In this document: positions 1 through 64,000 of the stretch, piece by piece
How positions within the stretch are numbered: the first letter of the stretch is position 1
How the letters are laid out: each line of letters opens with the position of its first letter
Assembly (NCBI RefSeq): GCF_001424645.1
Contig: NZ_LMQR01000001.1
Location: forward strand, 985,301 to 1,049,300
Source of the DNA: Frigoribacterium sp. Leaf415
Lineage (GTDB): Bacteria > Actinomycetota > Actinomycetes > Actinomycetales > Microbacteriaceae
Direction: 5' to 3'
Length of the DNA: 64,000 nucleotides
Notes under the pieces: generated by a model
Database searches by the model: none
Told to the model about the DNA's origin: nothing
The model's input: the letters and a program-made list of their open reading frames with translations, nothing else
Program-made: the position numbers and the translations under genes

Positions 1-1282
1 CGGTGGTGACCGCCTGGACCACCTCGACGGCGTTCTCGCCGACGGCGTGGGCGCCGAGCACGAGTTCGCGCCGACGGTCGGCGATCAGCTTGAGGAAGCC
101 CGTCTCACGGTCGTCGATCACGGCCCGGTCCACGGTCGAGTACGGGATCGTGACGACCACGCACGACTCGTCCGCCTCACGGGCCTGTTCTTCGGTGAGG
201 CCGACGCCGGCGTAGTCCGGGTCGGTGAACCCTCCGGCCGGCAGGAGGTGGTGCGGCGTGCGGCGGTTGGCGCCGAGGACGGCGTTCTCGGCGGCGGCCT
301 CGCCCTCGAACTGGGCGGCCTGGACGAGCATGTCGCGGCCGTTGGCGTCGCCCACGGCGAACACGTGCGGCACGACGGTCCGGAAGTACCGGTCGACGGG
401 GATCGACGAGCGCTCCACGTCGATGCCGGCCTTCTCGAGACCGAGGTCGTCCACGTCGGCGGGCCAGCCCGTGGCCATGACGACGACGTCGAAGTCGGCC
501 GAGGACGTCGTGTCGTCCTGCCGCCAGGTCAGGGTGATCGAGCCGTCGTCGACGCGGGCGAGGCTCTCGACGCCGTCGATGCCCGTCCGGACGTCGATGC
601 CCTGATCGGTGAAGGCACCGGCGACGACCTCGGAGACGGAGGCGTCGGACGCCATCAGGACCCGCGGCGCGAGGTCGAGGAGCGTGACCGCACTGCCGAA
701 CGCGTCGAACACGGTGACGAGCTGCGCGCCCGTGTTGCCCGCGCCGATCACGGCGACCCGACGGGGGAGGGTCGGCAGGTCGAGGACGTGCTCGGGAACC
801 GTGGCCAGTTCGCTACCCGGGATCGGCAGCCGGCGCGAGTGGCCACCGACGCAGATCAGGATCGACGCGGCCGAGATCGTCCGACCGCTGTCGAGGACGA
901 GGGTGGAGTCGTCGACGAACCGGGCCCGGCCTTCGTGGACCAGGTCGACGCCGGCGGCCTCGAACCGCTCGGCCTCCCGCTTGATGGACCGCACCTTGTC
1001 GACGCGCTCCCGGACGCGCGCGACGGTCGACGCCCAGTCGATCGTCGGGGGAGCGACGTCGACGCCGTAGACGTCGGCATGTCGGGTCTCGCGGATCAGC
1101 CGGGCCGTCTTGGCCAGCACGCGCGTGGGCACGCACCCGGTGTTCACGCAGGTGCCGCCCTCGAGCCCCGCTTCGAGGACGACGACGCGTGCCCCGAGTT
1201 CGGCTGCGCGCAGGGCTGCCGCGGTGCCCGCCGGACCGGCGCCGATGACGGCGACGTCGTAGTCCTTCTCCGAGATGCCCAT
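1..1282 (-). CDS. NAD(P)/FAD disulfide oxidoreductase, Lpd/MerA-like (3' end cut by window)
   Basis: A class I pyridine nucleotide-disulfide oxidoreductase read leftwards and truncated by the window edge after about 427 codons (the family is usually 450-480 residues). The N-terminus MGISEKDYDVAVIGAGPAG carries the FAD dinucleotide-binding GxGxxG. The redox-active disulfide follows as CVNTGC in GGTCVNTGCVPT, and a second GxGxxG (VIGAGNTG) marks the NAD(P) site. The visible end (GAHAVGENAVEVVQ) is the start of the dimerisation domain; the His-Glu acid/base motif lies outside the window. The substrate could be lipoamide, a low-molecular-weight disulfide or a metal. There are no 2-oxoacid dehydrogenase genes beside it and a clear lpdA occurs at 44-45.6 kb, so this is probably a paralogue with another role. 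The ATG at 1280-1282 is chosen because it places the FAD motif at the usual N-terminal distance. Confidence 0.85.
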   Translation of the reverse strand, partial: MGISEKDYDVAVIGAGPAGTAAALRAAELGARVVVLEAGLEGGTCVNTGCVPTRVLAKTARLIRETRHADVYGVDVAPPTIDWASTVARVRERVDKVRSIKREAERFEAAGVDLVHEGRARFVDDSTLVLDSGRTISAASILICVGGHSRRLPIPGSELATVPEHVLDLPTLPRRVAVIGAGNTGAQLVTVFDAFGSAVTLLDLAPRVLMASDASVSEVVAGAFTDQGIDVRTGIDGVESLARVDDGSITLTWRQDDTTSSADFDVVVMATGWPADVDDLGLEKAGIDVERSSIPVDRYFRTVVPHVFAVGDANGRDMLVQAAQFEGEAAAENAVLGANRRTPHHLLPAGGFTDPDYAGVGLTEEQAREADESCVVVTIPYSTVDRAVIDDRETGFLKLIADRRRELVLGAHAVGENAVEVVQAVTT

Positions 1283-1366
1283 GTGCTGCCTGCCCTTCGT
1301 CGCGTCGGTCGTCTGGGCGAACTCAACCAGGTGCGGATGGGCGGAAGCCGTCGACGACAGCGGAGG

Positions 1367-1636
1367 CTAGGGAGCGTCCTGGGCCGGGGGCGCCGGACGG
1401 GGATGCCGGATGGTCGACACCGTGCCCGTCACGCACACCGCGCTCGCCAGCCCGAGGGCGACGAGGAAGAGGATGCCGAGCACACCGGGAGATCCCTCGC
1501 GCATCATGCCGAGACCCGAGCCCACGAAGCAGGACAGCCACACCACGGCCGAGATGCCCCACCCGACCGCCGACCCCCGGAACGTCGGCCGGTGCAGCCT
1601 CAGCCGGCCTCGGTCCCGTGTCGTCTCGTCATCCAT
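1367..1636 (-). CDS. Small two-helix membrane protein
   Basis: An 89-residue protein with a charged N-terminus (MDDETTRDRGRLRLHR), two hydrophobic segments (about residues 24-43 and 50-73) separated by a short Gly/Glu loop, and a Pro/Ala-rich tail. It is probably an integral membrane protein of two helices with both ends cytoplasmic. I do not recognise a family. It lies 84 bases upstream of the oxidoreductase on the same strand, so the two could share a transcript. Codon use is as GC-rich as its neighbours, which supports a real gene. Confidence 0.6.
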   Translation of the reverse strand: MDDETTRDRGRLRLHRPTFRGSAVGWGISAVVWLSCFVGSGLGMMREGSPGVLGILFLVALGLASAVCVTGTVSTIRHPRPAPPAQDAP

Positions 1637-1720
1637 GGAGCCCCCTCGTCGTCGTCGACCTCTCCACCGTACGTCTGGGGCCCGGTGGGCTCAAGGGTCC
1701 CCACGACGCCACGGCAGGGT

Positions 1721-2125
1721 TCAGATCCCGGGCTTGGCCAGCTCGCCCGTCACGTACTGGGCTCGTCCGAAGCCGAACGACCAGTCGGCGGCGGTGTTCT
1801 CGACGAAGCCGATCACGAGGTCCTCTCCGGCGACGCCGACGTCGGCGAGCCCGGACGCGAGCGCGGCGAAGAACGCCTGCTTCTCGTCGGTGCTGCGGCC
1901 TTCCTGGGTGAAGATCTGGATGATGACGACCTGCTCGGAGCGGTCGATGCCGAGACCGACGTCGAGGGCGGTCAACCTGCCGACGGGGTGCTCGGTCACG
2001 ATCTGGAAGCGGTCCCGCTCGGGCAGGCCGTAGACCTCGACGAGCGTGGCCATGAGGGTGTCGCCGATGGCGGCGATCTGATCGTCGGTTCGACCCTCGA
2101 CGAGGTCGATGCGGATGAGGGGCAT
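1721..2125 (-). CDS. Tautomerase (4-oxalocrotonate tautomerase/MIF superfamily)
   Basis: A 134-residue tautomerase-superfamily protein. The ATG at 2123-2125 is preferred over the longer frame because it gives MPLIRIDL, placing the catalytic proline directly after the initiator Met, as the mechanism requires (Pro-1 acts as the general base after Met removal). An AAGGA ribosome site lies just upstream. The length, about twice the 62-residue 4-OT monomer, fits the fused or cis-CaaD/YusQ-like groups in which two beta-alpha-beta units lie in one chain. The natural substrate, probably an enol or an unsaturated acid, cannot be told from sequence. The gene is divergent from the ABC transporter operon. 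Confidence 0.82.
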   Translation of the reverse strand: MPLIRIDLVEGRTDDQIAAIGDTLMATLVEVYGLPERDRFQIVTEHPVGRLTALDVGLGIDRSEQVVIIQIFTQEGRSTDEKQAFFAALASGLADVGVAGEDLVIGFVENTAADWSFGFGRAQYVTGELAKPGI

Positions 2126-2276
2126 GGGGGTCCTTGCGTGCGGGGAGAGGCGACCCGGTCGGGTCGCACCGACCATCTGTAGTCCTCGAGACCGGGAGCT
2201 GCTCGATCACGGCCGTCACCGACGGACCGCAGAGCGCAAGTCCCGGGGGCTCGTGTGTCGGTTTGAGACGACGGGT

Positions 2277-2296
2277 GTCGCGTGGCGTCACGCGAC
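2277..2296. promoter_or_regulatory. Inverted repeat upstream of the ABC operon (candidate operator)
   Basis: Perfect 8-base arms GTCGCGTG (2277-2284) and CACGCGAC (2289-2296) separated by GCGT. Downstream are a TAGGTT hexamer (2320-2325, possible -10) and a GAAAGG ribosome site just before the ATG at 2350. The dyad would sit at or just upstream of the -35 position, suiting an activator or repressor of the operon. The cognate regulator is not identified and no regulator gene is adjacent. The rest of the 224-base divergent gap (2126-2349) shows no clear signal. Confidence 0.5.
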
Positions 2297-2349
2297 TGGT
2301 CGGGGGGTCGACGCGTCCGTAGGTTCGGGCCTCGACGAAAGGTTCGCCC

Positions 2350-4017
2350 ATGCTCCGACCTCCTTCCCGACGCCTCCCCGTGGTCGCCACGACCGCCGCC
2401 GCGCTCGTCGCGCTGCTCGCCGGCTGCTCGGGCGCCGCCTCCGCCGAGGTCGTCGACCGTGGCCCCGTCCGCGGCGGCACCCTCGTCTACGCCACCGACC
2501 GCGAGCCCACCTGCCTCGACCCGCACAACTCCGGGGACATGCCCCAGACCTACGTCGCCCGGCAGTACCTCGACTCCCTCGTCTCGCTGCAGGCGGACGG
2601 CAGCGTCGTGCCCTGGCTCGCCACCTCGTGGACGATCTCGGACGACGGCACGCAGTACGACTTCACCCTGAAGGAGGGCGTCGAGTTCCACGACGGCACC
2701 CCGCTCGACGCGCAGGCCGTCGTCGACAACTTCACCCAGATCCTCGACCCGGCCACGCAGTCGTCGACCGACCTGCTCTACCTGACCGGGTACTTCGAGA
2801 GCGCGACCGCCCTGTCCGAGCACGTCGTCCGGATCGACCTCTCCCGCCCCTACTCGCCGCTGCTCGCCGCCCTGTCGCAGGCGTTCTTCGGCATCGAGTC
2901 GCCGACGGCGATGGCGCGCGGCCTCGAGGAGAACTGCGAGTCGCCGGTCGGCACCGGACCGTTCGAGGTCGTCGCGTGGAACCACGGCCGAGACGTGCAG
3001 CTCGTGCGCAACGACGACTACGACTCGGCCCCCGCCGACGCGAAGCACCAGGGCCCCGCCTACCTCGACGGCATCACCTGGCGGTTCCTCAAGGACAACA
3101 CCACCCGGTACGGCGCGCTCGGCTCGGGCGAGGCCGACGTCATCTTCAACGTGCCGCCCGAGAGCCAGCAGCTCGCCGAGGCCGACCCCGCGATCAGCCT
3201 GCAGGAGTTCGTCCACTCGGGCTCGCCGTTCAGCCTCGACCTCAACACGACCAGCCCGGTGTTCGACGACATCCGCGTGCGGAAGGCCTTCGTCCACGCC
3301 TCGAACGCCCGCGCCGCCGTCGAGAGCGCCTACGCCGGCGTCTTCCCGTACGAAGGCGACGCCGTCTCGTCCGGCACGCCGCACTACGACGAGACCTACC
3401 ACGAGCCGTTCCCGTACGACCCCGACGAAGCGAACCGCCTGCTCGACGACGCCGGGTGGACCGGCCGCGACGCCGACGGACACCGCACCAAGGACGGAGT
3501 GACCCTGACCGTGCGCCTGCCCTACAACGCGGACGGTGCCGAGACGCCGCCCGCCGACCTGACGATCCTGCAGAACATCCAGGCGATGGAGAAGGAGGTC
3601 GGCATCGAGGTCGACCTCGAGGCGCTGGACTCCGCCAGCATGAACGCCGTCTGGGGCGATCCCGACGCGTACGACCTCATCGGCAACTACTGGAACAGCC
3701 CCACGCCGCACGTGATGTACATCAAGTACTCGAAGGCGACCCTGGACGTCGGCAACGGCCAAAACTCGGCCTTCGCCTCGGACGACGAACTCGACCGCGT
3801 CCTGATCGCGGGCACGGCCACCACCGATCCGACCGAACAGGCGGCTCTCTACTCCGAGGCCCAGCGCATCCTCACCTCGAAGGCCTGGAGCCTGCCGCTC
3901 TACCCGATCCAGACACGGCTGGGCATCTCGAACCGGGTGAAGGACGTGTGGATCGAGCCCTCCGAAGGCGAGCCGGTGCTGTCGGACGCCTACTTCGTGG
4001 ACGGCGGCGACCGATGA
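2350..4017 (+). CDS. ABC transporter substrate-binding lipoprotein (family 5, peptide/nickel type)
   Basis: A 555-residue extracytoplasmic solute receptor. The N-terminus has an Arg-rich start, a hydrophobic stretch and the lipobox LLAGC with Cys26 as the predicted lipidation site. The mature part is a type-5 binding protein: a GGTLVYATDREPTCLDPH opening, the YDFTLKEGVEFHDGTPL motif typical of DppA/OppA/NikA receptors, and the GTGPFEVV motif. It delivers ligand to the two permeases immediately downstream. The ligand is not readable from sequence. The linked flavin-dependent enzyme (7674-8900) suggests an organosulfur compound rather than a peptide. Its stop overlaps the next start in an ATGA, so it is the first gene of a translationally coupled operon. 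Confidence 0.9.
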   Translation: MLRPPSRRLPVVATTAAALVALLAGCSGAASAEVVDRGPVRGGTLVYATDREPTCLDPHNSGDMPQTYVARQYLDSLVSLQADGSVVPWLATSWTISDDGTQYDFTLKEGVEFHDGTPLDAQAVVDNFTQILDPATQSSTDLLYLTGYFESATALSEHVVRIDLSRPYSPLLAALSQAFFGIESPTAMARGLEENCESPVGTGPFEVVAWNHGRDVQLVRNDDYDSAPADAKHQGPAYLDGITWRFLKDNTTRYGALGSGEADVIFNVPPESQQLAEADPAISLQEFVHSGSPFSLDLNTTSPVFDDIRVRKAFVHASNARAAVESAYAGVFPYEGDAVSSGTPHYDETYHEPFPYDPDEANRLLDDAGWTGRDADGHRTKDGVTLTVRLPYNADGAETPPADLTILQNIQAMEKEVGIEVDLEALDSASMNAVWGDPDAYDLIGNYWNSPTPHVMYIKYSKATLDVGNGQNSAFASDDELDRVLIAGTATTDPTEQAALYSEAQRILTSKAWSLPLYPIQTRLGISNRVKDVWIEPSEGEPVLSDAYFVDGGDR

Positions 4018-4961
4018 ACCCCTGGGCCCTCCGCATCGCTCGTCGCGTCGCCGAGTCGGTCGTCCTGCTGCTGGCCGTCGGCACCATCGTGTTCTTCCTC
4101 GAGCACGCCGTGCCCGGCGACCCCGCCGTCGCCATCCTCGGGGGCGCGGCCGCCCACCCGACACCCGAGGCCGTCGCCGCCGTGACGGCCCAGTACGGGT
4201 TCGACCGCCCCCTGCTCGCGCAGTACGGCTCGTTCCTGCTCGGCCTCGTCCGGCTCGACTTCGGCGAGTCGTACACGCTGAAGCAGTCGGTCGTCAGTGT
4301 GATCGGCGGCCAGCTCGGCTCGACCCTGGCCCTCACGGCCACCGCGCTCGGTCTCGCCTGGCTGCTGTCGATCACGTCCACGCTGCTCACCGCCGGGAGG
4401 CGCGGCCTCCTGGGCCGGATCGGCTCGGTCGTCGAGACGGTCGCGGCCGGTCTGCCGCAGTTCTGGCTCGGCCTCGTCCTGTTGCTCGTCTTCGCGGTGC
4501 GCCTCGGCTGGTTCCCGGTGATCGGCACGGGACTGCCCGGACTCGTCCTGCCGGCCCTGACCCTCGCCATCCCGCTGGCCGGGTTCCTCGGGCAGGTCAC
4601 GCGCGACGAGTTCGAGGACGCCCAGGACCAGCCGTTCGCGCTTTCGGCACGGGCTCGTGGCCTGTCCGAGGCCGCCGTCCGGGCACGACACCTCCTCCGC
4701 CACGCCGCTCTGCCGGGCATCACCCTCTCGGGGTGGGGCCTCGGCTCGCTGATCTCGGGAGCGGTCGTCGTCGAGGTCGTCTTCGCCCGCCAGGGAGTCG
4801 GCCAGGTGCTCGTCACCGCGGTGAACGCGCAGGACCTCCCTCTCGTCATCGGCATCACCTTCGTCGTGGCCCTCGTCTACGTCGTCGCGAACGTCCTCAC
4901 CGACGTCGCGTACGTCGCCGTCGATCCCCGGCTGCGCACCACGATCGGAGCACCCGCATGA
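4014..4961 (+). CDS. ABC transporter permease, DppB/OppB type
   Basis: A 315-residue inner-membrane permease with the BPD_transp_1 fold and about six membrane segments. The N-terminal helix (RRVAESVVLLLAVGTIVFFL) is followed by HAVPGDPA and YGFDRPLLAQYG, both DppB-family signatures. The cytoplasmic EAA loop that docks on the ATPase reads SARARGLSEAAVRARHLLRHAALPG, close to the family consensus. The start overlaps the stop of the binding-protein gene by four bases (ATGA at 4014-4017), so the longer upstream frame is not used. Confidence 0.92.
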   Translation: MNPWALRIARRVAESVVLLLAVGTIVFFLEHAVPGDPAVAILGGAAAHPTPEAVAAVTAQYGFDRPLLAQYGSFLLGLVRLDFGESYTLKQSVVSVIGGQLGSTLALTATALGLAWLLSITSTLLTAGRRGLLGRIGSVVETVAAGLPQFWLGLVLLLVFAVRLGWFPVIGTGLPGLVLPALTLAIPLAGFLGQVTRDEFEDAQDQPFALSARARGLSEAAVRARHLLRHAALPGITLSGWGLGSLISGAVVVEVVFARQGVGQVLVTAVNAQDLPLVIGITFVVALVYVVANVLTDVAYVAVDPRLRTTIGAPA

Positions 4962-5926
4962 GCACCACGTCCACCGCCACCGCGGCGCCCCCCGTCCCCG
5001 CCGCGACCGACCGGCCGACCGGTCCGCACGACGCCGGTCCGCACGAGGTCGGTCTGCACGACGCCGACCCGGCGGCCACCGCGCCCGGACCGCGTCGCGT
5101 GCGCCGCGCCTCCCACCCGCTCCGCCGGGTCTCGACCTGGGTGGCCGCCGCCTTCATCGCGGCCGTCCTCCTCGCGGCGGTCTGGCCGAGTCTGCTCGCG
5201 CCGGCCGACCCCCTCGCGATCGACCTCGCGAAGAGCTTCGCAGCGCCGAGCGCCGAGCACGTGTTCGGCACGGACCAGTCCGGGCGCGACGTCTACTCGC
5301 GCGTCGTGCACGGGGCCGGGCAGTCGGTGCTGATCGGCGTGGGGGCGACCGCCCTCGGGCTGGCCGGCGCCACGTTGCTGGGCCTGCTCGGGGGACTCGG
5401 CGGTCGGGCCGTCGACGCGGTCGTCACCCGCGTGATCGAGGTGCTCTACGCGTTCCCCGGCATCCTGCTCGCCCTCATCCTCGTCGCGATCGCCGGCAAC
5501 TCGGCCGGGACGCAGATCCTCGCCGTCGGCGTCGCCACGATCCCCGGCTACGCCCGGATGGTCCGAGGCCAGGTTCTCGCCGTGCGGGACTCGTCGTACG
5601 TCCAGGCGGAGCGCGCCCTGGGCCACGGGCCGGTCCACGTGCTCGTCCACACCCTGCTGCCCAACGCGTTCCGGCCGTTGACCGTGTTGGTCACCCTGGG
5701 CATCGGCCAGGCGATCGTCTGGGCGTCGGCGCTGGGCTTCCTCGGCATGGGCGTCCAGCCCCCGGCCCCGGAGTGGGGCGCGATGCTCAACGCCGGCCGC
5801 AACTACCTGCAGCAGGCCTGGTGGCTCGACTTCTTCCCCGGCGTCGTCATCGTGTTGCTCGCGTTGTCGCTGACGGCCGTCGGCCGGAGCATCCAGACCC
5901 TCACCACCCCGGGAGGCGCGCGATGA
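4958..5926 (+). CDS. ABC transporter permease, DppC/OppC type
   Basis: A 322-residue second permease. A low-complexity Ala/Pro/His-rich cytoplasmic head (about residues 1-50) precedes the first membrane helix. The DppC-type motif FGTDQSGRDVYSRVVHG follows, then the transmembrane domain with its EAA loop (RDSSYVQAERALGHGP). The C-terminal LGFLGMGVQPPAPEWG is a family hallmark. The start lies in an ATGA overlap with the preceding permease. The long disordered N-terminal head is longer than usual for DppC proteins and looks lineage-specific. Confidence 0.92.
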   Translation: MSTTSTATAAPPVPAATDRPTGPHDAGPHEVGLHDADPAATAPGPRRVRRASHPLRRVSTWVAAAFIAAVLLAAVWPSLLAPADPLAIDLAKSFAAPSAEHVFGTDQSGRDVYSRVVHGAGQSVLIGVGATALGLAGATLLGLLGGLGGRAVDAVVTRVIEVLYAFPGILLALILVAIAGNSAGTQILAVGVATIPGYARMVRGQVLAVRDSSYVQAERALGHGPVHVLVHTLLPNAFRPLTVLVTLGIGQAIVWASALGFLGMGVQPPAPEWGAMLNAGRNYLQQAWWLDFFPGVVIVLLALSLTAVGRSIQTLTTPGGAR

Positions 5927-7677
5927 GCCCCGAACCCGTCGTCGACCCCGAGGCCGTGCGACTCGACACGGCCGGCCCGCTCGTCGACGTGCGGGGCCTG
6001 TCGGTCGCGTTCGGCGGCAGCACGGTCGTCCGCGACGTCTCGTTCACCGTCGAGGCCGGGCGCTGCACGGCCATCGTGGGGGAGTCCGGCTCGGGGAAGA
6101 GCGTCACGGCGAAGGCGCTGCTCGGACTCAACGGCCACACCGCCGCGACGACCGCCTCGACCCTCCGGCTCGCCGGTCGCGACCTCACCGACCTCGGCGA
6201 CCGCGACTGGCAGCGCCTGCGCGGTCGTGAGATCGGGTACGTCCTGCAGGACGCCCTCGTTTCGCTCGACCCGCTGCGCCGCGTCGGGGCCGAGATCGCG
6301 GAGCCCCTCCGCGTCCACCGGTACGGCGATCGACGGGCCCGCGAGGCCCGGGTGATCGAGCTGCTCGAGCGGGTCGGCGTCCCCGAACCGCGCCTCCGGG
6401 CCCGCCAGCTGCCCTCGCAACTGTCCGGGGGCCTCCGGCAGCGTGCACTGATCGCCGCGGCCGTGGCCCTCGAGCCCGCGGTCCTGATCGCCGACGAGCC
6501 GACCACCGCGCTCGACACGACCGTCCAGGCGCAGATCCTCGCCCTGCTCGACGAGTTGCGCACCGGCGGCGCGGGACTCGTCCTGATCAGCCACGACCTC
6601 GGCGTGGTCGAACGTCTCGCCGACGAGGTCGTGGTCATGCAGCACGGCGTCGTGGTCGAGCAGGGGCCGACCGACCAGGTGCTCGGGGCGCCGAGCCACC
6701 CCTACACGCAGCGTCTGCTGGCGGCGATCCCCACGGCGCACGCCCGGGGCAGCCGCCTCTCGTCGGCGGCTCCGGCGACCCTCGCGGCCCGTCCCGCGGA
6801 CCGGCCCGTCCCCGCCCCGGGCACCCCCGTGCTCGAGGTGCGTCACGTCAGCAAGCGCTACCGCGGGCCGGATCGCGTCACCCGCACGGTCGTCGACGAC
6901 GTCTCGTTCACCCTGCACGCGGGCGAGACCCTCGGCATCGTCGGCGAGTCGGGCTCGGGCAAGTCGACCACCGCCGCGATCGCCCTGGCGCTGACGGTCC
7001 CGGACGAGGGCGAGGTGCTGTTCGAGGGCCGGCCCTGGTCGGCCCTGCGCGAGCGGGAGCGGCGACCCGACCGACCGCGCATCGCGACGGTCTCGCAGGA
7101 CCCCCTGAGCTCGTTCGACCCCCGTCGGTCGGTCGGCCAGCTCGTCACGGGAGCCCTGCGCGCCGCGGCGAGCGCGCGGGGCGGTCAGGGGGCCACGGCG
7201 GCGGACGCCCGTGCCCGCGTCGACGACCTGCTCGCCGGAGTCGGGCTCGACCCCGGCCTGGCCGGCCGCCACCCGTCGACCCTCTCGGGCGGCCAGCGCC
7301 AGCGGGTGGCCATCGCCCGCGCGCTGGCCACCGACCCGGACGTGCTCGTCCTCGACGAGGCCGTGAGTGCCCTCGACGTGTCGGTGCAGGCGCAGGTGCT
7401 CGACCTGTTGGCCGACATCCGCGCCCGCTACGGCACCTCGGCCCTGTTCATCTCGCACGACCTCGGCGTCATCCGGAACGTGAGCGACCGCGTGCTCGTC
7501 CTGAAGGACGGACGGGTCGTCGAGGAGGGGCGGGTCGAGCAGGTGCTCGAGCGTCCCGTCGCCGAGTACACGCGCCGTCTGCTCGCCGCCGTTCCCGGTG
7601 GCGGCCTGTCCGCCACCACCACCCACACCACCACGACCACCACGACCACCACCGATCCCACCGGAGGCCCCCGATGA
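5923..7677 (+). CDS. ABC transporter ATPase, DppD-DppF fusion
   Basis: A 584-residue protein carrying two complete ABC ATPase modules, so one gene replaces the usual dppD and dppF. Module 1 has Walker A GESGSGKS, signature LSGGLRQR and Walker B VLIADEPT. Module 2 has Walker A GESGSGKS, signature LSGGQRQR and Walker B VLVLDEAVSALD. Each ends with the oligopeptide-family extension SHPYTQRLL / AEYTRRLLAA. The C-terminal tail is a run of Thr with His, encoded by imperfect ACCACCACG-type repeats (about 7611-7655), with no evident function. Module 1 has LSGGL instead of LSGGQ, a mild deviation. Starts and stops overlap both neighbours by four bases. Confidence 0.92.
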   Translation: MSPEPVVDPEAVRLDTAGPLVDVRGLSVAFGGSTVVRDVSFTVEAGRCTAIVGESGSGKSVTAKALLGLNGHTAATTASTLRLAGRDLTDLGDRDWQRLRGREIGYVLQDALVSLDPLRRVGAEIAEPLRVHRYGDRRAREARVIELLERVGVPEPRLRARQLPSQLSGGLRQRALIAAAVALEPAVLIADEPTTALDTTVQAQILALLDELRTGGAGLVLISHDLGVVERLADEVVVMQHGVVVEQGPTDQVLGAPSHPYTQRLLAAIPTAHARGSRLSSAAPATLAARPADRPVPAPGTPVLEVRHVSKRYRGPDRVTRTVVDDVSFTLHAGETLGIVGESGSGKSTTAAIALALTVPDEGEVLFEGRPWSALRERERRPDRPRIATVSQDPLSSFDPRRSVGQLVTGALRAAASARGGQGATAADARARVDDLLAGVGLDPGLAGRHPSTLSGGQRQRVAIARALATDPDVLVLDEAVSALDVSVQAQVLDLLADIRARYGTSALFISHDLGVIRNVSDRVLVLKDGRVVEEGRVEQVLERPVAEYTRRLLAAVPGGGLSATTTHTTTTTTTTTDPTGGPR

Positions 7678-8900
7678 CCGACACGACCACCGTCGCACCG
7701 ACTCCCACGCCGACCCGCGAGGACCTGCTCGCCCGGTTCGAGCCCGTGTTCGACCGCATCGCCGAGGGCGCCGTCGACCGTGAGCGGAGGCGCGAGCTGC
7801 CGTTCGAGCAGGTGCGGCAGCTGGCGGAGTCCGGCTTCACGGCCGTCACCGTGCCGGTCGAGCTCGGCGGCTCGGGCGCCCGGCCGTCCGACCTTTTCGC
7901 CCTGCTCGTGCGGCTGGCGCGGGCCGACTCGAACCTGCCGCAGCTGCTGCGGGCGCACTTCGCCTTCGTCGAGGAGTTGCTGCTCGACACCTCGGACGAC
8001 CTCGTGCGGCGCGGCCCCTGGCTCGAGCAGGTCGCGGCGGGCGAGGTGTTCGGCAATGCGAGCCACGAGCGCAGTGCCGCCCGGGTGGGGTCGCTCGTGA
8101 CGCACCTCGTGCCGGACGGTGACGGCTGGCGGCTGCACGGCGAGAAGCACTACAGCACGGGCACGCTCTTCGCCGACTGGACGACCGTGACCGCGACGAC
8201 GCCGGCCGGCCGGGTCGTCGGGGTGACGGTGCGGGTCGACGACGACGGGGTCGACGTGCGCGACGACTGGAACGGGTTCGGCCAGCGGCTCACCGGCAGC
8301 GGGACGACGCGCTTCGACGGCGTGCGGGTCGAGCCGTCCCAGATCAGGCCCCAGCGCGACGAGCGTCGCACGCCCTTGCCGGCCTTCCTGCAGACCGTGC
8401 TGTTGGCCTCGCTGGCCGGCGTCGCGTCGGCGGCGGAACGCGATGCCGTCGAGTTCGTGCGCACCCGCACCCGCACCTACAGTCAGGGCGTCGCGGCGAC
8501 GGCCGCCGCCGACCCGCTGGTCCAGTCGGTCGTGGGGCGGGTCTCGGCGGACGCCCTCGCGGCCGAGTCCCTGGTGCTGAGCGCGGCCGCGGCGATCGAC
8601 CGTGCCCACGACGCCGTGGTGGCCGGACATCCGGATGCATTCGACCGCATCGAGGCGGCCGAGCTCGTCACCATCCGGGCGCAGGTGACGGTGGTCGAGG
8701 TCGCGCTCCGGGCGACGACGACCCTGTTCGAGGTCGGGGGAGCCAGCGCCACCGATCGTGACCGTGCGCTCGACCGGCACTGGCGGAACGCCCGGACCCT
8801 CTCGTCGCACAACCCGGTCGTGCTGCAGCAGCGGGTGATCGGCGACCGTCTCGTCAACGACGCCCCGTTGACCTACTTCTGGTCCACCGGGCAGGCCTGA
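7674..8900 (+). CDS. Acyl-CoA dehydrogenase-fold flavin enzyme, SfnB/DszC-like
   Basis: A 408-residue protein with the acyl-CoA dehydrogenase fold: an N-terminal helical domain, a central beta domain (LHGEKHYSTGT and WNGFGQRLTGSGTTRFDGV) and a C-terminal four-helix bundle. The beta-domain motifs resemble the SfnB/DszC group, which includes reduced-flavin-dependent monooxygenases acting on organosulfur compounds, rather than fatty-acid enzymes. The typical acyl-CoA dehydrogenase catalytic Glu is not evident. Being the last gene of an ABC importer operon (ATGA overlap at 7674) supports a scavenging role: import of a sulfonate, sulfone or thioether and oxidative release of its sulfur. The exact reaction is inference. 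Confidence 0.75.
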   Translation: MTDTTTVAPTPTPTREDLLARFEPVFDRIAEGAVDRERRRELPFEQVRQLAESGFTAVTVPVELGGSGARPSDLFALLVRLARADSNLPQLLRAHFAFVEELLLDTSDDLVRRGPWLEQVAAGEVFGNASHERSAARVGSLVTHLVPDGDGWRLHGEKHYSTGTLFADWTTVTATTPAGRVVGVTVRVDDDGVDVRDDWNGFGQRLTGSGTTRFDGVRVEPSQIRPQRDERRTPLPAFLQTVLLASLAGVASAAERDAVEFVRTRTRTYSQGVAATAAADPLVQSVVGRVSADALAAESLVLSAAAAIDRAHDAVVAGHPDAFDRIEAAELVTIRAQVTVVEVALRATTTLFEVGGASATDRDRALDRHWRNARTLSSHNPVVLQQRVIGDRLVNDAPLTYFWSTGQA

Positions 8901-8940
8901 GGGACCGGCCCGAGCGGGGCGTCGGTGGGGCGGCGACCGG

Positions 8941-9309
8941 TCACCGGCCCGCGACGATCTCGTCGGCGTTGTCGAGGATCCAGTCCATCAGCGGCACGAG
9001 GCGGGCGGCGAGGTCGGTGCCGCGTTCGGTCAGCGAGTAGTCGACCCGCGGCGGGATCGTCGGCTGGGCGGCGCGGTGGACGATGCCGTCGGCCTCGAGG
9101 GTCTTCAGGGTCGAGGCGAGCATCTTCTCGCTGACGCCCTCGATCTCGCGTCTCAACTCGCCCCACCGCAGTGGACCGCGTTCGAGCGCCAGCAGGATGA
9201 GCACGCCCCACCGACTCGTCACGTGGGTCAGCACCACGCGGCTCGGGCACTCCGCCGGGAAACGACCGGAGGGGGCAGGGCGGGCAGGGTTCACGATTCC
9301 GACGTCCAC
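8941..9309 (-). CDS. qorR: HxlR-family redox-sensing repressor, QorR-like
   Basis: A 122-residue winged-helix regulator of the HxlR (DUF24) family. The conserved N-terminal cysteine is present (Cys21 in AECPSRVVL), followed by the family core TSRWGVLILLALERGPLRWGELRREIEGVSEKML. In this family the cysteine senses quinones, diamide or peroxide. QorR of Corynebacterium glutamicum controls a divergent qor2 gene exactly as arranged here, and E. coli ytfH/ytfG is similar. The GTG at 9309 follows a TAAGCT hexamer by six bases, so the transcript is probably leaderless. The symbol is by context and motif, not by alignment. Confidence 0.8.
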   Translation of the reverse strand: MDVGIVNPARPAPSGRFPAECPSRVVLTHVTSRWGVLILLALERGPLRWGELRREIEGVSEKMLASTLKTLEADGIVHRAAQPTIPPRVDYSLTERGTDLAARLVPLMDWILDNADEIVAGR

Positions 9310-9400
9310 GTCAGTAGCTTACGAAAAGGTGCGTACCTGCAGATGGGAAGTCCCGGTGGATCGTCGTCGTTGTCCCGGGCACGCAACCGAAAGGAACACC
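9310..9400. promoter_or_regulatory. Divergent promoter/operator between qorR-like and qor2-like genes
   Basis: A 91-base gap between divergent genes. The leftward -10 candidate is TAAGCT, read on the minus strand six bases from the GTG. An imperfect dyad overlaps it: AGCTTACG and CGTACCT-like half sites around an AAAAGGTG centre (about 9313-9340). This is the expected place for an HxlR dimer site, so binding would shut off both genes. A GAAAGGAAC ribosome site precedes the rightward ATG at 9401. Confidence 0.5.
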
Positions 9401-10258
9401 ATGTCCACGATCGTCACCGCCGCCTCCGGTCAGCTCGGCCGCCTCGTCGTCGAGTCCCTCCTCGCCCGCGGCGCAGCCCCGGAGAGCGTCGTCGCCACGT
9501 CGCGCGACGTCTCGAAGCTGGCCGACCTCGCCGAGCGCGGCGTCCGCACCGCCGAGCTCGACTACACCCGACCCGACACGATCGCCGCCGTCGTCGACGC
9601 GGGCGACGTCGTCGTCCTGATCTCGAGCGACGCGGTGGGCCAGCGTGTCCCGCAGCACGCCGCCGTGATCGACGCGGCGAAGGCCGCCGGTGCCGCCCGC
9701 ATCGTCTACACGAGCGTCCTCGCGGCCTCGACCTCGCCCCTGATCCTCGCGCCCGAGCACAAGGCGACCGAGGAGCACCTCGCCGCCTCCGGCGTCCCCG
9801 TCACGCTGCTGCGGAACGGCTGGTACACCGAGAACTACGTCGGCGAGATCGCCACCGCCCGCGACTCCGGCGTGGTCGCCGCGAGCGTGGGGAACGGCCG
9901 TCTCGCCAGCGCCAGCCGCCGGGACTACGCCGAGGCCGCCGCGGTCGCGGCCCTCGACGAGTCGACCGCCGGTCGCACCTTCGAGCTGTCCGGCGACCAC
10001 GCCTGGGACTTCGACGAGTTCGCCGAGGCGCTCTCGGTCGTCACGGGCCGACCCGTCCGCTACGAGTCGCTCACGCCCGAGCAGCACGCCGAGCGCCTGC
10101 GCGGCTTCGGCCTGGACGAGGGCACGGTCGGCTTCGTCGTCGCGCTCGACGGCAACATCCGCGACGGGCTGCTCGCCGACACGAGCGGCGACCTCTCCGG
10201 TCTGATCGGCCGCCCGACGACCCCGCTCGTCGAGGCCCTCGCCGCCGCCTCGGCGTAG
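9401..10258 (+). CDS. qor2: NAD(P)H:quinone oxidoreductase type 2 / NmrA-like SDR
   Basis: A 285-residue Rossmann protein of the atypical SDR/NmrA group. It opens with MSTIVTAASGQLGRLVV, a GxxGxxG NAD(P)-binding motif at the very N-terminus, which supports the ATG at 9401. The middle has the YTSVLAAS and HKATEEHLAASGVPVTLLRNGWYTEN motifs typical of QorB/YtfG and C. glutamicum Qor2. It should reduce quinones in the cytosol using NAD(P)H and protect against electrophile stress. The divergent HxlR-family regulator with a sensing Cys fits this. A strong hairpin terminator follows (10287-10325). Confidence 0.82.
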   Translation: MSTIVTAASGQLGRLVVESLLARGAAPESVVATSRDVSKLADLAERGVRTAELDYTRPDTIAAVVDAGDVVVLISSDAVGQRVPQHAAVIDAAKAAGAARIVYTSVLAASTSPLILAPEHKATEEHLAASGVPVTLLRNGWYTENYVGEIATARDSGVVAASVGNGRLASASRRDYAEAAAVAALDESTAGRTFELSGDHAWDFDEFAEALSVVTGRPVRYESLTPEQHAERLRGFGLDEGTVGFVVALDGNIRDGLLADTSGDLSGLIGRPTTPLVEALAAASA

Positions 10259-10286
10259 GAACGCCGCCCGCCGGACGGGAGACCGC

Positions 10287-10325
10287 AGGAGGCGCGGTGC
10301 CGGGACGACCGGCACCGCGCCTCCT
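10287..10325 (+). terminator. Perfect 16-bp hairpin built from two AGGAGGCGCG motifs
   Basis: Arms AGGAGGCGCGGTGCCG (10287-10302) and its exact complement (10310-10325) around a 7-base loop, 28 bases after the qor2-like stop. There is no U-run, as is common for actinobacterial terminators. Both arms begin with the dispersed 10-mer described in the findings. Confidence 0.75.
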
Positions 10326-10400
10326 CGTCGGATACCTTCCCGATGCGGGTGGGCCGGTCCCCGGCGTCGACGGTCGGGTCCCGGTGTCTAGGCTCGGGGC

Positions 10401-11123
10401 ATGGCAACCCTCGTCCTCGTCCGACACGGACGCACCACCGCCAACGCGAGCGGCGTGCTCGCCGGACGGACGGCGGGCGTCCGGCTCGACGACGTCGGAC
10501 GCGAGCAGGCGCGGCGGACGGCCGAGCGGCTCGCGGTCGTGCCGCTCGTCGGCGTCGTGTCGAGCCCGCTCGAGCGCTGCCGTCAGACGGCGCGGGCGAT
10601 CCTCGACCGCCAGTCCGGCACGCCGGTGACGCCGATCGAGCGCGGCATCACCGAGTGCGACTACGGCGACTGGCAGGGTCGGCCCCTCAAGGAGCTCGCG
10701 GGCGAGTCGCTCTGGTCGGTCGTGCAGAACCAGCCGTCGGCCGCGGTGTTCCCCGGTGGCGAGTCGCTCCAGACCATGCAGGCCCGGGCGGTCGCCGCGG
10801 TCCGTCGTCACGACGCCGCGTTCGAGGCCGAACACGGTCCGGGCGCCGTGTGGGTCGCCGTCAGCCACGGCGACATCATCAAGTCGATCCTCGCCGATGC
10901 CTACGGCATGCACCTCGACCTCTTCCAGCGCATCAACGTCGGCCCGGCCTCGGTGTCGATCGTCCGCTACGGGCCGAACCGACCCGACGTCGTCGCCACG
11001 AACACCGACTCGGGCGACCTCTCGTGGCTGCGGCAGGCGGCTCCCGCGGCCGACGCCGCCGTCGGAGGAGGCGCGGGTCCGGCGAGCGGCTCGGCCGCCG
11101 ACGACGAGCCTCCCGCGACCTGA
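10401..11123 (+). CDS. Histidine phosphatase family protein (MSMEG_4193-like phosphomutase group)
   Basis: A 240-residue histidine phosphatase. The catalytic LVRHGRT is at residues 6-12, with the His that becomes phosphorylated. The second catalytic block is SSPLERCRQTA, and the second His is in AVSHGDIIKS. The family is annotated as a probable phosphomutase, but only phosphatase chemistry is implied by the motifs. It is first in a conserved actinobacterial trio with DUF3090 and a SCO1664-family protein. TAGGCT (10389-10394) ends six bases before the ATG, indicating leaderless transcription. The C-terminal 35 residues are a Gly/Ala-rich tail that contains one copy of the dispersed 10-mer. Confidence 0.88.
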   Translation: MATLVLVRHGRTTANASGVLAGRTAGVRLDDVGREQARRTAERLAVVPLVGVVSSPLERCRQTARAILDRQSGTPVTPIERGITECDYGDWQGRPLKELAGESLWSVVQNQPSAAVFPGGESLQTMQARAVAAVRRHDAAFEAEHGPGAVWVAVSHGDIIKSILADAYGMHLDLFQRINVGPASVSIVRYGPNRPDVVATNTDSGDLSWLRQAAPAADAAVGGGAGPASGSAADDEPPAT

Positions 11124-11156
11124 GCGTCGGCGGCGGGGCGCTCGTAGACTCGCGGC

Positions 11157-11708
11157 ATGCCCTCCATCGTCCACACCTTCGACTGGCCGGACCGAGTCGT
11201 CGTCGGGACCGTCGGTCGCCCCGGTTCCCGTGCGTTCTACCTCCAGGCCCGTGACGGCGCGCGCGTCACGAGCGTCGGCCTCGAGAAGATGCAGTCGGCC
11301 GCCCTCGCCGAGAAGATCGACGAGATCCTCGACCAGGTGATGGCCGCCGACGGCAACCCGGTCAGCGTGCCCACCGGCATCCCGGTCGAGCTCGTCGACA
11401 ACGAGCCGCTCGACCAACCCGTCGAACCCGAGTTCCGGGCCGGGGCGCTCAGCCTCGGCTGGGACCCGTCGACCGCCCAGGTCGTCATCGAGGCGTTCCC
11501 GCTGATCGAGGTCGACGACGACGCCGAGGCCGACGACACCGAGCTCGAGCCCGACGAGGTCATGGTCGTGCGCATCCCCGTCGGCACGGCGCGGGCGTTC
11601 GCGGCGCGCACCCTCGAGATCGTCGGGGCCGGTCGGCCGCTCTGCCCCTTCTGCGGCCAGCCGATCGACCCCGAGGGGCACGTCTGCGTCCTGCCCGGCG
11701 ACGTCTGA
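11157..11708 (+). CDS. DUF3090 family protein
   Basis: A 183-residue cytosolic protein of the actinobacterial DUF3090 family, beginning MPSIVHTFDWPDRVVVGTVG. The middle has a conserved acidic loop (about 118-128), and the C-terminus ends in CPFCGQPIDPEGHVC, a Cys/His cluster suited to one zinc ion. The function is unknown. Its invariant place between a histidine phosphatase and a kinase-like protein suggests a shared pathway in which phosphate is added to and removed from an unidentified small molecule. The start follows TAGACT by six bases (leaderless). Its TGA overlaps the next ATG by one base. Confidence 0.88.
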   Translation: MPSIVHTFDWPDRVVVGTVGRPGSRAFYLQARDGARVTSVGLEKMQSAALAEKIDEILDQVMAADGNPVSVPTGIPVELVDNEPLDQPVEPEFRAGALSLGWDPSTAQVVIEAFPLIEVDDDAEADDTELEPDEVMVVRIPVGTARAFAARTLEIVGAGRPLCPFCGQPIDPEGHVCVLPGDV

Positions 11709-12523
11709 TGTCGTCGGCGTCGGCGTCGGCCTCGGCTGAGGACGCTCCGACCGAGGTGACCGGCACCGTGCCCTCGGACGACGTCGAGCTCGAGCTCACC
11801 GGGCGCATCCGCACGGCCTCGAACGCGTCCTTCCTGGCCCGCCTCGGCGACGTGTCGGTCATCTACAAGCCCGTGGCCGGCGAACGGCCGCTCTGGGACT
11901 TCCCGGACGGACGGCTCGCCGACCGCGAGGTCGCGGCCTACCTCGTCTCCGAGGCCCTGGGCTGGGACGTCGTGCCGCGCACCTGGCTACGCGACGGTCC
12001 GCTCGGCGAGGGCATGGTCCAGCTCTGGCAGGACGTCGACCCGGAGCAGGACGCCGTCGACCTCGTGCCGGTCGACGACCTGCCCGACGACGGATGGCGG
12101 CTCGTGCTCGAGGGGGACGGCGACGACGGTCCGGTGGCCCTGATCCACGAGGACACCGCGGCCCTCCGACGCATGGCCGTCTTCGACGTCGTGGCCAACA
12201 ACGCCGACCGCAAGGGTGCCCACGTGCTCGCGCTGCCCGACGGGCGGCGGTACGGCGTCGACCACGGCCTCACCTTCCACGCCGAACACAAGCTGCGCAC
12301 GGTGCTGTGGGGGTGGATCGGCGACCCGCTGACCGCGGACGAGGTCGACGGGGTCGGCCGCGTCCGATCCGCCCTCTCGGGCTCGCTGGGCTCGACCCTG
12401 GCTGCTCTCCTCACCCCCGACGAACTCGAGGCGCTCGACGATCGCTGCGCGCGCCTCCTCGCGTCGCCCGTCTTCCCCGAGCCGCACGGCCCTATGCCGG
12501 CGGTTCCGTGGCCCGTGTTCTGA
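11708..12523 (+). CDS. SCO1664-family kinase-like protein (PI3/4-kinase fold)
   Basis: A 271-residue protein of the SCO1664/TIGR03843 family, distantly related to phosphatidylinositol kinases and HipA. The visible kinase marks are the ATP-binding lysine in IYKPVAGERPLWDF, the catalytic-loop-like FDVVANNADRKGAHVL and the metal-binding GVDHGLTF. The substrate is unknown. It overlaps the DUF3090 stop by one base, so the two are co-translated. Its last 32 bases overlap the 3' end of the convergent VWA gene, an unusual antisense arrangement. Confidence 0.85.
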   Translation: MSSASASASAEDAPTEVTGTVPSDDVELELTGRIRTASNASFLARLGDVSVIYKPVAGERPLWDFPDGRLADREVAAYLVSEALGWDVVPRTWLRDGPLGEGMVQLWQDVDPEQDAVDLVPVDDLPDDGWRLVLEGDGDDGPVALIHEDTAALRRMAVFDVVANNADRKGAHVLALPDGRRYGVDHGLTFHAEHKLRTVLWGWIGDPLTADEVDGVGRVRSALSGSLGSTLAALLTPDELEALDDRCARLLASPVFPEPHGPMPAVPWPVF

Positions 12524-14489
12524 CGTACGACCCGACGACGGCCGCCCCGAGGTCGTCCAGGTCGGGGGCCGTCACTGTGCCGTCGACGCGCCGCGCCATG
12601 CCCTCGACGAAGCGGGCGAGCCCCGGGTCGTCACCGAGCCGGAAGAACGTCGTGTGCGCGCCGAGGCGGCGGGCCACGTCGAGCTGCTCGACGGCCCGCA
12701 GGATCGTCACGGGGTGCGGCGGGTAGTCGAAGAAGACCTCACCGCCGGGCTCGAGGTGCGAGGTCGGCTCGCCGTCGGTCACGATCAGCAGGACGGGCTG
12801 TGCCGTGGGGTGCTTGCGGAAGTGCCGATTGGCGAGCAGCAGCGCGTGATGCAGGTTCGTGCCCTTGTCCCACTTCGCGTCGAGGGCGACGAGCTGCTCG
12901 ATCGGCATGACCTCGGCGTGCCGGCCGAACCCGATGAGCTGCAGGTCGTCTCCGCGGAAGCGCGACGTGATCAGGGTGTGCAGGGCGAGGGCCGTGCGCT
13001 TCATCGGCACCCAGCGGTCCTCCATCGCCATGGAGAACGACGTGTCGACGAGCAGGGCGACGCAGGCCTGCGTCCGGGCGTCCGTCTCGTGCACCTCGAC
13101 GTCGCCGATCTCGATCCGCACCCCGCCGTCGGTCCGGCCGCCCTCGGCGGCGGTCCGCGTGACCGCGTTCGTGATCGTCCGGGTCACGTCCCACGGCTCG
13201 GTGTCGCCGAAGGCCCATTCGCGACTCGCGCCGGAGCGATCGCCGAGGGCTCCCGTGGACCGCAACTCGCGCCTCCCCGCTCGTCCCGACATCTTCGCGG
13301 CGACGTCGCGCAGCAGTGTCTTGCCGAGCTGCCTCATGGCCCGGGGCGTCAGGGCCAGCGTGCCGTCGGCGCGACGGCGGAGGGCACCCGAGTCGCGGAG
13401 GGCCTTCTCGAGCCGCCGCAGGGCCGCGGCGTCAACGGCGGCCTGCTCGCCCAGCTGGCGGCGCAGGGCATCCAGGTCGACGTCGTCGAGCGAGGACCCA
13501 CGCGACTGCTGGGCCAGTTGTTCCGCGAGCGCGTCGAGGTCGGCGAGGTCCTGGAAGACCCCCGTGCCGTCGCCGAGCCCGAGGCCCTGTTCGCCGTCGA
13601 GACCTTCCGATCCGCTCCAGTCCTGGCCCGGCCGGAGCGATCGCAGCGTGCCGTCCAGCTGCTCGAGCGACTGCATCAGCTCGGGCGAGCCGAAGGCCTG
13701 CTGCGCCAGCCCGTCCAGCTCGGCACGCTGCTCGGCCGACATCGAGTTGCGCAGCCGCTGGGCGGCCGCGGCCCGGGCGGCGAGGGCGTCGATCAGCTCG
13801 TCGACGTCGGACGGCTGCTCGGGGAACGTGTCGCCATGCTTCGCCATGAAGTCGTCGAACTGCTCAGGGGTGTCCTCGCCGCGGGCGTGCGCGTCGAGCA
13901 AGGCGTTGAGGTCGCGCAGCATCTCGGCGACGGCTGCGCGGTCGGCCTCGCTCGCGTTCTCGAGGGCACTCTTCATCCCCGCGAACCGCTGGTCGAGCAT
14001 CTCGCGACCGAGGAGGTCCTTGATCTGCTCGTATGCCTGACCGGCCTCGCCGCTCTGCCACCGGTAGTCCGACAGCTCGGCCACGGCGCCGGCCGGGGAC
14101 GGCGGCAGGCTGTCGAGCTGGAGCTGGGCCAGGGCGCGGTCGCCGTCGTCGAGGTCGACGTCGCGGGCGAGCTGGGCGCGTTCGGCTCGCAGGGCTCGGT
14201 CGAGCAGTTCGCGGACCTCCTGGAGCGTGCCGTCCAGGTGGTGGTCCCGGGTGAGGGCACGCCGACGTTCGGCGACCTGTCGGGCGAGGTCGTCGAGGCC
14301 GGTCCGGTCGCGGCCTCCACGGCGGAGGAACTCGCGGAGCGCCGCCTCGGCACTCGTGCCGGCCATGACGTCGCGCCCGACGGCGTCGAGCGCCTCGGAC
14401 AGGTCGGCAGGAGGCGCGAGCGGGTCGGGACCGTCGGCGTACCTCTGGTAGCGCGCGGCCCGGTGCAACCGCCGGTTCGCCCTAGCCAC
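12492..14489 (-). CDS. VWA-domain protein, partner of MoxR-type ATPase
   Basis: A 665-residue cytosolic protein. About 430 residues of helical, Gln/Leu/Asp-rich sequence precede a C-terminal von Willebrand A domain. The MIDAS metal site is intact: DTSFS (DxSxS), then DKGTN for the Thr and TDGEPTSH for the Asp. Such proteins work with the AAA+ MoxR/ChlI-like ATPase encoded immediately upstream as a chaperone or metal-insertion machine; the magnesium chelatase ChlD/ChlI pair is the best-known relative. The client is unknown. It starts with GTG eight bases after the ATPase stop, so the two form an operon. The 3' end overlaps the convergent gene by 32 bases. Confidence 0.85.
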   Translation of the reverse strand: MARANRRLHRAARYQRYADGPDPLAPPADLSEALDAVGRDVMAGTSAEAALREFLRRGGRDRTGLDDLARQVAERRRALTRDHHLDGTLQEVRELLDRALRAERAQLARDVDLDDGDRALAQLQLDSLPPSPAGAVAELSDYRWQSGEAGQAYEQIKDLLGREMLDQRFAGMKSALENASEADRAAVAEMLRDLNALLDAHARGEDTPEQFDDFMAKHGDTFPEQPSDVDELIDALAARAAAAQRLRNSMSAEQRAELDGLAQQAFGSPELMQSLEQLDGTLRSLRPGQDWSGSEGLDGEQGLGLGDGTGVFQDLADLDALAEQLAQQSRGSSLDDVDLDALRRQLGEQAAVDAAALRRLEKALRDSGALRRRADGTLALTPRAMRQLGKTLLRDVAAKMSGRAGRRELRSTGALGDRSGASREWAFGDTEPWDVTRTITNAVTRTAAEGGRTDGGVRIEIGDVEVHETDARTQACVALLVDTSFSMAMEDRWVPMKRTALALHTLITSRFRGDDLQLIGFGRHAEVMPIEQLVALDAKWDKGTNLHHALLLANRHFRKHPTAQPVLLIVTDGEPTSHLEPGGEVFFDYPPHPVTILRAVEQLDVARRLGAHTTFFRLGDDPGLARFVEGMARRVDGTVTAPDLDDLGAAVVGSYVRTRATEPPA

Positions 14490-14497
14490 GTCGCACC

Positions 14498-15886
14498 TCA
14501 GAACCCGTAGGCCGCTTCACCGTCGCCGCTCTCCTTGCTCACGCGCCGGGCCAGGAACAGGCCCTCGAGCGCCAGCTCGATCGCCCCGGCGCGCCCGCCG
14601 TCGGTCGTCGCGCCGAGCCGTTCGGCGACGCGGTCGTAGAGGTCGTCCTCACCGAGAGAGGGCAAGCCGGCCAGGAAGTCCCGGGCGGTGACCTGCTCAC
14701 CGGTGGTCACCATGACGCCCGACTCGAGGGCGTCGACGAGTGCGTCGAAGTCGAGCCCGCGGAAGTGGGCACGGACGGTCTCGGCGGTGGCCGTCCTCAG
14801 AAGGTGCTCGAGGACCTCCTCGGCCCGGTCCTCCTCGCCCGACTCGAACTCGATCTTGCCGCCGAGCACGTCGACGGCCGTCTCGAGGTCGATCGGGCGC
14901 GCGACGGCCTCGTCCTCGCCCTGCCGGGTCGCGCGGTGCAGCGCGGCGGCGGCGATCGTCTCGGCCCCGGCGATCGCGAACCGGGCGCTGACGCCGCTGC
15001 GCTGGTCGACCGAGGGCGACTCGCGGAGGGCGCGGGTGAAGCGGGCGAGGATCTCGACGAGGTGGTCGGGGACCTCGGCGACGAGGTCGGCCTCCTGGCG
15101 GACGACCGCGACCTCGTCGGCCAGCTCGGTCGGGTAGTGCGTCCGGATCTCGGCGCCGAAGCGGTCCTTGAGGGGCGTGATGATCCGACCACGGTTGGTG
15201 TAGTCCTCGGGGTTGGCGCTGGCCACGACGAGCACGTCGAGGGGCAGCCGCAGGACGTACCCGCGGATCTGGATGTCGCGCTCCTCCATCACGTTGAGCA
15301 TCGCCACCTGGATGCGCTCGGCGAGGTCCGGCAACTCGTTGACCGCGACGATGCCGCGGTGGCCGCGGGGGATGAGCCCGAAGTGGATCGTCTCGGGGTC
15401 GCCCAGGCTGCGTCCCTCGGCCACGCGCATCGGGTCGACGTCGCCGATCAGGTCGGCGACGCTCGTGTCGGGCGTCGCGAGCTTCTCGACGTAGCGCTCG
15501 TCGCGCCCTCGCCAGGCCACCGGCAGGTCGTCGCCGAGGTCGGCGGCTCGACGGCGGCTCTCGCTCGTGATCGGCTCGAAGGGGTGCTCGCCCAGTTCGG
15601 ACCCCTCGATGACCGGGGACCACTCGTCGAGCAGACCCGCCAGCGTCCGCAGCAGGCGGGTCTTGCCCTGACCGCGTTCACCCAACAGGACGATGTCGTG
15701 ACCCGCGATCAACGCCCGCTCGAGCTGGGGGATGACCGTCGACCCGAAGCCGTGGAGTCCCGGCCAGGGGTCGCGACCCTCTCTCAGGGCGTCGAGCAGG
15801 TTGTCTCGGATCTCGGTGCGGAGGGGCTTCGGGACGTGGCCCGAGCGCCTGAGTTCGCCGACGGTTATCGCGGAGGGAGGCATCAC
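14498..15886 (-). CDS. AAA+ ATPase, MoxR/magnesium-chelatase ChlI-like
   Basis: A 462-residue AAA+ ATPase. It has Walker A GERGQGKTR, a Walker B-like IVAVNELPD (Asn-Glu) and the sensor region VVASANPEDYTNRGRIITPLKDRFG, which is the ChlI/MoxR sensor 1-arginine finger block. It should form a hexameric ring that remodels a client together with the VWA protein encoded eight bases downstream. The GTG at 15886 lies seven bases after a TAGCGT hexamer (leaderless); the next codon is ATG and could also start translation. The pair is widely conserved in actinobacteria without a known function. Confidence 0.87.
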   Translation of the reverse strand: MMPPSAITVGELRRSGHVPKPLRTEIRDNLLDALREGRDPWPGLHGFGSTVIPQLERALIAGHDIVLLGERGQGKTRLLRTLAGLLDEWSPVIEGSELGEHPFEPITSESRRRAADLGDDLPVAWRGRDERYVEKLATPDTSVADLIGDVDPMRVAEGRSLGDPETIHFGLIPRGHRGIVAVNELPDLAERIQVAMLNVMEERDIQIRGYVLRLPLDVLVVASANPEDYTNRGRIITPLKDRFGAEIRTHYPTELADEVAVVRQEADLVAEVPDHLVEILARFTRALRESPSVDQRSGVSARFAIAGAETIAAAALHRATRQGEDEAVARPIDLETAVDVLGGKIEFESGEEDRAEEVLEHLLRTATAETVRAHFRGLDFDALVDALESGVMVTTGEQVTARDFLAGLPSLGEDDLYDRVAERLGATTDGGRAGAIELALEGLFLARRVSKESGDGEAAYGF

Positions 15887-15982
15887 CCCGGCGACGCTAC
15901 GCTCCCGATCCGGACCTGGCGAGGGGCGCCTCCTGCGAGCTTGCCGAGACGTCGCGTGTGGACGACGACCGTCGCATGACGG

Positions 15983-16561
15983 TCAGCCCGTGGCGGCGCG
16001 GGCGGCGGCCTCGACGCGGTCGTGGTGTCGACGCCATCCGGCGGCGTCGCGGTCGGGCACGTTCGGGTCGGCGGGACCGTTGCCGAGGCCCCCGTCGATC
16101 AGCTCGCGGACGACGTCGGCGTGGCCGGCGTGCCGCGCGGTCTCGACGGTCAGGTGCACGAGGATCTGGTGCAGGGTGACGGCACGGCGGTCGGGTCCCC
16201 ACCAGGGGACGTCGCCGGGCGCGTCCAGCGGCAACGCCCGGACGGTCTCGTCGGCGTGGGCGTTCGACCGCCGCATGAGGTCGACGACGAAGGCGCGGCT
16301 CTCGTCCGGAGTCGCCCACAGGTCGGCTTCGGGTTCGCTCTCGTCGGTCAGCCACGGCGTCTCGATGCCGCTCGGTCGCCCGAAGACGTCTCCGAGATAG
16401 CCGAGCTGCACGGTGGCGACGTGCTTGACCAACCCGAGCAGGTTCGTGCCGCTCGGCACCAGCGGGCGACGGACGTCGTACTCGGACAGCCCGTCGAGCT
16501 TGTGCACCAGGTCGTCGCGAGAGCGGGTCAGGTACCGGCTGAGGTGTTCTTCGTGGTCCAT
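15983..16561 (-). CDS. DinB/DUF664-family protein (mycothiol-S-transferase-like fold)
   Basis: A 192-residue four-helix-bundle protein of the DinB/DUF664 group. The metal-binding histidines are visible: the helix with LLGLVKHVATVQ and, near the C-terminus, HQILVHLTVETARHAGH. The family includes mycothiol- and bacillithiol-dependent transferases, so thiol conjugation is possible but unproven. The frame is open 12 codons further upstream (GTG at 16597). ATG 16561 is preferred because CAGAGT lies six bases before it, matching the leaderless spacing seen across the window. Confidence 0.8.
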   Translation of the reverse strand: MDHEEHLSRYLTRSRDDLVHKLDGLSEYDVRRPLVPSGTNLLGLVKHVATVQLGYLGDVFGRPSGIETPWLTDESEPEADLWATPDESRAFVVDLMRRSNAHADETVRALPLDAPGDVPWWGPDRRAVTLHQILVHLTVETARHAGHADVVRELIDGGLGNGPADPNVPDRDAAGWRRHHDRVEAAARAATG

Positions 16562-16622
16562 GCCGACACTCTGCCGTTCGCCGGGCTGAGCGTCCACTGC
16601 ACCACCACCACTGCGGGGCCGG

Positions 16623-18092
16623 CTACTGCACCGCCGCGGTGAGACGCGCGACGTTGTCGAGCACCTGCAGGGGAGCGGGCCGGGTCAGCCAACCGTCCAG
16701 GGTGATCTCGTGCGACTTCGCGCGGTAGTCCGCCTCGATCTCGCGGACCTGGTCGACGAAGCCCGCTCCCCGCACCATGAGCGACACCTCGAAGTTCAGG
16801 CTGAACGACCGCATGTCCATGTTGCTCGACCCGATGACCGCCACGTCGTCGTCGACCGTGAAATGCTTCGAGTGCAGCACGATCGGCTTCTCATAGAGGA
16901 AGATGCGCACGCCTGCCCGCAGCAGCGTCTCGTAGTAGGAGCGCTGGGCGTGGTAAACGAGGAACTGGTCGGCGACCTCGCAGGCGAACAACTGCACGTC
17001 GACCCCGCGCTCGGCGGCCGTGGTGATGGCGTAGAGCATCGACTCGTCGGGCACGAAGTAGGGGCTCGCGATGATCAACCGTTCTTGCGCCCCGTAGACC
17101 AGGGCGTTGAAGAGCCGCAGGTTGTTCTCACCGTCGAACCCGGGCCCGCTCGGCACGACCTGGCACTCGTAGGCGTCGTCGCCCGTGCGGCGCTCGACGA
17201 GCGGCTCGGCCTCGGCGTCGGTGGGCAGCTCGTCGGTCTCGCTGTACCAGTCGGTGATGAAGAGGGCGTTGAGGCCGACCGCGGCGGGCCCGTCGACGCG
17301 CACCATGAGGTCCTTCCACTGCAGGCCCCGCCGGATGTTGCCTCGCTTGTTGTAGCTGGGGTCGGTCATGTTCTGCGAGCCGGTGAAGGCCACGTCGCCG
17401 TCGACCACCACGATCTTGCGGTGGTTGCGGAGGTCGGGTCGACGCCACATGCCCTTCGTGGGGTGGAACGGCAGCATCTCCTCGAAGCGGATGCCGGCGT
17501 CACGCAGCCAGGTGCGCGTGACGCGGCCCTGCGGGTTGCGGATGGTCGCCCAGTGATCGTAGAGCACGCGGACCTTGACCCCGCGGTCGTGGGCCCGCTT
17601 GAGGGCGTCGAAGAAGAGGAAGGTCGACTCGTCGCGGGTCAGGATGTAGAACTCGACGTGGACGTACCGCTCGGCCGCGTCGACCGCCTCGGTCATGGCC
17701 GCGATCGACCCGGCGTAGTCCGGCAGCAGCCGCGTCGTGTTGCCGGGGATCAGGGGCATGGCACCGAGCGTGCGGTTCAGCTGGACGACCGTGCCGAACC
17801 ACGGCGGCTGGGTGTCGGTCGGCACGCGGTTGTCGAGACCCTGCGTGTTCTCGAGGATGAGCGAGTTGATCTCGCGCTGCTTGTCCCGGCGGTCCTTCGG
17901 CAGCTTCGTGCTGCCGAGCAGGCCGTAGAGCACGCTGCCCGGGATGGGGGCGACGAAGATCGCCATCAGCCAGGCCATGGCCGAGCTCGGTCGCCGGTTG
18001 CGCGGCACCACCGCCACCGACACGATCCTGATGAGGATGTCGACCACCAGGATCACGGTGGGGAAGGCCTTGAGGAGCTTGCGCCAGGTCAT
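16623..18092 (-). CDS. cls: Cardiolipin synthase (phospholipase D family)
   Basis: A 489-residue membrane protein of the bacterial Cls family. Two N-terminal membrane helices (about 9-28 and 38-58) include the PLDNc-like MAWLMAIFVAPIPGSVLYGLLG. Two phospholipase D catalytic motifs follow: HRKIVVVDGDVAFTGSQN and HSKHFTVDDDVAVIGSSN (HxK...D). The enzyme joins two phosphatidylglycerols into cardiolipin at the cytoplasmic membrane. The start MTWRKLLKAF at 18092 is chosen because it begins just before the first helix; the 95 upstream codons of the open frame encode low-complexity sequence. A GATGAT hexamer lies six bases from the ATG. Confidence 0.92.
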   Translation of the reverse strand: MTWRKLLKAFPTVILVVDILIRIVSVAVVPRNRRPSSAMAWLMAIFVAPIPGSVLYGLLGSTKLPKDRRDKQREINSLILENTQGLDNRVPTDTQPPWFGTVVQLNRTLGAMPLIPGNTTRLLPDYAGSIAAMTEAVDAAERYVHVEFYILTRDESTFLFFDALKRAHDRGVKVRVLYDHWATIRNPQGRVTRTWLRDAGIRFEEMLPFHPTKGMWRRPDLRNHRKIVVVDGDVAFTGSQNMTDPSYNKRGNIRRGLQWKDLMVRVDGPAAVGLNALFITDWYSETDELPTDAEAEPLVERRTGDDAYECQVVPSGPGFDGENNLRLFNALVYGAQERLIIASPYFVPDESMLYAITTAAERGVDVQLFACEVADQFLVYHAQRSYYETLLRAGVRIFLYEKPIVLHSKHFTVDDDVAVIGSSNMDMRSFSLNFEVSLMVRGAGFVDQVREIEADYRAKSHEITLDGWLTRPAPLQVLDNVARLTAAVQ

Positions 18093-18168
18093 CCGCCGAT
18101 CATCGCAGGTCGGGGCCTCACGAGGCCGCCCCCGTTCGCGCTGCCGGCCGGGCGCTCCCGTGGGCAGG

Positions 18169-19113
18169 TCAGCGGCCGCTGCCCGCGAGGCTCGCCGTCT
18201 CGCCCTCGGGAGCCGTCGCGAGGTAGCAGGTGACCTCGCGGTCGCCGGTGGCCCAGGTGTCCTCGGTCGGCGTGAAATAGCCGTAGTCGAGGGCCGAGTC
18301 CTCCCAGGTCGACCCGACGTAGTCGTCGAAGGCCTCGTAGCAGGCGTCGTCGCCGAGCCGCGCGACCTCGTCGTCACCGGGGAACGCGGCGTCGTCGAGG
18401 TTCGGCTCGGCGAAGACCTCGAAGTGGTGCACCTCGCCGCAGGCGGTCACGTCGACGAAGGTCTGCATGTCGTCGTCGACGCCGTTCGTCATGTCGAAGC
18501 AGTCCCCGGTGGTCAGCTCGCTCACGAGCTCGGACCCGGTCTCGACGATGCCACCCTCGCCGCCGTTGGCCTGGTAGAGGGCGAAGGACACCCCGCCGAA
18601 GGCGATGACGCCGACCGCGCCCAGCACGCCGAACAGCACGCCTCGCGACCGCTTCGGAGCCGGGACGCCCGCCACGGCACCGGGTGCGAACGCCTGCGGG
18701 GCCGGCCAGGCCGTGCCCAGCCGCGACTCGGGCGGGACCAGGGCGGCCCACCGCCGCACCACGGCCGCGGCCGCGTCGAGCACCACGGACGTCGTCTCGC
18801 CGACGCCGACGCCGAGGGGGTCACGGCGCCGCTGGTCGAGGGGCGTGGGCCCCGACGCGTCGATGCGCAGGGGCACCGCGAACCAATGCGCCCCGTCGTG
18901 GACGAGGTCGACGAACTCGGTGGCGCCCAGCCGGACGCGCAGCATCTCGGCGTGCCCGGCTCCCGGCACGTCGACGTCACCGGCCGGGTAGTCGCTGGGA
19001 AGGACGCGCATCTCGAGTGGCCCGAACCGCTGCACGAGCCCCTCGGCCACGACGGACACGGGTGTCGCCCCCGAGGGTCCCGCGGTCGTCGTCTGGTCGT
19101 CCGGTCGGTCCAC
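18169..19113 (-). CDS. Membrane protein with C-terminal septum-formation domain
   Basis: A roughly 314-residue protein. The cytoplasmic half (about residues 10-155) has a beta-rich pattern I do not recognise. It is followed by one membrane helix (SRGVLFGVLGAVGVIAFGG) and an external domain of about 110 residues with GDCFDM, VTACGEVHHFEVFAEPNL and DDACYEAF. The spaced cysteines and the H-x-EVFA motif match the actinobacterial Septum_form domain, named from a mycobacterial septum protein. The GTG at 19113 is chosen for its AGGGGG ribosome site; TAGCAT about 50 bases upstream is the likely -10 and would exclude the longer frame starting at 19176. An ATG at 19143 is the alternative. Confidence 0.72.
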   Translation of the reverse strand: MDRPDDQTTTAGPSGATPVSVVAEGLVQRFGPLEMRVLPSDYPAGDVDVPGAGHAEMLRVRLGATEFVDLVHDGAHWFAVPLRIDASGPTPLDQRRRDPLGVGVGETTSVVLDAAAAVVRRWAALVPPESRLGTAWPAPQAFAPGAVAGVPAPKRSRGVLFGVLGAVGVIAFGGVSFALYQANGGEGGIVETGSELVSELTTGDCFDMTNGVDDDMQTFVDVTACGEVHHFEVFAEPNLDDAAFPGDDEVARLGDDACYEAFDDYVGSTWEDSALDYGYFTPTEDTWATGDREVTCYLATAPEGETASLAGSGR

Positions 19114-19280
19114 GAGGTCCCCCTGCTGTTGCGCGCGCCGCATCCCGAGGCGGCCGTCGAGGGATGCTACCGGCACCCGGCGCGTCGACAGCAGCCCCCG
19201 TCGGCGGGGCAGGAGACGGGCGTGCCTCGGGGGCGCGAGCCGGCGGGGCCGGGCCGCACCGTGCCTCCTATGCTCGGGGG

Positions 19281-20420
19281 ATGTCGTCCGGTCACCCGAG
19301 TCCGTCCCGCACCGACGTCGACCTGGTCGTCGTCGGCGGAGGCGCCATGGGCCTCGCGACGGCCTGGCAGGCTGCGTCGCGGGGGCACGAGGTCGTGCTC
19401 GTCGAGCGGTTCGAGCAGGGGCACCACCGGGGGGCCTCGCACGGCGCGACCCGCAACCTCAACGTCGCCTACGACGACGCCGACTACGTCGCCCTCGTGC
19501 AGGAGGCGCGGGTGCGGTGGGACGCGCTGGCCGACGAGACCGGCACCCCGCTCCTCGACCTCGTCGGGGTCGTCAACCACGGTCGCCCGGCGATGCTCCG
19601 GCGCATGCGGGCTCTGCACGTCGATGCGGGCGTCCCCAGCGAACTCGTCGCCGCCGAGGACGCGGGGGAGCGGTGGAGGGGCATCCGCTTCGAGACCGAG
19701 GTGCTGCACGTGCCCGGCAGCGGACGCATCCGGGCCGCCGACGCCCTGGCGGCCCTCGCCCGGGCGGCGACGGCCCACGGGGCGCGACTGCGCTGGTCGA
19801 CGCCGGTCACGGGCCTGCACGTCGAAGGGCCCGAGCACGTCCGGGTCGTCACGGCCGACGACGAGATCGTCGCCCGGCGCGTGGTGGTGACGGCGGGTGC
19901 CTGGACCGAGGACGTCGTCGGCGGCCTCGTCCGTCTCCCTCGGCTCACCGTGACGCAGGAGCAACCCGCGCACTTCGCCGTGACCGACCCCGAGGCCGTG
20001 TGGCCGAGCTTCAACCATCGTCCCGATCCCGACCGTCCCGCCGAGTCGTGGTGGCCGAGCGTCGTCTACGGCATGCTCACGCCGGGCGAGGGCGTCAAGG
20101 CGGGCTGGCACGGGGCCGGCCCCGTCGTGCACCCCGACCGCCGGTCCTTCGAGCCCGAACCCGAGCAATTGGAGCAGCTGCGGCGCTACGCACGGGAGTG
20201 GCTGCCCGGCGTCGACGCCGAGACGGCGGACCCGATCAGCTGCACGTACACGACGACCGACGACGAGGACTTCGTGCTCGACCGGGTCGGTCCCGTCGTG
20301 GTGGGGGCGGGCTTCTCCGGACACGGCTTCAAGTTCACGCCGCTCGTGGGGTCGATCCTCGTCGACCTCGTCGAGGGCGGCGAGGCCCCCGCGCGGTTCC
20401 GCCGACTGGGTCGATCGTGA
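19281..20420 (+). CDS. FAD-dependent amine oxidase, monomeric sarcosine oxidase/SolA-like
   Basis: A 379-residue DAO-family flavoenzyme. The FAD motif is DLVVVGGGAMGLATAWQAA near the N-terminus. Near the C-terminus, SCTYTTTDDEDFVLDR carries the Cys that binds FAD covalently in monomeric sarcosine oxidase and N-methyltryptophan oxidase, followed by the family signature GAGFSGHGFKFTPLVG. It should oxidise a secondary N-methyl amine to formaldehyde, amine and hydrogen peroxide in the cytosol; the exact amine is unknown. TATGCT lies six bases before the ATG (leaderless). The stop overlaps the GTG of the following hydrolase, so the two form an operon. Confidence 0.88.
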   Translation: MSSGHPSPSRTDVDLVVVGGGAMGLATAWQAASRGHEVVLVERFEQGHHRGASHGATRNLNVAYDDADYVALVQEARVRWDALADETGTPLLDLVGVVNHGRPAMLRRMRALHVDAGVPSELVAAEDAGERWRGIRFETEVLHVPGSGRIRAADALAALARAATAHGARLRWSTPVTGLHVEGPEHVRVVTADDEIVARRVVVTAGAWTEDVVGGLVRLPRLTVTQEQPAHFAVTDPEAVWPSFNHRPDPDRPAESWWPSVVYGMLTPGEGVKAGWHGAGPVVHPDRRSFEPEPEQLEQLRRYAREWLPGVDAETADPISCTYTTTDDEDFVLDRVGPVVVGAGFSGHGFKFTPLVGSILVDLVEGGEAPARFRRLGRS

Positions 20421-21223
20421 CCCGCCCGGCCTCGACGACCCGCGGCACCGTGGCGGGCCAGCCCTTCGTGCGCCGGGGGAGCGGCGCGCCCACGATCCTG
20501 CTGCCCGGGGTCGGTCCGGGTCGCCACCACCCCTCGACCTGGGACCGCACCCTGCTGCGGCTCGAGACGGCGCCGCTCGTCCGCGAGGTCGACCTGTGGA
20601 CGCTGGGCCGTCGCCGTGGGCTGCCCGAGGGCACCACGATGAGCGACCTCGCCGACGACGTGGCCCGGGCCGCGGCCGAGATAGGTGACGGGCCCATCGA
20701 CGTGGTCGGCACCTCGACGGGCGGCAGCATCGCCTTGCAGCTGGCCGTCGACCACCCCGAGCTGGTGCGGCGACTGGTCCTCGTGTCGGCCGCCCACCGG
20801 CTGGGCGACGGCGGGCGCGAGGCCCAGCGGCGCACGGCCGAGCGCCTCCGGGCCGGCGACGCGCGAGGCGCCTCGGCCGCCATGCTCGGTCAGACGACCA
20901 CCGGCGTCCCCGCCTCGAACGCCCTGCGGCGCCTCGGGCGCGTGGCGCACCACGTCGTCGTCGGCGACCGGCACGACGACCTGGTCGTGACGCTCGACGC
21001 CGAGGACTCGTTCGACGTGGGCGACCGCCTCGGCGAGGTCACCGCGCCGACGCTCGTCGTGGCCGGGGGCGCCGACGGCTTCTACCCGCTCGACCTCGTG
21101 GCACGCACCGTGGCCGGCCTGCCGGACGCGACGCTCGCCGTGCACCCCCGGTCGGGTCACCTCGGCCTGGGGTCGCGCGGGGTGGCGCGCGAGGTGCTCG
21201 CCCACTTGACCCGTGCCTCCTGA
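20417..21223 (+). CDS. Alpha/beta-fold hydrolase
   Basis: A 268-residue alpha/beta hydrolase. The oxyanion-strand motif ILLPGVGPG comes early, the nucleophile elbow is GTSTGGS, the acid is probably the Asp in GGADGFYP, and the catalytic His is in PRSGHLGL near the C-terminus. The substrate is unknown. It starts with GTG inside a GTGA overlap with the sarcosine-oxidase-like gene, so the two products may act on the same compound. Confidence 0.82.
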   Translation: MTRPASTTRGTVAGQPFVRRGSGAPTILLPGVGPGRHHPSTWDRTLLRLETAPLVREVDLWTLGRRRGLPEGTTMSDLADDVARAAAEIGDGPIDVVGTSTGGSIALQLAVDHPELVRRLVLVSAAHRLGDGGREAQRRTAERLRAGDARGASAAMLGQTTTGVPASNALRRLGRVAHHVVVGDRHDDLVVTLDAEDSFDVGDRLGEVTAPTLVVAGGADGFYPLDLVARTVAGLPDATLAVHPRSGHLGLGSRGVAREVLAHLTRAS

Positions 21224-21338
21224 CGCTCCGATCGCCGCGGACGCCGAGCGATCGGCCGGTCGGCTCGCAACGGGGAATGTGCCGGTCGGACCGGCGAGTC
21301 CGCCCGGCGTGAGACCGTTCGTCACCTACCATCCGAGC

Positions 21339-22760
21339 ATGGCCGACAACGTGCAGACCGCGAGCGTCGGGGGCATCGCACCCCTCGACGACGACGTCAC
21401 GTTCCACCGGCGCCGTGTGACGTTCGTCGCACCCCTCGACGACACCGTCCCCGAGCCCTCCGCTCGCCCGGACCAGCAGGAGCACCACCCCGTGAACCAG
21501 ACCCTCGCCCCCGTGGTGCCCCAGGCCCCCGTCGACCAGGCCGACGTCACCCCCGAGCCCGCGACGACCCACGCACCCCGCCCCGTCTCGATCCCCTCGC
21601 ACCGCGCCGACGTCGTCCTGGACGACGTCGTCCCCACCGAGGCCTTCGAGGCCCGCCCGGCGAGCGTGGCCCGCCACTCGGTCGACACCTCGGCGATCAC
21701 GCTGCCGGTGCTCGCCGTGTCGGTGCCCGACGACCTGCCCCAGCCGCCCGAGCGGCTGACGCTCGACGACGAGGTGCTCGCCCGTCTGGTCGAGAAGCGC
21801 CTCGAGGACACCGCGACGATCGACCTGATGGCCGTCGTCCAGGCCCAGCTCGCCCTCCGCCAGGTCGAGGCCGCGCGCTTCGCCTCGTGGGAGGACGAGA
21901 TCACCCGCGTGGGCACGGACGAGGCGGCCCGCGCACTCGAGGCCACGCGCCTCCGCTTCACCGGTGTCGTCCCCGTCGTGACCCCCGGGGCGATCCGCGA
22001 GGCCCGTCCCGTCGTCGAGGCCGGCCACGCGCCGGACGCCCCGCTCGCCCCCGGCTCGGACGGCGACCGCCCCACGGCCTCCGCCCCGACCTCGTCCCCC
22101 GTCGTCGTCCCGTCGACCAGCCCCCGGCCCCTCGTCCGCGACGCGGACGACGCGGGCGAGACGGCCGAGCCCGGCGACCAGCAGGCGGCAGTCGACGAGC
22201 AGGCACCGGTCGACGAGCAGGCACCGGTCGACGAGCAGGCCGCAGCCGACCAGGAGGCGCTGGTCGCGCCGACCACGTCGGCCCCCGCCACCCAGGCGGT
22301 CGCCTCCGCCCCCGTCCCGTCCCTCCTGCGCCGTCCCCTCGCGCTCGTGGTCGCCGCCACGGCCGCCCTGGTCGTCGTCGCGGCCGTCGTGCTGGCCTTC
22401 GTGCCGGCCCTCGCCGTCGCCTCGGCCGTCCTCGCGACCGTCGCCGTCCCCGTCGCGACCGGCCTCGTCGGCCTGACCGCGCTCGCGTCGGTCTCGACCC
22501 GCCCCGACGACGCGACGCGCGTCGCCCGCCGCGGTCCGATCGGCGTCGTGGCCGGTGTCGTCGTCGGCACCGTCCTGGGCTTCGGGCTGCTGCTGAGCGA
22601 CCTGGGGTCGTTCGCCTGGCAGGGCTTCCTCGTCCGGGCCGTGGGCCTGACCGGCCTCTCGACGTCGGTCTCGGTCGTCGTCGCCCTGCTCGGCGCCGCG
22701 GTCGTGGCGTTCATCGTCGCGGTGATGATCACGGGGTTCCGCTCGACGGCTCGCGACTAG
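21339..22760 (+). CDS. Multi-pass membrane protein with long disordered cytoplasmic head
   Basis: A 473-residue protein of no recognised family. The first ~320 residues are acidic, Pro/Ala/Val-rich and probably disordered, with a short helical patch (about 145-205). Four membrane helices follow at about 330-348, 353-375, 397-417 and 440-465. A perfect 18-base tandem repeat encodes VDEQAP units (22191-22244). TACCAT lies six bases before the ATG (leaderless). No signal peptide is visible. It may be a lineage-specific envelope or membrane scaffold protein; function unknown. Confidence 0.75.
   Translation: MADNVQTASVGGIAPLDDDVTFHRRRVTFVAPLDDTVPEPSARPDQQEHHPVNQTLAPVVPQAPVDQADVTPEPATTHAPRPVSIPSHRADVVLDDVVPTEAFEARPASVARHSVDTSAITLPVLAVSVPDDLPQPPERLTLDDEVLARLVEKRLEDTATIDLMAVVQAQLALRQVEAARFASWEDEITRVGTDEAARALEATRLRFTGVVPVVTPGAIREARPVVEAGHAPDAPLAPGSDGDRPTASAPTSSPVVVPSTSPRPLVRDADDAGETAEPGDQQAAVDEQAPVDEQAPVDEQAAADQEALVAPTTSAPATQAVASAPVPSLLRRPLALVVAATAALVVVAAVVLAFVPALAVASAVLATVAVPVATGLVGLTALASVSTRPDDATRVARRGPIGVVAGVVVGTVLGFGLLLSDLGSFAWQGFLVRAVGLTGLSTSVSVVVALLGAAVVAFIVAVMITGFRSTARD
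22191..22244 (+). repeat. 18-bp tandem repeat, three copies
   Basis: Two identical copies and one nearly identical copy of GTCGACGAGCAGGCACCG, in frame within the 473-residue membrane protein gene and encoding VDEQAP. Copy number is likely to vary between strains by slippage. Confidence 0.9.
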
Positions 22761-22769
22761 GCTGTCGAG

Positions 22770-23585
22770 GTGTCCACCCTCGCCTCGGTCAATTCCGTCA
22801 TCGAACGTCTCTGGCCTCTCGCGGGCGCCTCGTCGTGGGATTCTCCCGGCCTGGTCGTCGGTGACCCCGACCAGCCCGTGACCCACGTGCACCTCGCGGT
22901 CGACGCCGTGCTCGACACCGTCGACGAGGCCGTCGGCATGGGGGCCGACCTGCTGCTCGTCCACCACCCCCTGTTGTTCCACGGCGTCTCGACGGTCGCC
23001 GAAGACACCACCAAGGGCGCCGTCGTCGCGCGGCTCGTCCGGGCCGGGTGCGGCCTCGTCGCCGCCCACACCAACGCCGACGTCGTCGAGACCGGCACGT
23101 CGCGCGTGCTCGCCCACCAGCTCGGCCTCGTCGAGCAGCGCCCGATCACCCCGGGCACGACCGAGGGCACGGGCCTCGGCATCGTCGGCCGTCTGCCGCA
23201 CGCGATGACCCTCGTGGCCCTCGCCCGCCAGCTCGGCGACGTCCTGCCTCCGACCGCGTCCGGCGTGCGCGTGGCCGGTGACGCCGATCGCGTCGTCGAG
23301 ACGGTCGCCCTCTGCGCCGGTGCCGGCGACTCGCTGCTGGCCGACCCGGCGGTGCTCGCCGCCGACGTGTACGTGACGAGCGACCTGCGCCACCACCCCG
23401 CCTCCGACGCCCGCGAGCTCACGAGGCTCGGCCGCGGCCCCGCCCTCGTCGACGTGTCGCACTGGGCCGCCGAGTGGCTCTGGCTCGACACGGCGGCCGA
23501 ACAGCTCCGCCGCGAGCTGCACGACGTCGAGGTCACCCTCAGCGACCTGCGCACCGACCCGTGGGACTTCGCCGTCGTGCAGTGA
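22770..23585 (+). CDS. Nif3-like dinuclear metal center protein (YbgI/DUF34 family)
   Basis: A 271-residue NIF3-family protein, normally a toroidal hexamer with a two-metal site. The metal-binding motifs are visible: LLLVHHPLLFHG, the AHTNADV block and, near the C-terminus, DVSHWAAEW. The biochemical role is not established; GTP cyclohydrolase I type 2 activity has been suggested. It starts with GTG (22770), six bases after TAGGCT, and the first three bases of that hexamer are the stop codon of the preceding gene. It is followed by the coiled-coil protein gene, an arrangement common in actinobacteria. Confidence 0.88.
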   Translation: MSTLASVNSVIERLWPLAGASSWDSPGLVVGDPDQPVTHVHLAVDAVLDTVDEAVGMGADLLLVHHPLLFHGVSTVAEDTTKGAVVARLVRAGCGLVAAHTNADVVETGTSRVLAHQLGLVEQRPITPGTTEGTGLGIVGRLPHAMTLVALARQLGDVLPPTASGVRVAGDADRVVETVALCAGAGDSLLADPAVLAADVYVTSDLRHHPASDARELTRLGRGPALVDVSHWAAEWLWLDTAAEQLRRELHDVEVTLSDLRTDPWDFAVVQ

Positions 23586-23696
23586 GCACCCCGAGCCGTC
23601 CCGGCGACGACGGCACGTGGCGAACCGCGAGACCTCGCGACCCGCGCCTCCTCGTCGCCCCGTCCCCGCCTCCCCCCGACCCCGAGAAGAGTCCCC

Positions 23697-24440
23697 ATGC
23701 CCCTGATGAAAGCCAGCTACGAGCACCAGGCCCTGCTGCTCGACCTGCAGCAACTCGACACTGCACTGCGCCAGATCGCGCACAAGGGCGCCAACCTGCC
23801 CGAGATCGCCGTCCTCGCGTCGCTCGAGGGCGACGGCTCGCGCCTGCGCAGCCGGCTCGCGACCGAGCAGGGCGCCTGGGAGGACGCGCAGAGCGAGCTC
23901 AAGCGCATCGAGTCCGACGTCGCCGTCGTCGAGGCGCGCGTCGCCCGTGACGAGCAGCGCATCGCGTCGTCGTCGTCCACGAAGGACGTCGCCGCCCTCG
24001 AGGGTGAGCTCGCCGCCCTCGCCAAGCGTCGCTCCGACCTGGAAGACCTCGAGCTCGAGGTGATGGAGCGCGTCGAGAGCCTGGGCGCCGTCGCCGCGGT
24101 GACGCAGGGCGAGCTCGACCAGCTCGACACCCGCCGCGTCGACGCCGAGACCGGGCGCGACGCCAAGCTCGCCGAGCTCGAGGCCGATCGGGCCGAGGTC
24201 GTCGCCAACCGCGAGACGATCGCGGCGACGGTGCCCGCCGACCTGCTGGCCCTCTACGAACGTCAGCGCGACCGCTACGGCGTGGGTGCGTCCCTGCTGC
24301 GCGGCGGCGTGTCGAGCGCCAGTGGCGTGGCCCTGACGGGCAGCGACCTGGCGGCCGTGCGTGCCGCGGCCGAGGACGACGTCGTGCTCTGCCCCGACAG
24401 CAACGCCGTCCTCGTCCGCACCTACGAGTCGGGCATCTGA
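23697..24440 (+). CDS. Coiled-coil hairpin protein with degenerate C-terminal zinc ribbon
   Basis: A 247-residue protein of the actinobacterial C4-zinc-ribbon (zf-RING_7) family, usually encoded beside Nif3. Residues 10-185 form a long antiparallel coiled coil rich in Glu, Leu and Ala. The C-terminal domain is recognisable (LTGSDLAAVRAAAEDDVVLCP..NAVLVRTYESGI) but has only one of the four expected zinc cysteines: the first CxxC is replaced by GGVSSASG and the second has lost its partner. The fold may persist without metal. Function is unknown; RNA or nucleotide handling has been proposed for the family. Confidence 0.83.
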   Translation: MPLMKASYEHQALLLDLQQLDTALRQIAHKGANLPEIAVLASLEGDGSRLRSRLATEQGAWEDAQSELKRIESDVAVVEARVARDEQRIASSSSTKDVAALEGELAALAKRRSDLEDLELEVMERVESLGAVAAVTQGELDQLDTRRVDAETGRDAKLAELEADRAEVVANRETIAATVPADLLALYERQRDRYGVGASLLRGGVSSASGVALTGSDLAAVRAAAEDDVVLCPDSNAVLVRTYESGI

Positions 24441-24493
24441 CCCCTGCCGGTGCCCTGCTCGCCCCACGGCACCACGGGCGGGCGCCGCACCGC

Positions 24494-24499
24494 TAGGCT
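24494..24499 (+). promoter_or_regulatory. rnpB -10 element TAGGCT
   Basis: TAGGCT seven bases upstream of the predicted 5' end of the RNase P RNA, the usual sigma-A -10 form in this genome. No good -35 is seen. Confidence 0.6.
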
Positions 24500-24506
24500 C
24501 GGTGTC

Positions 24507-24894
24507 GCGAATGGGTCGACAAGACGGTCGCGTCGGCGGGTGCAGATCCGCCGCCGAGGAACGTCCGGGCTCCACAGAGCAGGGCGGTGGGTAACACCCA
24601 CCCGGGGCAACCCGCGAGAAAGTGCAACAGAGAGCAGACCGCCACGGGTCGCACCTTCGGGTGCGACACGGGGTAAGGGTGAAACGGCGGTGTAAGAGAC
24701 CACCAGCGGCTCGGGTGACCGGCCGGCTATGTAAACCTCGCCCGGAGCAAGGTCAAAGAGGGGACGTCGAGGCTGCTCGCCGAGTCCCCGGGTAGACCGC
24801 TGGAGAGCTGCGGCAACGTAGTTCCGAGAGAGATGGCCGTCCATGGTGCTTCGGCACCGGGACAGAACCCGGCGTACCAGTCGGCCCATTCGCC
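24507..24894 (+). ncRNA. rnpB: RNase P RNA, bacterial type A
   Basis: A catalytic RNA of about 388 bases that removes tRNA 5' leaders. The start GCGAATGGGTCGAC pairs with the end CGGCCCATTCGC (P1). The universal CR-I block GAGGAACGTCCGGGC is at 24556-24570 and the CR-V partner ACAGAACCCGGCGTAC near 24862-24877. The purine-rich GTAAGGGTGAAACGG and AGAGACCACCAGCG blocks of P10-P11 lie in between. Short protein-like frames across this region are spurious. A near-perfect palindromic terminator follows. Confidence 0.96.
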
Positions 24895-24906
24895 TCATAC
24901 GAGACA

Positions 24907-24944
24907 GACCCCGGGTGAGGAGGCGCGCCTCCTGACCCGGGGTC
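24907..24944. terminator. 38-base palindrome, bidirectional terminator of rnpB and ppgK
   Basis: Eighteen of nineteen positions pair: the arms start GACCCCGGGT and end with its complement, with one G/G mismatch, and the centre contains two overlapping opposite copies of AGGAGGCGCG. It lies between convergent rnpB and ppgK and can fold in either transcript. Confidence 0.8.
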
Positions 24945-24968
24945 TTCTCGCGTCGGTCGTGCCTCGCC

Positions 24969-25730
24969 TCAGAACGCCGGGTTCGATTCGGCGGCCAGGG
25001 CGGCGGCACCCATGATGCCGGCGTTGTTGCGGAGCTTCGCGGGGACGATCTCGGCCCGCAGGTCGAGCAGCGGCAGGAACTCGTCGTGGTGCTTCGAGAC
25101 GCCGCCGCCGACGATGATCAGGCGCGGGTAGAGCAGCGCCTCGAGGTGCGAGTAGTACTTCTGCAGGCGCTTGGCCCAGTGCTTCCAGCTGAGGTCGTCG
25201 CGCTCTTTCGCCGCGAACGAGGCCTTGGTCTCGTAGTCCTTGCCACCGATCTCGAGGTGCCCGAGCTCGGCGTTGACGATGAGCACGCCGTCGTTGATCA
25301 GGGCGGTGCCGATGCCCGTGCCGAGCGTCGTCATGATGACGAGGCCCTTCACGTCCTTCGCGGCCCCGAAGCGCGTCTCGGCGTAGCCGGCGGCGTCGGC
25401 GTCGTTGACGAAGTGGATGCCCCGGCCGAGCGTGGTCTCGAAGAGCTTCTCGGCCTCGAAGCCGATCCACTTCTTCGACACGTTGGCGGCCGAGAGGGTC
25501 TTGCCGTCCATGATGGCGGCCGGGAAGCAGACGCCGACCGGCACCGAGGCGTCGTCGAGGCCGAGTTCGTCGACGATCTGCTGGACGACCGCGACGATGG
25601 CGTCCGGCTCGCCGCCCTCGGGGGTGCTCTTCTTGATGCGGTCCGAGAGGAGTTCGCCGCTGTCGAGGTCGACGATCGCCCCCTTGATGCCTGTGCCGCC
25701 GATGTCGATTCCCACTGCGGTGCGTGCCAT
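24969..25730 (-). CDS. ppgK: Polyphosphate glucokinase
   Basis: A 253-residue ROK-type kinase that phosphorylates glucose using inorganic polyphosphate (and usually ATP). It has phosphate-1 motif GIDIGGTGIKGAIVD at the N-terminus, phosphate-2 motif TLGTGIGTALI, and sugar-site ELGHLEIGG. The adjacent Lys/Asn pattern (NVSKKWIGFE) is typical of actinobacterial PpgK. The ATG at 25730 (MARTAVG) has an AGGA ribosome site and begins directly before the first motif; the longer frame adds only low-complexity sequence. It sits 13 bases after map and is probably co-transcribed with it. Confidence 0.92.
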   Translation of the reverse strand: MARTAVGIDIGGTGIKGAIVDLDSGELLSDRIKKSTPEGGEPDAIVAVVQQIVDELGLDDASVPVGVCFPAAIMDGKTLSAANVSKKWIGFEAEKLFETTLGRGIHFVNDADAAGYAETRFGAAKDVKGLVIMTTLGTGIGTALINDGVLIVNAELGHLEIGGKDYETKASFAAKERDDLSWKHWAKRLQKYYSHLEALLYPRLIIVGGGVSKHHDEFLPLLDLRAEIVPAKLRNNAGIMGAAALAAESNPAF

Positions 25731-25743
25731 GGGTGGTCCTTTC

Positions 25744-26607
25744 TCAGGAGAGCGTGAGGATGTCGGCACCGCGTTCGGTGACGACCAGGGTGTGCTCGAA
25801 CTGGGCCGTGAGGCTCTTGTCGCGGGTGGTGACGGTCCAGTCGTCGTCCCAGACGTCGGCGTCGATGCCGCCGAGGGTCAACATGGGCTCGATGGTGAAC
25901 ACCATGCCGACCTCGATGACGTCGTCGTACTGCGGGGCGTCGTAGTGGGGGATGATCAGGCCCGAGTGGAAGGCGCGTCCGACGCCGTGCCCGGTGTAGT
26001 CGCGGACGACGCCGAGGCCGAAGCGCTTGGCGTACGACTCGATGGCCCGACCGATCACGTTGACCTGGCGGCCCGGGGCGACGGCCTTGATGCCGCGGCG
26101 CAGCGCCTCGCGCGTGCGGTCGACGAGCTCGACGGTCTCGGGGGCGGCCTCGCCGACGACGAAGGTGCGGTTGAGGTCGCCGTGCACGCCGTTCTTGAAG
26201 GCGGTGATGTCGATGTTGATCAGGTCGCCGTCGACGAGGACGGTGTCGTCGGGGATGCCGTGGCAGATGACCTCGTTCACCGAGGTGCAGACCGACTTGG
26301 GGTAGCCGCGGTACCCCAGGGTCGAGGGGTAGGCGTCGTGCGCGACGACGAACTCGTGGGCGACGCGGTCGAGTTCGTCGGTGGTCACGCCGGGGCGGAG
26401 GGCGGCCTCGACCGCGTCGATGGCCTGCGAGGCGATGCGACCGCTCTCGCGGATGAGTTCGACGGTCTCGGCGTCGTACACGTCGCCGTCGGTGTACTCG
26501 GCGGGGGCGGCCTTGCCGACGTACTCGGGTCGGGTGATCGACGGGGGGACCGGACGCTGCGCTGAGATCCGGCCCGGGGTCAAGAATCCGTGGGAGTCCC
26601 GGGGCAT
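25744..26607 (-). CDS. map: Methionine aminopeptidase, type I
   Basis: A 287-residue type Ib enzyme that removes the initiator Met from nascent proteins. The metal ligands are in the usual order: Asp in DGDLINIDIT, Asp in GVHGDLNRTF, His in YTGHGVGRAFHSG, Glu in FTIEPM and Glu in AQFEHTLVV. The 35-residue N-terminal extension with a PxxP segment (RPVPPSITRPEY) is typical of actinobacterial type I enzymes. TAAGCT lies seven bases before the ATG at 26607, suggesting leaderless transcription; the upstream open frame is therefore rejected. Confidence 0.95.
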   Translation of the reverse strand: MPRDSHGFLTPGRISAQRPVPPSITRPEYVGKAAPAEYTDGDVYDAETVELIRESGRIASQAIDAVEAALRPGVTTDELDRVAHEFVVAHDAYPSTLGYRGYPKSVCTSVNEVICHGIPDDTVLVDGDLINIDITAFKNGVHGDLNRTFVVGEAAPETVELVDRTREALRRGIKAVAPGRQVNVIGRAIESYAKRFGLGVVRDYTGHGVGRAFHSGLIIPHYDAPQYDDVIEVGMVFTIEPMLTLGGIDADVWDDDWTVTTRDKSLTAQFEHTLVVTERGADILTLS

Positions 26608-26673
26608 ACGATCAAGCTTAGGGGGAGCGCGACGGGCTCGCGTTCTCCACAGCCGCACCGAGAGGACGACACC

Positions 26674-26844
26674 ATGGCCGAGTTCTGGTTCAACACGAAG
26701 ACGCACGAGGTCGAAGAGGGCAAGGTCTCGCCGGCCGTCGACCGGGCGGGGCCCTACGCCACGCGCGACGAGGCGGCCCGGGCGATCGAGACCATCAAGG
26801 CCCGCAACGCCGCCCTCGACGCCGAAGAGGCCGCGAACGACTGA
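26674..26844 (+). CDS. Small SPOR-domain-like protein
   Basis: A 56-residue cytosolic protein (MAEFWFNTKTHEVEEGKVS...) of a small actinobacterial family annotated as SPOR-domain-containing. A short beta-strand head is followed by a helix (TRDEAARAIETIKARNAAL). Function is unknown. An AGAGGA ribosome site precedes the ATG at 26674. It is divergent from map and ends in a strong hairpin shared with nadE. Confidence 0.8.
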   Translation: MAEFWFNTKTHEVEEGKVSPAVDRAGPYATRDEAARAIETIKARNAALDAEEAAND

Positions 26845-26850
26845 CCGGAT

Positions 26851-26887
26851 CGAGCGCCCCGTCGGCGGATCGCCGACGGGGCGCTCG
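26851..26887. terminator. 17-bp perfect hairpin between convergent genes
   Basis: A stem starting CGAGCGCCCC (26851-26867) with its exact complement (26871-26887) and a three-base loop, lying between the SPOR-like gene and nadE. It can end transcription in both directions. Confidence 0.85.
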
Positions 26888-26891
26888 GGCG

Positions 26892-28682
26892 TCAGACCGT
26901 CGTCGGTCGGTAGGTGATCGGAAGGCGGCGGTCGCGGCCGAAGGCCATGCCCGAGATCTTGGGGCCGATCGCCCCCTGGCGGCGCTTCCACTCGGACCGG
27001 TCGACCAGCTTCGTGATCTCGGCCACCGTGTCGGCGTCGTAGCCGAGCGCGACGACGTCGGCCGCGCCGAGCGCGTTCGTGATGTAGCCCTCGAGGATGC
27101 CGTCGAGCACCTCGTACGGCGGCAGCGAGTCCTCGTCCTTCTGGTCCGGCCGCAGCTCGGCCGACGGCGGCTTCGTGATCGAGTTCTCGGGGATCGGCGC
27201 GGTCTCGTCGATCGACTCGGCGTAGGCGTTGCGCCACCGGGCGAGCTCCCAGACCATCGTCTTGGGGACGTCCTTGATCGGTGCGAAGCCGCCGACCGAG
27301 TCGCCGTAGATCGTCGAGTAGCCCACGGCCAGCTCGGTCTTGTTGCCGGTGGTCAGCACGAGGTGGCCGTGCAGGTTCGACAAGCCCATCAGCACGAGCG
27401 CCCGGGCGCGGGCCTGCACGTTCTCGGCGGCGAGGCCCGTGAGGTGCAACTGGTCCTCGAACGGCGCGACGAGGTCGGCGATCGGCTCGGTCGAGTACCG
27501 CACGCCGATCCGCTCGGCGACGTCGTCGGCGTCGCTGCGGCTGTGATCACTCGACCACCGGCTCGGCATCGACACGCCGTACACGGCGTCGGCCCCGATG
27601 GCGTCGGCGGCGATCGCCGCGCACACGGCCGAGTCGATGCCACCCGAGAGGCCGAGGATCACGCTGCGGAACCCGTTCTTCCGCACGTAGTCGCGGGTGC
27701 CGAGCACCAGGGCGTTCCAGAGCTGCTGCCGATCGTCGGGCAGCTCGGCGACGTCGCGTTCGATCGTGGACGAGGAGGCGCGGTCCGCGTCGGACCCGGA
27801 GCCCCCGGCACCGCCGCCTGTCGCCTCGGTCGCCTCGGTCGCCGCCTCGAGCTCGACGCGGCGGATGCCCTCGGGCAGCTCGGTGTCCGTGGCCGGCTCG
27901 GGGTCGAGGTCGACGACCAGCAGGTGCTCGTCGAACTGCGGGGCCCGGGCCAGGATCGTCCCGTCGCCGTCGACCACCACGCTGTCGCCGTCGAAGACCA
28001 GGTCGTCCTGACCGCCGACGATGTTGACGTAGGCCACCAGGGTGTCGTTCTCGACGGCCCGGCGCGTGACGAGCGGGAGGCGCACCTCGTCCTTGTCGCG
28101 GACGAACGGGCTCGCGTTGATCACGAGGAGCAGACCCGCGTCGGCGTGCAGGACGCGCTCGACCGGGCCGCCGTCGCGCCAGAGGTCCTCACAGATCACG
28201 AGGGCGACGTCGACGCCGGCCACGCGGACGACGAGCAGCTCGTCACCGGGGATGAACACGCGGTACTCGTCGAAGACCGAGTAGTTCGGCAGGTGGTACT
28301 TGGCGGTGGTCGTCACGACACGCCCGCCCTGCAGGACGCTCGCGCAGTTCTTCGCGATGGCCGTGGGGGCGTTGCTCGTGCCCAGCAGGCGGGGCTCGAA
28401 GGGGCCGTCGGCATGGCCGACCACGACCGGCAGGTCACCCAGGCCTTCGGCTTGCAGGGTCTCGGCCAGGACCTCGACGGCGTGCCGGCTGGCCTGCAAG
28501 AAACTCGGCCGGCTGGCGAGGTCTTCGATCGGATAGCCCGTGACGCTCATCTCGCCCGCGGCGAGCAGGTCGGCACCGGCGGCACGGGCCCGACGGGCCG
28601 CCTCGACGATCTGGGCGGAGTTGCCGGCGAGGTCGCCGACGACGGGGTTGGTCTGCGCGAGCGCCAAGCGGAGTCGGGGCAT
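26892..28682 (-). CDS. nadE: Glutamine-dependent NAD+ synthetase
   Basis: A 596-residue two-domain enzyme catalysing the last step of NAD synthesis, ATP-dependent amidation of nicotinate adenine dinucleotide. The N-terminal nitrilase-type glutaminase has the triad Glu (AGEMSVTGYP), Lys (AKYHLPNY) and Cys (LVICEDLW). The C-terminal synthetase has the PPi-loop LGLSGGIDSA and TTGNKTELAVGYSTIYGD. Between them lies a Gly/Ala/Ser-rich linker with a copy of the dispersed 10-mer (27773-27782). The ATG at 28682 is seven bases after TACGGT, a -10 that lies inside a perfect dyad. Confidence 0.95.
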   Translation of the reverse strand: MPRLRLALAQTNPVVGDLAGNSAQIVEAARRARAAGADLLAAGEMSVTGYPIEDLASRPSFLQASRHAVEVLAETLQAEGLGDLPVVVGHADGPFEPRLLGTSNAPTAIAKNCASVLQGGRVVTTTAKYHLPNYSVFDEYRVFIPGDELLVVRVAGVDVALVICEDLWRDGGPVERVLHADAGLLLVINASPFVRDKDEVRLPLVTRRAVENDTLVAYVNIVGGQDDLVFDGDSVVVDGDGTILARAPQFDEHLLVVDLDPEPATDTELPEGIRRVELEAATEATEATGGGAGGSGSDADRASSSTIERDVAELPDDRQQLWNALVLGTRDYVRKNGFRSVILGLSGGIDSAVCAAIAADAIGADAVYGVSMPSRWSSDHSRSDADDVAERIGVRYSTEPIADLVAPFEDQLHLTGLAAENVQARARALVLMGLSNLHGHLVLTTGNKTELAVGYSTIYGDSVGGFAPIKDVPKTMVWELARWRNAYAESIDETAPIPENSITKPPSAELRPDQKDEDSLPPYEVLDGILEGYITNALGAADVVALGYDADTVAEITKLVDRSEWKRRQGAIGPKISGMAFGRDRRLPITYRPTTV

Positions 28683-28684
28683 GT

Positions 28685-28699
28685 CCACTACCGTAGTGG
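28685..28699. promoter_or_regulatory. Dyad over the nadE -10, candidate operator
   Basis: CCACTA and TAGTGG around a 3-base centre. On the minus strand the dyad contains TACGGT, the presumed nadE -10, so a protein bound here would block nadE and could also affect glnA2, whose ATG is 21 bases away on the other strand. Confidence 0.5.
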
Positions 28700-28719
28700 C
28701 GGAGCAGAAAGGCCGTGGC

Positions 28720-30057
28720 ATGGACAAACAGAGGGACTTCGTCCTCCGCACGATCGAAGAGCGCGGCATCAAGTTCATCCGCCTCTGGTTCACCGACGTG
28801 ATCGGCACCCTCAAGTCCGTCGCCATCGCCCCGGCCGAGGTCGAGGGGGCCTTCGCCGAGGGCATCGGCTTCGACGGCTCGGCCATCGAGGGCCTGACTC
28901 GGTCGTACGAGGCCGACGTGCTCGCGCAGCCCGACCCGACGACCTTCCAGATCCTGCCCTGGCGGGGCGAGATCGATCCGACCGCCCGCATGTTCTGCGA
29001 CATCACGACCCCCGACGGCCAGCCCGCCGTCGCCGATCCGCGCAACGTGCTGAAGCGCACCCTGGCCCGGGCCGGCGAGCGCGGCTTCACCTTCTACACG
29101 CACCCCGAGGTCGAGTTCTACCTGCTGAAGAGCGCCCAGCTCGGCGCCGACGGCCCCCAGCCGGTCGACTCGGCCGGCTACTTCGACAACGTCCCCGGCG
29201 GCACCGCCCACGACTTCCGTCGCCGCTCGGTCCGCATGCTCGAAGACCTGGGCATCTCGGTCGAGTTCAGCCACCACGAGGCGGGGCCCGGTCAGAACGA
29301 GATCGACCTGCGTTACGCCGACGCGTTGACGACGGCCGACAACATCATGACCTTCCGCACGGTCATCAAAGAGGTCGCCATCGAGCAGGGCGTCTTCGCC
29401 TCGTTCATGCCCAAACCGTTCAGCCAGCACCCCGGCTCCGGCATGCACACGCACATGTCGCTGTTCGAGGGCGACTCCAACGCCTTCTACGAAGCGGGCG
29501 CCGAGTACCAGCTCTCGACCATCGGTCGTCAGTTCATCGCCGGCCTGCTCAAGCACGCCCCCGAGATCACGGCCGTGACGAACCAGTTCGTCAACAGCTA
29601 CAAGCGTCTCTGGGGCGGCGACGAGGCACCGAGCTTCGTGACCTGGGGTCACAACAACCGCTCGGCACTCGTGCGCGTCCCGCTCTACAAGCCGAACAAG
29701 GGCAACTCGAGCCGCGTCGAGTACCGCGCCATCGACTCCGCCGCGAACCCGTACCTGGCCTTCTCGCTGATGCTGGCGGCGGGCCTCAAGGGCATCGAAG
29801 AGGGCTACGAACTGCCGGCCGAGGCAGAGGACAACGTCTGGGGCCTGAGCGACGCCGAGCGTCGCGCCCTGGGTTACCGTCAGCTGCCCGCCAGCCTCGA
29901 CCACGCCCTGTCGATCATGGAGAACAGCGAACTCGTCGCCGAGACGCTGGGCGAGCAGGTCTTCAACTACGTGCTGCTCAACAAGCGACAAGAGTGGAAA
30001 GAGTACCGGGCACAGGTCACGCCGTTCGAGCTGCGCTCGAACCTCGAGATCCTCTAG
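28720..30057 (+). CDS. glnA2: Glutamine synthetase-family protein, GlnA2 type
   Basis: A 445-residue class I glutamine synthetase-fold enzyme matching the actinobacterial GlnA2 group in length and order. The active-site blocks are EVEFYLL, HHEAGPGQNEIDL, GSGMHTHMSL and NKGNSSRVEYRAIDSAANPYLAF. The region where GlnA1 has its adenylylated Tyr (consensus LYDLPPEE) reads instead GYELPAEAED, so control by GlnE is doubtful. Known GlnA2 proteins range from minor glutamine synthetases to gamma-glutamylpolyamine ligases. A GAAAGG ribosome site precedes the ATG at 28720. glnE follows after 21 bases in the same operon. Confidence 0.88.
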   Translation: MDKQRDFVLRTIEERGIKFIRLWFTDVIGTLKSVAIAPAEVEGAFAEGIGFDGSAIEGLTRSYEADVLAQPDPTTFQILPWRGEIDPTARMFCDITTPDGQPAVADPRNVLKRTLARAGERGFTFYTHPEVEFYLLKSAQLGADGPQPVDSAGYFDNVPGGTAHDFRRRSVRMLEDLGISVEFSHHEAGPGQNEIDLRYADALTTADNIMTFRTVIKEVAIEQGVFASFMPKPFSQHPGSGMHTHMSLFEGDSNAFYEAGAEYQLSTIGRQFIAGLLKHAPEITAVTNQFVNSYKRLWGGDEAPSFVTWGHNNRSALVRVPLYKPNKGNSSRVEYRAIDSAANPYLAFSLMLAAGLKGIEEGYELPAEAEDNVWGLSDAERRALGYRQLPASLDHALSIMENSELVAETLGEQVFNYVLLNKRQEWKEYRAQVTPFELRSNLEIL

Positions 30058-30078
30058 CCGACCGGCCGCCCCGCCCTC

Positions 30079-33024
30079 ATGCCCCGATCCGCGACCGGTC
30101 TCTCCGAGCTGGCGCGGCTCGGGTTCTCCGACCTCGGTGCGGGACGCGACCGGCTCGACCGCCTCGTCGCCGAGGTGCCCCAGGTGCGCGACCTCGTGCC
30201 GTGGTTCGCCACGGTGGCCGACCCGGACGCGGCCCTGGTGCACCTCGAGCGGTCGGTCGAGCGTGATCGTGCCGGCGTGGTCGAGTTGCTCGACGGCGAG
30301 GCCGGCCCGCGCCTCCTGAGGGTCCTCGGTGCGTCCGAGGGGCTCGCCGACTTCGTCTCGCGTCGCCCCGCCGAGGCGACCGTCCTGCTCGAGCCCCTGG
30401 GCGAGCCACCGTCGGCCACGACGTACCGAGACGACGTCCGTCGGGCGGCCGACGGGCTGACCGGCGACGAGGCCCGCGTCGCGCTGCGGGTCCGGTACCG
30501 ACGCCACCTGCTGCAGCTGGCGTCGTACGACCTCGAGGCCGACGACCCCGTCGAGGTCCTGCCCCGGGTGGCCGCCGCCCTCGCCGACCTCGCGGGCGCC
30601 GCCCTCGACGCCGCCGTCGACGTCGCCCGACGCGAGGTCCCGTTCCCCGCCGCCGACGTCGAGCGCACCCGTCTGGCCGTCATCGGCATGGGCAAGGCCG
30701 GGGCCCGCGAACTGAACTACCTCAGCGACGTCGACGTGGTCTACGTCGCCGAGGGGGTCGACGGGCTCGAGAACGGGCGGGCCGTCGAGATCGGCAGCCG
30801 TCTCGCCATGCACGCCGCCCGGGCGATCTCCGACCTCGCCGTCGAACCCGACCTCTGGGAGGTCGACGCGAACCTCCGCCCCGAGGGCAAGGACGGCGCC
30901 CTGGTCCGGACGCTCGAGTCGCACGTCGCCTACTACGAGCGCTGGGCGAAGGGGTGGGAGTTCCAGGCCCTGCTGAAGGCGCGGCCCCTGGCCGGCGACG
31001 TCGACCTCGGCGAGCGCTACGTCGCCGCCGTCGCCCCGTTCGTCTGGTCGGCCGCCTCGCGCGAGAACTTCGTCGAGTCGGTCCAGGCCATGCGCGAACG
31101 GGTCACGGCCCTGATCCCCGTCGGCGAGGTCGACCGCCAGCTCAAGCTGGGTCCCGGCGGGCTGCGCGACATCGAGTTCACCATCCAGCTGCTGCAGCTG
31201 GTGCACGGGCAGGCCGACGAACGGGTGCACCAGCGCTCCACGCTCGACGCGCTCGGCGCCCTGGCCGCGCGGGGGTACGTCGGACGTGCCGAGGCCGCCG
31301 AGTTCGACCGCGACTACCGCGTGCTGCGGTTGCTCGAGCACCGCATCCAGCTGACGCGACTGCGGCGCACGCACCTCATGCCCACCGACGAGAACGCGCT
31401 CAGGGTCCTCGCCCGCGGCACCGGTCTCGCGCCGGGTGCGGCACAGCTCGTCGACCTGTGGCAGGGGGTCAAGCGTCGGGTCCGCACGTTGCACGTGCGC
31501 CTGTTCTACCGTCCGCTCCTCTCGGCCGTCGCGGCCCGTCCCGAAGAGGACCTCGCGCTCAGTTCCGACCAGGCGACGGCACGCCTCGCGGCCATCGGCT
31601 TCGCCGATCCGAAGGGCGCGCTCGGCCACATCGCGGCCCTGACGGCCGGTGTCTCGCGTCGGGCGAGCATCCAACGCCACCTGCTGCCCGCGATGCTGCA
31701 GTGGTTCGCCGACGGCACCGACCCCGACCTCGGCCTGCTCGCCTTCCGGCGCCTGAGCGACGGCCTGGGCGAGTCGTACTGGTTCCTCCGCATGCTGCGC
31801 GACTCGTCCGGGGCCGCCCACCGGCTGACGACCGTCCTGTCGTCGTCGACCTTCGCGGCCGACCTCCTCGAGCGCATCCCCGAGGCCGCGGCCTGGCTCG
31901 AGAACGACGCCGAGCTCCGGGCCCGCCCCCTCTCGAGCCTCCTCGACGAGACGGCCGCCACCCTCGCGCGACATCGCTCGCCCGATGCGGCGGCCACCGT
32001 CCTGCGCCAGGCGCGGCGCCGCGAGATCCTGCGACTCGCCGTCGGCGGCATCCTGGGCATCCTCGACATCGACACCCTCGCCCGGGGCCTGACCGCGGTG
32101 ACGACGGCGTCGGTGACCGGGGCGTTGGCCCTGGCCCGCCGGGACGCCGGCGATCTCGAGTTCGCCGTGATCGCCATGGGGCGGTACGGGGGAGAAGAGC
32201 TCGGGTTCGGCTCGGACGCCGACGTGCTCTACGTCTACCGGGCTCCCGAGGGCGACGAGACGGCGCACCGTCGCGCCCTCACCGTGGCCGCCGAGATGAG
32301 CCGCCTCACCTCGGACGCCCTCGTGCCGTTCGACCTCGACACCGGCCTGCGTCCCGAGGGGAAGAACGGGCCGGTGGTGCGCTCGTTGTCCTCGTACCGT
32401 GCCTACTACGCGCGCTGGTCGCTCACCTGGGAGGCCCAGTCGTTGCTGCGCGCGCGACCCGTGGCCGGCGACCAGGCCCTCCTCGACGACTTCATGGTCG
32501 TCGCCGACTCGGTCCGGTACCCCGCCGAGCTGACCGAGCAGCAGGTCCGCGAGGTCAAGCGCATCAAGGCCCGGGTCGAGTCCGAGCGCCTGCCGAAGGG
32601 GGCCGAGCCCTCGCGCCACCTGAAACTCGGACGCGGGTCGCTCAGCGACGTCGAGTGGTTCGTCCAACTGCTCCAACTCCAGCACGGGGTCGACGTGCCC
32701 GGCCTCCGGACGCCGTCGACGCTCGACGCCCTCGCCGCGGCCGTGGACGCGGGCCTGGTCGCCGACGACGACGCGCGGCGGCTGCACGACGCCTGGATCA
32801 TGGCGTCGAGGGCGCGGTCGGCGGTCACCCTCTGGACCTCCCGGACGCAGGACGTGCTGCCGCGGGACCGACGCCAACTCGAGGGTGTTGCACGCTTGAT
32901 GGAGTACCCCCCGGGCTCCGCCACCACCCTCGAAGAGGACTACCTCGCCGCCACCCGCCGCTCGCGCGCCGTGTTCGAGCGCGAGTTCTACGGCATCGAC
33001 GAGGCACCCGAACCACTCGGCTGA
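30079..33024 (+). CDS. glnE: Glutamine synthetase adenylyltransferase/deadenylyltransferase
   Basis: A 981-residue bifunctional enzyme that adds and removes AMP on a Tyr of glutamine synthetase I according to nitrogen status. Two nucleotidyltransferase domains are visible: N-terminal (deadenylylating) GMGKAGARELNYLSDVDVVY at about residues 205-225, and C-terminal (adenylylating) AMGRYGGEELGFGSDADVLY at about 700-720. Each is followed by its DxxLRPEGK-like motif (DANLRPEGKDG and DTGLRPEGKNG) and by a helical GlnD-UR domain. Its target glnA1 lies at 38.4 kb on the other strand. Very long antisense frames here are codon shadows. Confidence 0.95.
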   Translation: MPRSATGLSELARLGFSDLGAGRDRLDRLVAEVPQVRDLVPWFATVADPDAALVHLERSVERDRAGVVELLDGEAGPRLLRVLGASEGLADFVSRRPAEATVLLEPLGEPPSATTYRDDVRRAADGLTGDEARVALRVRYRRHLLQLASYDLEADDPVEVLPRVAAALADLAGAALDAAVDVARREVPFPAADVERTRLAVIGMGKAGARELNYLSDVDVVYVAEGVDGLENGRAVEIGSRLAMHAARAISDLAVEPDLWEVDANLRPEGKDGALVRTLESHVAYYERWAKGWEFQALLKARPLAGDVDLGERYVAAVAPFVWSAASRENFVESVQAMRERVTALIPVGEVDRQLKLGPGGLRDIEFTIQLLQLVHGQADERVHQRSTLDALGALAARGYVGRAEAAEFDRDYRVLRLLEHRIQLTRLRRTHLMPTDENALRVLARGTGLAPGAAQLVDLWQGVKRRVRTLHVRLFYRPLLSAVAARPEEDLALSSDQATARLAAIGFADPKGALGHIAALTAGVSRRASIQRHLLPAMLQWFADGTDPDLGLLAFRRLSDGLGESYWFLRMLRDSSGAAHRLTTVLSSSTFAADLLERIPEAAAWLENDAELRARPLSSLLDETAATLARHRSPDAAATVLRQARRREILRLAVGGILGILDIDTLARGLTAVTTASVTGALALARRDAGDLEFAVIAMGRYGGEELGFGSDADVLYVYRAPEGDETAHRRALTVAAEMSRLTSDALVPFDLDTGLRPEGKNGPVVRSLSSYRAYYARWSLTWEAQSLLRARPVAGDQALLDDFMVVADSVRYPAELTEQQVREVKRIKARVESERLPKGAEPSRHLKLGRGSLSDVEWFVQLLQLQHGVDVPGLRTPSTLDALAAAVDAGLVADDDARRLHDAWIMASRARSAVTLWTSRTQDVLPRDRRQLEGVARLMEYPPGSATTLEEDYLAATRRSRAVFEREFYGIDEAPEPLG

Positions 33025-33521
33025 TCGTCCCCGGGCCGTGCGACACGCCCGAGGTGCCGCGAGACCCCACGATCCTCGTGAGTCGATGTGGCCCTCTTTA
33101 CGTGTACCCCATTTTACCTGCTTGTACCCTTCGCCACATGTCCATCACGTTTCGGGCAGATGACCCGCGTGTGGGGGGCGGCCAGGTCGAGAGCCCCGTC
33201 GGGAAACGTTGCCCATCGGGCAACGCAATCGTGATGCGGTGAATCGGGGCCTGTGACCAGGGTTTTCTGCCGACCCGTGATCACGGCTTCGTGCTCAGCC
33301 GTCATCCCTGCCGAACCGAACGGTTCGGCGCTTGCGGCGTCGAGCGCGTGTCAGCACTTCTGTCGACAGCACCTTGCCGGACTCGACGTACCCCGACCCG
33401 GCCATCCCGCCCCCCGCGGTCGGGGGGTGCTTGTGAGCCGCCCGTGAGTGACTGAGAATTCCCCTAACCCGATAGACCAATTCCCCAGCGTTGCGGAAGT
33501 CGATCCCTTCTCACACCTCAG
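33025..33521 (+). promoter_or_regulatory. Long leader/regulatory region of the polysaccharide locus
   Basis: The longest non-coding stretch in the window (497 bases), less GC-rich than its surroundings at 33090-33130. Structures seen: a direct repeat TGTACCC at 33103-33109 and 33123-33129, exactly 20 bases apart; an 8-bp dyad CGTTGCCC/GGGCAACG with 3-base centre (33207-33225); a perfect 12-base palindrome CCGTGATCACGG (33275-33286); an 8-bp dyad CCGAACCG/CGGTTCGG with AA centre (33311-33328); and a C6/G6 hairpin (33410-33427) in the probable 5' leader. No coding frame with normal codon pattern is seen. The number of dyads implies several regulators. Confidence 0.6.
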
Positions 33522-35117
33522 GTGGCCATCGTGTTGACCTTCATCCTGCAGATCCGATCCATGGCGGGCGGATACCCCGAGATCTACCTCTTCGCCGCCT
33601 ACAGCGCCCTCATCTGGGTGCTCTGGATCATCAAGGTCCTGCTCTCCCGCCGCTACCGCCCCTTCACGGGCGAGTTCCACGGGACCACCAGCGTCGTCGT
33701 CCCCGTCGTGGACGAACCGCTCGACCTCTTCCGGGACGTCATCGGCCGCATGGTCGAACAGGGTCCCGGCGAGATCATCGTCGTGATCAACGGCAAGCCC
33801 AACCCCGAGCTCGCGGCCGTCTGTGAGGAGTTCGGGCCGCTCGTGCGCTGGGTGCACACGCCGATCCCCGGAAAGCGCAACGCCGTCATGATCGGCACCG
33901 AGCTGAGCCGGGGCGACATCACCGTCCTCGTCGACTCCGACACGGTCTGGACGCCGGGCACCCTCTCCGAACTGCTCCGCCCGTTCGCCCAGGAGAACGT
34001 CGGGGGAGTAACCACCCGCCAGCGCATCCTCGAGCCCGAGCGCAGCTGGATCACCCGCTGGGCCGACTGGCTCGAGAACTCACGCGCCCTCTACTCGATG
34101 CCGGCGCAGAGCGTGCTGGGGCAGATCGGCTGCCTGCCGGGCCGCACGATCGCCTTCCGCCGCGAGATCCTCGTGCGCGTCATGGACAAGTTCATGACGG
34201 AGAAGTTCATGGGCGTGTTCCTCGAGGTCAGTGACGACCGCACCCTGACGAACCTCACGCTCAAGGAGGGCTACCGCACCGTCTACCAGCACACCAGCCT
34301 GGTCTACACGGATGCCCCGCTGCAGGTGAAGAAGCTCTACAAGCAGCAGCTGCGGTGGGCTCGCGGCAGCCAGTACAACACCCTCCGCATGATGCCGTGG
34401 ATGGTCGGGCACGCCCCGCTGCTCGCGTTCTTCTTCGCGATGGACATCGTGCTGCCCTTCATGCTCATGGGCGTCATCGGCGGCTGGATCTACCGAGGGA
34501 TCACCGGCCAGGGCGTGAACCTGTACCGGGGCATCCTCCAGGAGTACGGCGTGCAGACGGGCCTCATCAGCATCGTCGTCCTCATGGTGGTCTCGTCGGT
34601 CCTCAGCATGTCGATCCGTCAGATGCGCCACCTGGCCGAGAAGCCCTCGGACTTCTTCCGCCTCCCCGTGTTCATCATCGTGTCGACGTTCTTCCTCATG
34701 CCCATCCGGGTCATCGGGTTCTTCCGCATGGGTCACGCCAGCGGCTGGGGCACCCGGGCCGGGGCGTACGCAGGAGGCGCGGCGAACGACGAGATGCAGG
34801 GCGCGCTCGACGAGGTGGCCGAGGAGGCCCCCATCGACGCCCTCGAACGACAGTTCCGCGACGGCGTCGACCCCGGGGTCGACACGCTCTTCGACTTCGG
34901 CTCGGCGACCGACGAGACCGACGAGCAAGGAGCGGTCCTCGTCAAGAGCCGCAAGGCGGCCCTGGCCGCCGAGGCCGAGGGGGCGACCGCTCCGGCACCG
35001 GTGGCCGCCGTGGCCACCGCCACCGCGCCTCCTCGTCGTCGCCTCAACCCCAAAGCCGGATTCCCGTACCTGATCGGCGCCGCCATCATCGCCCTGGAGG
35101 TCTTCTTCATTGTCTGA
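33522..35117 (+). CDS. Processive family-2 glycosyltransferase, hyaluronan-synthase-like
   Basis: A 531-residue membrane synthase. One N-terminal helix (about 20-41) precedes a cytoplasmic GT2 domain with all processive-enzyme marks: PVVDEP (about 61-66), DxD as DSD (138-140), the catalytic SDDR (237-240) and QQLRW (275-279). The stretch around SDDRTLTNLTLKEGYRTVYQ is closest in style to HasA/NodC. Helices at about 298-324, 342-358 and 378-398 follow, then an Ala/Glu-rich cytoplasmic segment and a final helix (514-531), an extra feature not typical of HasA. The linked UDP-glucose dehydrogenase suggests UDP-glucuronate as one substrate. The GTG at 33522 is the first good start; a second GTG lies three codons on. 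Confidence 0.85.
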   Translation: MAIVLTFILQIRSMAGGYPEIYLFAAYSALIWVLWIIKVLLSRRYRPFTGEFHGTTSVVVPVVDEPLDLFRDVIGRMVEQGPGEIIVVINGKPNPELAAVCEEFGPLVRWVHTPIPGKRNAVMIGTELSRGDITVLVDSDTVWTPGTLSELLRPFAQENVGGVTTRQRILEPERSWITRWADWLENSRALYSMPAQSVLGQIGCLPGRTIAFRREILVRVMDKFMTEKFMGVFLEVSDDRTLTNLTLKEGYRTVYQHTSLVYTDAPLQVKKLYKQQLRWARGSQYNTLRMMPWMVGHAPLLAFFFAMDIVLPFMLMGVIGGWIYRGITGQGVNLYRGILQEYGVQTGLISIVVLMVVSSVLSMSIRQMRHLAEKPSDFFRLPVFIIVSTFFLMPIRVIGFFRMGHASGWGTRAGAYAGGAANDEMQGALDEVAEEAPIDALERQFRDGVDPGVDTLFDFGSATDETDEQGAVLVKSRKAALAAEAEGATAPAPVAAVATATAPPRRRLNPKAGFPYLIGAAIIALEVFFIV

Positions 35118-36693
35118 CTCGACGCAGGACTTCGTCACCCCCGTCCACATGCAGTCGGGAGCCTGGTGGGCGACCTCCCACGGCAACGCCCGCCGCACCG
35201 CGCTCGGCGCCACCGCCGTGGTGGTGCTGCTCGCCATGATCTCGTGGCTCATCTGGATCTCACCGTCCGACAACGTCGTCCGCAGCGCCGTCACCGAGGT
35301 CACGGGCGTCGACCCGTCGATCAACGTCTCGTCGCTCAAGGCCGACCGGTCCGCGCTGCTCGACCAGCTGGTCTCCGCCAAGAAGCAACTCGCCGAGAGC
35401 AAGGCGGCCCTGGCCGACGTGCAGCAGCAGGCCTGGACGTCCGAAGGACAGCTGACCGCGGCGCAGGCGAAGCTCGCCTCCGCCGAGTCGGCCCTGGCCC
35501 AGGCGCAGTCCGCCGCGGACGCCGGCGGCGGTGCCGGTTCGGGGGCCGCCGGGACCGCGACCGGTGGTCGTGGGAACGGTGCGTCCGGCGGCTCCGGGTC
35601 GGGAGGCACCGGCTCGAACGGTTCGACCGGTGGGGGAGCCACGGGCCCCGTCACGGTCGAGACGCCCTCCCTCGGCTCGATCGTCGATCCCGAGTCGCGC
35701 TACTTCGGGCTCTTCACGGACCAGGCGCCCTTCAACTGGGCGACCTACGACGCGCAGGAGGCGGCGGTCGGTTCCGAGGCGAACATGGTCGGCTACTTCC
35801 AGGGCTTCGACCAGGAGTTCCGCGCCGACGCCGTCCGGTCGTCCTGGTCGCGGGGCAAGCTGCCCGTGCTGACGTGGGAGTCGCAGCCGATCAAGGCCGG
35901 CAACAACGAGCCCGAACAGCCCGACTACAGCCTGACGAAGATCATCGACGGCAGCTTCGACTCGTACCTGACGACCTACGCCGACGACATCGTCGCGAAC
36001 GGCATGCCGCTGGCGCTGCGGTTCGACCACGAGATGAACGGCACCTGGTACCCCTGGAGCACCGACTACGGCAACAGCAAGGGCGCCGTGAACGGCAACG
36101 GGCCCGGGGACTACGTGAAGGCCTGGCAGCACGTCCACGACCTGTTCGAGCGGCAGGGGGCGAACGACCTGGTCGCCTGGATCTGGGCGCCCACGCGCAT
36201 CGATCGTCTCGCCACCGGCAAGACCGGCGGCAGCGACCACACGACTCAGGCCTTCCTCGCGAGCCTCTACCCGGGTGCCGACTACGTCGACATCGTGGGC
36301 ATGTCGGGCTACTACCGGCCGCCGTACGACGACAAGTCGCAGCCGACGTTCGACAGCACCTTCGGAGCCACGCTGAAGCAGCTGCGTGCCATCGCACCGG
36401 GCAAGAACATCCTGCTCGCCGAGATCGGCGCGAGCGAGACGGGTGGCTCGTCGGATCCCACGGCCACGAGCGAGAAGGCGCAGTGGTTCAACTCGCTGTT
36501 CGACGCGCTGGCCAATCCCGCGAACGCGGACATCATCGGTTTCTCGTACTTCGACCTCGTGGCCACCACGGTCGTCGACGAGGTGCGGTCGACCAACGAC
36601 TGGCGCCTCACGTCGCGGTCCGACAGCCTCGCCGCCTTCACGGCGGGGATCACCCGACGCGACGTCGGTTACGACCTCCAGCCGTCGCCGTGA
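35110..36693 (+). CDS. Membrane-anchored glycoside hydrolase family 26 protein
   Basis: A 527-residue type II membrane protein. The parts in order are a cytoplasmic head, a membrane helix (31-50), a coiled coil (about 75-136), a Gly/Ser linker (137-180) and a GH26 TIM barrel (about 190-515). The acid/base Glu308 is in RFDHEMNGTWYPW and the nucleophile Glu438 in LLAEIGASETGG, so the enzyme should be active on a beta-linked glycan outside the membrane (GH26 members cut mannan, beta-1,3-xylan or mixed-linkage glucan). It starts with TTG at 35110, nine bases after GGAGG and overlapping the synthase stop by eight bases; ATG 35149 is the alternative. Tight coupling suggests it trims or releases the polymer made by the synthase. 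Confidence 0.85.
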   Translation: MSDSTQDFVTPVHMQSGAWWATSHGNARRTALGATAVVVLLAMISWLIWISPSDNVVRSAVTEVTGVDPSINVSSLKADRSALLDQLVSAKKQLAESKAALADVQQQAWTSEGQLTAAQAKLASAESALAQAQSAADAGGGAGSGAAGTATGGRGNGASGGSGSGGTGSNGSTGGGATGPVTVETPSLGSIVDPESRYFGLFTDQAPFNWATYDAQEAAVGSEANMVGYFQGFDQEFRADAVRSSWSRGKLPVLTWESQPIKAGNNEPEQPDYSLTKIIDGSFDSYLTTYADDIVANGMPLALRFDHEMNGTWYPWSTDYGNSKGAVNGNGPGDYVKAWQHVHDLFERQGANDLVAWIWAPTRIDRLATGKTGGSDHTTQAFLASLYPGADYVDIVGMSGYYRPPYDDKSQPTFDSTFGATLKQLRAIAPGKNILLAEIGASETGGSSDPTATSEKAQWFNSLFDALANPANADIIGFSYFDLVATTVVDEVRSTNDWRLTSRSDSLAAFTAGITRRDVGYDLQPSP

Positions 36694-36748
36694 CGACACC
36701 CACTCCCGTCCTCGTCTCCCGCCTCTCCCTCACCCCCAGGAGCGCATC

Positions 36749-38179
36749 ATGAAGAAAGACGCCACCAGCCCCCAGTCCGCCGTCGTCGAGACGGCAGCCG
36801 ACACCCCCTCCGTGAAGCCCCGCATCAGCGTCATCGGCACCGGCTACCTCGGCGCCACGCACGCCGCGGCCATGGCCGAGATGGGCTTCGACGTGATCGG
36901 GGTCGACACCGACCCCGCCAAGGTCGCCGCCCTGGCCGAGGGGCGCGTGCCGTTCTTCGAGCCCGGCCTGCCCGAGCTGATCCTGAAGCACGTCGGTTCG
37001 GGCCGGCTCACCTTCACGACCGACCTCGCCGAGGCCGTCGCCCTGTCGGACGTGCACTTCATCTGCGTCGGCACGCCGCAGCGCCGGGGGAGCCACGCCG
37101 CGAACCTCTCGTACGTCGAGGAGGCGACCCGCAACGTCGCCGCCGCCCTGAGCCATGACGGCCTGATCGTCGGCAAGTCGACCGTCCCGGTCGGAACGGC
37201 GGCGCACCTGCGCGAGATCGTGGCGGCCGTCGTCCCCGCCGGCGTCTCGGCCGACCTCGTCTGGAACCCCGAGTTCCTCCGCGAGGGCCACGCCGTCGAG
37301 GACACCCTGCGTCCCGACCGCATCGTCTTCGGCGGGACCGACGTCCGCACCGAGGCCCTGATGCGCGAGGTCTACGCGATGCCCATCGCCACGGGCACGC
37401 CGGTCATCTCGTGCGACCTGCCGACCGCCGAGCTGGTCAAGGTCAGCGCCAACGCGTTCCTGGCGACGAAGATCTCGTTCATCAACGCGATCAGCGAGTT
37501 GTGCGAGGCGGCCGGCGCCAACGTGTCGACCCTCGCCGACGCTCTTGGCTTCGACGACCGGATCGGACGCAAGTTCCTCAACGCCGGCCTCGGCTTCGGC
37601 GGCGGGTGCCTGCCGAAGGACATCCGCGCCCTGATGTTCCGGGCCAACGAGTTGTCCGCCCACCGCGTCGTCGGGCTCATGCAACAGGTCGACGAGATCA
37701 ACATGGCCCAGCGTCAGAGGGTCATCGATCAGGCGATCGACGCCTGCGGCGGCTCGGTGCTCAACCGGCGCATCGCCGTGCTCGGGGCGGCGTTCAAGCC
37801 GCACACCGACGACGTCCGCGACTCGCCGGCCCTGAACGTCGCGGCGGCCCTGCACCTGCGCGGCGCCCAGGTGCTCGTGGTCGACCCCGAGGCCACGCAG
37901 ACGGCCCAGCGCAGCTTCCCGACGTTGTCGTTCGCCGACTCGGCCGCCGAGGCCGTGACGGACGCCGACGCCGTGCTGCTGCTCACCGAGTGGCCCGAGT
38001 TCGTCGGGGCGGACGCGGCCGGGCTCGCCGAGCTCGCCGCCAACCCCGTGGTGATCGACGCCCGCAACGTGCTCGACGCCGAGGTCTGGTCGGCCGCCGG
38101 GTGGGAGGTCCGTCCGCTGGGCGGCCGTCGCACCCTGGCCCAGCGTCGCGTGCTCACGCCGACCGCCGTACCCGCCTGA
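36749..38179 (+). CDS. ugd: UDP-glucose 6-dehydrogenase (UDP-sugar dehydrogenase family)
   Basis: A 476-residue NAD-dependent sugar-nucleotide dehydrogenase. It has the Rossmann motif SVIGTGYLGATHAAAMAEMG, the VGTPQ and STVPVGT motifs, the WNPEFLREGHAVEDTLRPDR block specific to UDP-glucose enzymes, and the catalytic Cys in GFGGGCLPKD. It oxidises UDP-glucose to UDP-glucuronate in two steps. AGGAG precedes the ATG at 36749. About 25 residues of polar extension come before the Rossmann fold. As the third gene after a HasA-like synthase it plays the part of hasB or cap3A, supplying the uronic acid. Confidence 0.9.
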   Translation: MKKDATSPQSAVVETAADTPSVKPRISVIGTGYLGATHAAAMAEMGFDVIGVDTDPAKVAALAEGRVPFFEPGLPELILKHVGSGRLTFTTDLAEAVALSDVHFICVGTPQRRGSHAANLSYVEEATRNVAAALSHDGLIVGKSTVPVGTAAHLREIVAAVVPAGVSADLVWNPEFLREGHAVEDTLRPDRIVFGGTDVRTEALMREVYAMPIATGTPVISCDLPTAELVKVSANAFLATKISFINAISELCEAAGANVSTLADALGFDDRIGRKFLNAGLGFGGGCLPKDIRALMFRANELSAHRVVGLMQQVDEINMAQRQRVIDQAIDACGGSVLNRRIAVLGAAFKPHTDDVRDSPALNVAAALHLRGAQVLVVDPEATQTAQRSFPTLSFADSAAEAVTDADAVLLLTEWPEFVGADAAGLAELAANPVVIDARNVLDAEVWSAAGWEVRPLGGRRTLAQRRVLTPTAVPA

Positions 38180-38201
38180 CCGGATCGTCGGGCACGGGCT
38201 G

Positions 38202-38231
38202 ACGGGCCGCTTCCTTCGGGAGGCGGCCCGT
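38202..38231 (+). terminator. UUCG-loop terminator of the polysaccharide operon
   Basis: A 13-bp stem (starting ACGGGCCGCTTCC, one G-T pair) closed by a C(TTCG)G tetraloop, 22 bases after the ugd stop. Confidence 0.85.
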
Positions 38232-38243
38232 ACTGCGTCCGCC

Positions 38244-38286
38244 ACCCGCGCCTCCTGGTCGTCGACGACTCCGAGGAGGCGCGGGT
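38244..38286. repeat. Inverted pair of dispersed motif between convergent operons
   Basis: Perfect 13-base arms ACCCGCGCCTCCT (38244-38256) and its complement (38274-38286), with a partly palindromic 17-base centre. Both arms carry the dispersed 10-mer. It sits between the ugd and glnA1 terminators and may add to termination. Confidence 0.8.
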
Positions 38287-38317
38287 CGCCTCCCCGAGGC
38301 TCCCTGCGTCGGCGATG

Positions 38318-38355
38318 CGAGAGGCCCGCACCCCCTGGGGGATGCGGGCCTCTCG
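38318..38355 (-). terminator. glnA1 terminator hairpin
   Basis: A stem starting CGAGAGGCCCGCA with its complement on the other side, one mismatch and a C/G-rich tip, ending 13 bases from the glnA1 stop. Confidence 0.8.
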
Positions 38356-38368
38356 TGGTGCGACCGGA

Positions 38369-39793
38369 TCAGACGCCGAAGTACAGCTCGAACTCGAAGG
38401 GGTGAGGACGCTGCGCCATGGGCAGGATCTCCTTCTCGCGCTTGTACGCGATCCAGGTCTCGATGAGGTCCTCGGTGAAGACGTTGCCCTTGGTCAGGAA
38501 CTCGTGGTCGGCCTCGAGTGCGTCGAGCGCACCCTCGAGCGACGCGGGCACCTGGGGGATGCCCTTCGCTTCCTCCGGGGGCAGCTCGTAGAGGTCCTTG
38601 TCGACCGGCTCGTGCGGCTCGATCCGGTTCTGGATGCCGTCGAGGCCGGCCATCAGCTGCGCGGCGAACGCCAGGTACGGGTTCGAGGCGGCGTCGGGGA
38701 CGCGGAACTCGATGCGCTTGGCCTTCGGGTTCGTGCCCGTGATCGGGATGCGGATGGCCGCCGAGCGGTTGCCGGCCGAGTACACCAGGTTGACGGGGGC
38801 CTCGAAGCCCGGGATCAGGCGGTGGTACGAGTTGATCGACGGGTTGGTGAAGGCGAGCACCGCGGGGGCGTGCTTGAGCAGGCCGCCGATGTACCAGCGC
38901 GCGAGGTCGGAGAGCCCGCCGTAGCCGTTCTCGTCGTAGAACAGCGGCTTGCCGTCGTTCCAGAGCGACTGGTGCGTGTGCATGCCCGAGCCGTTGTCGC
39001 CGAAGAGCGGCTTGGGCATGAAGGTCGCGACCTTGCCCCACTGCTCGGCCGTGTTCTTGACGATGTACTTGAACTTCAGGATGTCGTCCGCGGCGTGGAC
39101 CATCGTGTCGAACTTGTAGTTGATCTCCTGCTGGCCGCCGGTGCCCACCTCGTGGTGCGCGCGCTCGAGCTCGAGGCCCGAGTCGATCAGCTTGAGGCTG
39201 ATGTCGTCGCGCAGGTCGGCCGTCTTGTCGACCGGGCTGACCGGGAAGTAGCCACCCTTGTAGGCCGTCTTGTTGGCGAGGTTGCCGCCCTCTTCGACGC
39301 GGCCGGTGTTCCAGGCGCCCTCTTCGGAGTCGACGCTGTAGAAGCTGGCGTTCTGCTTCACCTCGTAGCGGACGTCGTCGAAGATGTAGAACTCGGCCTC
39401 GGGGGCGAAGAACGCGGTGTCGGCGATGCCGGTCGACGCGAGGTACTTCTCGGCCTTCTTGGCGACCTGACGCGGGTCACGGCTGTAGAGCTCGCCGTTG
39501 CGCGGGTTGAAGATGTCGAAGACGAGGACGAGCGTGCGCTCGACGCGGAACGGGTCGACGTACCCGGTCGTGACGTCGGGGATGAGCTGCATGTCCGACT
39601 CGTGGATGGAGGCGAAGCCCCGGATGGAGGACCCGTCGAAGAGCTGTCCGACGGAGAAGAACTCCTCGTCGACCGTGGAGGCGGGGATGTTGAAGTGCTG
39701 CTGGACACCGGGAAGATCGGTGAAGCGGATGTCAAGGAACTTGACGTCGGTGTCCTTGATGAACTTCAGCACCTCGGAAGAATCAGTGAACAT
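38369..39793 (-). CDS. glnA: Glutamine synthetase type I (GSI-beta)
   Basis: A 474-residue enzyme making glutamine from glutamate, ammonia and ATP. The signature blocks are [44 protein letters not shown] and [20 protein letters not shown]. The adenylylation site is intact: Tyr in [10 protein letters not shown], the target of GlnE encoded at 30-33 kb. GGAGAG is the ribosome site. In related genomes glnE lies close to glnA; here about 5 kb of polysaccharide genes lie between. It is followed on the far side by the usual RDD and DUF4191 genes. Confidence 0.96.
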
Positions 39794-39931
39794 CTAGATG
39801 TCTCTCCAATGGGCTTGGAACGGATCGGATGCGGGACGCAGCCTCCGACGAGGCTACGGAGGGGCCGTTTCGCTGCGGTGTCCCTCATGTTTCCGGCATG
39901 TTACGGCTCGGCCCCTCGGTAGGCTCGGGGC

Positions 39932-40375
39932 ATGCCCGATCGCACCGCGCCTCCTTCTCGTCCCGCCTCCGTGGGCGGCCCCGACGACGGGGCCCAGCGC
40001 TGGCCGGGCGAGCGGCTCGGGCTGCCCGAGAAGGGGCCGCGCTCCGTGGCCCGACTCGGGCGGCGGGTCGCGGGGCTCGCCGTGGACTGGGCGATCGCCT
40101 ACGCCGTGGCCGCGCTCTTCTTCGGCGGCGAGGGCCTCGCCATCACCGGGGTGTTCCTGCTCATGCAGATGCTCTTCCTCGTGCTGTTCGGCGGCTCGCT
40201 CGGGCACCTCGCCCTGGGCATGCGTCTCGTGCCGATGGCCGGCGGCCGCATCGGCGTCGGACGGCCCGTCCTGCGGTCGGTGCTGCTCGTGCTCGTCATC
40301 CCGGCCGTCGTGTGGGACCTCGACCAGCGGGGCCTGCACGACCGTGTCGCCGGGACGCTGCTCGTCCGCGTCTGA
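39932..40375 (+). CDS. RDD-family membrane protein
   Basis: A 147-residue protein. A polar Pro-rich head leads into the RDD domain, with SVARLGRRVAGLAVDWAIAYAV (the Arg and Asp that name the family), further hydrophobic helices and a closing DQRGLHDRVAGTLLV. It is an inner-membrane protein of unknown function, possibly a small transporter subunit. Leaderless: TAGGCT ends six bases before the ATG. The head contains one copy of the dispersed 10-mer (39946-39955). Confidence 0.87.
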   Translation: MPDRTAPPSRPASVGGPDDGAQRWPGERLGLPEKGPRSVARLGRRVAGLAVDWAIAYAVAALFFGGEGLAITGVFLLMQMLFLVLFGGSLGHLALGMRLVPMAGGRIGVGRPVLRSVLLVLVIPAVVWDLDQRGLHDRVAGTLLVRV

Positions 40376-40400
40376 GCCGCCCCGCCGACCCGACCGACGC

Positions 40401-40437
40401 ACGACGGCGCCCCTCCTGGTCGGAGGGGCGCCGTCGT
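40401..40437. terminator. 16-bp perfect hairpin between RDD and DUF4191 genes
   Basis: Arms ACGACGGCGCCCCTCC (40401-40416) and its complement (40422-40437), loop TGGTC, between convergent genes. Confidence 0.85.
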
Positions 40438-40467
40438 CACGTCACGTCGAGGCGGATGTCGCCGGGG

Positions 40468-41190
40468 TCAGCGCGGACGGCCCGACCGCACCTTGAAGGG
40501 GTCGACGCCCTTGGGGATGGGCAGGCCGTTCTGACCGAGGGACTGGAGCCGGTTGCTGACGGCGAGCACCTCGTTGCGGTTGATCGAGGACTTGAGCTTG
40601 TTCATGCGTCCTGCGAGCTTGTGCAGGGGCACGGAGTCGGCGTCGGGGCCGACGTTGAGGACGTGGACCGGGACGTTCGGCAGGATGCGGGTGACCTTGC
40701 GACGCTCTTCGTCGACGAGTCGGCGCGTCTGACCGGCGCCGCCCTCGGCGATGAGCACCACACCCGGCTTGCCGACCGCGCGGTACACCGCGGCCTGGCT
40801 GCGGCCCTGGACGGCCACGGGCATCTCGGCGGCGCGCCACGCTCGACGCAGGCCGCTCTTCATGACGGCACCGACGGCACCGGGCTGACCCTCGATCTGC
40901 GAGTACGCCGCGCGCTCGGCCTTCCGGCCCAGCACGATCAGCAGCAGCAGGAACCCCAGCATGACGCCGACGACGATGTACAGCACGAGGGCGAGCACGT
41001 TGCCGCCCGTGAGCAGCACCGCCGCGACCACACCGAGCAGCACGGGCACGAAGAACGCCAGCAGCATCATCGGCAGCGCCGTCTTGTCGACGCGGCGGGT
41101 CATCTGGAAGACCTGCCACATCTGCTTGAGACGGCCGGGTTCCTTCGGCGGTTTCGGGGACGTGTTCTCGGGGGGCGTGCGACGAGCCAT
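40468..41190 (-). CDS. DUF4191 family membrane protein
   Basis: A 240-residue protein with two adjacent membrane helices (about 40-62 and 66-88) and a basic cytoplasmic C-terminal domain of about 150 residues (LPNVPVHVLNVG, MNKLKSSINRNEVLAVSNRLQSLG). This matches the actinobacterial DUF4191 family, which normally sits beside lipA. Function is unknown. TATCCT lies seven bases before the ATG (leaderless). Here the lipA/lipB neighbours are missing. Confidence 0.87.
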   Translation of the reverse strand: MARRTPPENTSPKPPKEPGRLKQMWQVFQMTRRVDKTALPMMLLAFFVPVLLGVVAAVLLTGGNVLALVLYIVVGVMLGFLLLLIVLGRKAERAAYSQIEGQPGAVGAVMKSGLRRAWRAAEMPVAVQGRSQAAVYRAVGKPGVVLIAEGGAGQTRRLVDEERRKVTRILPNVPVHVLNVGPDADSVPLHKLAGRMNKLKSSINRNEVLAVSNRLQSLGQNGLPIPKGVDPFKVRSGRPR

Positions 41191-41312
41191 GTGGACCAGG
41201 ATACGGGGTAAGCGGTCCCGACGAGTCCTCCCCAGGGCCTCGGATCCGTCGGCGGTCGACAGCGGTCGTCGGCGGCACGACGCCGCCGGCCACAGGACGA
41301 CACCATCGCCTC

Positions 41313-42680
41313 ATGACGAGTGAGTCGATCGGCCCTTACCGCGTGCTCTCCCGGCGCCTCGACGGCGGGGTGGAGCGCATCCTCGCCGAAGCACCCGGCG
41401 GGTCACGCGTCGTGCTCAGGAGGCGCGGGTCGGGCTCGGCGGGACGCTCTCCCGTCGCCGAGGCGGTCGCCTTCGCACGCGCCGACCACCCGCACGTCGC
41501 GACCCTGGTCGACGTGCTGACGAGTCCGTCGGGCGAACTCGTGCTCGTCTTCGAGGACGTCGGCGGCGACCCGCTCGCCTCGTGGCTCGCCGCCCGGGGG
41601 CGTCCCGAGCCGGGGGAGGCCATCACCCTCGTCGTGCCCGTGCTGGATGCGGTCCAGCACCTGGCCCGCCGGGGGACGGCCATCGGTGCTCTCGACGTCG
41701 ACGACGTCGAGATCGACGCCCGCGGGGCCCCTGTGCTGGTCGGCGTGCAGCAAGCGACAACCGGGCCGGACGCCGAGCGCGCGTCGTTGCCCGTGGCGGC
41801 GCAGTTCGCCCAGGCCGTCGTCGAGCGGGCGGCGCGACCGGCGTCGCGGGACTCGACGCCGACCCTGGACGCGACGAGCTTCGAGTCACTCGTCGAGTCG
41901 GTCTTCGACCTCGGCGAGGCCGTTCCGCTCTCGAGCGTCGACGACGTGGTCGAGGGCGTCGACGACGGTCTCGGGGGAGGCTCCCTCGTGTCGGCCCTCG
42001 AGGACGAACCGGTCCTGCGGGGCTGGCTCGCGCTCCTGCCCGAATCGGAGGTTCTCGACCGGGTGGTCGCCGGCGTGCGGGACCTGCGGCCGCGACAGGT
42101 GCTGACCGCAATCGGGGCCGTCCGACGGCGGTATCGACTGCTCGCGGCCGGTGCCGTCGTCGTCGCCGGTGCGGCGGTCGTCCTCGGCTCGGCCTCTACG
42201 ACACGCCATGACGGATCCGCCGACGGGGTGGGTGCGGCCTCGGCCTCGGCGGGGGCCGAGGCATCGACGTCGGGGAGTCCCGCAGGCGGCTCCCCGGGGA
42301 CCACCACGACCGCACCTGCTCGGACGGGCGGAACCGGGGCTCCCGACGAGGTCGAGGCGCTCGTGGTCGGTGACGATGCCGCCGCGGCCGCGGAGGTGCT
42401 CCTGGCGTCGCGGCTGGAGTGCCTGCGGGACGTGACCCCCAGTTGTCTCGCCGCCGTCGATCAACCGGGCTCACCGATCGCGCTCCGGGACGCGGCCGTG
42501 CTCGACGACCCCTCGCTGGCCGGCGCGGCGACGGTCCTGCTCGAGTTGACGGGTGGGGCGTCACGAACCGGCGGGACCGTCGTGCTCGAGGCGAGGGGCC
42601 CTCACGGCGAACCGGCCTCGGTCCTCGTGATGAGGACCGAGGCCGGTTGGCGGCTTCGCGATGTGTTCGTCGATCGGTGA
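41313..42680 (+). CDS. Pseudokinase-like single-pass membrane protein
   Basis: A 455-residue protein. Residues 1-150 follow the layout of a Ser/Thr kinase N-lobe and early C-lobe (IGPYRVLSRRLDGGVERILAEA; HPHVATLVDVLTSPSGELVLVFED; GEAITLVVPVLDAVQHLARRGT). The catalytic residues are missing: the beta-3 Lys is Arg (VVLRRR), the HRD loop reads GALDVDDVEI and no DFG is seen. One membrane helix lies at about 272-294, then a Thr/Gly/Ser linker and an external domain of about 110 residues with two cysteines and a beta-rich pattern ending in GWRLRDVFVDR. It is probably a signalling scaffold or pseudokinase. I do not recognise a named family. Confidence 0.65.
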   Translation: MTSESIGPYRVLSRRLDGGVERILAEAPGGSRVVLRRRGSGSAGRSPVAEAVAFARADHPHVATLVDVLTSPSGELVLVFEDVGGDPLASWLAARGRPEPGEAITLVVPVLDAVQHLARRGTAIGALDVDDVEIDARGAPVLVGVQQATTGPDAERASLPVAAQFAQAVVERAARPASRDSTPTLDATSFESLVESVFDLGEAVPLSSVDDVVEGVDDGLGGGSLVSALEDEPVLRGWLALLPESEVLDRVVAGVRDLRPRQVLTAIGAVRRRYRLLAAGAVVVAGAAVVLGSASTTRHDGSADGVGAASASAGAEASTSGSPAGGSPGTTTTAPARTGGTGAPDEVEALVVGDDAAAAAEVLLASRLECLRDVTPSCLAAVDQPGSPIALRDAAVLDDPSLAGAATVLLELTGGASRTGGTVVLEARGPHGEPASVLVMRTEAGWRLRDVFVDR

Positions 42681-42703
42681 GGCCCGGCCTCACCCGACGG
42701 GCG

Positions 42704-44197
42704 TCAGATGCCGAGCTTGGACGAGAAGTCCCCGCCCTCGAGACGCTCCTTGACGGCGACCAGGAAGCGCGCGGCGTCGGCACCGTCGACGATGCGGTGG
42801 TCGTACGACAGGGCCAGGTAGACCATCGACCGGATCGCGATGGACTCGGATCCGTCGGCCTTGATGACCACCGGTCGCTTGACGACGATGCCGGTGCCGA
42901 GGATGGCGACCTGCGGCAGGAAGACCACCGGGGTGTCGAACAGCGCACCGCGCGAACCCGTGTTCGTGACGGTGAACGTGCCGCCGGCCAGCTCGTCGGG
43001 CTTCAGCTTGTTGTCCCGCGTGCGCTGTGCCAGGTCGGCGATCTGACCGGCGATGCCCGCGAGGTCGAGGTCGGAGGCGTTCTTGATGACCGGCGTCAGC
43101 AGGCCGCGCTCGGTGTCGACCGCCATGGCCACGTGCTCGTGGTCGGGGTAGACGATCGAGTCGCCGTCGACGGTCGCGTTCAGCTTTGGGTGCGCCTTGA
43201 GTGCCTCGGCGGCCGCCAGGGTGAAGAAGGGCAGGAAGGACAGCTTGTTGCCGGTCTTCTCGAGGAAGGCACCCTTGTTCGCGTCGCGGAACGCCGCGAC
43301 CTTGGTGACGTCGACCTCGACCACGCTGGTGAGCTGGGCCATGGCCTGCATCGACTGGACCGCGCGCTCGGCGACGACCTTGCGGAGGCGCGACATCGGG
43401 ACGGTCGTGCCCCGCAGCGGCGAGACCTCGATCGGAGCGGGACCGGTGGAGGCCGGTGCCGAGGTGGTCGAGGACGCGGCGGTCTCGGCGGCTTCGGCGG
43501 CGGCGAGGACGTCCTCCTTGCGGATGCGACCCCCGACACCACTGCCCGTCAGGGTCGAGATGTCGACGCCCTTCTCGTTCGCCAGCTTGCGGACGAGCGG
43601 GGTGACGTAGCCGACCGGCGCCCCGCTGCTCGGGGCCGGGGTGGCGGGTGCCGACGTCTCGGACGAGCCCGTGGCAGGCGACGGGGTCGGTGCCGACGGG
43701 GCGGGCTGCTCGCTGCTGGGCTGGGTGGCCTCGGGCTGCGAGGCGGCGGGCTGCTGGCTGGCGGCGTCCTGCCGAGCCGCAGGAGCCGGGTCCACGGCGG
43801 GGGCGGGCTCGGGCGCGCTGGCCGCGGAGTCCTCGCCCGGGGCGGGTGCGGCGGACGAGGCGACCTCGGGCTCTTCGGCCTCTGCTTCGGCGGGTGCCGC
43901 GGGTGCCTGCTCGGGCTCTGCAGCGGCTTCGGGCTCGTCCGCGGGCGCCTCGGAGGCACTGCCGTCACCGATGCGGACCAGGGCGGTGCCGACCTCGACG
44001 GTCTCGTCCTCGGCGACGAGGATCTCTTCGATCACACCGGCGACGGGCGAAGGGATCTCGGTGTCGACCTTGTCGGTCGAGACCTCGAGCAGCGGCTCGT
44101 CGACCTCGACGCGGTCACCGACGTTCTTCAACCAGCGGGTGACCGTACCCTCGGTGACACTCTCACCGAGTGCCGGGAGGTTGACGGATTCGCTCAT
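42704..44197 (-). CDS. sucB: Dihydrolipoamide acyltransferase (E2) of 2-oxoacid dehydrogenase
   Basis: A 497-residue E2 core. The single lipoyl domain (about 1-78) has the lipoylated Lys in [13 protein letters not shown]. About 130 residues of Ala/Pro/Glu linker follow, then the E3-binding domain ([33 protein letters not shown]), a second linker and the catalytic domain with [16 protein letters not shown] (His and Asp). Many actinobacterial homologues have two lipoyl domains; this one has one. It serves the 2-oxoglutarate and possibly pyruvate dehydrogenase complexes with LpdA, whose gene lies upstream in the same orientation. lipB/lipA are not nearby. Confidence 0.92.
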
Positions 44198-44288
44198 CTG
44201 TGGGGCTCCTTTGACGACATTTGTGTGTCTGTGTTTGCTGTGGTGGTGATGCGGGCCCCTGCTTCGCAGGAGCGATGGTGCTCGGGAT

Positions 44289-45662
44289 CTACATCGCGTG
44301 GAGCGGCTTGCCCGCGAGGGCCAGCATGGCTTCTCCGAGGGCTTCGTTCTGGGTGGGGTGCGCGTGGATCAGGGGGGCGACGTCCTCCGGGTAGGCCTCC
44401 CAGTTGACGGCGAGCTGCGCCTCACCGATCAGCTCTCCGACGCGGGCGCCGATCATGTGCACGCCGACGACGGGGCCGTCGACCACGCGGACGACCTTGA
44501 CCGAGCCGCTCGTGCCGATGATGTGGCTCTTGCCGTTGCCCGCGAGGTTGTAGTCGTAGCTGATGACCTTGTCGGCACCGTACTGGTCGGCGGCCTTGAC
44601 CTCGGTCAGGCCGACCGACGCGACCTCGGGGTCGGAGTAGGTGACCTTGGGGATGTTCACGTCGGAGATCACCTGCGGCTTGAGGCCCGCGATCTCTTCG
44701 GCGACGAAGATGCCGTGCTGGAAGCTGCGGTGGGCGAGCTGCAGGCCGGGCACGATGTCGCCGAGGGCGTAGACGCCGGGGACGTTGGTCGCGAGGCGTT
44801 CGTTCGTCAGGACGAAACCGCGGTCCATCGTGATGCCGACCTCTTCGTAGCCGAGACCGGCGGTCGAGGGGCCGCGGCCGACGGCGACGAGCATGAGGTC
44901 GGCCTCGAACGTCTTGCCGTCCTCGAGGGTGACGACGACGCCGTCGTCGTTCTGCTCGACTCCCTGGAACCGAACGCCCAGCGAGAAGGCGATGCCGCGC
45001 TTGCGGAAGGCGCGCTCGAACTGCTTCGAGATCGACTCCTCCTCGTTGGGGACGAGGTGGGGCAGGGCCTCGACGATGGTCACGTCGACGCCGAAGCTCT
45101 TCCAGACGCTGGCGAACTCGACGCCGATGACACCGCCGCCGAGGATGACGACCTTGTTCGGTACGTGGTCGAGCGCGAGGGCGTGCTCGCTCGTGATGAC
45201 CTTGCCGCCGATCTCGAGACCGGGGAGGCTGCGCGAGTACGAGCCGGTGGCGAGCACGACGTTCTTGGCCTTCAGGGTGGTCTCGCCGACCTGGACGGTC
45301 GACGGCGAGGTCAGCTTGCCTTCGCCCTCGACGGTCGTGATGCCACGAGCCTTGACGAGTCCTTGGAGACCCTTGTACTTGCTCGCGACGATGCCCTCGC
45401 GGTACGAGGTCACGGCGGCGATGTCGATGCCGTGGAAGTCGGTGTTGACGCCGTACTTGGCGGACTCGCGCGACACGTCGGCCACCTCGGCCGAGTGGAG
45501 CAACGCCTTGGTGGGGATGCAGCCACGGTGGAGGCAGGTGCCCCCGACCTTGTCCTTCTCGACGAGCGCGACGCTCAGGCCCAACTCGCTCGCTCGGAGC
45601 GCCGCGGCGTATCCGCCGCTCCCGCCACCGAGCACCACCAGGTCAAAATTCTGTTCCGACAC
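44289..45662 (-). CDS. lpdA: Dihydrolipoyl dehydrogenase (E3)
   Basis: A 457-residue FAD enzyme reoxidising dihydrolipoamide with NAD+. It has FAD motif [16 protein letters not shown], redox disulfide [19 protein letters not shown] motif [15 protein letters not shown], and the C-terminal acid/base pair in [13 protein letters not shown]. It lies between pepA and sucB in a three-gene leftward run. The 174-base upstream gap (45663-45836) contains no gene and no clear promoter that I can name. Confidence 0.95.
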
Positions 45663-45836
45663 CCAGCAACTCCCTCGTGCGTCCGCGGTGCCCCGACGCC
45701 GAGGCGGGGCCGTCGCGGTGGCGACGACGCCCGTCCCCGTACCGATCGCATCGTTCGGCGGCGTCGTCGTGACGCACGTCGGCGGATGCCCTCGGGGGAC
45801 CGATCTCAGCGGGTTTCTCCCGCCCCCACGACCTTA

Positions 45837-47315
45837 CTACGCAGCGGAAAACTTGTCGGCCAGCTCGATCAGGGTGCGGACGGTCACGCCCGTCGAGCCC
45901 TTGGCCGTGTAGCCGTAACCGCCGCCCTTGTTGTTCGACGGCCCCGCGATGTCGAGGTGCGCCCAGGGGATCGGCGTCGACGTGCCCTCGCGCGATCCGA
46001 CGAACTCGTTCAGGAACACGCCGGCCAGCAGCATGCCGGCCGCCGTGTTGCCCGGGGTCGCGTTCACGAGGTCGGCCACGTCGGAGTTCAGGCGCGCGCG
46101 CAGTTCGGCGGCCAGCGGCATGCGCCAGAACGTCTCGCCCGTCGTGTCGGCGAGCGACACGATCTCGGACGCGAGGTCGTCGTTGCCCATGACGCCGACG
46201 TAGCGCATGCCCAGGGCGACGACCTGGGCGCCCGTGAGGGTGGCCACGTCGACGATGGCGTCGGGTTGCTCGTCGCTCGCCGCGACCAGGCCGTCCGCCA
46301 TGACCAGTCGGCCCTCGGCGTCGGTGTTCGTCACCTCGACGGTGGTGCCGCCCTTGATGGTGAGGACGTCGTCGGGTCGGATCGCCGTGCCGCTCGGCAT
46401 GTTCTCGGCGATGCAGAGCCACGCGGTCAGTCGCACGGGCAGCCGGAGCTTCGCCACGGCCACCGTCACGGCGAGGACCGTCGCGGCCCCCGTCATGTCG
46501 TCCTTCATGCCGAGCATGCTGGCGGCGGGCTTGAGGGACAGCCCACCCGTGTCGTACGTGATGCCCTTGCCGACCAGGGCGAGGTGCTTCGCGGCTCCGG
46601 TGGGGGAGTACTCGACCTTCACCAGCCGGGGTCCGCGACTCGACCCCTGGCCGACGCCGAGGATGCCTCCGTACCCGCCGTCGCGGAGACCGTCCTCGTC
46701 GAGGACGGTGACCGAGAGGGCGTCGTCCGCGGCATGCGCCACGGCGAAGTCGGCGAGTGCCTGGGGGTACATCTGCTGAGGGGGAGTCGTGGCCAGGTCG
46801 CGGACGGTGTGCACGGCCTCGGCCACCACGGCCGCGCGCTCGAGGACGGAGTCCTGCACGTCGGTCGACGTCGCCAGGGCGATGTCGCGGGCGTGTCGAC
46901 GGGTGTCGGATGCCGAGGAGTGGCGGAAGGCGTCGAACTCGTACGAGGCGATCGCGGCGCCCTCGAGGGCGGCCAGCGCGTCGGCGGCGTCGCCCACGGG
47001 CAGAGCCAGGACGACCCGGTCGACGGCGGTGAGCTGACGGACGGCCGAGCCCGCGGCGTAGCGGAGGCTCTCGGCCGTGACGGAGTCGCCCAGGCCGACC
47101 AGGGCCACGATCGAGGCGGTGACGCCGGACACGGGGACCTTGACGAGTTCGTCCCGGGCGCCGGTCACCCCCAGGGCGGCGAACGACTCCGCGAGTCCCG
47201 GGACCTCGAGGGTCGGCTCGGGGCCGTCGGCCCCCTTCACGACGCCGACGACGAGGACGTCGGCCTCGGCGGCGATCGGATCGGACGGCAGGACGGAGAG
47301 CGTGGCGACGGTCAT
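45837..47315 (-). CDS. pepA: Leucyl aminopeptidase (M17)
   Basis: A 492-residue M17 metallopeptidase with an N-terminal macro-like domain and a C-terminal catalytic domain. Metal and catalytic blocks: LVGKGITYDTGGLSLKP (Lys, Asp), MKDDMTGAATVL (Asp), and NTDAEGRLVMADGL (the family signature with Asp and Glu). It removes N-terminal amino acids from peptides in the cytosol. TACGAT lies six bases before the ATG (leaderless). Divergent from the PAC2 gene. Confidence 0.95.
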   Translation of the reverse strand: MTVATLSVLPSDPIAAEADVLVVGVVKGADGPEPTLEVPGLAESFAALGVTGARDELVKVPVSGVTASIVALVGLGDSVTAESLRYAAGSAVRQLTAVDRVVLALPVGDAADALAALEGAAIASYEFDAFRHSSASDTRRHARDIALATSTDVQDSVLERAAVVAEAVHTVRDLATTPPQQMYPQALADFAVAHAADDALSVTVLDEDGLRDGGYGGILGVGQGSSRGPRLVKVEYSPTGAAKHLALVGKGITYDTGGLSLKPAASMLGMKDDMTGAATVLAVTVAVAKLRLPVRLTAWLCIAENMPSGTAIRPDDVLTIKGGTTVEVTNTDAEGRLVMADGLVAASDEQPDAIVDVATLTGAQVVALGMRYVGVMGNDDLASEIVSLADTTGETFWRMPLAAELRARLNSDVADLVNATPGNTAAGMLLAGVFLNEFVGSREGTSTPIPWAHLDIAGPSNNKGGGYGYTAKGSTGVTVRTLIELADKFSAA

Positions 47316-47401
47316 CGGCCCATCGTATCGACCGTGGTGTTCGCTCTCGGCACGTGGCCGTGGGCCCCTCCCGTCGACGCCCGGTGCCTAGCATGGAGAC
47401 C

Positions 47402-48328
47402 ATGCACGACCCCGCAGCTCTCTACGACATCACCCCCGACGCCGACGACGTACCCGAAGGCCTGCCGCTCGTCGCCGGCCTGACCGGGTTCGCCGACGCG
47501 GGCTCGGCGGTGAGCCAGCTGGCGGAGTACGTCCTCGACACCCTCGACCACACCCTCGTGGCGACCTTCGACGCCGACGAGCTCCTCGACTACCGGGCCC
47601 GTCGCCCGACCTTCACCTTCGACCAGGACCACATCTCCGAGATCGAGCCCTCGACCCTGTCGCTGTACCTCGTCCACGACGACCTCGGTCAACGGTTCCT
47701 CCTCCTGGCCGGGTTCGAACCCGACTTCCAGTGGCAGCGCTTCACCGCGGCCGTCGTGCAACTCGTCGAGCGCTACCGCGTCTCGACCACGACCTGGGTG
47801 CACGCCATCCCGATGCCCGTGCCCCACACCCGTCCGATCGGGGTCACGGTCAGCGGCAACCGCTCCGACCTGGTCGAGGCCATGTCCGTGTGGAAACCCG
47901 TCACCCAGGCGCCCGCCAACGCCTTGCACCTCGTCGAGCACCGCCTCGGCGAGACGGGGCACCCCACGGCGGGCTTCGTCCTGCTCGTGCCTCACTACCT
48001 GGCCGACACCGAGTTCCCCGACGCGGCCGTGGCGGCGCTGTCGAGCATCAGCGCCGCGACGGGGCTGATCTTCCCGACCGACCGCCTCCGCGAAGAGGGT
48101 CGCGACTTCATGGTCAAGGTCGACGAGCAGGTCGCCGGCAACCACGAGCTGTCCCGGTTGGTCGCCACGCTCGAGGAGCGTCACGACACCTACATGCAGG
48201 GCAACCCGCTGCCCTCCCCGCTGACCGACCAGGACGGCCAGGTGCCCTCGGCCGACGCCCTGGCGGCCGAACTCGAGAAGTTCCTCGCCACCCGGCGGGT
48301 GGACGGCGAGGGCGACGACCGCTCCTGA
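47402..48328 (+). CDS. PAC2-family protein
   Basis: A 308-residue protein of the PAC2 (proteasome-assembly-chaperone-2-like) family, with VAGLTGFADAGSAVSQLAEYV at the N-terminus, HAIPMPVPHTRP in the middle and a charged C-terminal helix. No proteasome genes are in the window and most Microbacteriaceae lack a proteasome, so assembly is unlikely to be the role; function unknown. ATG 47402 is seven bases after TAGCAT (leaderless). An in-frame ATG at 47393 lies within or next to that -10 and is less likely. Confidence 0.86.
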   Translation: MHDPAALYDITPDADDVPEGLPLVAGLTGFADAGSAVSQLAEYVLDTLDHTLVATFDADELLDYRARRPTFTFDQDHISEIEPSTLSLYLVHDDLGQRFLLLAGFEPDFQWQRFTAAVVQLVERYRVSTTTWVHAIPMPVPHTRPIGVTVSGNRSDLVEAMSVWKPVTQAPANALHLVEHRLGETGHPTAGFVLLVPHYLADTEFPDAAVAALSSISAATGLIFPTDRLREEGRDFMVKVDEQVAGNHELSRLVATLEERHDTYMQGNPLPSPLTDQDGQVPSADALAAELEKFLATRRVDGEGDDRS

Positions 48329-48334
48329 CCGGCA

Positions 48335-48380
48335 CCGCGCCTCCCGGGTCCGTTCCGACCCGGGAGCGCAGGAGGCGCGG
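48335..48380. terminator. Hairpin after the PAC2 gene, with dispersed motif
   Basis: Core arms CTCCCGGGTC (48341-48350) and GACCCGGGAG (48357-48366) with a 6-base loop. Flanks CCGCGC.. and an exact AGGAGGCGCG (48370-48379) extend the symmetry imperfectly. Confidence 0.75.
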
Positions 48381-48416
48381 GCCGGCGGCCAGCCCACGGT
48401 CGGCTAGGGTCGCGGG

Positions 48417-49772
48417 GTGAACTCCGCACGCGCCTGGCTCGTCTGGGGAGCCGCCGTCTTCGCCTACGTCGTCGCCGTCCTGCAGCGGTCGTCACTCGGC
48501 GTCTCGGGCGTCGAGGCGCAGCACCTCTTCGGCGTCTCGGCCTCCACCCTGTCGACCCTGGCCGTCGTGCAGCTCGTCGTCTACGCGGGGCTGCAGATCC
48601 CGGTCGGCGTCCTGCTCGACCGGGTGGGACCCAAGAGGCTCATCGTCGCCGGAGCCGTCCTGCTGGCCGCGGGCCAGCTCGTCGTGGCGCTCTCGCCGCC
48701 GACCATCGGCGTGGCCGTCGTGGGCCGTGTTCTCGTCGGTGCCGGCGACGCGATGACCTTCATCTCGGTGATCCGCCTGCTGCCCTCGTGGTTCCGGGGC
48801 CCGATCCTGCCGCAGGTGTCCCAGTGGACCGGCAACGTCGGACAGCTCGGCCAGGTGCTGTCGGCCGTGCCCCTGTCGATCGTCCTGCACGGGGCGGGGT
48901 GGGGCCCGGCCTTCCTCAGCGCGGCATCCCTCTCGGTCGTCGCTGCCGTGGTCGTGCTGCTGGTCGTGAAGGAGTCGCCGACCGGACGCGTCCGCTCCGA
49001 GGCGGTCGTCAGCTGGGCCGACGCGGGCCGACAGCTGGGGCAGAGCGTCCGTCGTCCGGGGACCCGGCTCGGGTTCTGGTCGCACTTCGTGACGCAGTCG
49101 TCGGGCACGGTCTTCAGCCTCCTGTGGGGCGTTCCTCTGCTGGTCGGCGGTCTCGGCTTCTCGACCGGGGAGGCCTCCGGCATGCTCTCGCTGCTCGTGC
49201 TGTCGGGCGTCGTCGCGGGGCCCGTCCTCGGGGTGCTGGTCGCCCGGTACCCGATGAGACGTTCCAACCTCGTCCTCGGGATCGTCACGGTGCTCGCCGT
49301 CGTCTGGACGACGTTGCTGGCGTGGCCCGGGACGCCACCTCACTGGCTCGCCTACGTGCTCGTCGTCGTGCTGGGCGTGGGCGGGCCGGGCTCCCTGATC
49401 GGCTTCGACTTCGCGCGGACGTTCAACCCGCTCCGGAGTCTCGGCGTCGCCAACGGCGTGGTCAACGTGGGCGGCTTCCTGGCGAGCTTCGTCATGATGT
49501 TCCTCATCGGCGTCGTCCTCGACCGACTCGACGCGGCCCGCATCGCCTCGGGTCAACCGAGCGACCTCTTCGCCTTCGAGTCGTTCCGCATCGCGCTGCT
49601 CGTCCAGTACGTGGTGGTCGGCGGCGGCGTGGTGGCCTTGCTCGTCGAGCGCCGCCGCACCCGTCGGGGCCTGCGCCTCGAGGAAGGAATAGAGGTGGCG
49701 CCCCTCTGGGTTGCCCTCAACAGGAGATGGCAGGCCGCGCGCAACCGGCCCCGACGGGGGCCGAACGCCTGA
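48417..49772 (+). CDS. Major facilitator superfamily transporter
   Basis: A 451-residue MFS permease with about 12 membrane helices. The family loop between helices 2 and 3 is present as GVLLDRVGPKRLI, and helix 4 has GRVLVGAGDAMTFISVIRLLP. Helix 1 (AAVFAYVVAVLQRSSLGV) resembles nitrate/sugar-acid type MFS proteins. Substrate unknown. It starts with GTG 48417, six bases after TAGGGT (leaderless). The C-terminal tail is basic and cytoplasmic. Confidence 0.9.
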   Translation: MNSARAWLVWGAAVFAYVVAVLQRSSLGVSGVEAQHLFGVSASTLSTLAVVQLVVYAGLQIPVGVLLDRVGPKRLIVAGAVLLAAGQLVVALSPPTIGVAVVGRVLVGAGDAMTFISVIRLLPSWFRGPILPQVSQWTGNVGQLGQVLSAVPLSIVLHGAGWGPAFLSAASLSVVAAVVVLLVVKESPTGRVRSEAVVSWADAGRQLGQSVRRPGTRLGFWSHFVTQSSGTVFSLLWGVPLLVGGLGFSTGEASGMLSLLVLSGVVAGPVLGVLVARYPMRRSNLVLGIVTVLAVVWTTLLAWPGTPPHWLAYVLVVVLGVGGPGSLIGFDFARTFNPLRSLGVANGVVNVGGFLASFVMMFLIGVVLDRLDAARIASGQPSDLFAFESFRIALLVQYVVVGGGVVALLVERRRTRRGLRLEEGIEVAPLWVALNRRWQAARNRPRRGPNA

Positions 49773-50012
49773 CGTCGCCCGTGTCGCCCGGCACCGGCCG
49801 GACGTGCAATAATGGGATACGGACCCGTTCATGTCCATCGATCGAGTTCACGAGTCGGCACAGTCGGCGCGCTTTCGATCGAGGACTTGACATGGGTCCT
49901 AGTACTGCCCGAATTCGGCCGACGCCCAGTGCCGGTCGACGTCCCCACCGGCGCACGTGAACGCGACGATCGCGTCCGGTCCGGAACGTACCGAGAACTG
50001 AAAGGTGTTCGC
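49773..50012 (+). promoter_or_regulatory. sigA upstream region
   Basis: A 240-base gap before sigA with AT-rich islands unusual for this sequence: CAATAATGGGATAC near 49807-49820, and TTGACA at 49887-49892, a perfect -35 hexamer without a good -10 at 17 bases. A GAAAGG ribosome site lies 10-15 bases before the ATG. More than one promoter is likely, but I cannot assign sigma factors. Confidence 0.45.
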
Positions 50013-51272
50013 ATGGCTACACGCAGCAAAGCGACCGCGGCCCCCGACGAGGCCGTGACCGACGACACGTCCGTCGAGCCCGAGACCACGGCTCCCGCCG
50101 CCAAGAAGGCTCCGGTCAAGCGGGCTCCCGCCAAGAAGGCGGCGACGAAGGCTCCGGCCAAGACCGCAGCCGCCAAGAAGGCCGCCGCGGCCGAATCCGC
50201 CGACGACGAGGTCGACGCCGAGGCCGCCGTCGACCCGGCTGCCTCCGACGACGCCGACGGCGAGGGCACGAAGCCCGTCCCCGAGATCCTCCCGACCGGT
50301 GCGCTCGTCATCTCGCAGGACGACGACGACGAGATGCCCGTCTACTCGACGACCATCACCGGCGCGACGGCCGACCCCGTCAAGGACTACCTGAAGCAGA
50401 TCGGCAAGGTCGCCCTGCTGAACGCGGCCGAAGAGGTCGAGCTCGCGATGCGCATCGAGGCGGGCCTCTTCGCGGACGACAAGCTCGCCAACAGCACCGG
50501 CCTGAGCCGCGAGCTCGAGCGCGAGCTGCGCTGGGTGTCCCGCGACGGTCAACGGGCCAAGAGCCACCTGCTCGGTGCCAACCTCCGACTCGTGGTCAGC
50601 CTCGCCAAGCGCTACACCGGCCGTGGCATGCAGTTCCTCGACCTGATCCAAGAGGGTAACCTGGGTCTGATCCGTGCCGTCGAGAAGTTCGACTACACCA
50701 AGGGCTTCAAGTTCTCCACGTACGCCACCTGGTGGATCCGCCAGGCCATCACGCGTGCCATGGCCGACCAGGCCCGCACGATCCGCATCCCGGTGCACAT
50801 GGTCGAGGTCATCAACAAGCTCGCCCGCGTCCAGCGCCAGATGCTGCAAGACCTGGGACGCGAGCCCACGCCCGAAGAGCTCTCCCGTGAACTGGACATG
50901 ACGCCCGAGAAGGTCGTCGAGGTCCAGAAGTACGGTCGCGAGCCCATCTCGCTCCACACGCCTCTGGGTGAAGACGGCGACAGCGAGTTCGGTGACCTCA
51001 TCGAGGACACCGAGGCCGTGGTGCCCGCCGACGCCGTCGGATTCACGATGCTGCAGAAGCAGCTCGAGTCGCTGCTCGACAGCCTGTCCGAGCGTGAAGC
51101 CGGCGTCATCCGCATGCGCTTCGGCCTGGGCGACGGCATGCCGAAGACCCTCGACCAGATCGGTGACACGTTCGGCGTGACGCGCGAGCGCATCCGCCAG
51201 ATCGAGTCCAAGACGATGGCGAAACTCCGCCACCCGTCGCGTTCGCAGTCGCTCCGCGACTACCTCGAGTAG
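50013..51272 (+). CDS. sigA: Primary RNA polymerase sigma factor
   Basis: A 419-residue sigma-70 group 1 factor. A Lys/Ala-rich N-terminal region with repeated KKAP-type units (about 25-65) and an acidic stretch replace region 1.1. Region 1.2 is [16 protein letters not shown], region 2 contains [35 protein letters not shown] and [18 protein letters not shown], region 3 REPTPEELS, and region 4 the helix-turn-helix [23 protein letters not shown] 50013 is supported by GAAAGG and by family N-termini; the frame is open 67 codons further upstream. The many TANNNT hexamers in the window are its expected targets. Confidence 0.96.
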
Positions 51273-51276
51273 GCCC

Positions 51277-52536
51277 GTGCGTTACCTGGTCCCCGTGCTG
51301 GCCGGCCGACTCGTCCGGGCGGTCGCCCGGTTGCGGGGCGGCGGGTCCGCGTACCCGGGGCAGACCGTCCTGAAGCTCGCGCCCGATTTCCTCACGCACG
51401 TCTCGTCGCAGTTCGAGCGCGGCGTCGTGTTCGTGCTCGGATCGAACGGCAAGTCGACGACGACGATGATGCTGACCGAGACGCTCCGGGCCCACGGGCT
51501 CAAGGTGTTCACGAACCCGACGGGTGCCAACCTGCCTCAGGGCATCGCGTCGGCCTTCCTCCGCGAGGTGACGCCGTTCGGTCGTGTCCGCGACGACATC
51601 GGCGTGATCGAGGTCGACGAGGCGTTCGCCGTCGAGCTGACGAAGTCCCTGCACCCCTCGACGGTGCTGATGCTCAACGTGCAGGTCGATCAGCTGTACC
51701 GGTTCTTCGAGACCGAGCGGGTCGGCACGATGATGACCGACACGGCTGCCGTGGCCACCGCCGCGGTCGTGACGAACCGCGACGACCAGCACCTGGGCCC
51801 GTACCAGGCCGTCGGTCGCCAGACGGTGACCCGTTTCGGTGCCTCACCCGAGGTCGTCTCCGCGTCACCCAACGGCCTCCAGAACGCCAACGACTTCAGC
51901 CGTGAGGCCGACACCTCGCTGACCGCCGAGACCGAGGTGACCGCTCTCACGGGCACGGGCGCCACCATCACCGTCTCCGGCGCCCCGATCGACGTCCGGC
52001 TGCCGGCGCGTGGTCTGCACTACGCCGTGGACGCCGCGGCGGCCCTCCAGACGGCTTCGATCGTCCTGGGGCACCCGGTCGACCCGACTGCCGTCCAGCG
52101 GGCCTTCGAGAGCATGAAGCCGGCCTACGGTCGCGGTGAGCGCATGTCCCTCGGCGCCGACGAGGCCGAGTTCATCATGTTCAAGAACGCGGCGAGCCTC
52201 CAGATGAACCTCGACGCACTCCCGCAGGGCGTCGAGCAGGTCATGTTGGCGATCGACGAGGGCACGCCCGACATCTCGTGGATCTACGACATCGACTTCT
52301 CGCGCCTCGACCACGTCGACGTCCTCGCGGGGGCGAAGGCATGGCAGTTGGCCTTGCGGCTCGAGCACGAGGGCATCCCCGTCCACGTGATCGAAGAGGA
52401 CATCTCGAAGGCCATCCGCCTGATGCGGGCACTCCCGTCCCCGAGCGACAACACGAAGCACTTCGTGACGAACTACGAGCAGATGATGCTGGCCCGCCGC
52501 ATCCTCGGCCACCCCGACCTGGAGAAGACCGCGTGA
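51277..52536 (+). CDS. murT: MurT-like Mur ligase, lacking the zinc ribbon
   Basis: A 419-residue Mur-ligase-family protein in the usual sigA-linked murT position. It has ATP-binding GSNGKSTTT (about 56-64), the PTGANLPQGIASAFL block, VVTNRDDQHLGPYQ, and the C-terminal DUF1727 domain (FIMFKNAASLQMNLDAL; ISWIYDIDFSRLD). MurT normally carries a four-Cys zinc ribbon within the ATPase domain; this protein contains no cysteine at all. MurT activates the alpha-carboxyl of D-Glu in lipid II with ATP so that GatD can deliver ammonia. That activation could remain, but the partner GatD here is inactive (next entry). GTG start, four bases after the sigA stop; coupled to the next gene by a GTGA overlap. 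Confidence 0.85.
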   Translation: MRYLVPVLAGRLVRAVARLRGGGSAYPGQTVLKLAPDFLTHVSSQFERGVVFVLGSNGKSTTTMMLTETLRAHGLKVFTNPTGANLPQGIASAFLREVTPFGRVRDDIGVIEVDEAFAVELTKSLHPSTVLMLNVQVDQLYRFFETERVGTMMTDTAAVATAAVVTNRDDQHLGPYQAVGRQTVTRFGASPEVVSASPNGLQNANDFSREADTSLTAETEVTALTGTGATITVSGAPIDVRLPARGLHYAVDAAAALQTASIVLGHPVDPTAVQRAFESMKPAYGRGERMSLGADEAEFIMFKNAASLQMNLDALPQGVEQVMLAIDEGTPDISWIYDIDFSRLDHVDVLAGAKAWQLALRLEHEGIPVHVIEEDISKAIRLMRALPSPSDNTKHFVTNYEQMMLARRILGHPDLEKTA

Positions 52537-53285
52537 GCGACGACGTCCTCCGAATCGTCCACCTCTATCCGGAAGAGCTCGGTGTGAGCGGTGATCGGGG
52601 CAACGTGACGACGCTCGCGGTGCGCGCGCGCCGAGCCGGGGTCGACAGCACCGTCCTCGAGTACCGGGTGGGTGACGACGTGCCGACCGTGGCCGACGTG
52701 GTCGTGGTGGGGCACGGTCCCTTGTCCGGGGTCCGAGCCGTCGCCGCCGACGCTCGTCGCCTCGCGCCGGCACTCGAGTCGTTCGCCGCCTCCGGCGTCC
52801 CGGTGGTGGCAGTAGGAGGCGGTCTCGAGCTCCTGAGCCGCGGAGTCGAGGGCGTCGACGGCGAGTCGGTCGAGGGAGTCGGTTTCTTCGACGCCGTGGT
52901 CCGCCGCGGGGCTCCTCGTCGGACGAACTACCTGCAGGTGACGACCGACTACCAGGGTGACGAGATCACCCTCTTCGGCTTCGAGGACCATGCCGCCCAC
53001 CTCGAACTCGGGACGGACGCCGAGCCGTTCGGTTCCGTGGTCCACGGCGGTGGGAACGGCGACGGCCGCGAGGGGGTGCGCCGGGGCGTGTCGTTCGGCA
53101 CCCAGCTCAAGGGACCGGTCCTCCCTCTCAACCCCGCCCTGACCGACCGGGTCCTGCGAGTCGCGCTGAGCCGTCGCATGATCTCGTACTCGGCGGGCGC
53201 CGGGCACGCCAAGCTCGACGAGTACGCCGCCGCGTCGCAGAAGGTGATCGCCGACAACCTCGAACGGTCGTTCAAGGCCATGTGA
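52533..53285 (+). CDS. GatD-like class I amidotransferase without catalytic residues
   Basis: A 250-residue protein aligning by motif along the whole of GatD: RIVHLYPEELGVSGDRGNV at the N-terminus, GFEDHAAHLELG in the middle, and GPVLPLNPALTDRVLR near the end. The catalytic nucleophile Cys (family VCAGYQLL / ICGGYQLL) is Gly95 in VVAVGGGLELL, the catalytic His (family GTYLHGP) is Lys193 in GTQLKGP, and the upstream GGGQD loop reads GHGPLSG. There is no cysteine in the protein. It cannot hydrolyse glutamine by the known mechanism. The frame is intact and GC-typical, so this is not a decaying gene. Likely roles: structural partner of the MurT-like ligase or a binding subunit for another amine donor. 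Confidence 0.82.
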   Translation: MSDDVLRIVHLYPEELGVSGDRGNVTTLAVRARRAGVDSTVLEYRVGDDVPTVADVVVVGHGPLSGVRAVAADARRLAPALESFAASGVPVVAVGGGLELLSRGVEGVDGESVEGVGFFDAVVRRGAPRRTNYLQVTTDYQGDEITLFGFEDHAAHLELGTDAEPFGSVVHGGGNGDGREGVRRGVSFGTQLKGPVLPLNPALTDRVLRVALSRRMISYSAGAGHAKLDEYAAASQKVIADNLERSFKAM

Positions 53286-53312
53286 CGACGTCCGCACGGC
53301 GACATGACGAAA

Positions 53313-53337
53313 GCCCCGCATCGATCGGATGCGGGGC
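53313..53337 (+). terminator. Terminator of the murT-gatD-like operon
   Basis: A 10-bp perfect stem GCCCCGCATC/GATGCGGGGC with loop GATCG, followed by CTTCGTCG, 28 bases after the stop. Confidence 0.85.
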
Positions 53338-53385
53338 CTTCGTCGTGCTGCCGGCCCGGGCTGTGGTCCGGGGCGGCGCCGTGTC

Positions 53386-53613
53386 TCAGTGCGCGAGGAG
53401 CTTCGAGCTCTCGTCGAGCCATTCGATCGCGGTGGGCTGCAGCTTCTCTTTGAACTTCGCGCCGTGGTGGGCGCAGAAGAGCAGTTCGCCGGTGGCCATG
53501 GTCGCGCGGATGTAAGCCTGGGCTCCGCAGCTGTCGCAGCGGTCCGCGGCGCTCAACTGGTAACGGGAGCCGAGCTCGTCGACGGCGGTCTGGTCGGTGG
53601 CCATCTGAGTCAT
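53386..53613 (-). CDS. Small zinc-finger protein (DUF7455-like)
   Basis: A 75-residue protein with CDSCGAQAYIRA and LLFCAHHGAKF, a Cys3-His zinc site (CxxC...CxHH), and a helical tail (EKLQPTAIEWLDESSKLL). This small family commonly sits between sigA and the topoisomerase genes in actinobacteria; function unknown. ATG 53613 is chosen because AGGAGG lies eight bases upstream; a longer frame begins at 53652. Confidence 0.83.
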   Translation of the reverse strand: MTQMATDQTAVDELGSRYQLSAADRCDSCGAQAYIRATMATGELLFCAHHGAKFKEKLQPTAIEWLDESSKLLAH

Positions 53614-53837
53614 GTGATGCTCCTCCTGACGGTGGTGCGGTGGGTGAGACACTCATCAAAACACGCCCACGTCCGTATCGCGTGACATCGGCCCCGGATT
53701 TCGCTCATCGCGTAGCGGGGACCGGGCCGTCGAGTGTCGGGACTGCCGTGTCGGCGGCCCTCGGTAGGCTGTAACGCGGCCACCGCCTCCCCGCATTCCC
53801 GTCGTCGAGAGATGACGGTGGGCCCTTCAGGAGAACC
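53614..53837. promoter_or_regulatory. Divergent promoter region, DUF7455 and parE
   Basis: A 224-base gap. TAGGCT (53765-53770) is the likely parE -10, leaving a leader of about 60 bases ending in AGGAG. The AT-rich ATCAAAACA near 53654-53663 is on the DUF7455 side. No other structure was found. Confidence 0.5.
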
Positions 53838-55952
53838 ATGCCCCCCACCTCGTCCGCACCCGCCTCCGACTACTCGGCCCGGCACCTCTCGGTGCTCGAA
53901 GGCCTCGAGGCCGTGCGCAAGCGTCCCGGCATGTACATCGGGTCGACCGACTCGCGCGGTCTCATGCACTGCCTCTGGGAGATCATCGACAACTCGGTCG
54001 ACGAGGCGCTCGGGGGGCACGGCGACACGATCGACGTCGTGCTCCACTCGGACGACAGTGTCGAGGTCCGCGACAGTGGCCGCGGCGTGCCCGTCGACAT
54101 CGAACCCAAGACGGGCCTCAGCGGCGTCGAGGTCGTGTTCACGAAGCTGCACGCCGGTGGAAAGTTCGGCGGCGGCTCGTACACGTCGTCCGGTGGCCTC
54201 CATGGCGTCGGTGCCTCCGTCGTCAACGCCCTGTCCGAGCGGCTCGACGTCGAGGTCGACCGGGGCGGCAAGACGTACGCCATGTCGTTCCGCCGCGGCG
54301 AACCCGGCACGTTCGACGACGAGGGCGAGCCCACCCCCGATTCACCGTTCACCCCGTTCGTCTCGGGCAGCGTGCTCCGCGAGGTCGGCAAGACCAAGCG
54401 CGGTGTCACCGGCACCCGGGTGCGGTACTGGGCCGATCGGCAGATCTTCACCCGGGGGGCCTCGTTCCAGACCGACGAGCTCTCGGCCAGGGCCCGGCAG
54501 ACGGCCTTCCTCATCCCCGGGCTCACGCTCACCCTGCGCGACGAGCGTGCCGGCTCGCTCACCGACGGCGGCTTCCCCCTCGAGAGCACCTTCCGCTTCG
54601 ACGGGGGCATCAGCGAGTACGTCGAGTTCCTCGCGCCCGACACGGCGGTGACCGACACGTGGCGCCTGACCGGGTCGGGCACCTACACCGAGACGGTTCC
54701 CGTGCTCACGGACGGCGGTGCCATGATCGCGACCGAACTCGAGCGCCAGTGCGACGTCGACATCGCACTGCGCTGGGGCGGGGGATACGAGACCGTCTTC
54801 CGCAGCTACGTGAACATCATCGCCACGCCGAAGGGCGGATCGCACCAGACCGGCTTCGAGACCGGGCTGCTGAAGTTCGTCCGGCAGCAGGTCGAGGCCA
54901 ACGCCCGTCGCCTCAAGGTGGGCAACGACAAGATCGAGAAAGACGACGTCCTGGCCGGCCTGACGGCCGTGCTCACCGTGCGCCTCCCCGAGCCGCAGTT
55001 CGAGGGCCAGACCAAAGAGATCCTGGGCACGCCGGCCGTGCGGGCGATCGTGGCGAACGTCGTGGCCACCGAGCTGGGCTCGCTTTTCACGTCGACAAGG
55101 CGAGAGGACAAGGCCCAGACCGCCCTCGTGCTCGACAAGGTCGTCGCCGAGATGAAGACCCGAATCGCCGCCCGGGCGCACAAAGAGACCCAGCGTCGCA
55201 AGAACGCCCTCGAGAACTCGACCCTGCCGGCCAAGCTCGTCGACTGCCGGTCGAACGACGTGGCGAACAGCGAGCTGTTCATCGTCGAAGGCGACTCCGC
55301 GTTGGGCACGGCCAAGGTCGCCCGCAACAGCGAGTTCCAGGCGCTCCTGCCGATTCGCGGCAAGATCCTGAACGTCCAGAAGGCCTCGGTCAGCGACATG
55401 CTGTCCAACCTCGAGTGCGCCTCCATCATCCAGGTCCTGGGGGCCGGGTCCGGGCGGTCCTTCGATCTCGAGGCGGCCCGCTACGGCAAGGTGATCATCA
55501 TGAGCGACGCCGACGTGGACGGTGCCCACATCCGGACGCTGCTGCTCACGCTGTTCTTCCGGTACATGCGACCGATGATCGAGGCCGGGCGCGTCTTCGC
55601 GGCTGTTCCCCCGCTGCACCGGGTGGTCGTGATGCACCCCGGCAGCAAGCCCAACGAGACGATCTACACGTACTCCGAGAAAGAGCTGCACGGCGTCCTC
55701 GCGGGGCTCAAGCGCACCAACAAGAAGTTCCAGGACCCCATCCAGCGGTACAAGGGTCTCGGCGAGATGGATGCCGAACAACTCCGGACCACGACGATGG
55801 AACGTCAGAACCGCATGCTGAGGCGCGTCAAGGTCGACGACGCCGAGAACGCCGCGCGGGTCTTCGAGTTGTTGATGGGCAATGACGTCGCCCCTCGCAA
55901 GGAGTTCATCATCGACGGAGCCGGTCTCAGCCGCGACCGCATCGACGTCTGA
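53838..55952 (+). CDS. parE: Type IIA topoisomerase subunit B (ParE-like)
   Basis: A 704-residue ATPase/TOPRIM subunit. The GHKL domain begins HLSVLEGLEAVRKRPGMYIGST and has DNSVDEAL, DSGRGVPVD and GGLHGVGASVVNALS. The TOPRIM blocks are FIVEGDSALG (Glu) and IIMSDADVDGAHI (DxD), then RYKGLGEMDAEQL. It pairs with the ParC-like subunit encoded convergently downstream. In actinobacteria a second set beside sigA, separate from gyrBA at the origin, is the usual location of this topoisomerase IV-like pair. AGGAG precedes the ATG. Confidence 0.9.
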   Translation: MPPTSSAPASDYSARHLSVLEGLEAVRKRPGMYIGSTDSRGLMHCLWEIIDNSVDEALGGHGDTIDVVLHSDDSVEVRDSGRGVPVDIEPKTGLSGVEVVFTKLHAGGKFGGGSYTSSGGLHGVGASVVNALSERLDVEVDRGGKTYAMSFRRGEPGTFDDEGEPTPDSPFTPFVSGSVLREVGKTKRGVTGTRVRYWADRQIFTRGASFQTDELSARARQTAFLIPGLTLTLRDERAGSLTDGGFPLESTFRFDGGISEYVEFLAPDTAVTDTWRLTGSGTYTETVPVLTDGGAMIATELERQCDVDIALRWGGGYETVFRSYVNIIATPKGGSHQTGFETGLLKFVRQQVEANARRLKVGNDKIEKDDVLAGLTAVLTVRLPEPQFEGQTKEILGTPAVRAIVANVVATELGSLFTSTRREDKAQTALVLDKVVAEMKTRIAARAHKETQRRKNALENSTLPAKLVDCRSNDVANSELFIVEGDSALGTAKVARNSEFQALLPIRGKILNVQKASVSDMLSNLECASIIQVLGAGSGRSFDLEAARYGKVIIMSDADVDGAHIRTLLLTLFFRYMRPMIEAGRVFAAVPPLHRVVVMHPGSKPNETIYTYSEKELHGVLAGLKRTNKKFQDPIQRYKGLGEMDAEQLRTTTMERQNRMLRRVKVDDAENAARVFELLMGNDVAPRKEFIIDGAGLSRDRIDV

Positions 55953-55980
55953 GTCCCGACCGATTCGTGGCCGACGAGGA

Positions 55981-56014
55981 CGGCGCCGCCTCTCGACTCC
56001 GAGGTGCGGTGCCG
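55981..56014. terminator. Imperfect hairpin between parE and parC
   Basis: Arms CGGCGCCGCCTC and GAGGTGCGGTGCCG with one bulge and one mismatch, loop TCGACTCC, between convergent genes. Confidence 0.55.
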
Positions 56015-56036
56015 TCTCGGTCGGTCGTCCGAAGCG

Positions 56037-58550
56037 TCACTCGCCGGGTTCGGCGCCGGCCTCGAGGCCCGTGGCCGAGTCGGTGATATGGGCCACCGAG
56101 GCCCCGACGGACCCGACGGGTGCGTCGAGGGGCGTGCCTGAGCCGTCCCGGCGTGACAGCTCGGTCGGCAGGCTCCGGACGGAGCCGTCCGGGCCGACCG
56201 CCTGCGCGGGGGCCGGTCCCACCCAGGCCAGCGACAGGGCGTCTTCGCCCTTGAGCAGCGAGTGGGACCGGACGCCGCCCGTGGCGCGCCCCTTGCCCGG
56301 GTACTCGTCGAAGGCGCTGAGCTTGGCACGTCCGGGGTCGGTGCCGGCGATCGTCGAGCTGCTCGACGACACCGTCGCGACGACGGCCTCGTGACCCGCG
56401 GGCACGGCGCCGAAGAAGATGACGCTCGCGTCGTCCGGGAGGTTGATGCCGGCCACCCCACCGCCGGCGGGCCCCTGCGGTCGGACCGCCGAGGCGGTGA
56501 ACCGGAGCAACTGTGTGGCGGAGGTGACGAAGACGAGCTCGTCCTCGTCGACCCCTTGGGCGACACCGACCACCTGATCGCCCTTCTTCAGGGTGATGAC
56601 CGGGAAGTCGGGTCGGGCGGGGTACTGGCCGGTCGCGACTCGTTTGACGACACCCCGGGCCGTGCCCAGCGCGATGCTCCGGTCCGCGGTGAGCGAGACG
56701 AGCCCGAGCACACGTTCTTTCTTGTCGACCAGGCCGACGTAGTCCCTGATGGGCACCCCCGCACCGAGCTGGACCGACGTGGGTGGCACCGACGGGAGGT
56801 CGACGGGGGTGAGCCGGACCAGACGTCCGAGGTTCGTCACGGCGCCGATCTCGGTCCTCGTGGTCGTGTCGATCGACGACAGGACGGCATCGTGCTTCGT
56901 GCGCCGGGCCGGGGGAGTGGGGGCCGCGGAGTCGGGGTCGAGGTGGTCCACGCGCAGGACGCGGCCCGTCGTCGAGAGGAACACCCGGGTCGGGGTGTCG
57001 GCGATCTCGAGGACGGGGGTGGACCTGCTGCCGCGACCCGTCGTGGCGACGCTCGGCTTGGCCTCGGTGAGGAGGGTCCGCCGCGGGGTGCCGAACTGCT
57101 CCGCGATCTCGCCGAGTTCACTCGAGACGAGGGCACGGAGGCGGGCGGGATCGGCCAGCAGGTCCTTGAGGTCGGCGATGGCCGCGAGCAGCTCGTCACG
57201 TTCGGCCTCGAGTTCGATGCGACTGAACCTGGTCAGGCGGCGCAACTGCAGGTCGAGGATGTACTCGGCCTGGATCTCGCTGAGGTCGAACACCTCGCGC
57301 AGTCGAGCGCGGGCGGCGGCCGTGTCGTCGCTCGTCCGGATCACCTGGATGACCTCGTCGATGTCGACGATGGCGACGAGCAGGCCCTCGACGAGGTGGA
57401 GGCGATCCTCTTTCTTGGCCAGCCGGTAGCGGCTGCGACGCGTGACGACCGACAGGCGGTGGGCGACGTAGACTTCGAGCATCTCTTTCAGCCCGAGCGT
57501 GCGCGGTTGCCCGTCGACGAGGGCGACGTTGTTGATGCTGAAGCCGTCCTCGAGCGGCGTGTACCGGTAGAGCTGCTCGAGGACGGCCTCGGGGCTGAAC
57601 CCCGTCTTGATCCCGATCACGAGACGGAGACCGTGCTTGTGGTCGGTGAGGTCGGTGACGTCCGTGATGCCGGTGAGCTTCTTCGCCTGCACCCCGTCCT
57701 TGATCTTCTCGATCACCTTCTCGGGCCCCACCAGGTAGGGCAGCTCGGTGACCACGAGACCGTTCTTCCGCGCGGTGATGCTCTCGACGCCGACCCGCGC
57801 CCGGGTCTTGAAGCTGCCCCGACCCGTCGCGTAGGCGTCGCGGACCCCGGCGAGCCCGGCGATCGTGCCGCCGGTGGGCAGGTCGGGCCCGGGCACGAAC
57901 GCCATCAGGTCGTCGAGGCTCGCGTCGGGGTGGTCGATGAGGTGTCTCGCGGCGCCGACGACCTCGACGAGGTTGTGGGGCGCCATGTTCGTGGCCATGC
58001 CCACCGCGATGCCGCTCGCACCGTTCACCAACAGGTTGGGGAAGGCCGCGGGAAGCACCTCGGGCTGCATCAACTGGTTGTCGTAGTTGGGCACGAAGTC
58101 GACGACGTCCTCGCCGAGTCCCTGCGTCATGGCCAGCGACGCCTCGGCGAGACGGGCCTCGGTGTACCGCGGTGCGGCGGGCCCGTCGTCCAGCGAGCCG
58201 AAGTTGCCGTGCCCGTCGATGAGCGGCACCCGCATGGTGAAGGGCTGCGCCTGACGCACCATGGCGTCGTAGATCGCGGTGTCGCCGTGCGGGTGGAGCT
58301 TGCCCATGACCTCACCGACGACGCGCGCGCTCTTCACGTGGCCGCGGTCGGGCCGCAGGCCCATCTCGGACATCTGGTAGAGGATGCGCCGCTGGACCGG
58401 CTTGAGGCCGTCCCGGGCGTCGGGGAGCGCCCGCGAGTAGATGACCGAGTACGCGTACTCGAGGAACGACCCCTGCATCTCGAGCGAGACGTCGATGTCC
58501 TCGATGCGTTCGCCGTGGTCGGGGCTGCTCGTGTTCTCGGTGGTGGTCAT
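56037..58550 (-). CDS. parC: Type IIA topoisomerase subunit A (ParC/GyrA-like)
   Basis: An 837-residue DNA-cleavage subunit. The winged-helix block is [43 protein letters not shown], containing the quinolone-resistance region, followed by the catalytic Tyr in [11 protein letters not shown] coiled coil and six-bladed C-terminal domain follow ([31 protein letters not shown]). No clear GyrA box (QRRGG[R/K]G) is seen, favouring decatenation over supercoiling. ATG 58550 ([21 protein letters not shown]) is chosen as the nearest start before the conserved N-terminus. It is convergent with parE, unlike the more common tandem arrangement. Confidence 0.88.
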
Positions 58551-58611
58551 GCACTTCTCACGGATCGGGGTGGACGGGGCACCCGATCGTCGCTGTGCCA
58601 GACTGGGGCCG

Positions 58612-59742
58612 GTGTCCTCCATCGTACCGGCGCGCCCCCGGGGGGCCGTGAGCCTGGCCGACGTGGTGCCCTCGTGTCTCGCGTCCCTCCGGGGTGAGGT
58701 GAACGCGCTCCACCTGCCTGCCGCCCGGGCAGCCGTCGTCGTCCTGGTCGACGGCCTCGGCCAGGCAGCCCTCGGAGCCCGTCGAGGCCATGCCCGGACG
58801 TTGTCGGGCGTCAAGGGCAGCCTGTGGTCCGGGTGGCCCACGACCACCGCGGCGGCGCTCACGACGCTGACGACCGGGGCGCTTCCCGGCGAGCACGGCC
58901 TCGTCGGCTACTCCGCCCTCGACCCCGAGAACGATCGTGTCGTCAAGCAGCTCTCGGGGTGGGACGACCGCATGCGACCCGACGAGTGGCAGCGCCGTCC
59001 CACCCTGTTCGAGACGGCCCCCGACGTGGAGTCCCACGCCGTGGGCCCCAAGCGCTACCGATCGTCGGGTCTGACCGAAGCCATCCTCCGGGGCGCCACC
59101 TACGACGTGGCCGAGAGCGTGGCCGACCGCTTCGCGAGCGCGGCGAGGCTCGTCGACTCGACCCGCGCCTCCTTGGTGTACCTCTACGTCCCCGAACTCG
59201 ACATGATCGCCCACCGTGCCGGATGGGAGTCCGACGAGTGGATCGACGCCCTCGAGGGCGTCGACGCCGAGGTGCGGAGGCTCGAGTCCACGGTCGCACC
59301 CGACGTCGGGGTGATCGTGACGGCCGACCACGGGATCGTCGACGTCGCCGAACGGCGACGCCTCGTGTTCGGAGGGACGCCGGCCCTGGTCGACGGGGTG
59401 AGGCACGTGGCGGGGGAGCCTCGCTGCCTGCAGCTGCACCTCGAACCCGACGCGGACGCGAGTCGACGGAGCGCACTGCTCGACGCCTGGCGGTCCGCCG
59501 AAGGCGACCGAGCCTGGGTGCTGACCCGGACCGAGGCGGTCGAGGCCGGGTGGTTCGGTGCCGTGGACCCCGCCGTGCTGCCGCGCATCGGCGACCTGAT
59601 CATCGCGGCCCGGCGGGGCGTCGCCTACTACGACGGACGAGATCGCGGCGGTCAGCCCGGCACGATGGTCGGTCACCACGGGTCGTGGTCCGACGACGAG
59701 ACCCTGGTTCCCCTGCGGACGTTCGGCGCCTACCGGCGGTGA
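58612..59742 (+). CDS. Type I phosphodiesterase/nucleotide pyrophosphatase family protein
   Basis: A 376-residue alkaline-phosphatase-superfamily enzyme. Metal and nucleophile sites are visible: [12 protein letters not shown] (Asp), [15 protein letters not shown] (Thr nucleophile in the GWPTTT motif), [19 protein letters not shown] (Asp, His), [10 protein letters not shown] (DHG) and [10 protein letters not shown] (His). No signal peptide is apparent. Substrate unknown, probably a phosphodiester or nucleotide. The GTG at 58612 lies seven bases after CAGACT, fitting the leaderless pattern; the longer frame overlaps the divergent parC promoter. Confidence 0.85.
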
Positions 59743-59766
59743 CGGTCGCCGACCCGGGCGGAAGGA

Positions 59767-60921
59767 TCAGGCGGGGTCGTCGTCCGAGCGTGCTCCGAAC
59801 ACGATCTCGTCCCAGCTCGGCATCGAGGTGCGCCCGCGGGCCTTCTTCGTCGGCTGAGCCGCGCTGGGCATCTCGCGCCGGCCCGCCCGACCCCGGCTGC
59901 CCCGGATGCCGGTGGGCTGGACCGGTGCGTCGTCCGCGGAGGTGTCGCGCCGTGTCGACCGGTCGGGCAACACGGGCGTGGGCTTGGTGGCCCCCTCGGG
60001 CAGGTCGAAGTCGTCGAGGGGGACGTCGATCACGCGGATCGTCCCGGTGACCGGGTGGTCCGAGCGCCAGTCGTCGTCCGAGAACCGGGCGGCCTCGCGT
60101 TCTCCGCGACGACGTCGCAGGGCCTCGAGCAGGTCGGCGGTCTGGTCGTGCCCGCTCGCCTCGTCCGGCGCCCGGTTGGCGGCAGCGAAGGAGGCGGTGC
60201 CCCGGACACCGGGACGCAACCGGTCGGTCGCGGCCTCGGCCGGGAGCTCGACCTCGTCGACCTGGTCCACCAGGAAGGCACCGCTGTCGAAACGACCCGA
60301 CGTGTCGTCGTGGCGTGGCTCGCGGGACACGGCCCGCAGACGCGGCACGAGCGGACCGGCCTCCTCGCCGTGCTGGGAGAGTCGGTGGGCGTCGCCACCG
60401 AGGGGGGCCAGGACCGACTTCTTCGGGTCGAAGCGCCACGTCGCGTCACGCTCGACCTCGTGCGTGACGAAGGCCAGGTGGATCACCCAGCCGTGCTCGG
60501 CGTCCTTGTAGGCGCTCCACTCGCGCTGCGAGGTCTCGGCGCCGTCGAGTCGCTCGTCGATCACGGCTCCGAAGGTCGTCGCCTGAACGCCGGAGGCCGC
60601 GTCGTCGGCGACGGACACCGTGACGGCCCGAGCGCTCTCGAGGACGAAGGCACGCTCGGCCAGGACCGGTCCCTCGAACCGGTGCACGTAGTCGAGGTCG
60701 GCGCCGGTCAGGTCGGCGACCTGCTGCGGGGTCCTGCCCGCCCGGACCAGGGCCTGGATCTCGCGCGGCGGTGCCTTCCGCTCGACCGGCGCGTCACCCG
60801 GGCTGGCCGCCCGGAGCTGGGAGTGGAGGGTGTGGGTGACGGGAAGGCGGTACTCGCCACCGGCGTCGGTGGAGACGAGCAGAGCTCCGCTCTGGACGCC
60901 GATGACCCTGAGATCCTGCAT
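59767..60921 (-). CDS. sepH: Septation protein SepH
   Basis: A 384-residue protein of the SepH (DUF3071) family, a positive regulator of FtsZ assembly in actinobacteria. The N-terminal beta domain begins MQDLRVIGVQSGALLVS. The helix-turn-helix segment with family motif PREIQALVRAGRTPQQVADLTG..YVHRFEGPVLAERAFV spans about 52-95. The middle is variable and acidic. The conserved C-terminal motif RTSMPSWDEIVFG is intact. GAAAGG lies ahead of the ATG. Divergent from DUF4193, as in related genomes. Confidence 0.93.
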   Translation of the reverse strand: MQDLRVIGVQSGALLVSTDAGGEYRLPVTHTLHSQLRAASPGDAPVERKAPPREIQALVRAGRTPQQVADLTGADLDYVHRFEGPVLAERAFVLESARAVTVSVADDAASGVQATTFGAVIDERLDGAETSQREWSAYKDAEHGWVIHLAFVTHEVERDATWRFDPKKSVLAPLGGDAHRLSQHGEEAGPLVPRLRAVSREPRHDDTSGRFDSGAFLVDQVDEVELPAEAATDRLRPGVRGTASFAAANRAPDEASGHDQTADLLEALRRRRGEREAARFSDDDWRSDHPVTGTIRVIDVPLDDFDLPEGATKPTPVLPDRSTRRDTSADDAPVQPTGIRGSRGRAGRREMPSAAQPTKKARGRTSMPSWDEIVFGARSDDDPA

Positions 60922-60984
60922 TTTCCACGCCTTTCACCGTCGTGATCCGGTGCCAAGAGTCGCACGTCGGCACCCGTTCTCGCG

Positions 60985-61010
60985 GGAATACGACGGGCGT
61001 GCCGTCAGTT
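60985..61010 (+). promoter_or_regulatory. Candidate SigH/SigR-type promoter upstream of DUF4193
   Basis: GGAAT (60985-60989), 18 bases, then GTT (61008-61010), matching the GGAAT-N18-GTT layout of oxidative/heat-stress ECF sigma promoters in actinobacteria. It lies about 110 bases before the DUF4193 start. The motif is short, so chance occurrence is possible. Confidence 0.4.
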
Positions 61011-61119
61011 CTTCCGAGGCGGCTGAAAGGCCGTGGGAACGGGTTTGCTATTCGACAACGAGTGATGCAAACTGCACCCGCCGAATCGGGCACACGAACG
61101 ACCGAAGAACTGGATGGGC

Positions 61120-61413
61120 ATGGCCACCGACTACGACGCACCTCGCAAGAACGACGACGACGGCTCGGAGTCGATCGAGGGGCTCAAAGAGAGGGTCCCC
61201 GACAAGATGACCGGCGTCGTCGACGACGACGCCGACAACCCGGGCTCGTTCGAGCTCGCCGGACAGGACCTCTCGGACCTCGACCTCGACGTCGTCGTCC
61301 TCCCTCCGCAGGTCGACGAGTTCACCTGTGTCGAGTGCTTCCTGGTGAAGCACCGCTCGCAGCTCGACCACGAGACCAAGCTGGGCGCTATCTGCCGGGA
61401 GTGCGCCGCCTGA
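61120..61413 (+). CDS. DUF4193 family protein
   Basis: A 97-residue acidic protein conserved in actinobacteria: MATDYDAPRKNDDD at the start, a very acidic middle (DLSDLDLDVVVLPPQVDEFTC) and a C-terminal zinc-binding pair CVEC..CREC. Function unknown. ATG 61120 is preferred over 61114 because family members begin MATDYDAPR. The last 26 bases overlap the convergent DUF3093 gene. Confidence 0.9.
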   Translation: MATDYDAPRKNDDDGSESIEGLKERVPDKMTGVVDDDADNPGSFELAGQDLSDLDLDVVVLPPQVDEFTCVECFLVKHRSQLDHETKLGAICRECAA

Positions 61414-61852
61414 GCGCCTCCAACCGCCGGACGACCTCGTCGGGACGACGGGTCGACACCAACCAATAGGGTGCCGGGTCGTCGAGGTCCGTCAACGAGA
61501 TCTTGACCACCGGTCGCACCCACCCCCTGAAGAGGGTCCAGGCTCGCGCGTCGAGCCGGGGCCCTCTTTCTCGTGTGGCGTCGGCGCCGGTGAACCCCTC
61601 GGCCTCGCCGATCTCGTGGGAGTACAGACGGGCGCGACCCGCGGTGAAGCCCTCGTCGTCGATCGTCAGCACGGGCGAGGTCAGGACGAGCAGGACGATG
61701 GCGGCCGCGTAGAACACGACGGCCATCACCACGCCCACGGTCGAGTTGATCGGCAGGAAGACCAGCAGGGTGGCAGGGACGAGCAGCGCGCAGGCGACGA
61801 AGACGGAGAGCGGCGGGAGCAGGCGCTCACGGTAGGGGTTCATGACGTCCAT
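61388..61852 (-). CDS. DUF3093 family membrane protein
   Basis: A 154-residue protein with two N-terminal membrane helices (about 14-33 and 38-59) and a cytoplasmic beta-rich domain (LTIDDEGFTAGRARLYSHEIGEAEGF; PYWLVSTRRPDEVVRRL). It matches the actinobacterial DUF3093 family, regularly encoded divergent from dut. Function unknown. The start is M at 61852 or, nine bases on, 61843. The 3' ends of this gene and DUF4193 overlap by 26 bases. Confidence 0.87.
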   Translation of the reverse strand: MDVMNPYRERLLPPLSVFVACALLVPATLLVFLPINSTVGVVMAVVFYAAAIVLLVLTSPVLTIDDEGFTAGRARLYSHEIGEAEGFTGADATRERGPRLDARAWTLFRGWVRPVVKISLTDLDDPAPYWLVSTRRPDEVVRRLEALRRRTPGR

Positions 61853-61882
61853 TCGACCAGACTTCTGCACTACCCTCGACAC

Positions 61883-62344
61883 GTGCCTCAGACCCTCGAC
61901 GTCCTCATAGCCGCCGAGGCGACCTCGGTGCCCGTGTACTCCCACCCGGGCGACGCCGGCGCCGACCTGCTCTCGACACAAGACCTGGTGTTGCGTCCCG
62001 GGCACCGCGCCCTGGTCGGCACGGGCGTCTCCATCGCCCTGCCCGACGGTTTCGCCGCGTTCGTCATGCCCCGTAGCGGACTGGCCGCGAAGCACGGCAT
62101 CACCGTCGTGAACGCCCCGGGTACGGTCGACGCCGGCTACCGCGGCGAGATCAAGGTCTCGCTGCTGAACACCGACCTCGAGGCCGAGCACCACGTCGCC
62201 GTCGGCGACAAGATCGCCCAACTCGTCATCATGCCGGTCGTCCGCGCGACCTTCGTCCCCGTCGCGACGCTCCCCGAGAGCGTGCGAGGGGCCGACGGGC
62301 ACGGCTCCACCGGATACGCACACAACCCAGGAGGCACCGCGTGA
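61883..62344 (+). CDS. dut: dUTP diphosphatase
   Basis: A 153-residue trimeric dUTPase that makes dUMP and keeps uracil out of DNA. The five motifs are present: HPGDAGADLLS (1), PRSGLAAKHGI (2), VNAPGTVDAGYRGEIKV (3), VGDKIAQLVIMP (4) and GSTGYAH (5, a variant with Tyr-Ala in place of Phe-Gly). It starts with GTG 61883, six bases after TACCCT (leaderless). It is coupled to DUF3710 by a GTGA overlap. Confidence 0.94.
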   Translation: MPQTLDVLIAAEATSVPVYSHPGDAGADLLSTQDLVLRPGHRALVGTGVSIALPDGFAAFVMPRSGLAAKHGITVVNAPGTVDAGYRGEIKVSLLNTDLEAEHHVAVGDKIAQLVIMPVVRATFVPVATLPESVRGADGHGSTGYAHNPGGTA

Positions 62345-63060
62345 GGAAGTCCAAACGCCGCGAGCAAGAACTGGCCGCGGTCGAGATCGACGTCGAGTCG
62401 GCGGACGTCGACGACGTCGAGATCGACATCGAGTCCCTCGACGACGCAGAGGTCGAGGTGTTCGACGACTCGAAGTCGGCACCCGAGGACCGTGCCGACG
62501 TCGGCCCCCTGGACGAGACCGAGGCCAACCCCGTCCGTCCGTACGTCGACCTCGGTGGCGTCAAGATCCTGCCCCGAGAGGGGCTCCACCTCCGGCTCGA
62601 GGTCGAAGAGGGAAGCAAGCGGGTCGTCGCCGTCGGCCTCGACTTCGCCAAGTCGACGCTGCAGGTGCAGCCGTTCGCCGCGCCGCGCACGACGGGTCTC
62701 TGGAACGAGATCCGGGGGCAGATCAGCGAGCAGATCGAGAAGCAGGGCGGTACGACGGCCGAGGTCGTGGGGCCGTTCGGCCCCGAGGTCCGCGCCGAGA
62801 TCCCGGTGATGGGTGGCGACCCCGGCACGACCAGGCGAGCGCGCTTCATCGGCGTCGACGGTCCTCGATGGTTCCTCCGCGGCGTCATCGCGGGCGACGC
62901 GGCCCACGAGGGCGAGGCCGCGGAGAAGATCGAAGAGCTCTTCCGCAGCATCGTCGTGGTCCGCGGAACGACCCCCATGCCTCCGCGCGAGCTGATCCCG
63001 TTGGCCATGCCGAAGGCCGGCCCGACCGACGCCCCGGGCACCACGCCCTCGGTCGTCTGA
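62341..63060 (+). CDS. DUF3710 family protein
   Basis: A 239-residue cytosolic protein. It has a basic start (MRKSKRREQE), an acidic disordered stretch of about 50 residues, then the conserved domain (VDLGGVKILPREGLHLRLEVEEG; TGLWNEIRGQISEQI; GPRWFLRGVIAGDAA) and an RELIPLAMP end. It is an actinobacterial family of unknown function, always near dut and DUF3159. It starts with GTG overlapping the dut stop (GTGA). Confidence 0.9.
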   Translation: MRKSKRREQELAAVEIDVESADVDDVEIDIESLDDAEVEVFDDSKSAPEDRADVGPLDETEANPVRPYVDLGGVKILPREGLHLRLEVEEGSKRVVAVGLDFAKSTLQVQPFAAPRTTGLWNEIRGQISEQIEKQGGTTAEVVGPFGPEVRAEIPVMGGDPGTTRRARFIGVDGPRWFLRGVIAGDAAHEGEAAEKIEELFRSIVVVRGTTPMPPRELIPLAMPKAGPTDAPGTTPSVV

Positions 63061-63066
63061 CCCGAC

Positions 63067-63825
63067 GTGTCCGCGTCCGACGAGCGGCCCGACCCGGCTG
63101 ATCCGTCGCCGCTCGACGACCCCCGGGTGTCGCTCGCGGCTCAGTTGCAGGCCGCCGCCCGGCGGGCCGGCATCGGCCAGGTCGCCCCCGGCGAGGTGCC
63201 CACGGCGGCTGCGCTGCTGACGGCGATCGGTGGGGTGCGCGGGCTCGTCGAGTCCATCGTCCCCGGCCTCGGCTTCGTGGTCGTCTACACGATCACCCGC
63301 GACGTCGTGCCGTCGGTCCTCATCCCGTTGGTCCTGGCCGTGGCATTCGTCGTCGCTCGGGCCGTCCAGCGTGGCCCGGTCGCCCAGGCACTCGCCGGCG
63401 TCTTCGGCATCGCCCTCTCCGCGGGGATCGCGCTGCTCTCCGGCCGGGCCGAGAACAACTTCGTCCCCGGGCTGCTCATCAACGCCGCTTCGCTCGCCGC
63501 CATGCTGGTCAGCATCGCCGTGCGCTGGCCCCTCATCGGCATCGTGGTGGGACTCCTCACGAACGAGGGCACGGGTTGGCGGGCCGATCGGGCGAAAAGG
63601 CGCGTCCTCGTCCTGGCCACGTGGTTGTGGGCCGGGCTCTTCGCCGCACGCCTCGCCGTCCAGGTGCCCCTCTGGCTTGCCGGTGACGTGGCGCTGCTCG
63701 GCACGCTCAAACTCGTCATGGGCGTTCCCCTGTACGCCGGGCTGCTCTGGGTGACCTGGCTCCTCGTCCGGACGGTCTATCGAGGACGCGAGGCGGCGGA
63801 CGACGCGCGGGGCCCCTCGGCCTGA
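63067..63825 (+). CDS. DUF3159 family membrane protein
   Basis: A 252-residue protein with about five to six membrane helices. The family signature is VPTAAALLTAIGGVRGLVESIVPGLGFVVVYTIT, followed by GIALSAGIALLSGRAENNFVPGLLINAAS and LTNEGTGWRADRAKRR. It may be an intracellular-septation-protein-A-like transporter or scaffold; role unknown. It starts with GTG six bases after the DUF3710 stop, so dut, DUF3710 and DUF3159 form one operon. Confidence 0.88.
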   Translation: MSASDERPDPADPSPLDDPRVSLAAQLQAAARRAGIGQVAPGEVPTAAALLTAIGGVRGLVESIVPGLGFVVVYTITRDVVPSVLIPLVLAVAFVVARAVQRGPVAQALAGVFGIALSAGIALLSGRAENNFVPGLLINAASLAAMLVSIAVRWPLIGIVVGLLTNEGTGWRADRAKRRVLVLATWLWAGLFAARLAVQVPLWLAGDVALLGTLKLVMGVPLYAGLLWVTWLLVRTVYRGREAADDARGPSA

Positions 63826-63847
63826 CCCGCGCCTCCTGGTGCTATGT

Positions 63848-63869
63848 TTTGTCTCGACATCGAGACAAA
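63848..63869. promoter_or_regulatory. Perfect 9-bp inverted repeat upstream of acnA, candidate operator
   Basis: Arms TTTGTCTCG (63848-63856) and CGAGACAAA (63861-63869) with ACAT between, in an otherwise GC-rich gap. TAGGCT (63905-63910) is the likely acnA -10, so the dyad lies about 36 bases upstream of it. It does not match the AcnR consensus known from corynebacteria, so the regulator is unknown. Confidence 0.6.
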
Positions 63870-63976
63870 CCGCTGGGATCGGCCCCGGGGACACCCCGCG
63901 GACTTAGGCTGACCTCGCTGGTGGGCGTCGCGCGCACCGGCCAAGATGAGGGCGTAGTCAGCAAGGGAGACGGCAC

Positions 63977-64000
63977 GTGTCTGCAATCAACAGTTTCGGC
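63977..64000 (+). CDS. acnA: Aconitate hydratase, first eight codons (cut by window)
   Basis: GTG followed by codons for SAINSFG, the standard opening of actinobacterial aconitase A (MSA-x-NSFGAKDTL), preceded by AAGGGAGA as ribosome site and by a 5' leader of about 60 bases after TAGGCT. The position after DUF3159 is the usual one in related genomes. Only eight codons are visible, so the call rests on this short match and on context. Confidence 0.75.

Follow-up and report, generated by a model that had tools for sequence, protein, structure and literature searches.

The window, a stretch of 64,000 nucleotides from Frigoribacterium sp. Leaf415, carries between the genes for a sigma factor and a topoisomerase subunit two adjacent open reading frames that overlap by 4 bases and encode homologs of MurT and GatD. 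The features of this interval are as follows:

49812..51272, forward strand: sigA/rpoD, the principal sigma factor, upstream border, 4 bases before the MurT-like gene
51277..52536, forward strand: MurT-like ligase, 419 aa, without cysteine
52533..53285, forward strand: GatD-like, glutaminase-dead partner, 250 aa, GTG start, without cysteine
53838..55952, forward strand: parE/gyrB-type topoisomerase subunit, downstream border of the cassette

Both the coordinates and the cysteine-free state of the pair had been given in an earlier note on this DNA and are borne out. The MurT_C (PF08353) and GATase_3 (PF07685) domains are recognized at 39.4 and 58.2 bits, respectively, both above the cut-offs; the Mur_ligase_M match of the MurT-like protein (22.7 bits) falls slightly below the cut-off of 24, and the NCBIfam equivalog scores of the pair are far under theirs (108.7 of 800 and 79.5 of 400 bits). 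The AF2 models (pLDDT 92.9 for the MurT-like and 95.7 for the GatD-like protein) have MurT chains and GatD chains (TM 0.80-0.87), respectively, as top PDB matches, the reference structures being those from S. aureus (6GS2/6H5E), S. pneumoniae (6FQB) and S. pyogenes (9SQ9). The next-best fold matches of the MurT-like model are the Mur ligases MurC-MurF and the pseudomurein ligases pMurC/pMurE. These enzymes couple amino acids to the carboxyl group of a peptide; unlike them, the MurT-like protein carries the C-terminal domain specific to MurT and has a GatD partner. The Leaf415 genome contains no second MurT_C match; two further GATase_3 matches (39.8 and 31.3 bits) are present, neither adjoining a MurT_C gene.

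The pair thus resembles MurT-GatD in gene order, domains, fold, ten core residues, the MurT triad Asp and the GatD Arg128, and differs from it in lacking the Cys, often the His, and the capping Tyr and gate Arg, in the replacement of the adenine-contact Asn residues and in its location behind sigA. In the alignment with S. aureus GatD, Gly95 of the GatD-like protein occupies the place of the nucleophile C94 and Lys193 that of the catalytic H189, as the earlier note had proposed; the change it saw in the GGGQD loop is likewise real, the loop reading G60-H61-G62 followed by Pro/Leu in place of Q63/D64. Because neither protein contains any Cys, a displaced Cys-His pair elsewhere in the GatD-like protein, the check set by the note, is excluded. 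Ser19 stands in place of the capping Tyr, and Arg129, the equivalent of S. aureus R128, is kept. The MurT-like protein retains the P-loop K59, the acceptor N85, the Mg ligands E112/D114/E115, the hinge R286 and D332 (the triad Asp, S. aureus D349), and has V137 in place of the gate Arg (S. pneumoniae R135) and Y249 and D252 in place of the two adenine-contact Asn. The claim of the note that all other family motifs are kept is therefore true of the MurT catalytic core alone, since the ammonia path and both Asn residues at the adenine have changed.

The consequences of such changes can be gauged from published mutant studies. In S. aureus GatD, C94S and C94G block amidation, and C94A and H189A block glutaminase activity (PMC6113224, PMC3266927, PMC5871853), whereas R128 binds free glutamine in the crystal (PMC5871853). 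The C94G protein does not use glutamine; use of ammonia at pH 8.5 persists and requires GatD (PMC3266927). Mutation of K59, N85, D112 together with E113, D136 or R140 lowers or kills the activity of S. pneumoniae MurT (PMC6085368), and N267Y, which affects one of the two adenine-contact Asn of S. aureus MurT, abolishes activity (PMC6113224). The GatD-like protein of the window shares the Cys-to-Gly state of C94G; unlike this single engineered change, the natural pairs also lack the Tyr and the gate Arg and, in Frigoribacterium, the His.

The same MurT clade is represented in 78 of the 120 Microbacteriaceae genomes, and the nucleophile Cys is present in none of the 77 GatD-like proteins read among these carriers. 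A contig scan with one protein recovered, besides two distant loci, 13 from Frigoribacterium, and all 13 named Frigoribacterium loci show the same dead-GatD state; one locus set comprised 30 loci read among 43 matching genomes, with three more from other reads, and class-level searches scored the best few candidates per genome. In the MurT tree, which like the ParE tree is a quick tree with long branches, the dead-pair proteins form one clade of 68 rows (SH-aLRT 100) with no intact Cys within it, so that a strain-specific oddity is rejected. Ten MurT residues (S. pneumoniae numbers K59, N85, E110, D112, E113, N132, D136, R140, R304 and D355) are identical in all 68 Cys-less and all 46 intact pairs, whereas the Cys, the capping Tyr and the gate Arg are each found in 0/68 of the former and 46/46 of the latter. 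The glutamine-binding Arg of GatD (S. aureus R128) is retained in 65/68 Cys-less pairs. The ligase half is not wholly intact: MurT N270 is replaced by Tyr in 60/68 and N273 by Asp in 65/68 dead pairs, and seven positions with proposed roles in the S. pneumoniae protein also vary (D139, E143, K321, P323, W360, D361 and N322, the last in 2/68 pairs only).

By simple Nei-Gojobori counts, dN/dS is 0.14-0.24 in four Frigoribacterium comparisons, which, together with the occurrence of the state across the family, agrees with the proposal that both proteins are under selection; in 8 of 9 comparisons the ratio is higher for GatD than for MurT. The dead pair is present even in the 0.93-Mb genome G013. 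Given the 13/13 Frigoribacterium loci, the low dN/dS and the family-wide spread, the dead state of GatD, as read from the sequences, is due neither to chance nor to pseudogenisation. The absence of zinc-ribbon cysteines from the MurT-like protein, which had been taken as a sign of conversion, is real but not diagnostic, because 38 of the 46 intact (Cys and His) pairs also lack the ribbon (34 with no Cys in this region and 4 with one); ribbon loss is independent of Cys loss and was rejected as a conversion marker, and with it the idea that ribbon loss tracks B-type walls.

The position of the pair is nearly as constant as its core. SigA lies at most 200 bases upstream in 65/68 dead-pair rows, and parE is in view in 61/68; some fetched loci were short (about 3.3 kb in one set), leaving the whole interval out of view. 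Among 18 genomes from 17 families outside Microbacteriaceae (about 7 kb each, parE in view in 13), none has cassette genes behind sigA. Within the family, a relative of CofE (PF01996, F420-0:gamma-glutamyl ligase) is found in 17/120 genomes and lies behind sigA, in the place of the pair, in 15 of the 17. CofE belongs to a different protein family from the MurT-like and GatD-like proteins, and true CofE adds Glu to F420 using GTP; one representative of the CofE-like ligases scores 30.7 bits against the TIGR01916 CofE equivalog cut-off of 180.65. The CofE-like gene and the pair of the dead clade never co-occur (17 vs 78 of 120 genomes), whereas a different Cys-less MurT/GatD pair accompanies the CofE-like gene in two genomes; 11/120 genomes have an intact pair alone and 6/120 have none of the modules. 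On the ParE tree, a quick single-gene tree with long branches, at least 8 module switches are counted. The CofE-like gene is accompanied by an ATP-grasp protein of a 'sugar-transfer associated' Pfam family. Racemase or DAB-aminotransferase genes are found in the interval, and alanine-racemase-like genes accompany one subclade; in a subclade with a single Alr, this is the state of 20/24 genomes. Fisher and Mann-Whitney p values on the module and Alr counts include no correction for kinship. A simple split between B1 walls (CofE) and B2 walls (MurT) is unsupported, for the CofE-like gene occurs in M. aurum, a Lys wall type, and also in M. barkeri, an Orn type.

Taxonomists have relied on group B cross-linking as a marker since Schleifer and Kandler (1972, as cited in PMC4156110), and Microbacteriaceae are described as sharing an odd wall chemistry at the D-Glu alpha-carboxyl (PMC10978784, PMC4156110). 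For carriers of the pair, B-type walls are documented in a few named genera, namely Clavibacter (B2gamma, PMC9603630) and Frigoribacterium (B2beta, PMC7033078), besides the statement on the family as a whole (PMC10978784). The expected correlation of Cys/His loss with B-type walls fails in Leucobacter celer, whose GatD retains both Cys and His although its cross-link is listed as type B (PMC4804768). The sigA-parE interval is empty in the two sampled genomes of this genus, and, with the 6/120 genomes lacking all modules, a pair or a recognizable substitute is not present in every B-type member. Nor is His loss part of a B-type marker, given that the His is present in 44 of the 68 Cys-less GatD proteins. 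Among the matches listed in the open-licence literature, no paper names a ligase for the B-type bridge.

We put the probability at about 0.5 that the pair evolved from MurT-GatD and acts as the ligase for the amino acid of the B-type bridge, with the GatD-like protein as a non-hydrolysing partner. Under this scenario, the pair would have descended from lipid II isoglutaminyl synthase and would no longer draw ammonia from glutamine. Most likely, the MurT-like protein would still convert the alpha-carboxyl of D-Glu in the lipid-linked stem peptide to an acyl-phosphate, using ATP or perhaps, since the base pocket is changed, a different nucleotide; it is doubtful that plain ATP is used, because the adenine-contact Asn are replaced and S. 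aureus N267Y is dead. Ammonia would give way as nucleophile to the amino group of the amino acid destined for the cross-bridge, which would yield the 2→4 B-type bridge; in Frigoribacterium this amino acid would probably be D-Lys, the one reported for the genus. The GatD-like protein would be a structural partner that may hold the incoming amino acid via Arg129 in the old glutamine site. The conversion to a ligase envisaged in the earlier note is supported in part, by the family-wide clade, the retained catalytic and glutamine-binding residues and the exclusion at the locus between the pair and the CofE-like ligase, which has racemase and DAB-aminotransferase genes beside it.

A broader form of this proposal, which we advance tentatively and at somewhat less than even odds, is that the sigA-parE interval is an exchangeable B-type bridge cassette, in which either the MurT-GatD-like pair or the CofE-like protein plus ATP-grasp, unrelated acyl-activating ligases, would couple the alpha-carboxyl of D-Glu with the bridge amino acid, the linked racemase and diaminobutyrate-aminotransferase genes would supply the D-diamino acid, the GatD-like protein would hold the amino acid, and the Asn-to-Asp change may shift the MurT-like protein from ATP to GTP. 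For the pair as bridge ligase, we counted in favor the invariant MurT core, the lost donor path, the retained Arg128, the single clade and the CofE exclusion, as well as the racemase and DAB-aminotransferase genes of the interval, the absence behind sigA in other families and the retention in G013. Counted against were Leucobacter, the genomes without modules or with an intact pair alone, the varied MurT positions, the changed base pocket, the D-Glu amidation or hydroxylation reported in C. michiganensis and the two genomes with a CofE-like gene plus another Cys-less pair; the single-Alr subclade (20/24) is at odds with a donor from an extra Alr-type racemase.

Several other explanations have to be weighed. 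The pair could still make D-isoglutamine, from free ammonia, with a purely structural GatD and the bridge made by something else. The intact catalytic core of MurT and the ammonia-dependent amidation at pH 8.5 by S. aureus MurT with GatD C94G (PMC3266927) are compatible with this possibility, and PMC9603630 reports C. michiganensis muropeptides with D-Glu 'amidation or hydroxylation'. The named Clavibacter GatD lacks both Cys and His, as do its most similar counterparts in the sample, those of genomes G031 and G099 (84% GatD identity), which have no other MurT. However, at pH 7.5 neither the wild-type nor the C94G pair of S. aureus uses ammonia (PMC3266927), all 68 pairs lack the two ammonia-path residues, capping Tyr and gate Arg, and the CofE-like exchange together with the linked racemase and DAB-aminotransferase genes suggests amino acids rather than ammonia, so that we regard this explanation as unlikely.

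Slightly less probable still, in our estimate, is that the cassettes build some other amino-acid-decorated product, such as an amide on a capsule or glycopolymer, or a substituent on another carboxyl. The Pfam family of the ATP-grasp beside CofE, the type B Leucobacter without any interval module and the changed base pocket all fit such a product, but the acceptor-site residues N85, D112 and E113 of MurT are invariant, the pair persists in a 0.93-Mb genome, and the odd wall chemistry of the family resides at exactly the D-Glu alpha-carboxyl (PMC10978784, PMC4156110). That the two proteins persist as a remnant, in decay or with a regulatory role only, appears very improbable: the loss of glutaminase catalysis, the altered base pocket and the higher dN/dS of GatD could be read this way, but the dN/dS of 0.14-0.24 within Frigoribacterium, the ten invariant core residues and the place behind sigA kept in 65/68 rows argue against decay.

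Judged by its conserved and lost residues, the Microbacteriaceae pair is a remodelled version of a known enzyme pair, in which the ammonia-making half is dead and the amide-forming core is kept. As a bridge ligase, the reading we prefer, the pair is a good candidate for the unnamed enzyme that builds the B-type cross-bridge of Microbacteriaceae, and the analysis yields concrete candidate genes for this ligase along with a natural series of dead glutaminases of a drug target. In the sigA-parE interval, one class of enzyme has probably been displaced by another within a cell wall pathway.

The MurT-like and GatD-like genes lie where the earlier note had placed them, as rechecking of the gene coordinates confirms, and are bordered by sigA and parE:

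49812-51272, sigA
51277-52536, + strand, MurT-like ligase gene (MurT*)
52533-53285, + strand, GatD-like partner gene (GatD*)
53838-55952, parE
24512-24892, + strand, bacterial class A RNase P RNA (275 bits; no other Rfam match in the window reaches the gathering cut-off), ordinary

Both products exceed the Pfam cut-offs (MurT_C, 39.4 bits; GATase_3, 58.2 bits) and score below the thresholds of the NCBIfam equivalogs (MurT, 108.7 of 800 bits; GatD, 79.5 of 400 bits). A sequence search for solved relatives retrieves MurT-GatD complexes from S. pneumoniae, S. aureus and S. pyogenes, and AlphaFold2 models of the individual proteins, built from 46-row alignments (pLDDT 95.7 for GatD* and 92.9 for MurT*), have GatD chains (TM 0.80-0.87) and MurT chains, respectively, as their top PDB matches. 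The closest GatD relatives among the named contigs are 13 Frigoribacterium loci (76-99% identity); four comparisons within this genus give dN/dS values of 0.14-0.18 (MurT*) and 0.16-0.24 (GatD*).

Alignment of GatD* to S. aureus GatD bears out the previously noticed Gly95 in place of the nucleophile C94 and Lys193 in place of H189, and also places Ser19 at the capping Y17 and His61 at the oxyanion G60, with Arg129 retained at R128. In S. aureus GatD, C94S and C94G abolish amidation (PMC6113224, PMC3266927), and the C94A, H189A and R128A variants have no glutaminase activity (PMC5871853); in S. aureus MurT, D349N severely lowers amidation, and T60A, E108A and N267Y are dead (PMC6113224, PMC3266927). 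MurT* retains K59, N85, E110, D112, E113, N132, D136, R140, R304 and D355 (S. pneumoniae numbering). The gate Arg135 is replaced by Val137 and the adenine-contacting N270 and N273 by Tyr249 and Asp252, so that the base-pocket motif, usually GxxNxxNA, reads GLHYAVDAAAA (residues 246-256; window 52012-52044).

Among 120 evenly drawn Microbacteriaceae genomes (completeness at least 90), 87 have a PF08353 match, and this survey was refined with a profile of divergent MurT (A1, 46 rows). The window, 15 named contigs, 90 loci of PF08353 matches and 30 of 43 further matches yielded 136 MurT/GatD pairs, namely, 46 with both Cys and His in GatD (intact pairs), 44 without Cys only and 46 without both. 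In the MurT tree (122 rows after removal of 14 near-duplicates), 68 Cys-less pairs, hereinafter dead pairs, form a single clade with support of 100 and no intact members. The 120 genomes include 78 with a dead pair of this clade, 17 with a CofE-like ligase gene (PF01996; behind sigA in 15 of them), 14 with an intact pair, 7 with a pair in which His replaces the GatD Cys (His class), 3 with other divergent pairs and 6 with none; 3 of the 14 intact-pair genomes also have a dead pair, and 2 of the 3 other-divergent genomes have CofE. The nucleophile Cys is absent from GatD in all 77 dead-pair genomes read, out of 78 (in the 78th, G035, GatD was not found on the stretch fetched), and likewise from 8 further dead-pair GatD proteins of the class sample. 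In that sample (393 genomes), only 13 Microbacteriaceae reach profile scores of at least 574 bits, the next-best score, in other families of the order, being 417 bits. Three genomes contain both an intact and a dead pair (L026/L109 in G050, L029/L114 in G113, L022/L132 in G060), probably not through mere contamination because two of these genomes share a genus code, with the caveat that their assemblies are fragmented.

Ten MurT residues, which belong to the sites for phosphate, Mg, acceptor and interface, show no variation across the 68 dead and 46 intact pairs, whereas Cys, capping Tyr and gate Arg each occur in all 46 intact pairs and in none of the 68 dead ones; the old constraint on the catalytic core thus persists, and that on the ammonia path does not. 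The first adenine Asn is replaced by Tyr in 60 of the 68 dead pairs and the second by Asp in 65, and an invariant His adjoins the replaced adenine Asn; the base pocket is thus consistently rebuilt. The glutamine-binding Arg of GatD, to which free glutamine is bound in crystalline S. aureus GatD (PMC5871853), remains in 65/68, and the GatD His in 44/68. Among the MurT positions named in PMC6085368, the dead pairs retain D139 in 23, E143 in 42, K321 in 45, N322 in 66, P323 in 45, W360 in 26 (Tyr in 40) and D361 in 34. The claim of the earlier note that all other family motifs are kept therefore holds for the ten core MurT residues but not for the capping Tyr, gate Arg and adenine Asn, which, like Cys, are lost or replaced.

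MurT* starts at most 200 bases after the SigA end in 65/68 dead-pair rows; in the other three, sigA is 342 and 697 bases away or, at L130, absent from the locus. The L130 pair is a second divergent Cys-less pair that G111 carries besides the usual one. The sigA region was fetched for 21 genomes without any MurT/GatD: a CofE-like protein (42.7 bits to PF01996 for the representative) occupies the place of MurT* in 14, none of the genes sought lies behind sigA in six (L181, L186, L187, L194, L195 and L197, from G017, G110, G047, G108, G045 and G057, respectively), and in one more, the contig ends. The interval of L194 and L195 holds an apparent ABC amino-acid transporter (L194 proteins by eye; same clusters in L195). 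None of the 17 genomes with a CofE-like gene has the clade dead pair (Fisher p 1.3e-9, kinship ignored), and in the class sample, the 13 Microbacteriaceae with a dead pair and the 9 with a CofE-like gene do not overlap. Both states are present in each of the genus codes g7, g9, g53, g73 and g78, and the ParE tree (85 loci) implies at least 8 changes between them. The 15 CofE loci include an ATP-grasp gene (PF14397) in 12, an alanine-racemase-like gene in 9 and a diaminobutyrate aminotransferase in 2; at L191 and L193, a diaminobutyrate--2-oxoglutarate aminotransferase-like gene accompanies the CofE-like gene inside the sigA-parE interval, and the L193 protein exceeds the EctB equivalog cut-off. 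MurT, GatD, CofE, ATP-grasp and Alr were not found in the ~7 kb behind sigA in 18 genomes from 17 other families of the order (parE visible in 13). Remoter CofE-like proteins occur in other actinobacterial families (L240, L241, L242; 180-234 bits with the family profile).

Ten more Cys-less rows (L034-L043) lie outside the main clade, on long branches. Seven of these (L034-L040, 7 genomes), also behind sigA, represent the His class, in which the MurT triad Asp is Asn or Met, the ribbon cysteines, gate Arg and adenine Asn are retained, and an ATP-grasp gene adjoins the pair in at least 4/7 genomes; the same type is found at L212-L214. At L210 (G112; genus code g49, cf. L041/L042), the fifteenth CofE locus, a CofE-like gene, divergent MurT and GatD genes (the latter Cys-less) and an Alr gene follow one another behind sigA, placing two otherwise mutually exclusive ligase types side by side.

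In the subclade of the window, with an EGTP-like motif before the MurT Asp, 37/40 genomes have at least two Alr-type genes, one of them visible in the interval at no fewer than 22/40 loci (some loci are too short); in the other subclade (mostly SDVR), 20/24 genomes have exactly one, and none was seen in the interval. At least two such genes are found in 13/17 CofE, 1/11 intact-pair-only and 1/7 His-class genomes. The window's own genome encodes two tandem alanine-racemase-like proteins away from the interval (L243:4409-6621, - strand), one of which may be a D-Lys racemase. These counts fit a D-diamino-acid donor in the window's subclade.

Group B walls, in which the D-Glu alpha-carboxyl carries the cross-bridge amino acid, are ascribed to Microbacteriaceae (PMC10978784). 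The wall of Clavibacter michiganensis is B2gamma, with D-DAB linking D-Glu to D-Ala, and amidation or hydroxylation of D-Glu is reported in its muropeptides (PMC9603630); neither Cys nor His is present in Clavibacter GatD (P0024). For Frigoribacterium, the wall listed is B2beta with D-Lys (PMC7033078). Leucobacter celer is listed with cross-link type B and DAB (PMC4804768), but both Cys and His are present in its GatD (P0256); in both Leucobacter-genus genomes sampled (G012, G088), the interval is empty. As far as these listings go, the expected association of Cys/His loss with B-type walls stands for Clavibacter and Frigoribacterium and breaks down in L. celer.

We favor, with a probability of about 0.5, the reading that the dead pair is the B-type bridge ligase, the amine being the bridge amino acid. 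S. aureus MurT with the glutaminase-dead GatD C94G accepts free ammonia at pH 8.5, with GatD still required, and at pH 7.5, free ammonia is used by neither the wild type nor C94G (PMC3266927). Unlike C94G, the natural dead pairs additionally lack the ammonia gate and cap, so that, in the simplest reading, the nucleophile of MurT* would now be larger than ammonia, that is, a bridge amino acid. Ammonia-dependent amidation by the dead pair appears unlikely because the exchange with CofE-like genes, together with the linked racemase and DAB-aminotransferase genes, points to an amino acid. Enzymes of the CofE family join a glutamyl carboxyl to an amine, using GTP. Slightly less likely again is that the dead pair makes another amino-acid-decorated product. 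The Asn to Asp and Asn to Tyr changes at the base pocket, common to nearly all dead pairs, make a nucleotide switch in MurT* possible, GTP being a guess.

A non-exhaustive search of open-licence papers found none linking MurT/GatD to B-type walls or Microbacteriaceae. The dead pair is a new variant within MurT-GatD and, if the bridge-ligase reading is true, would identify the missing step for a wall type recognised some fifty years ago.
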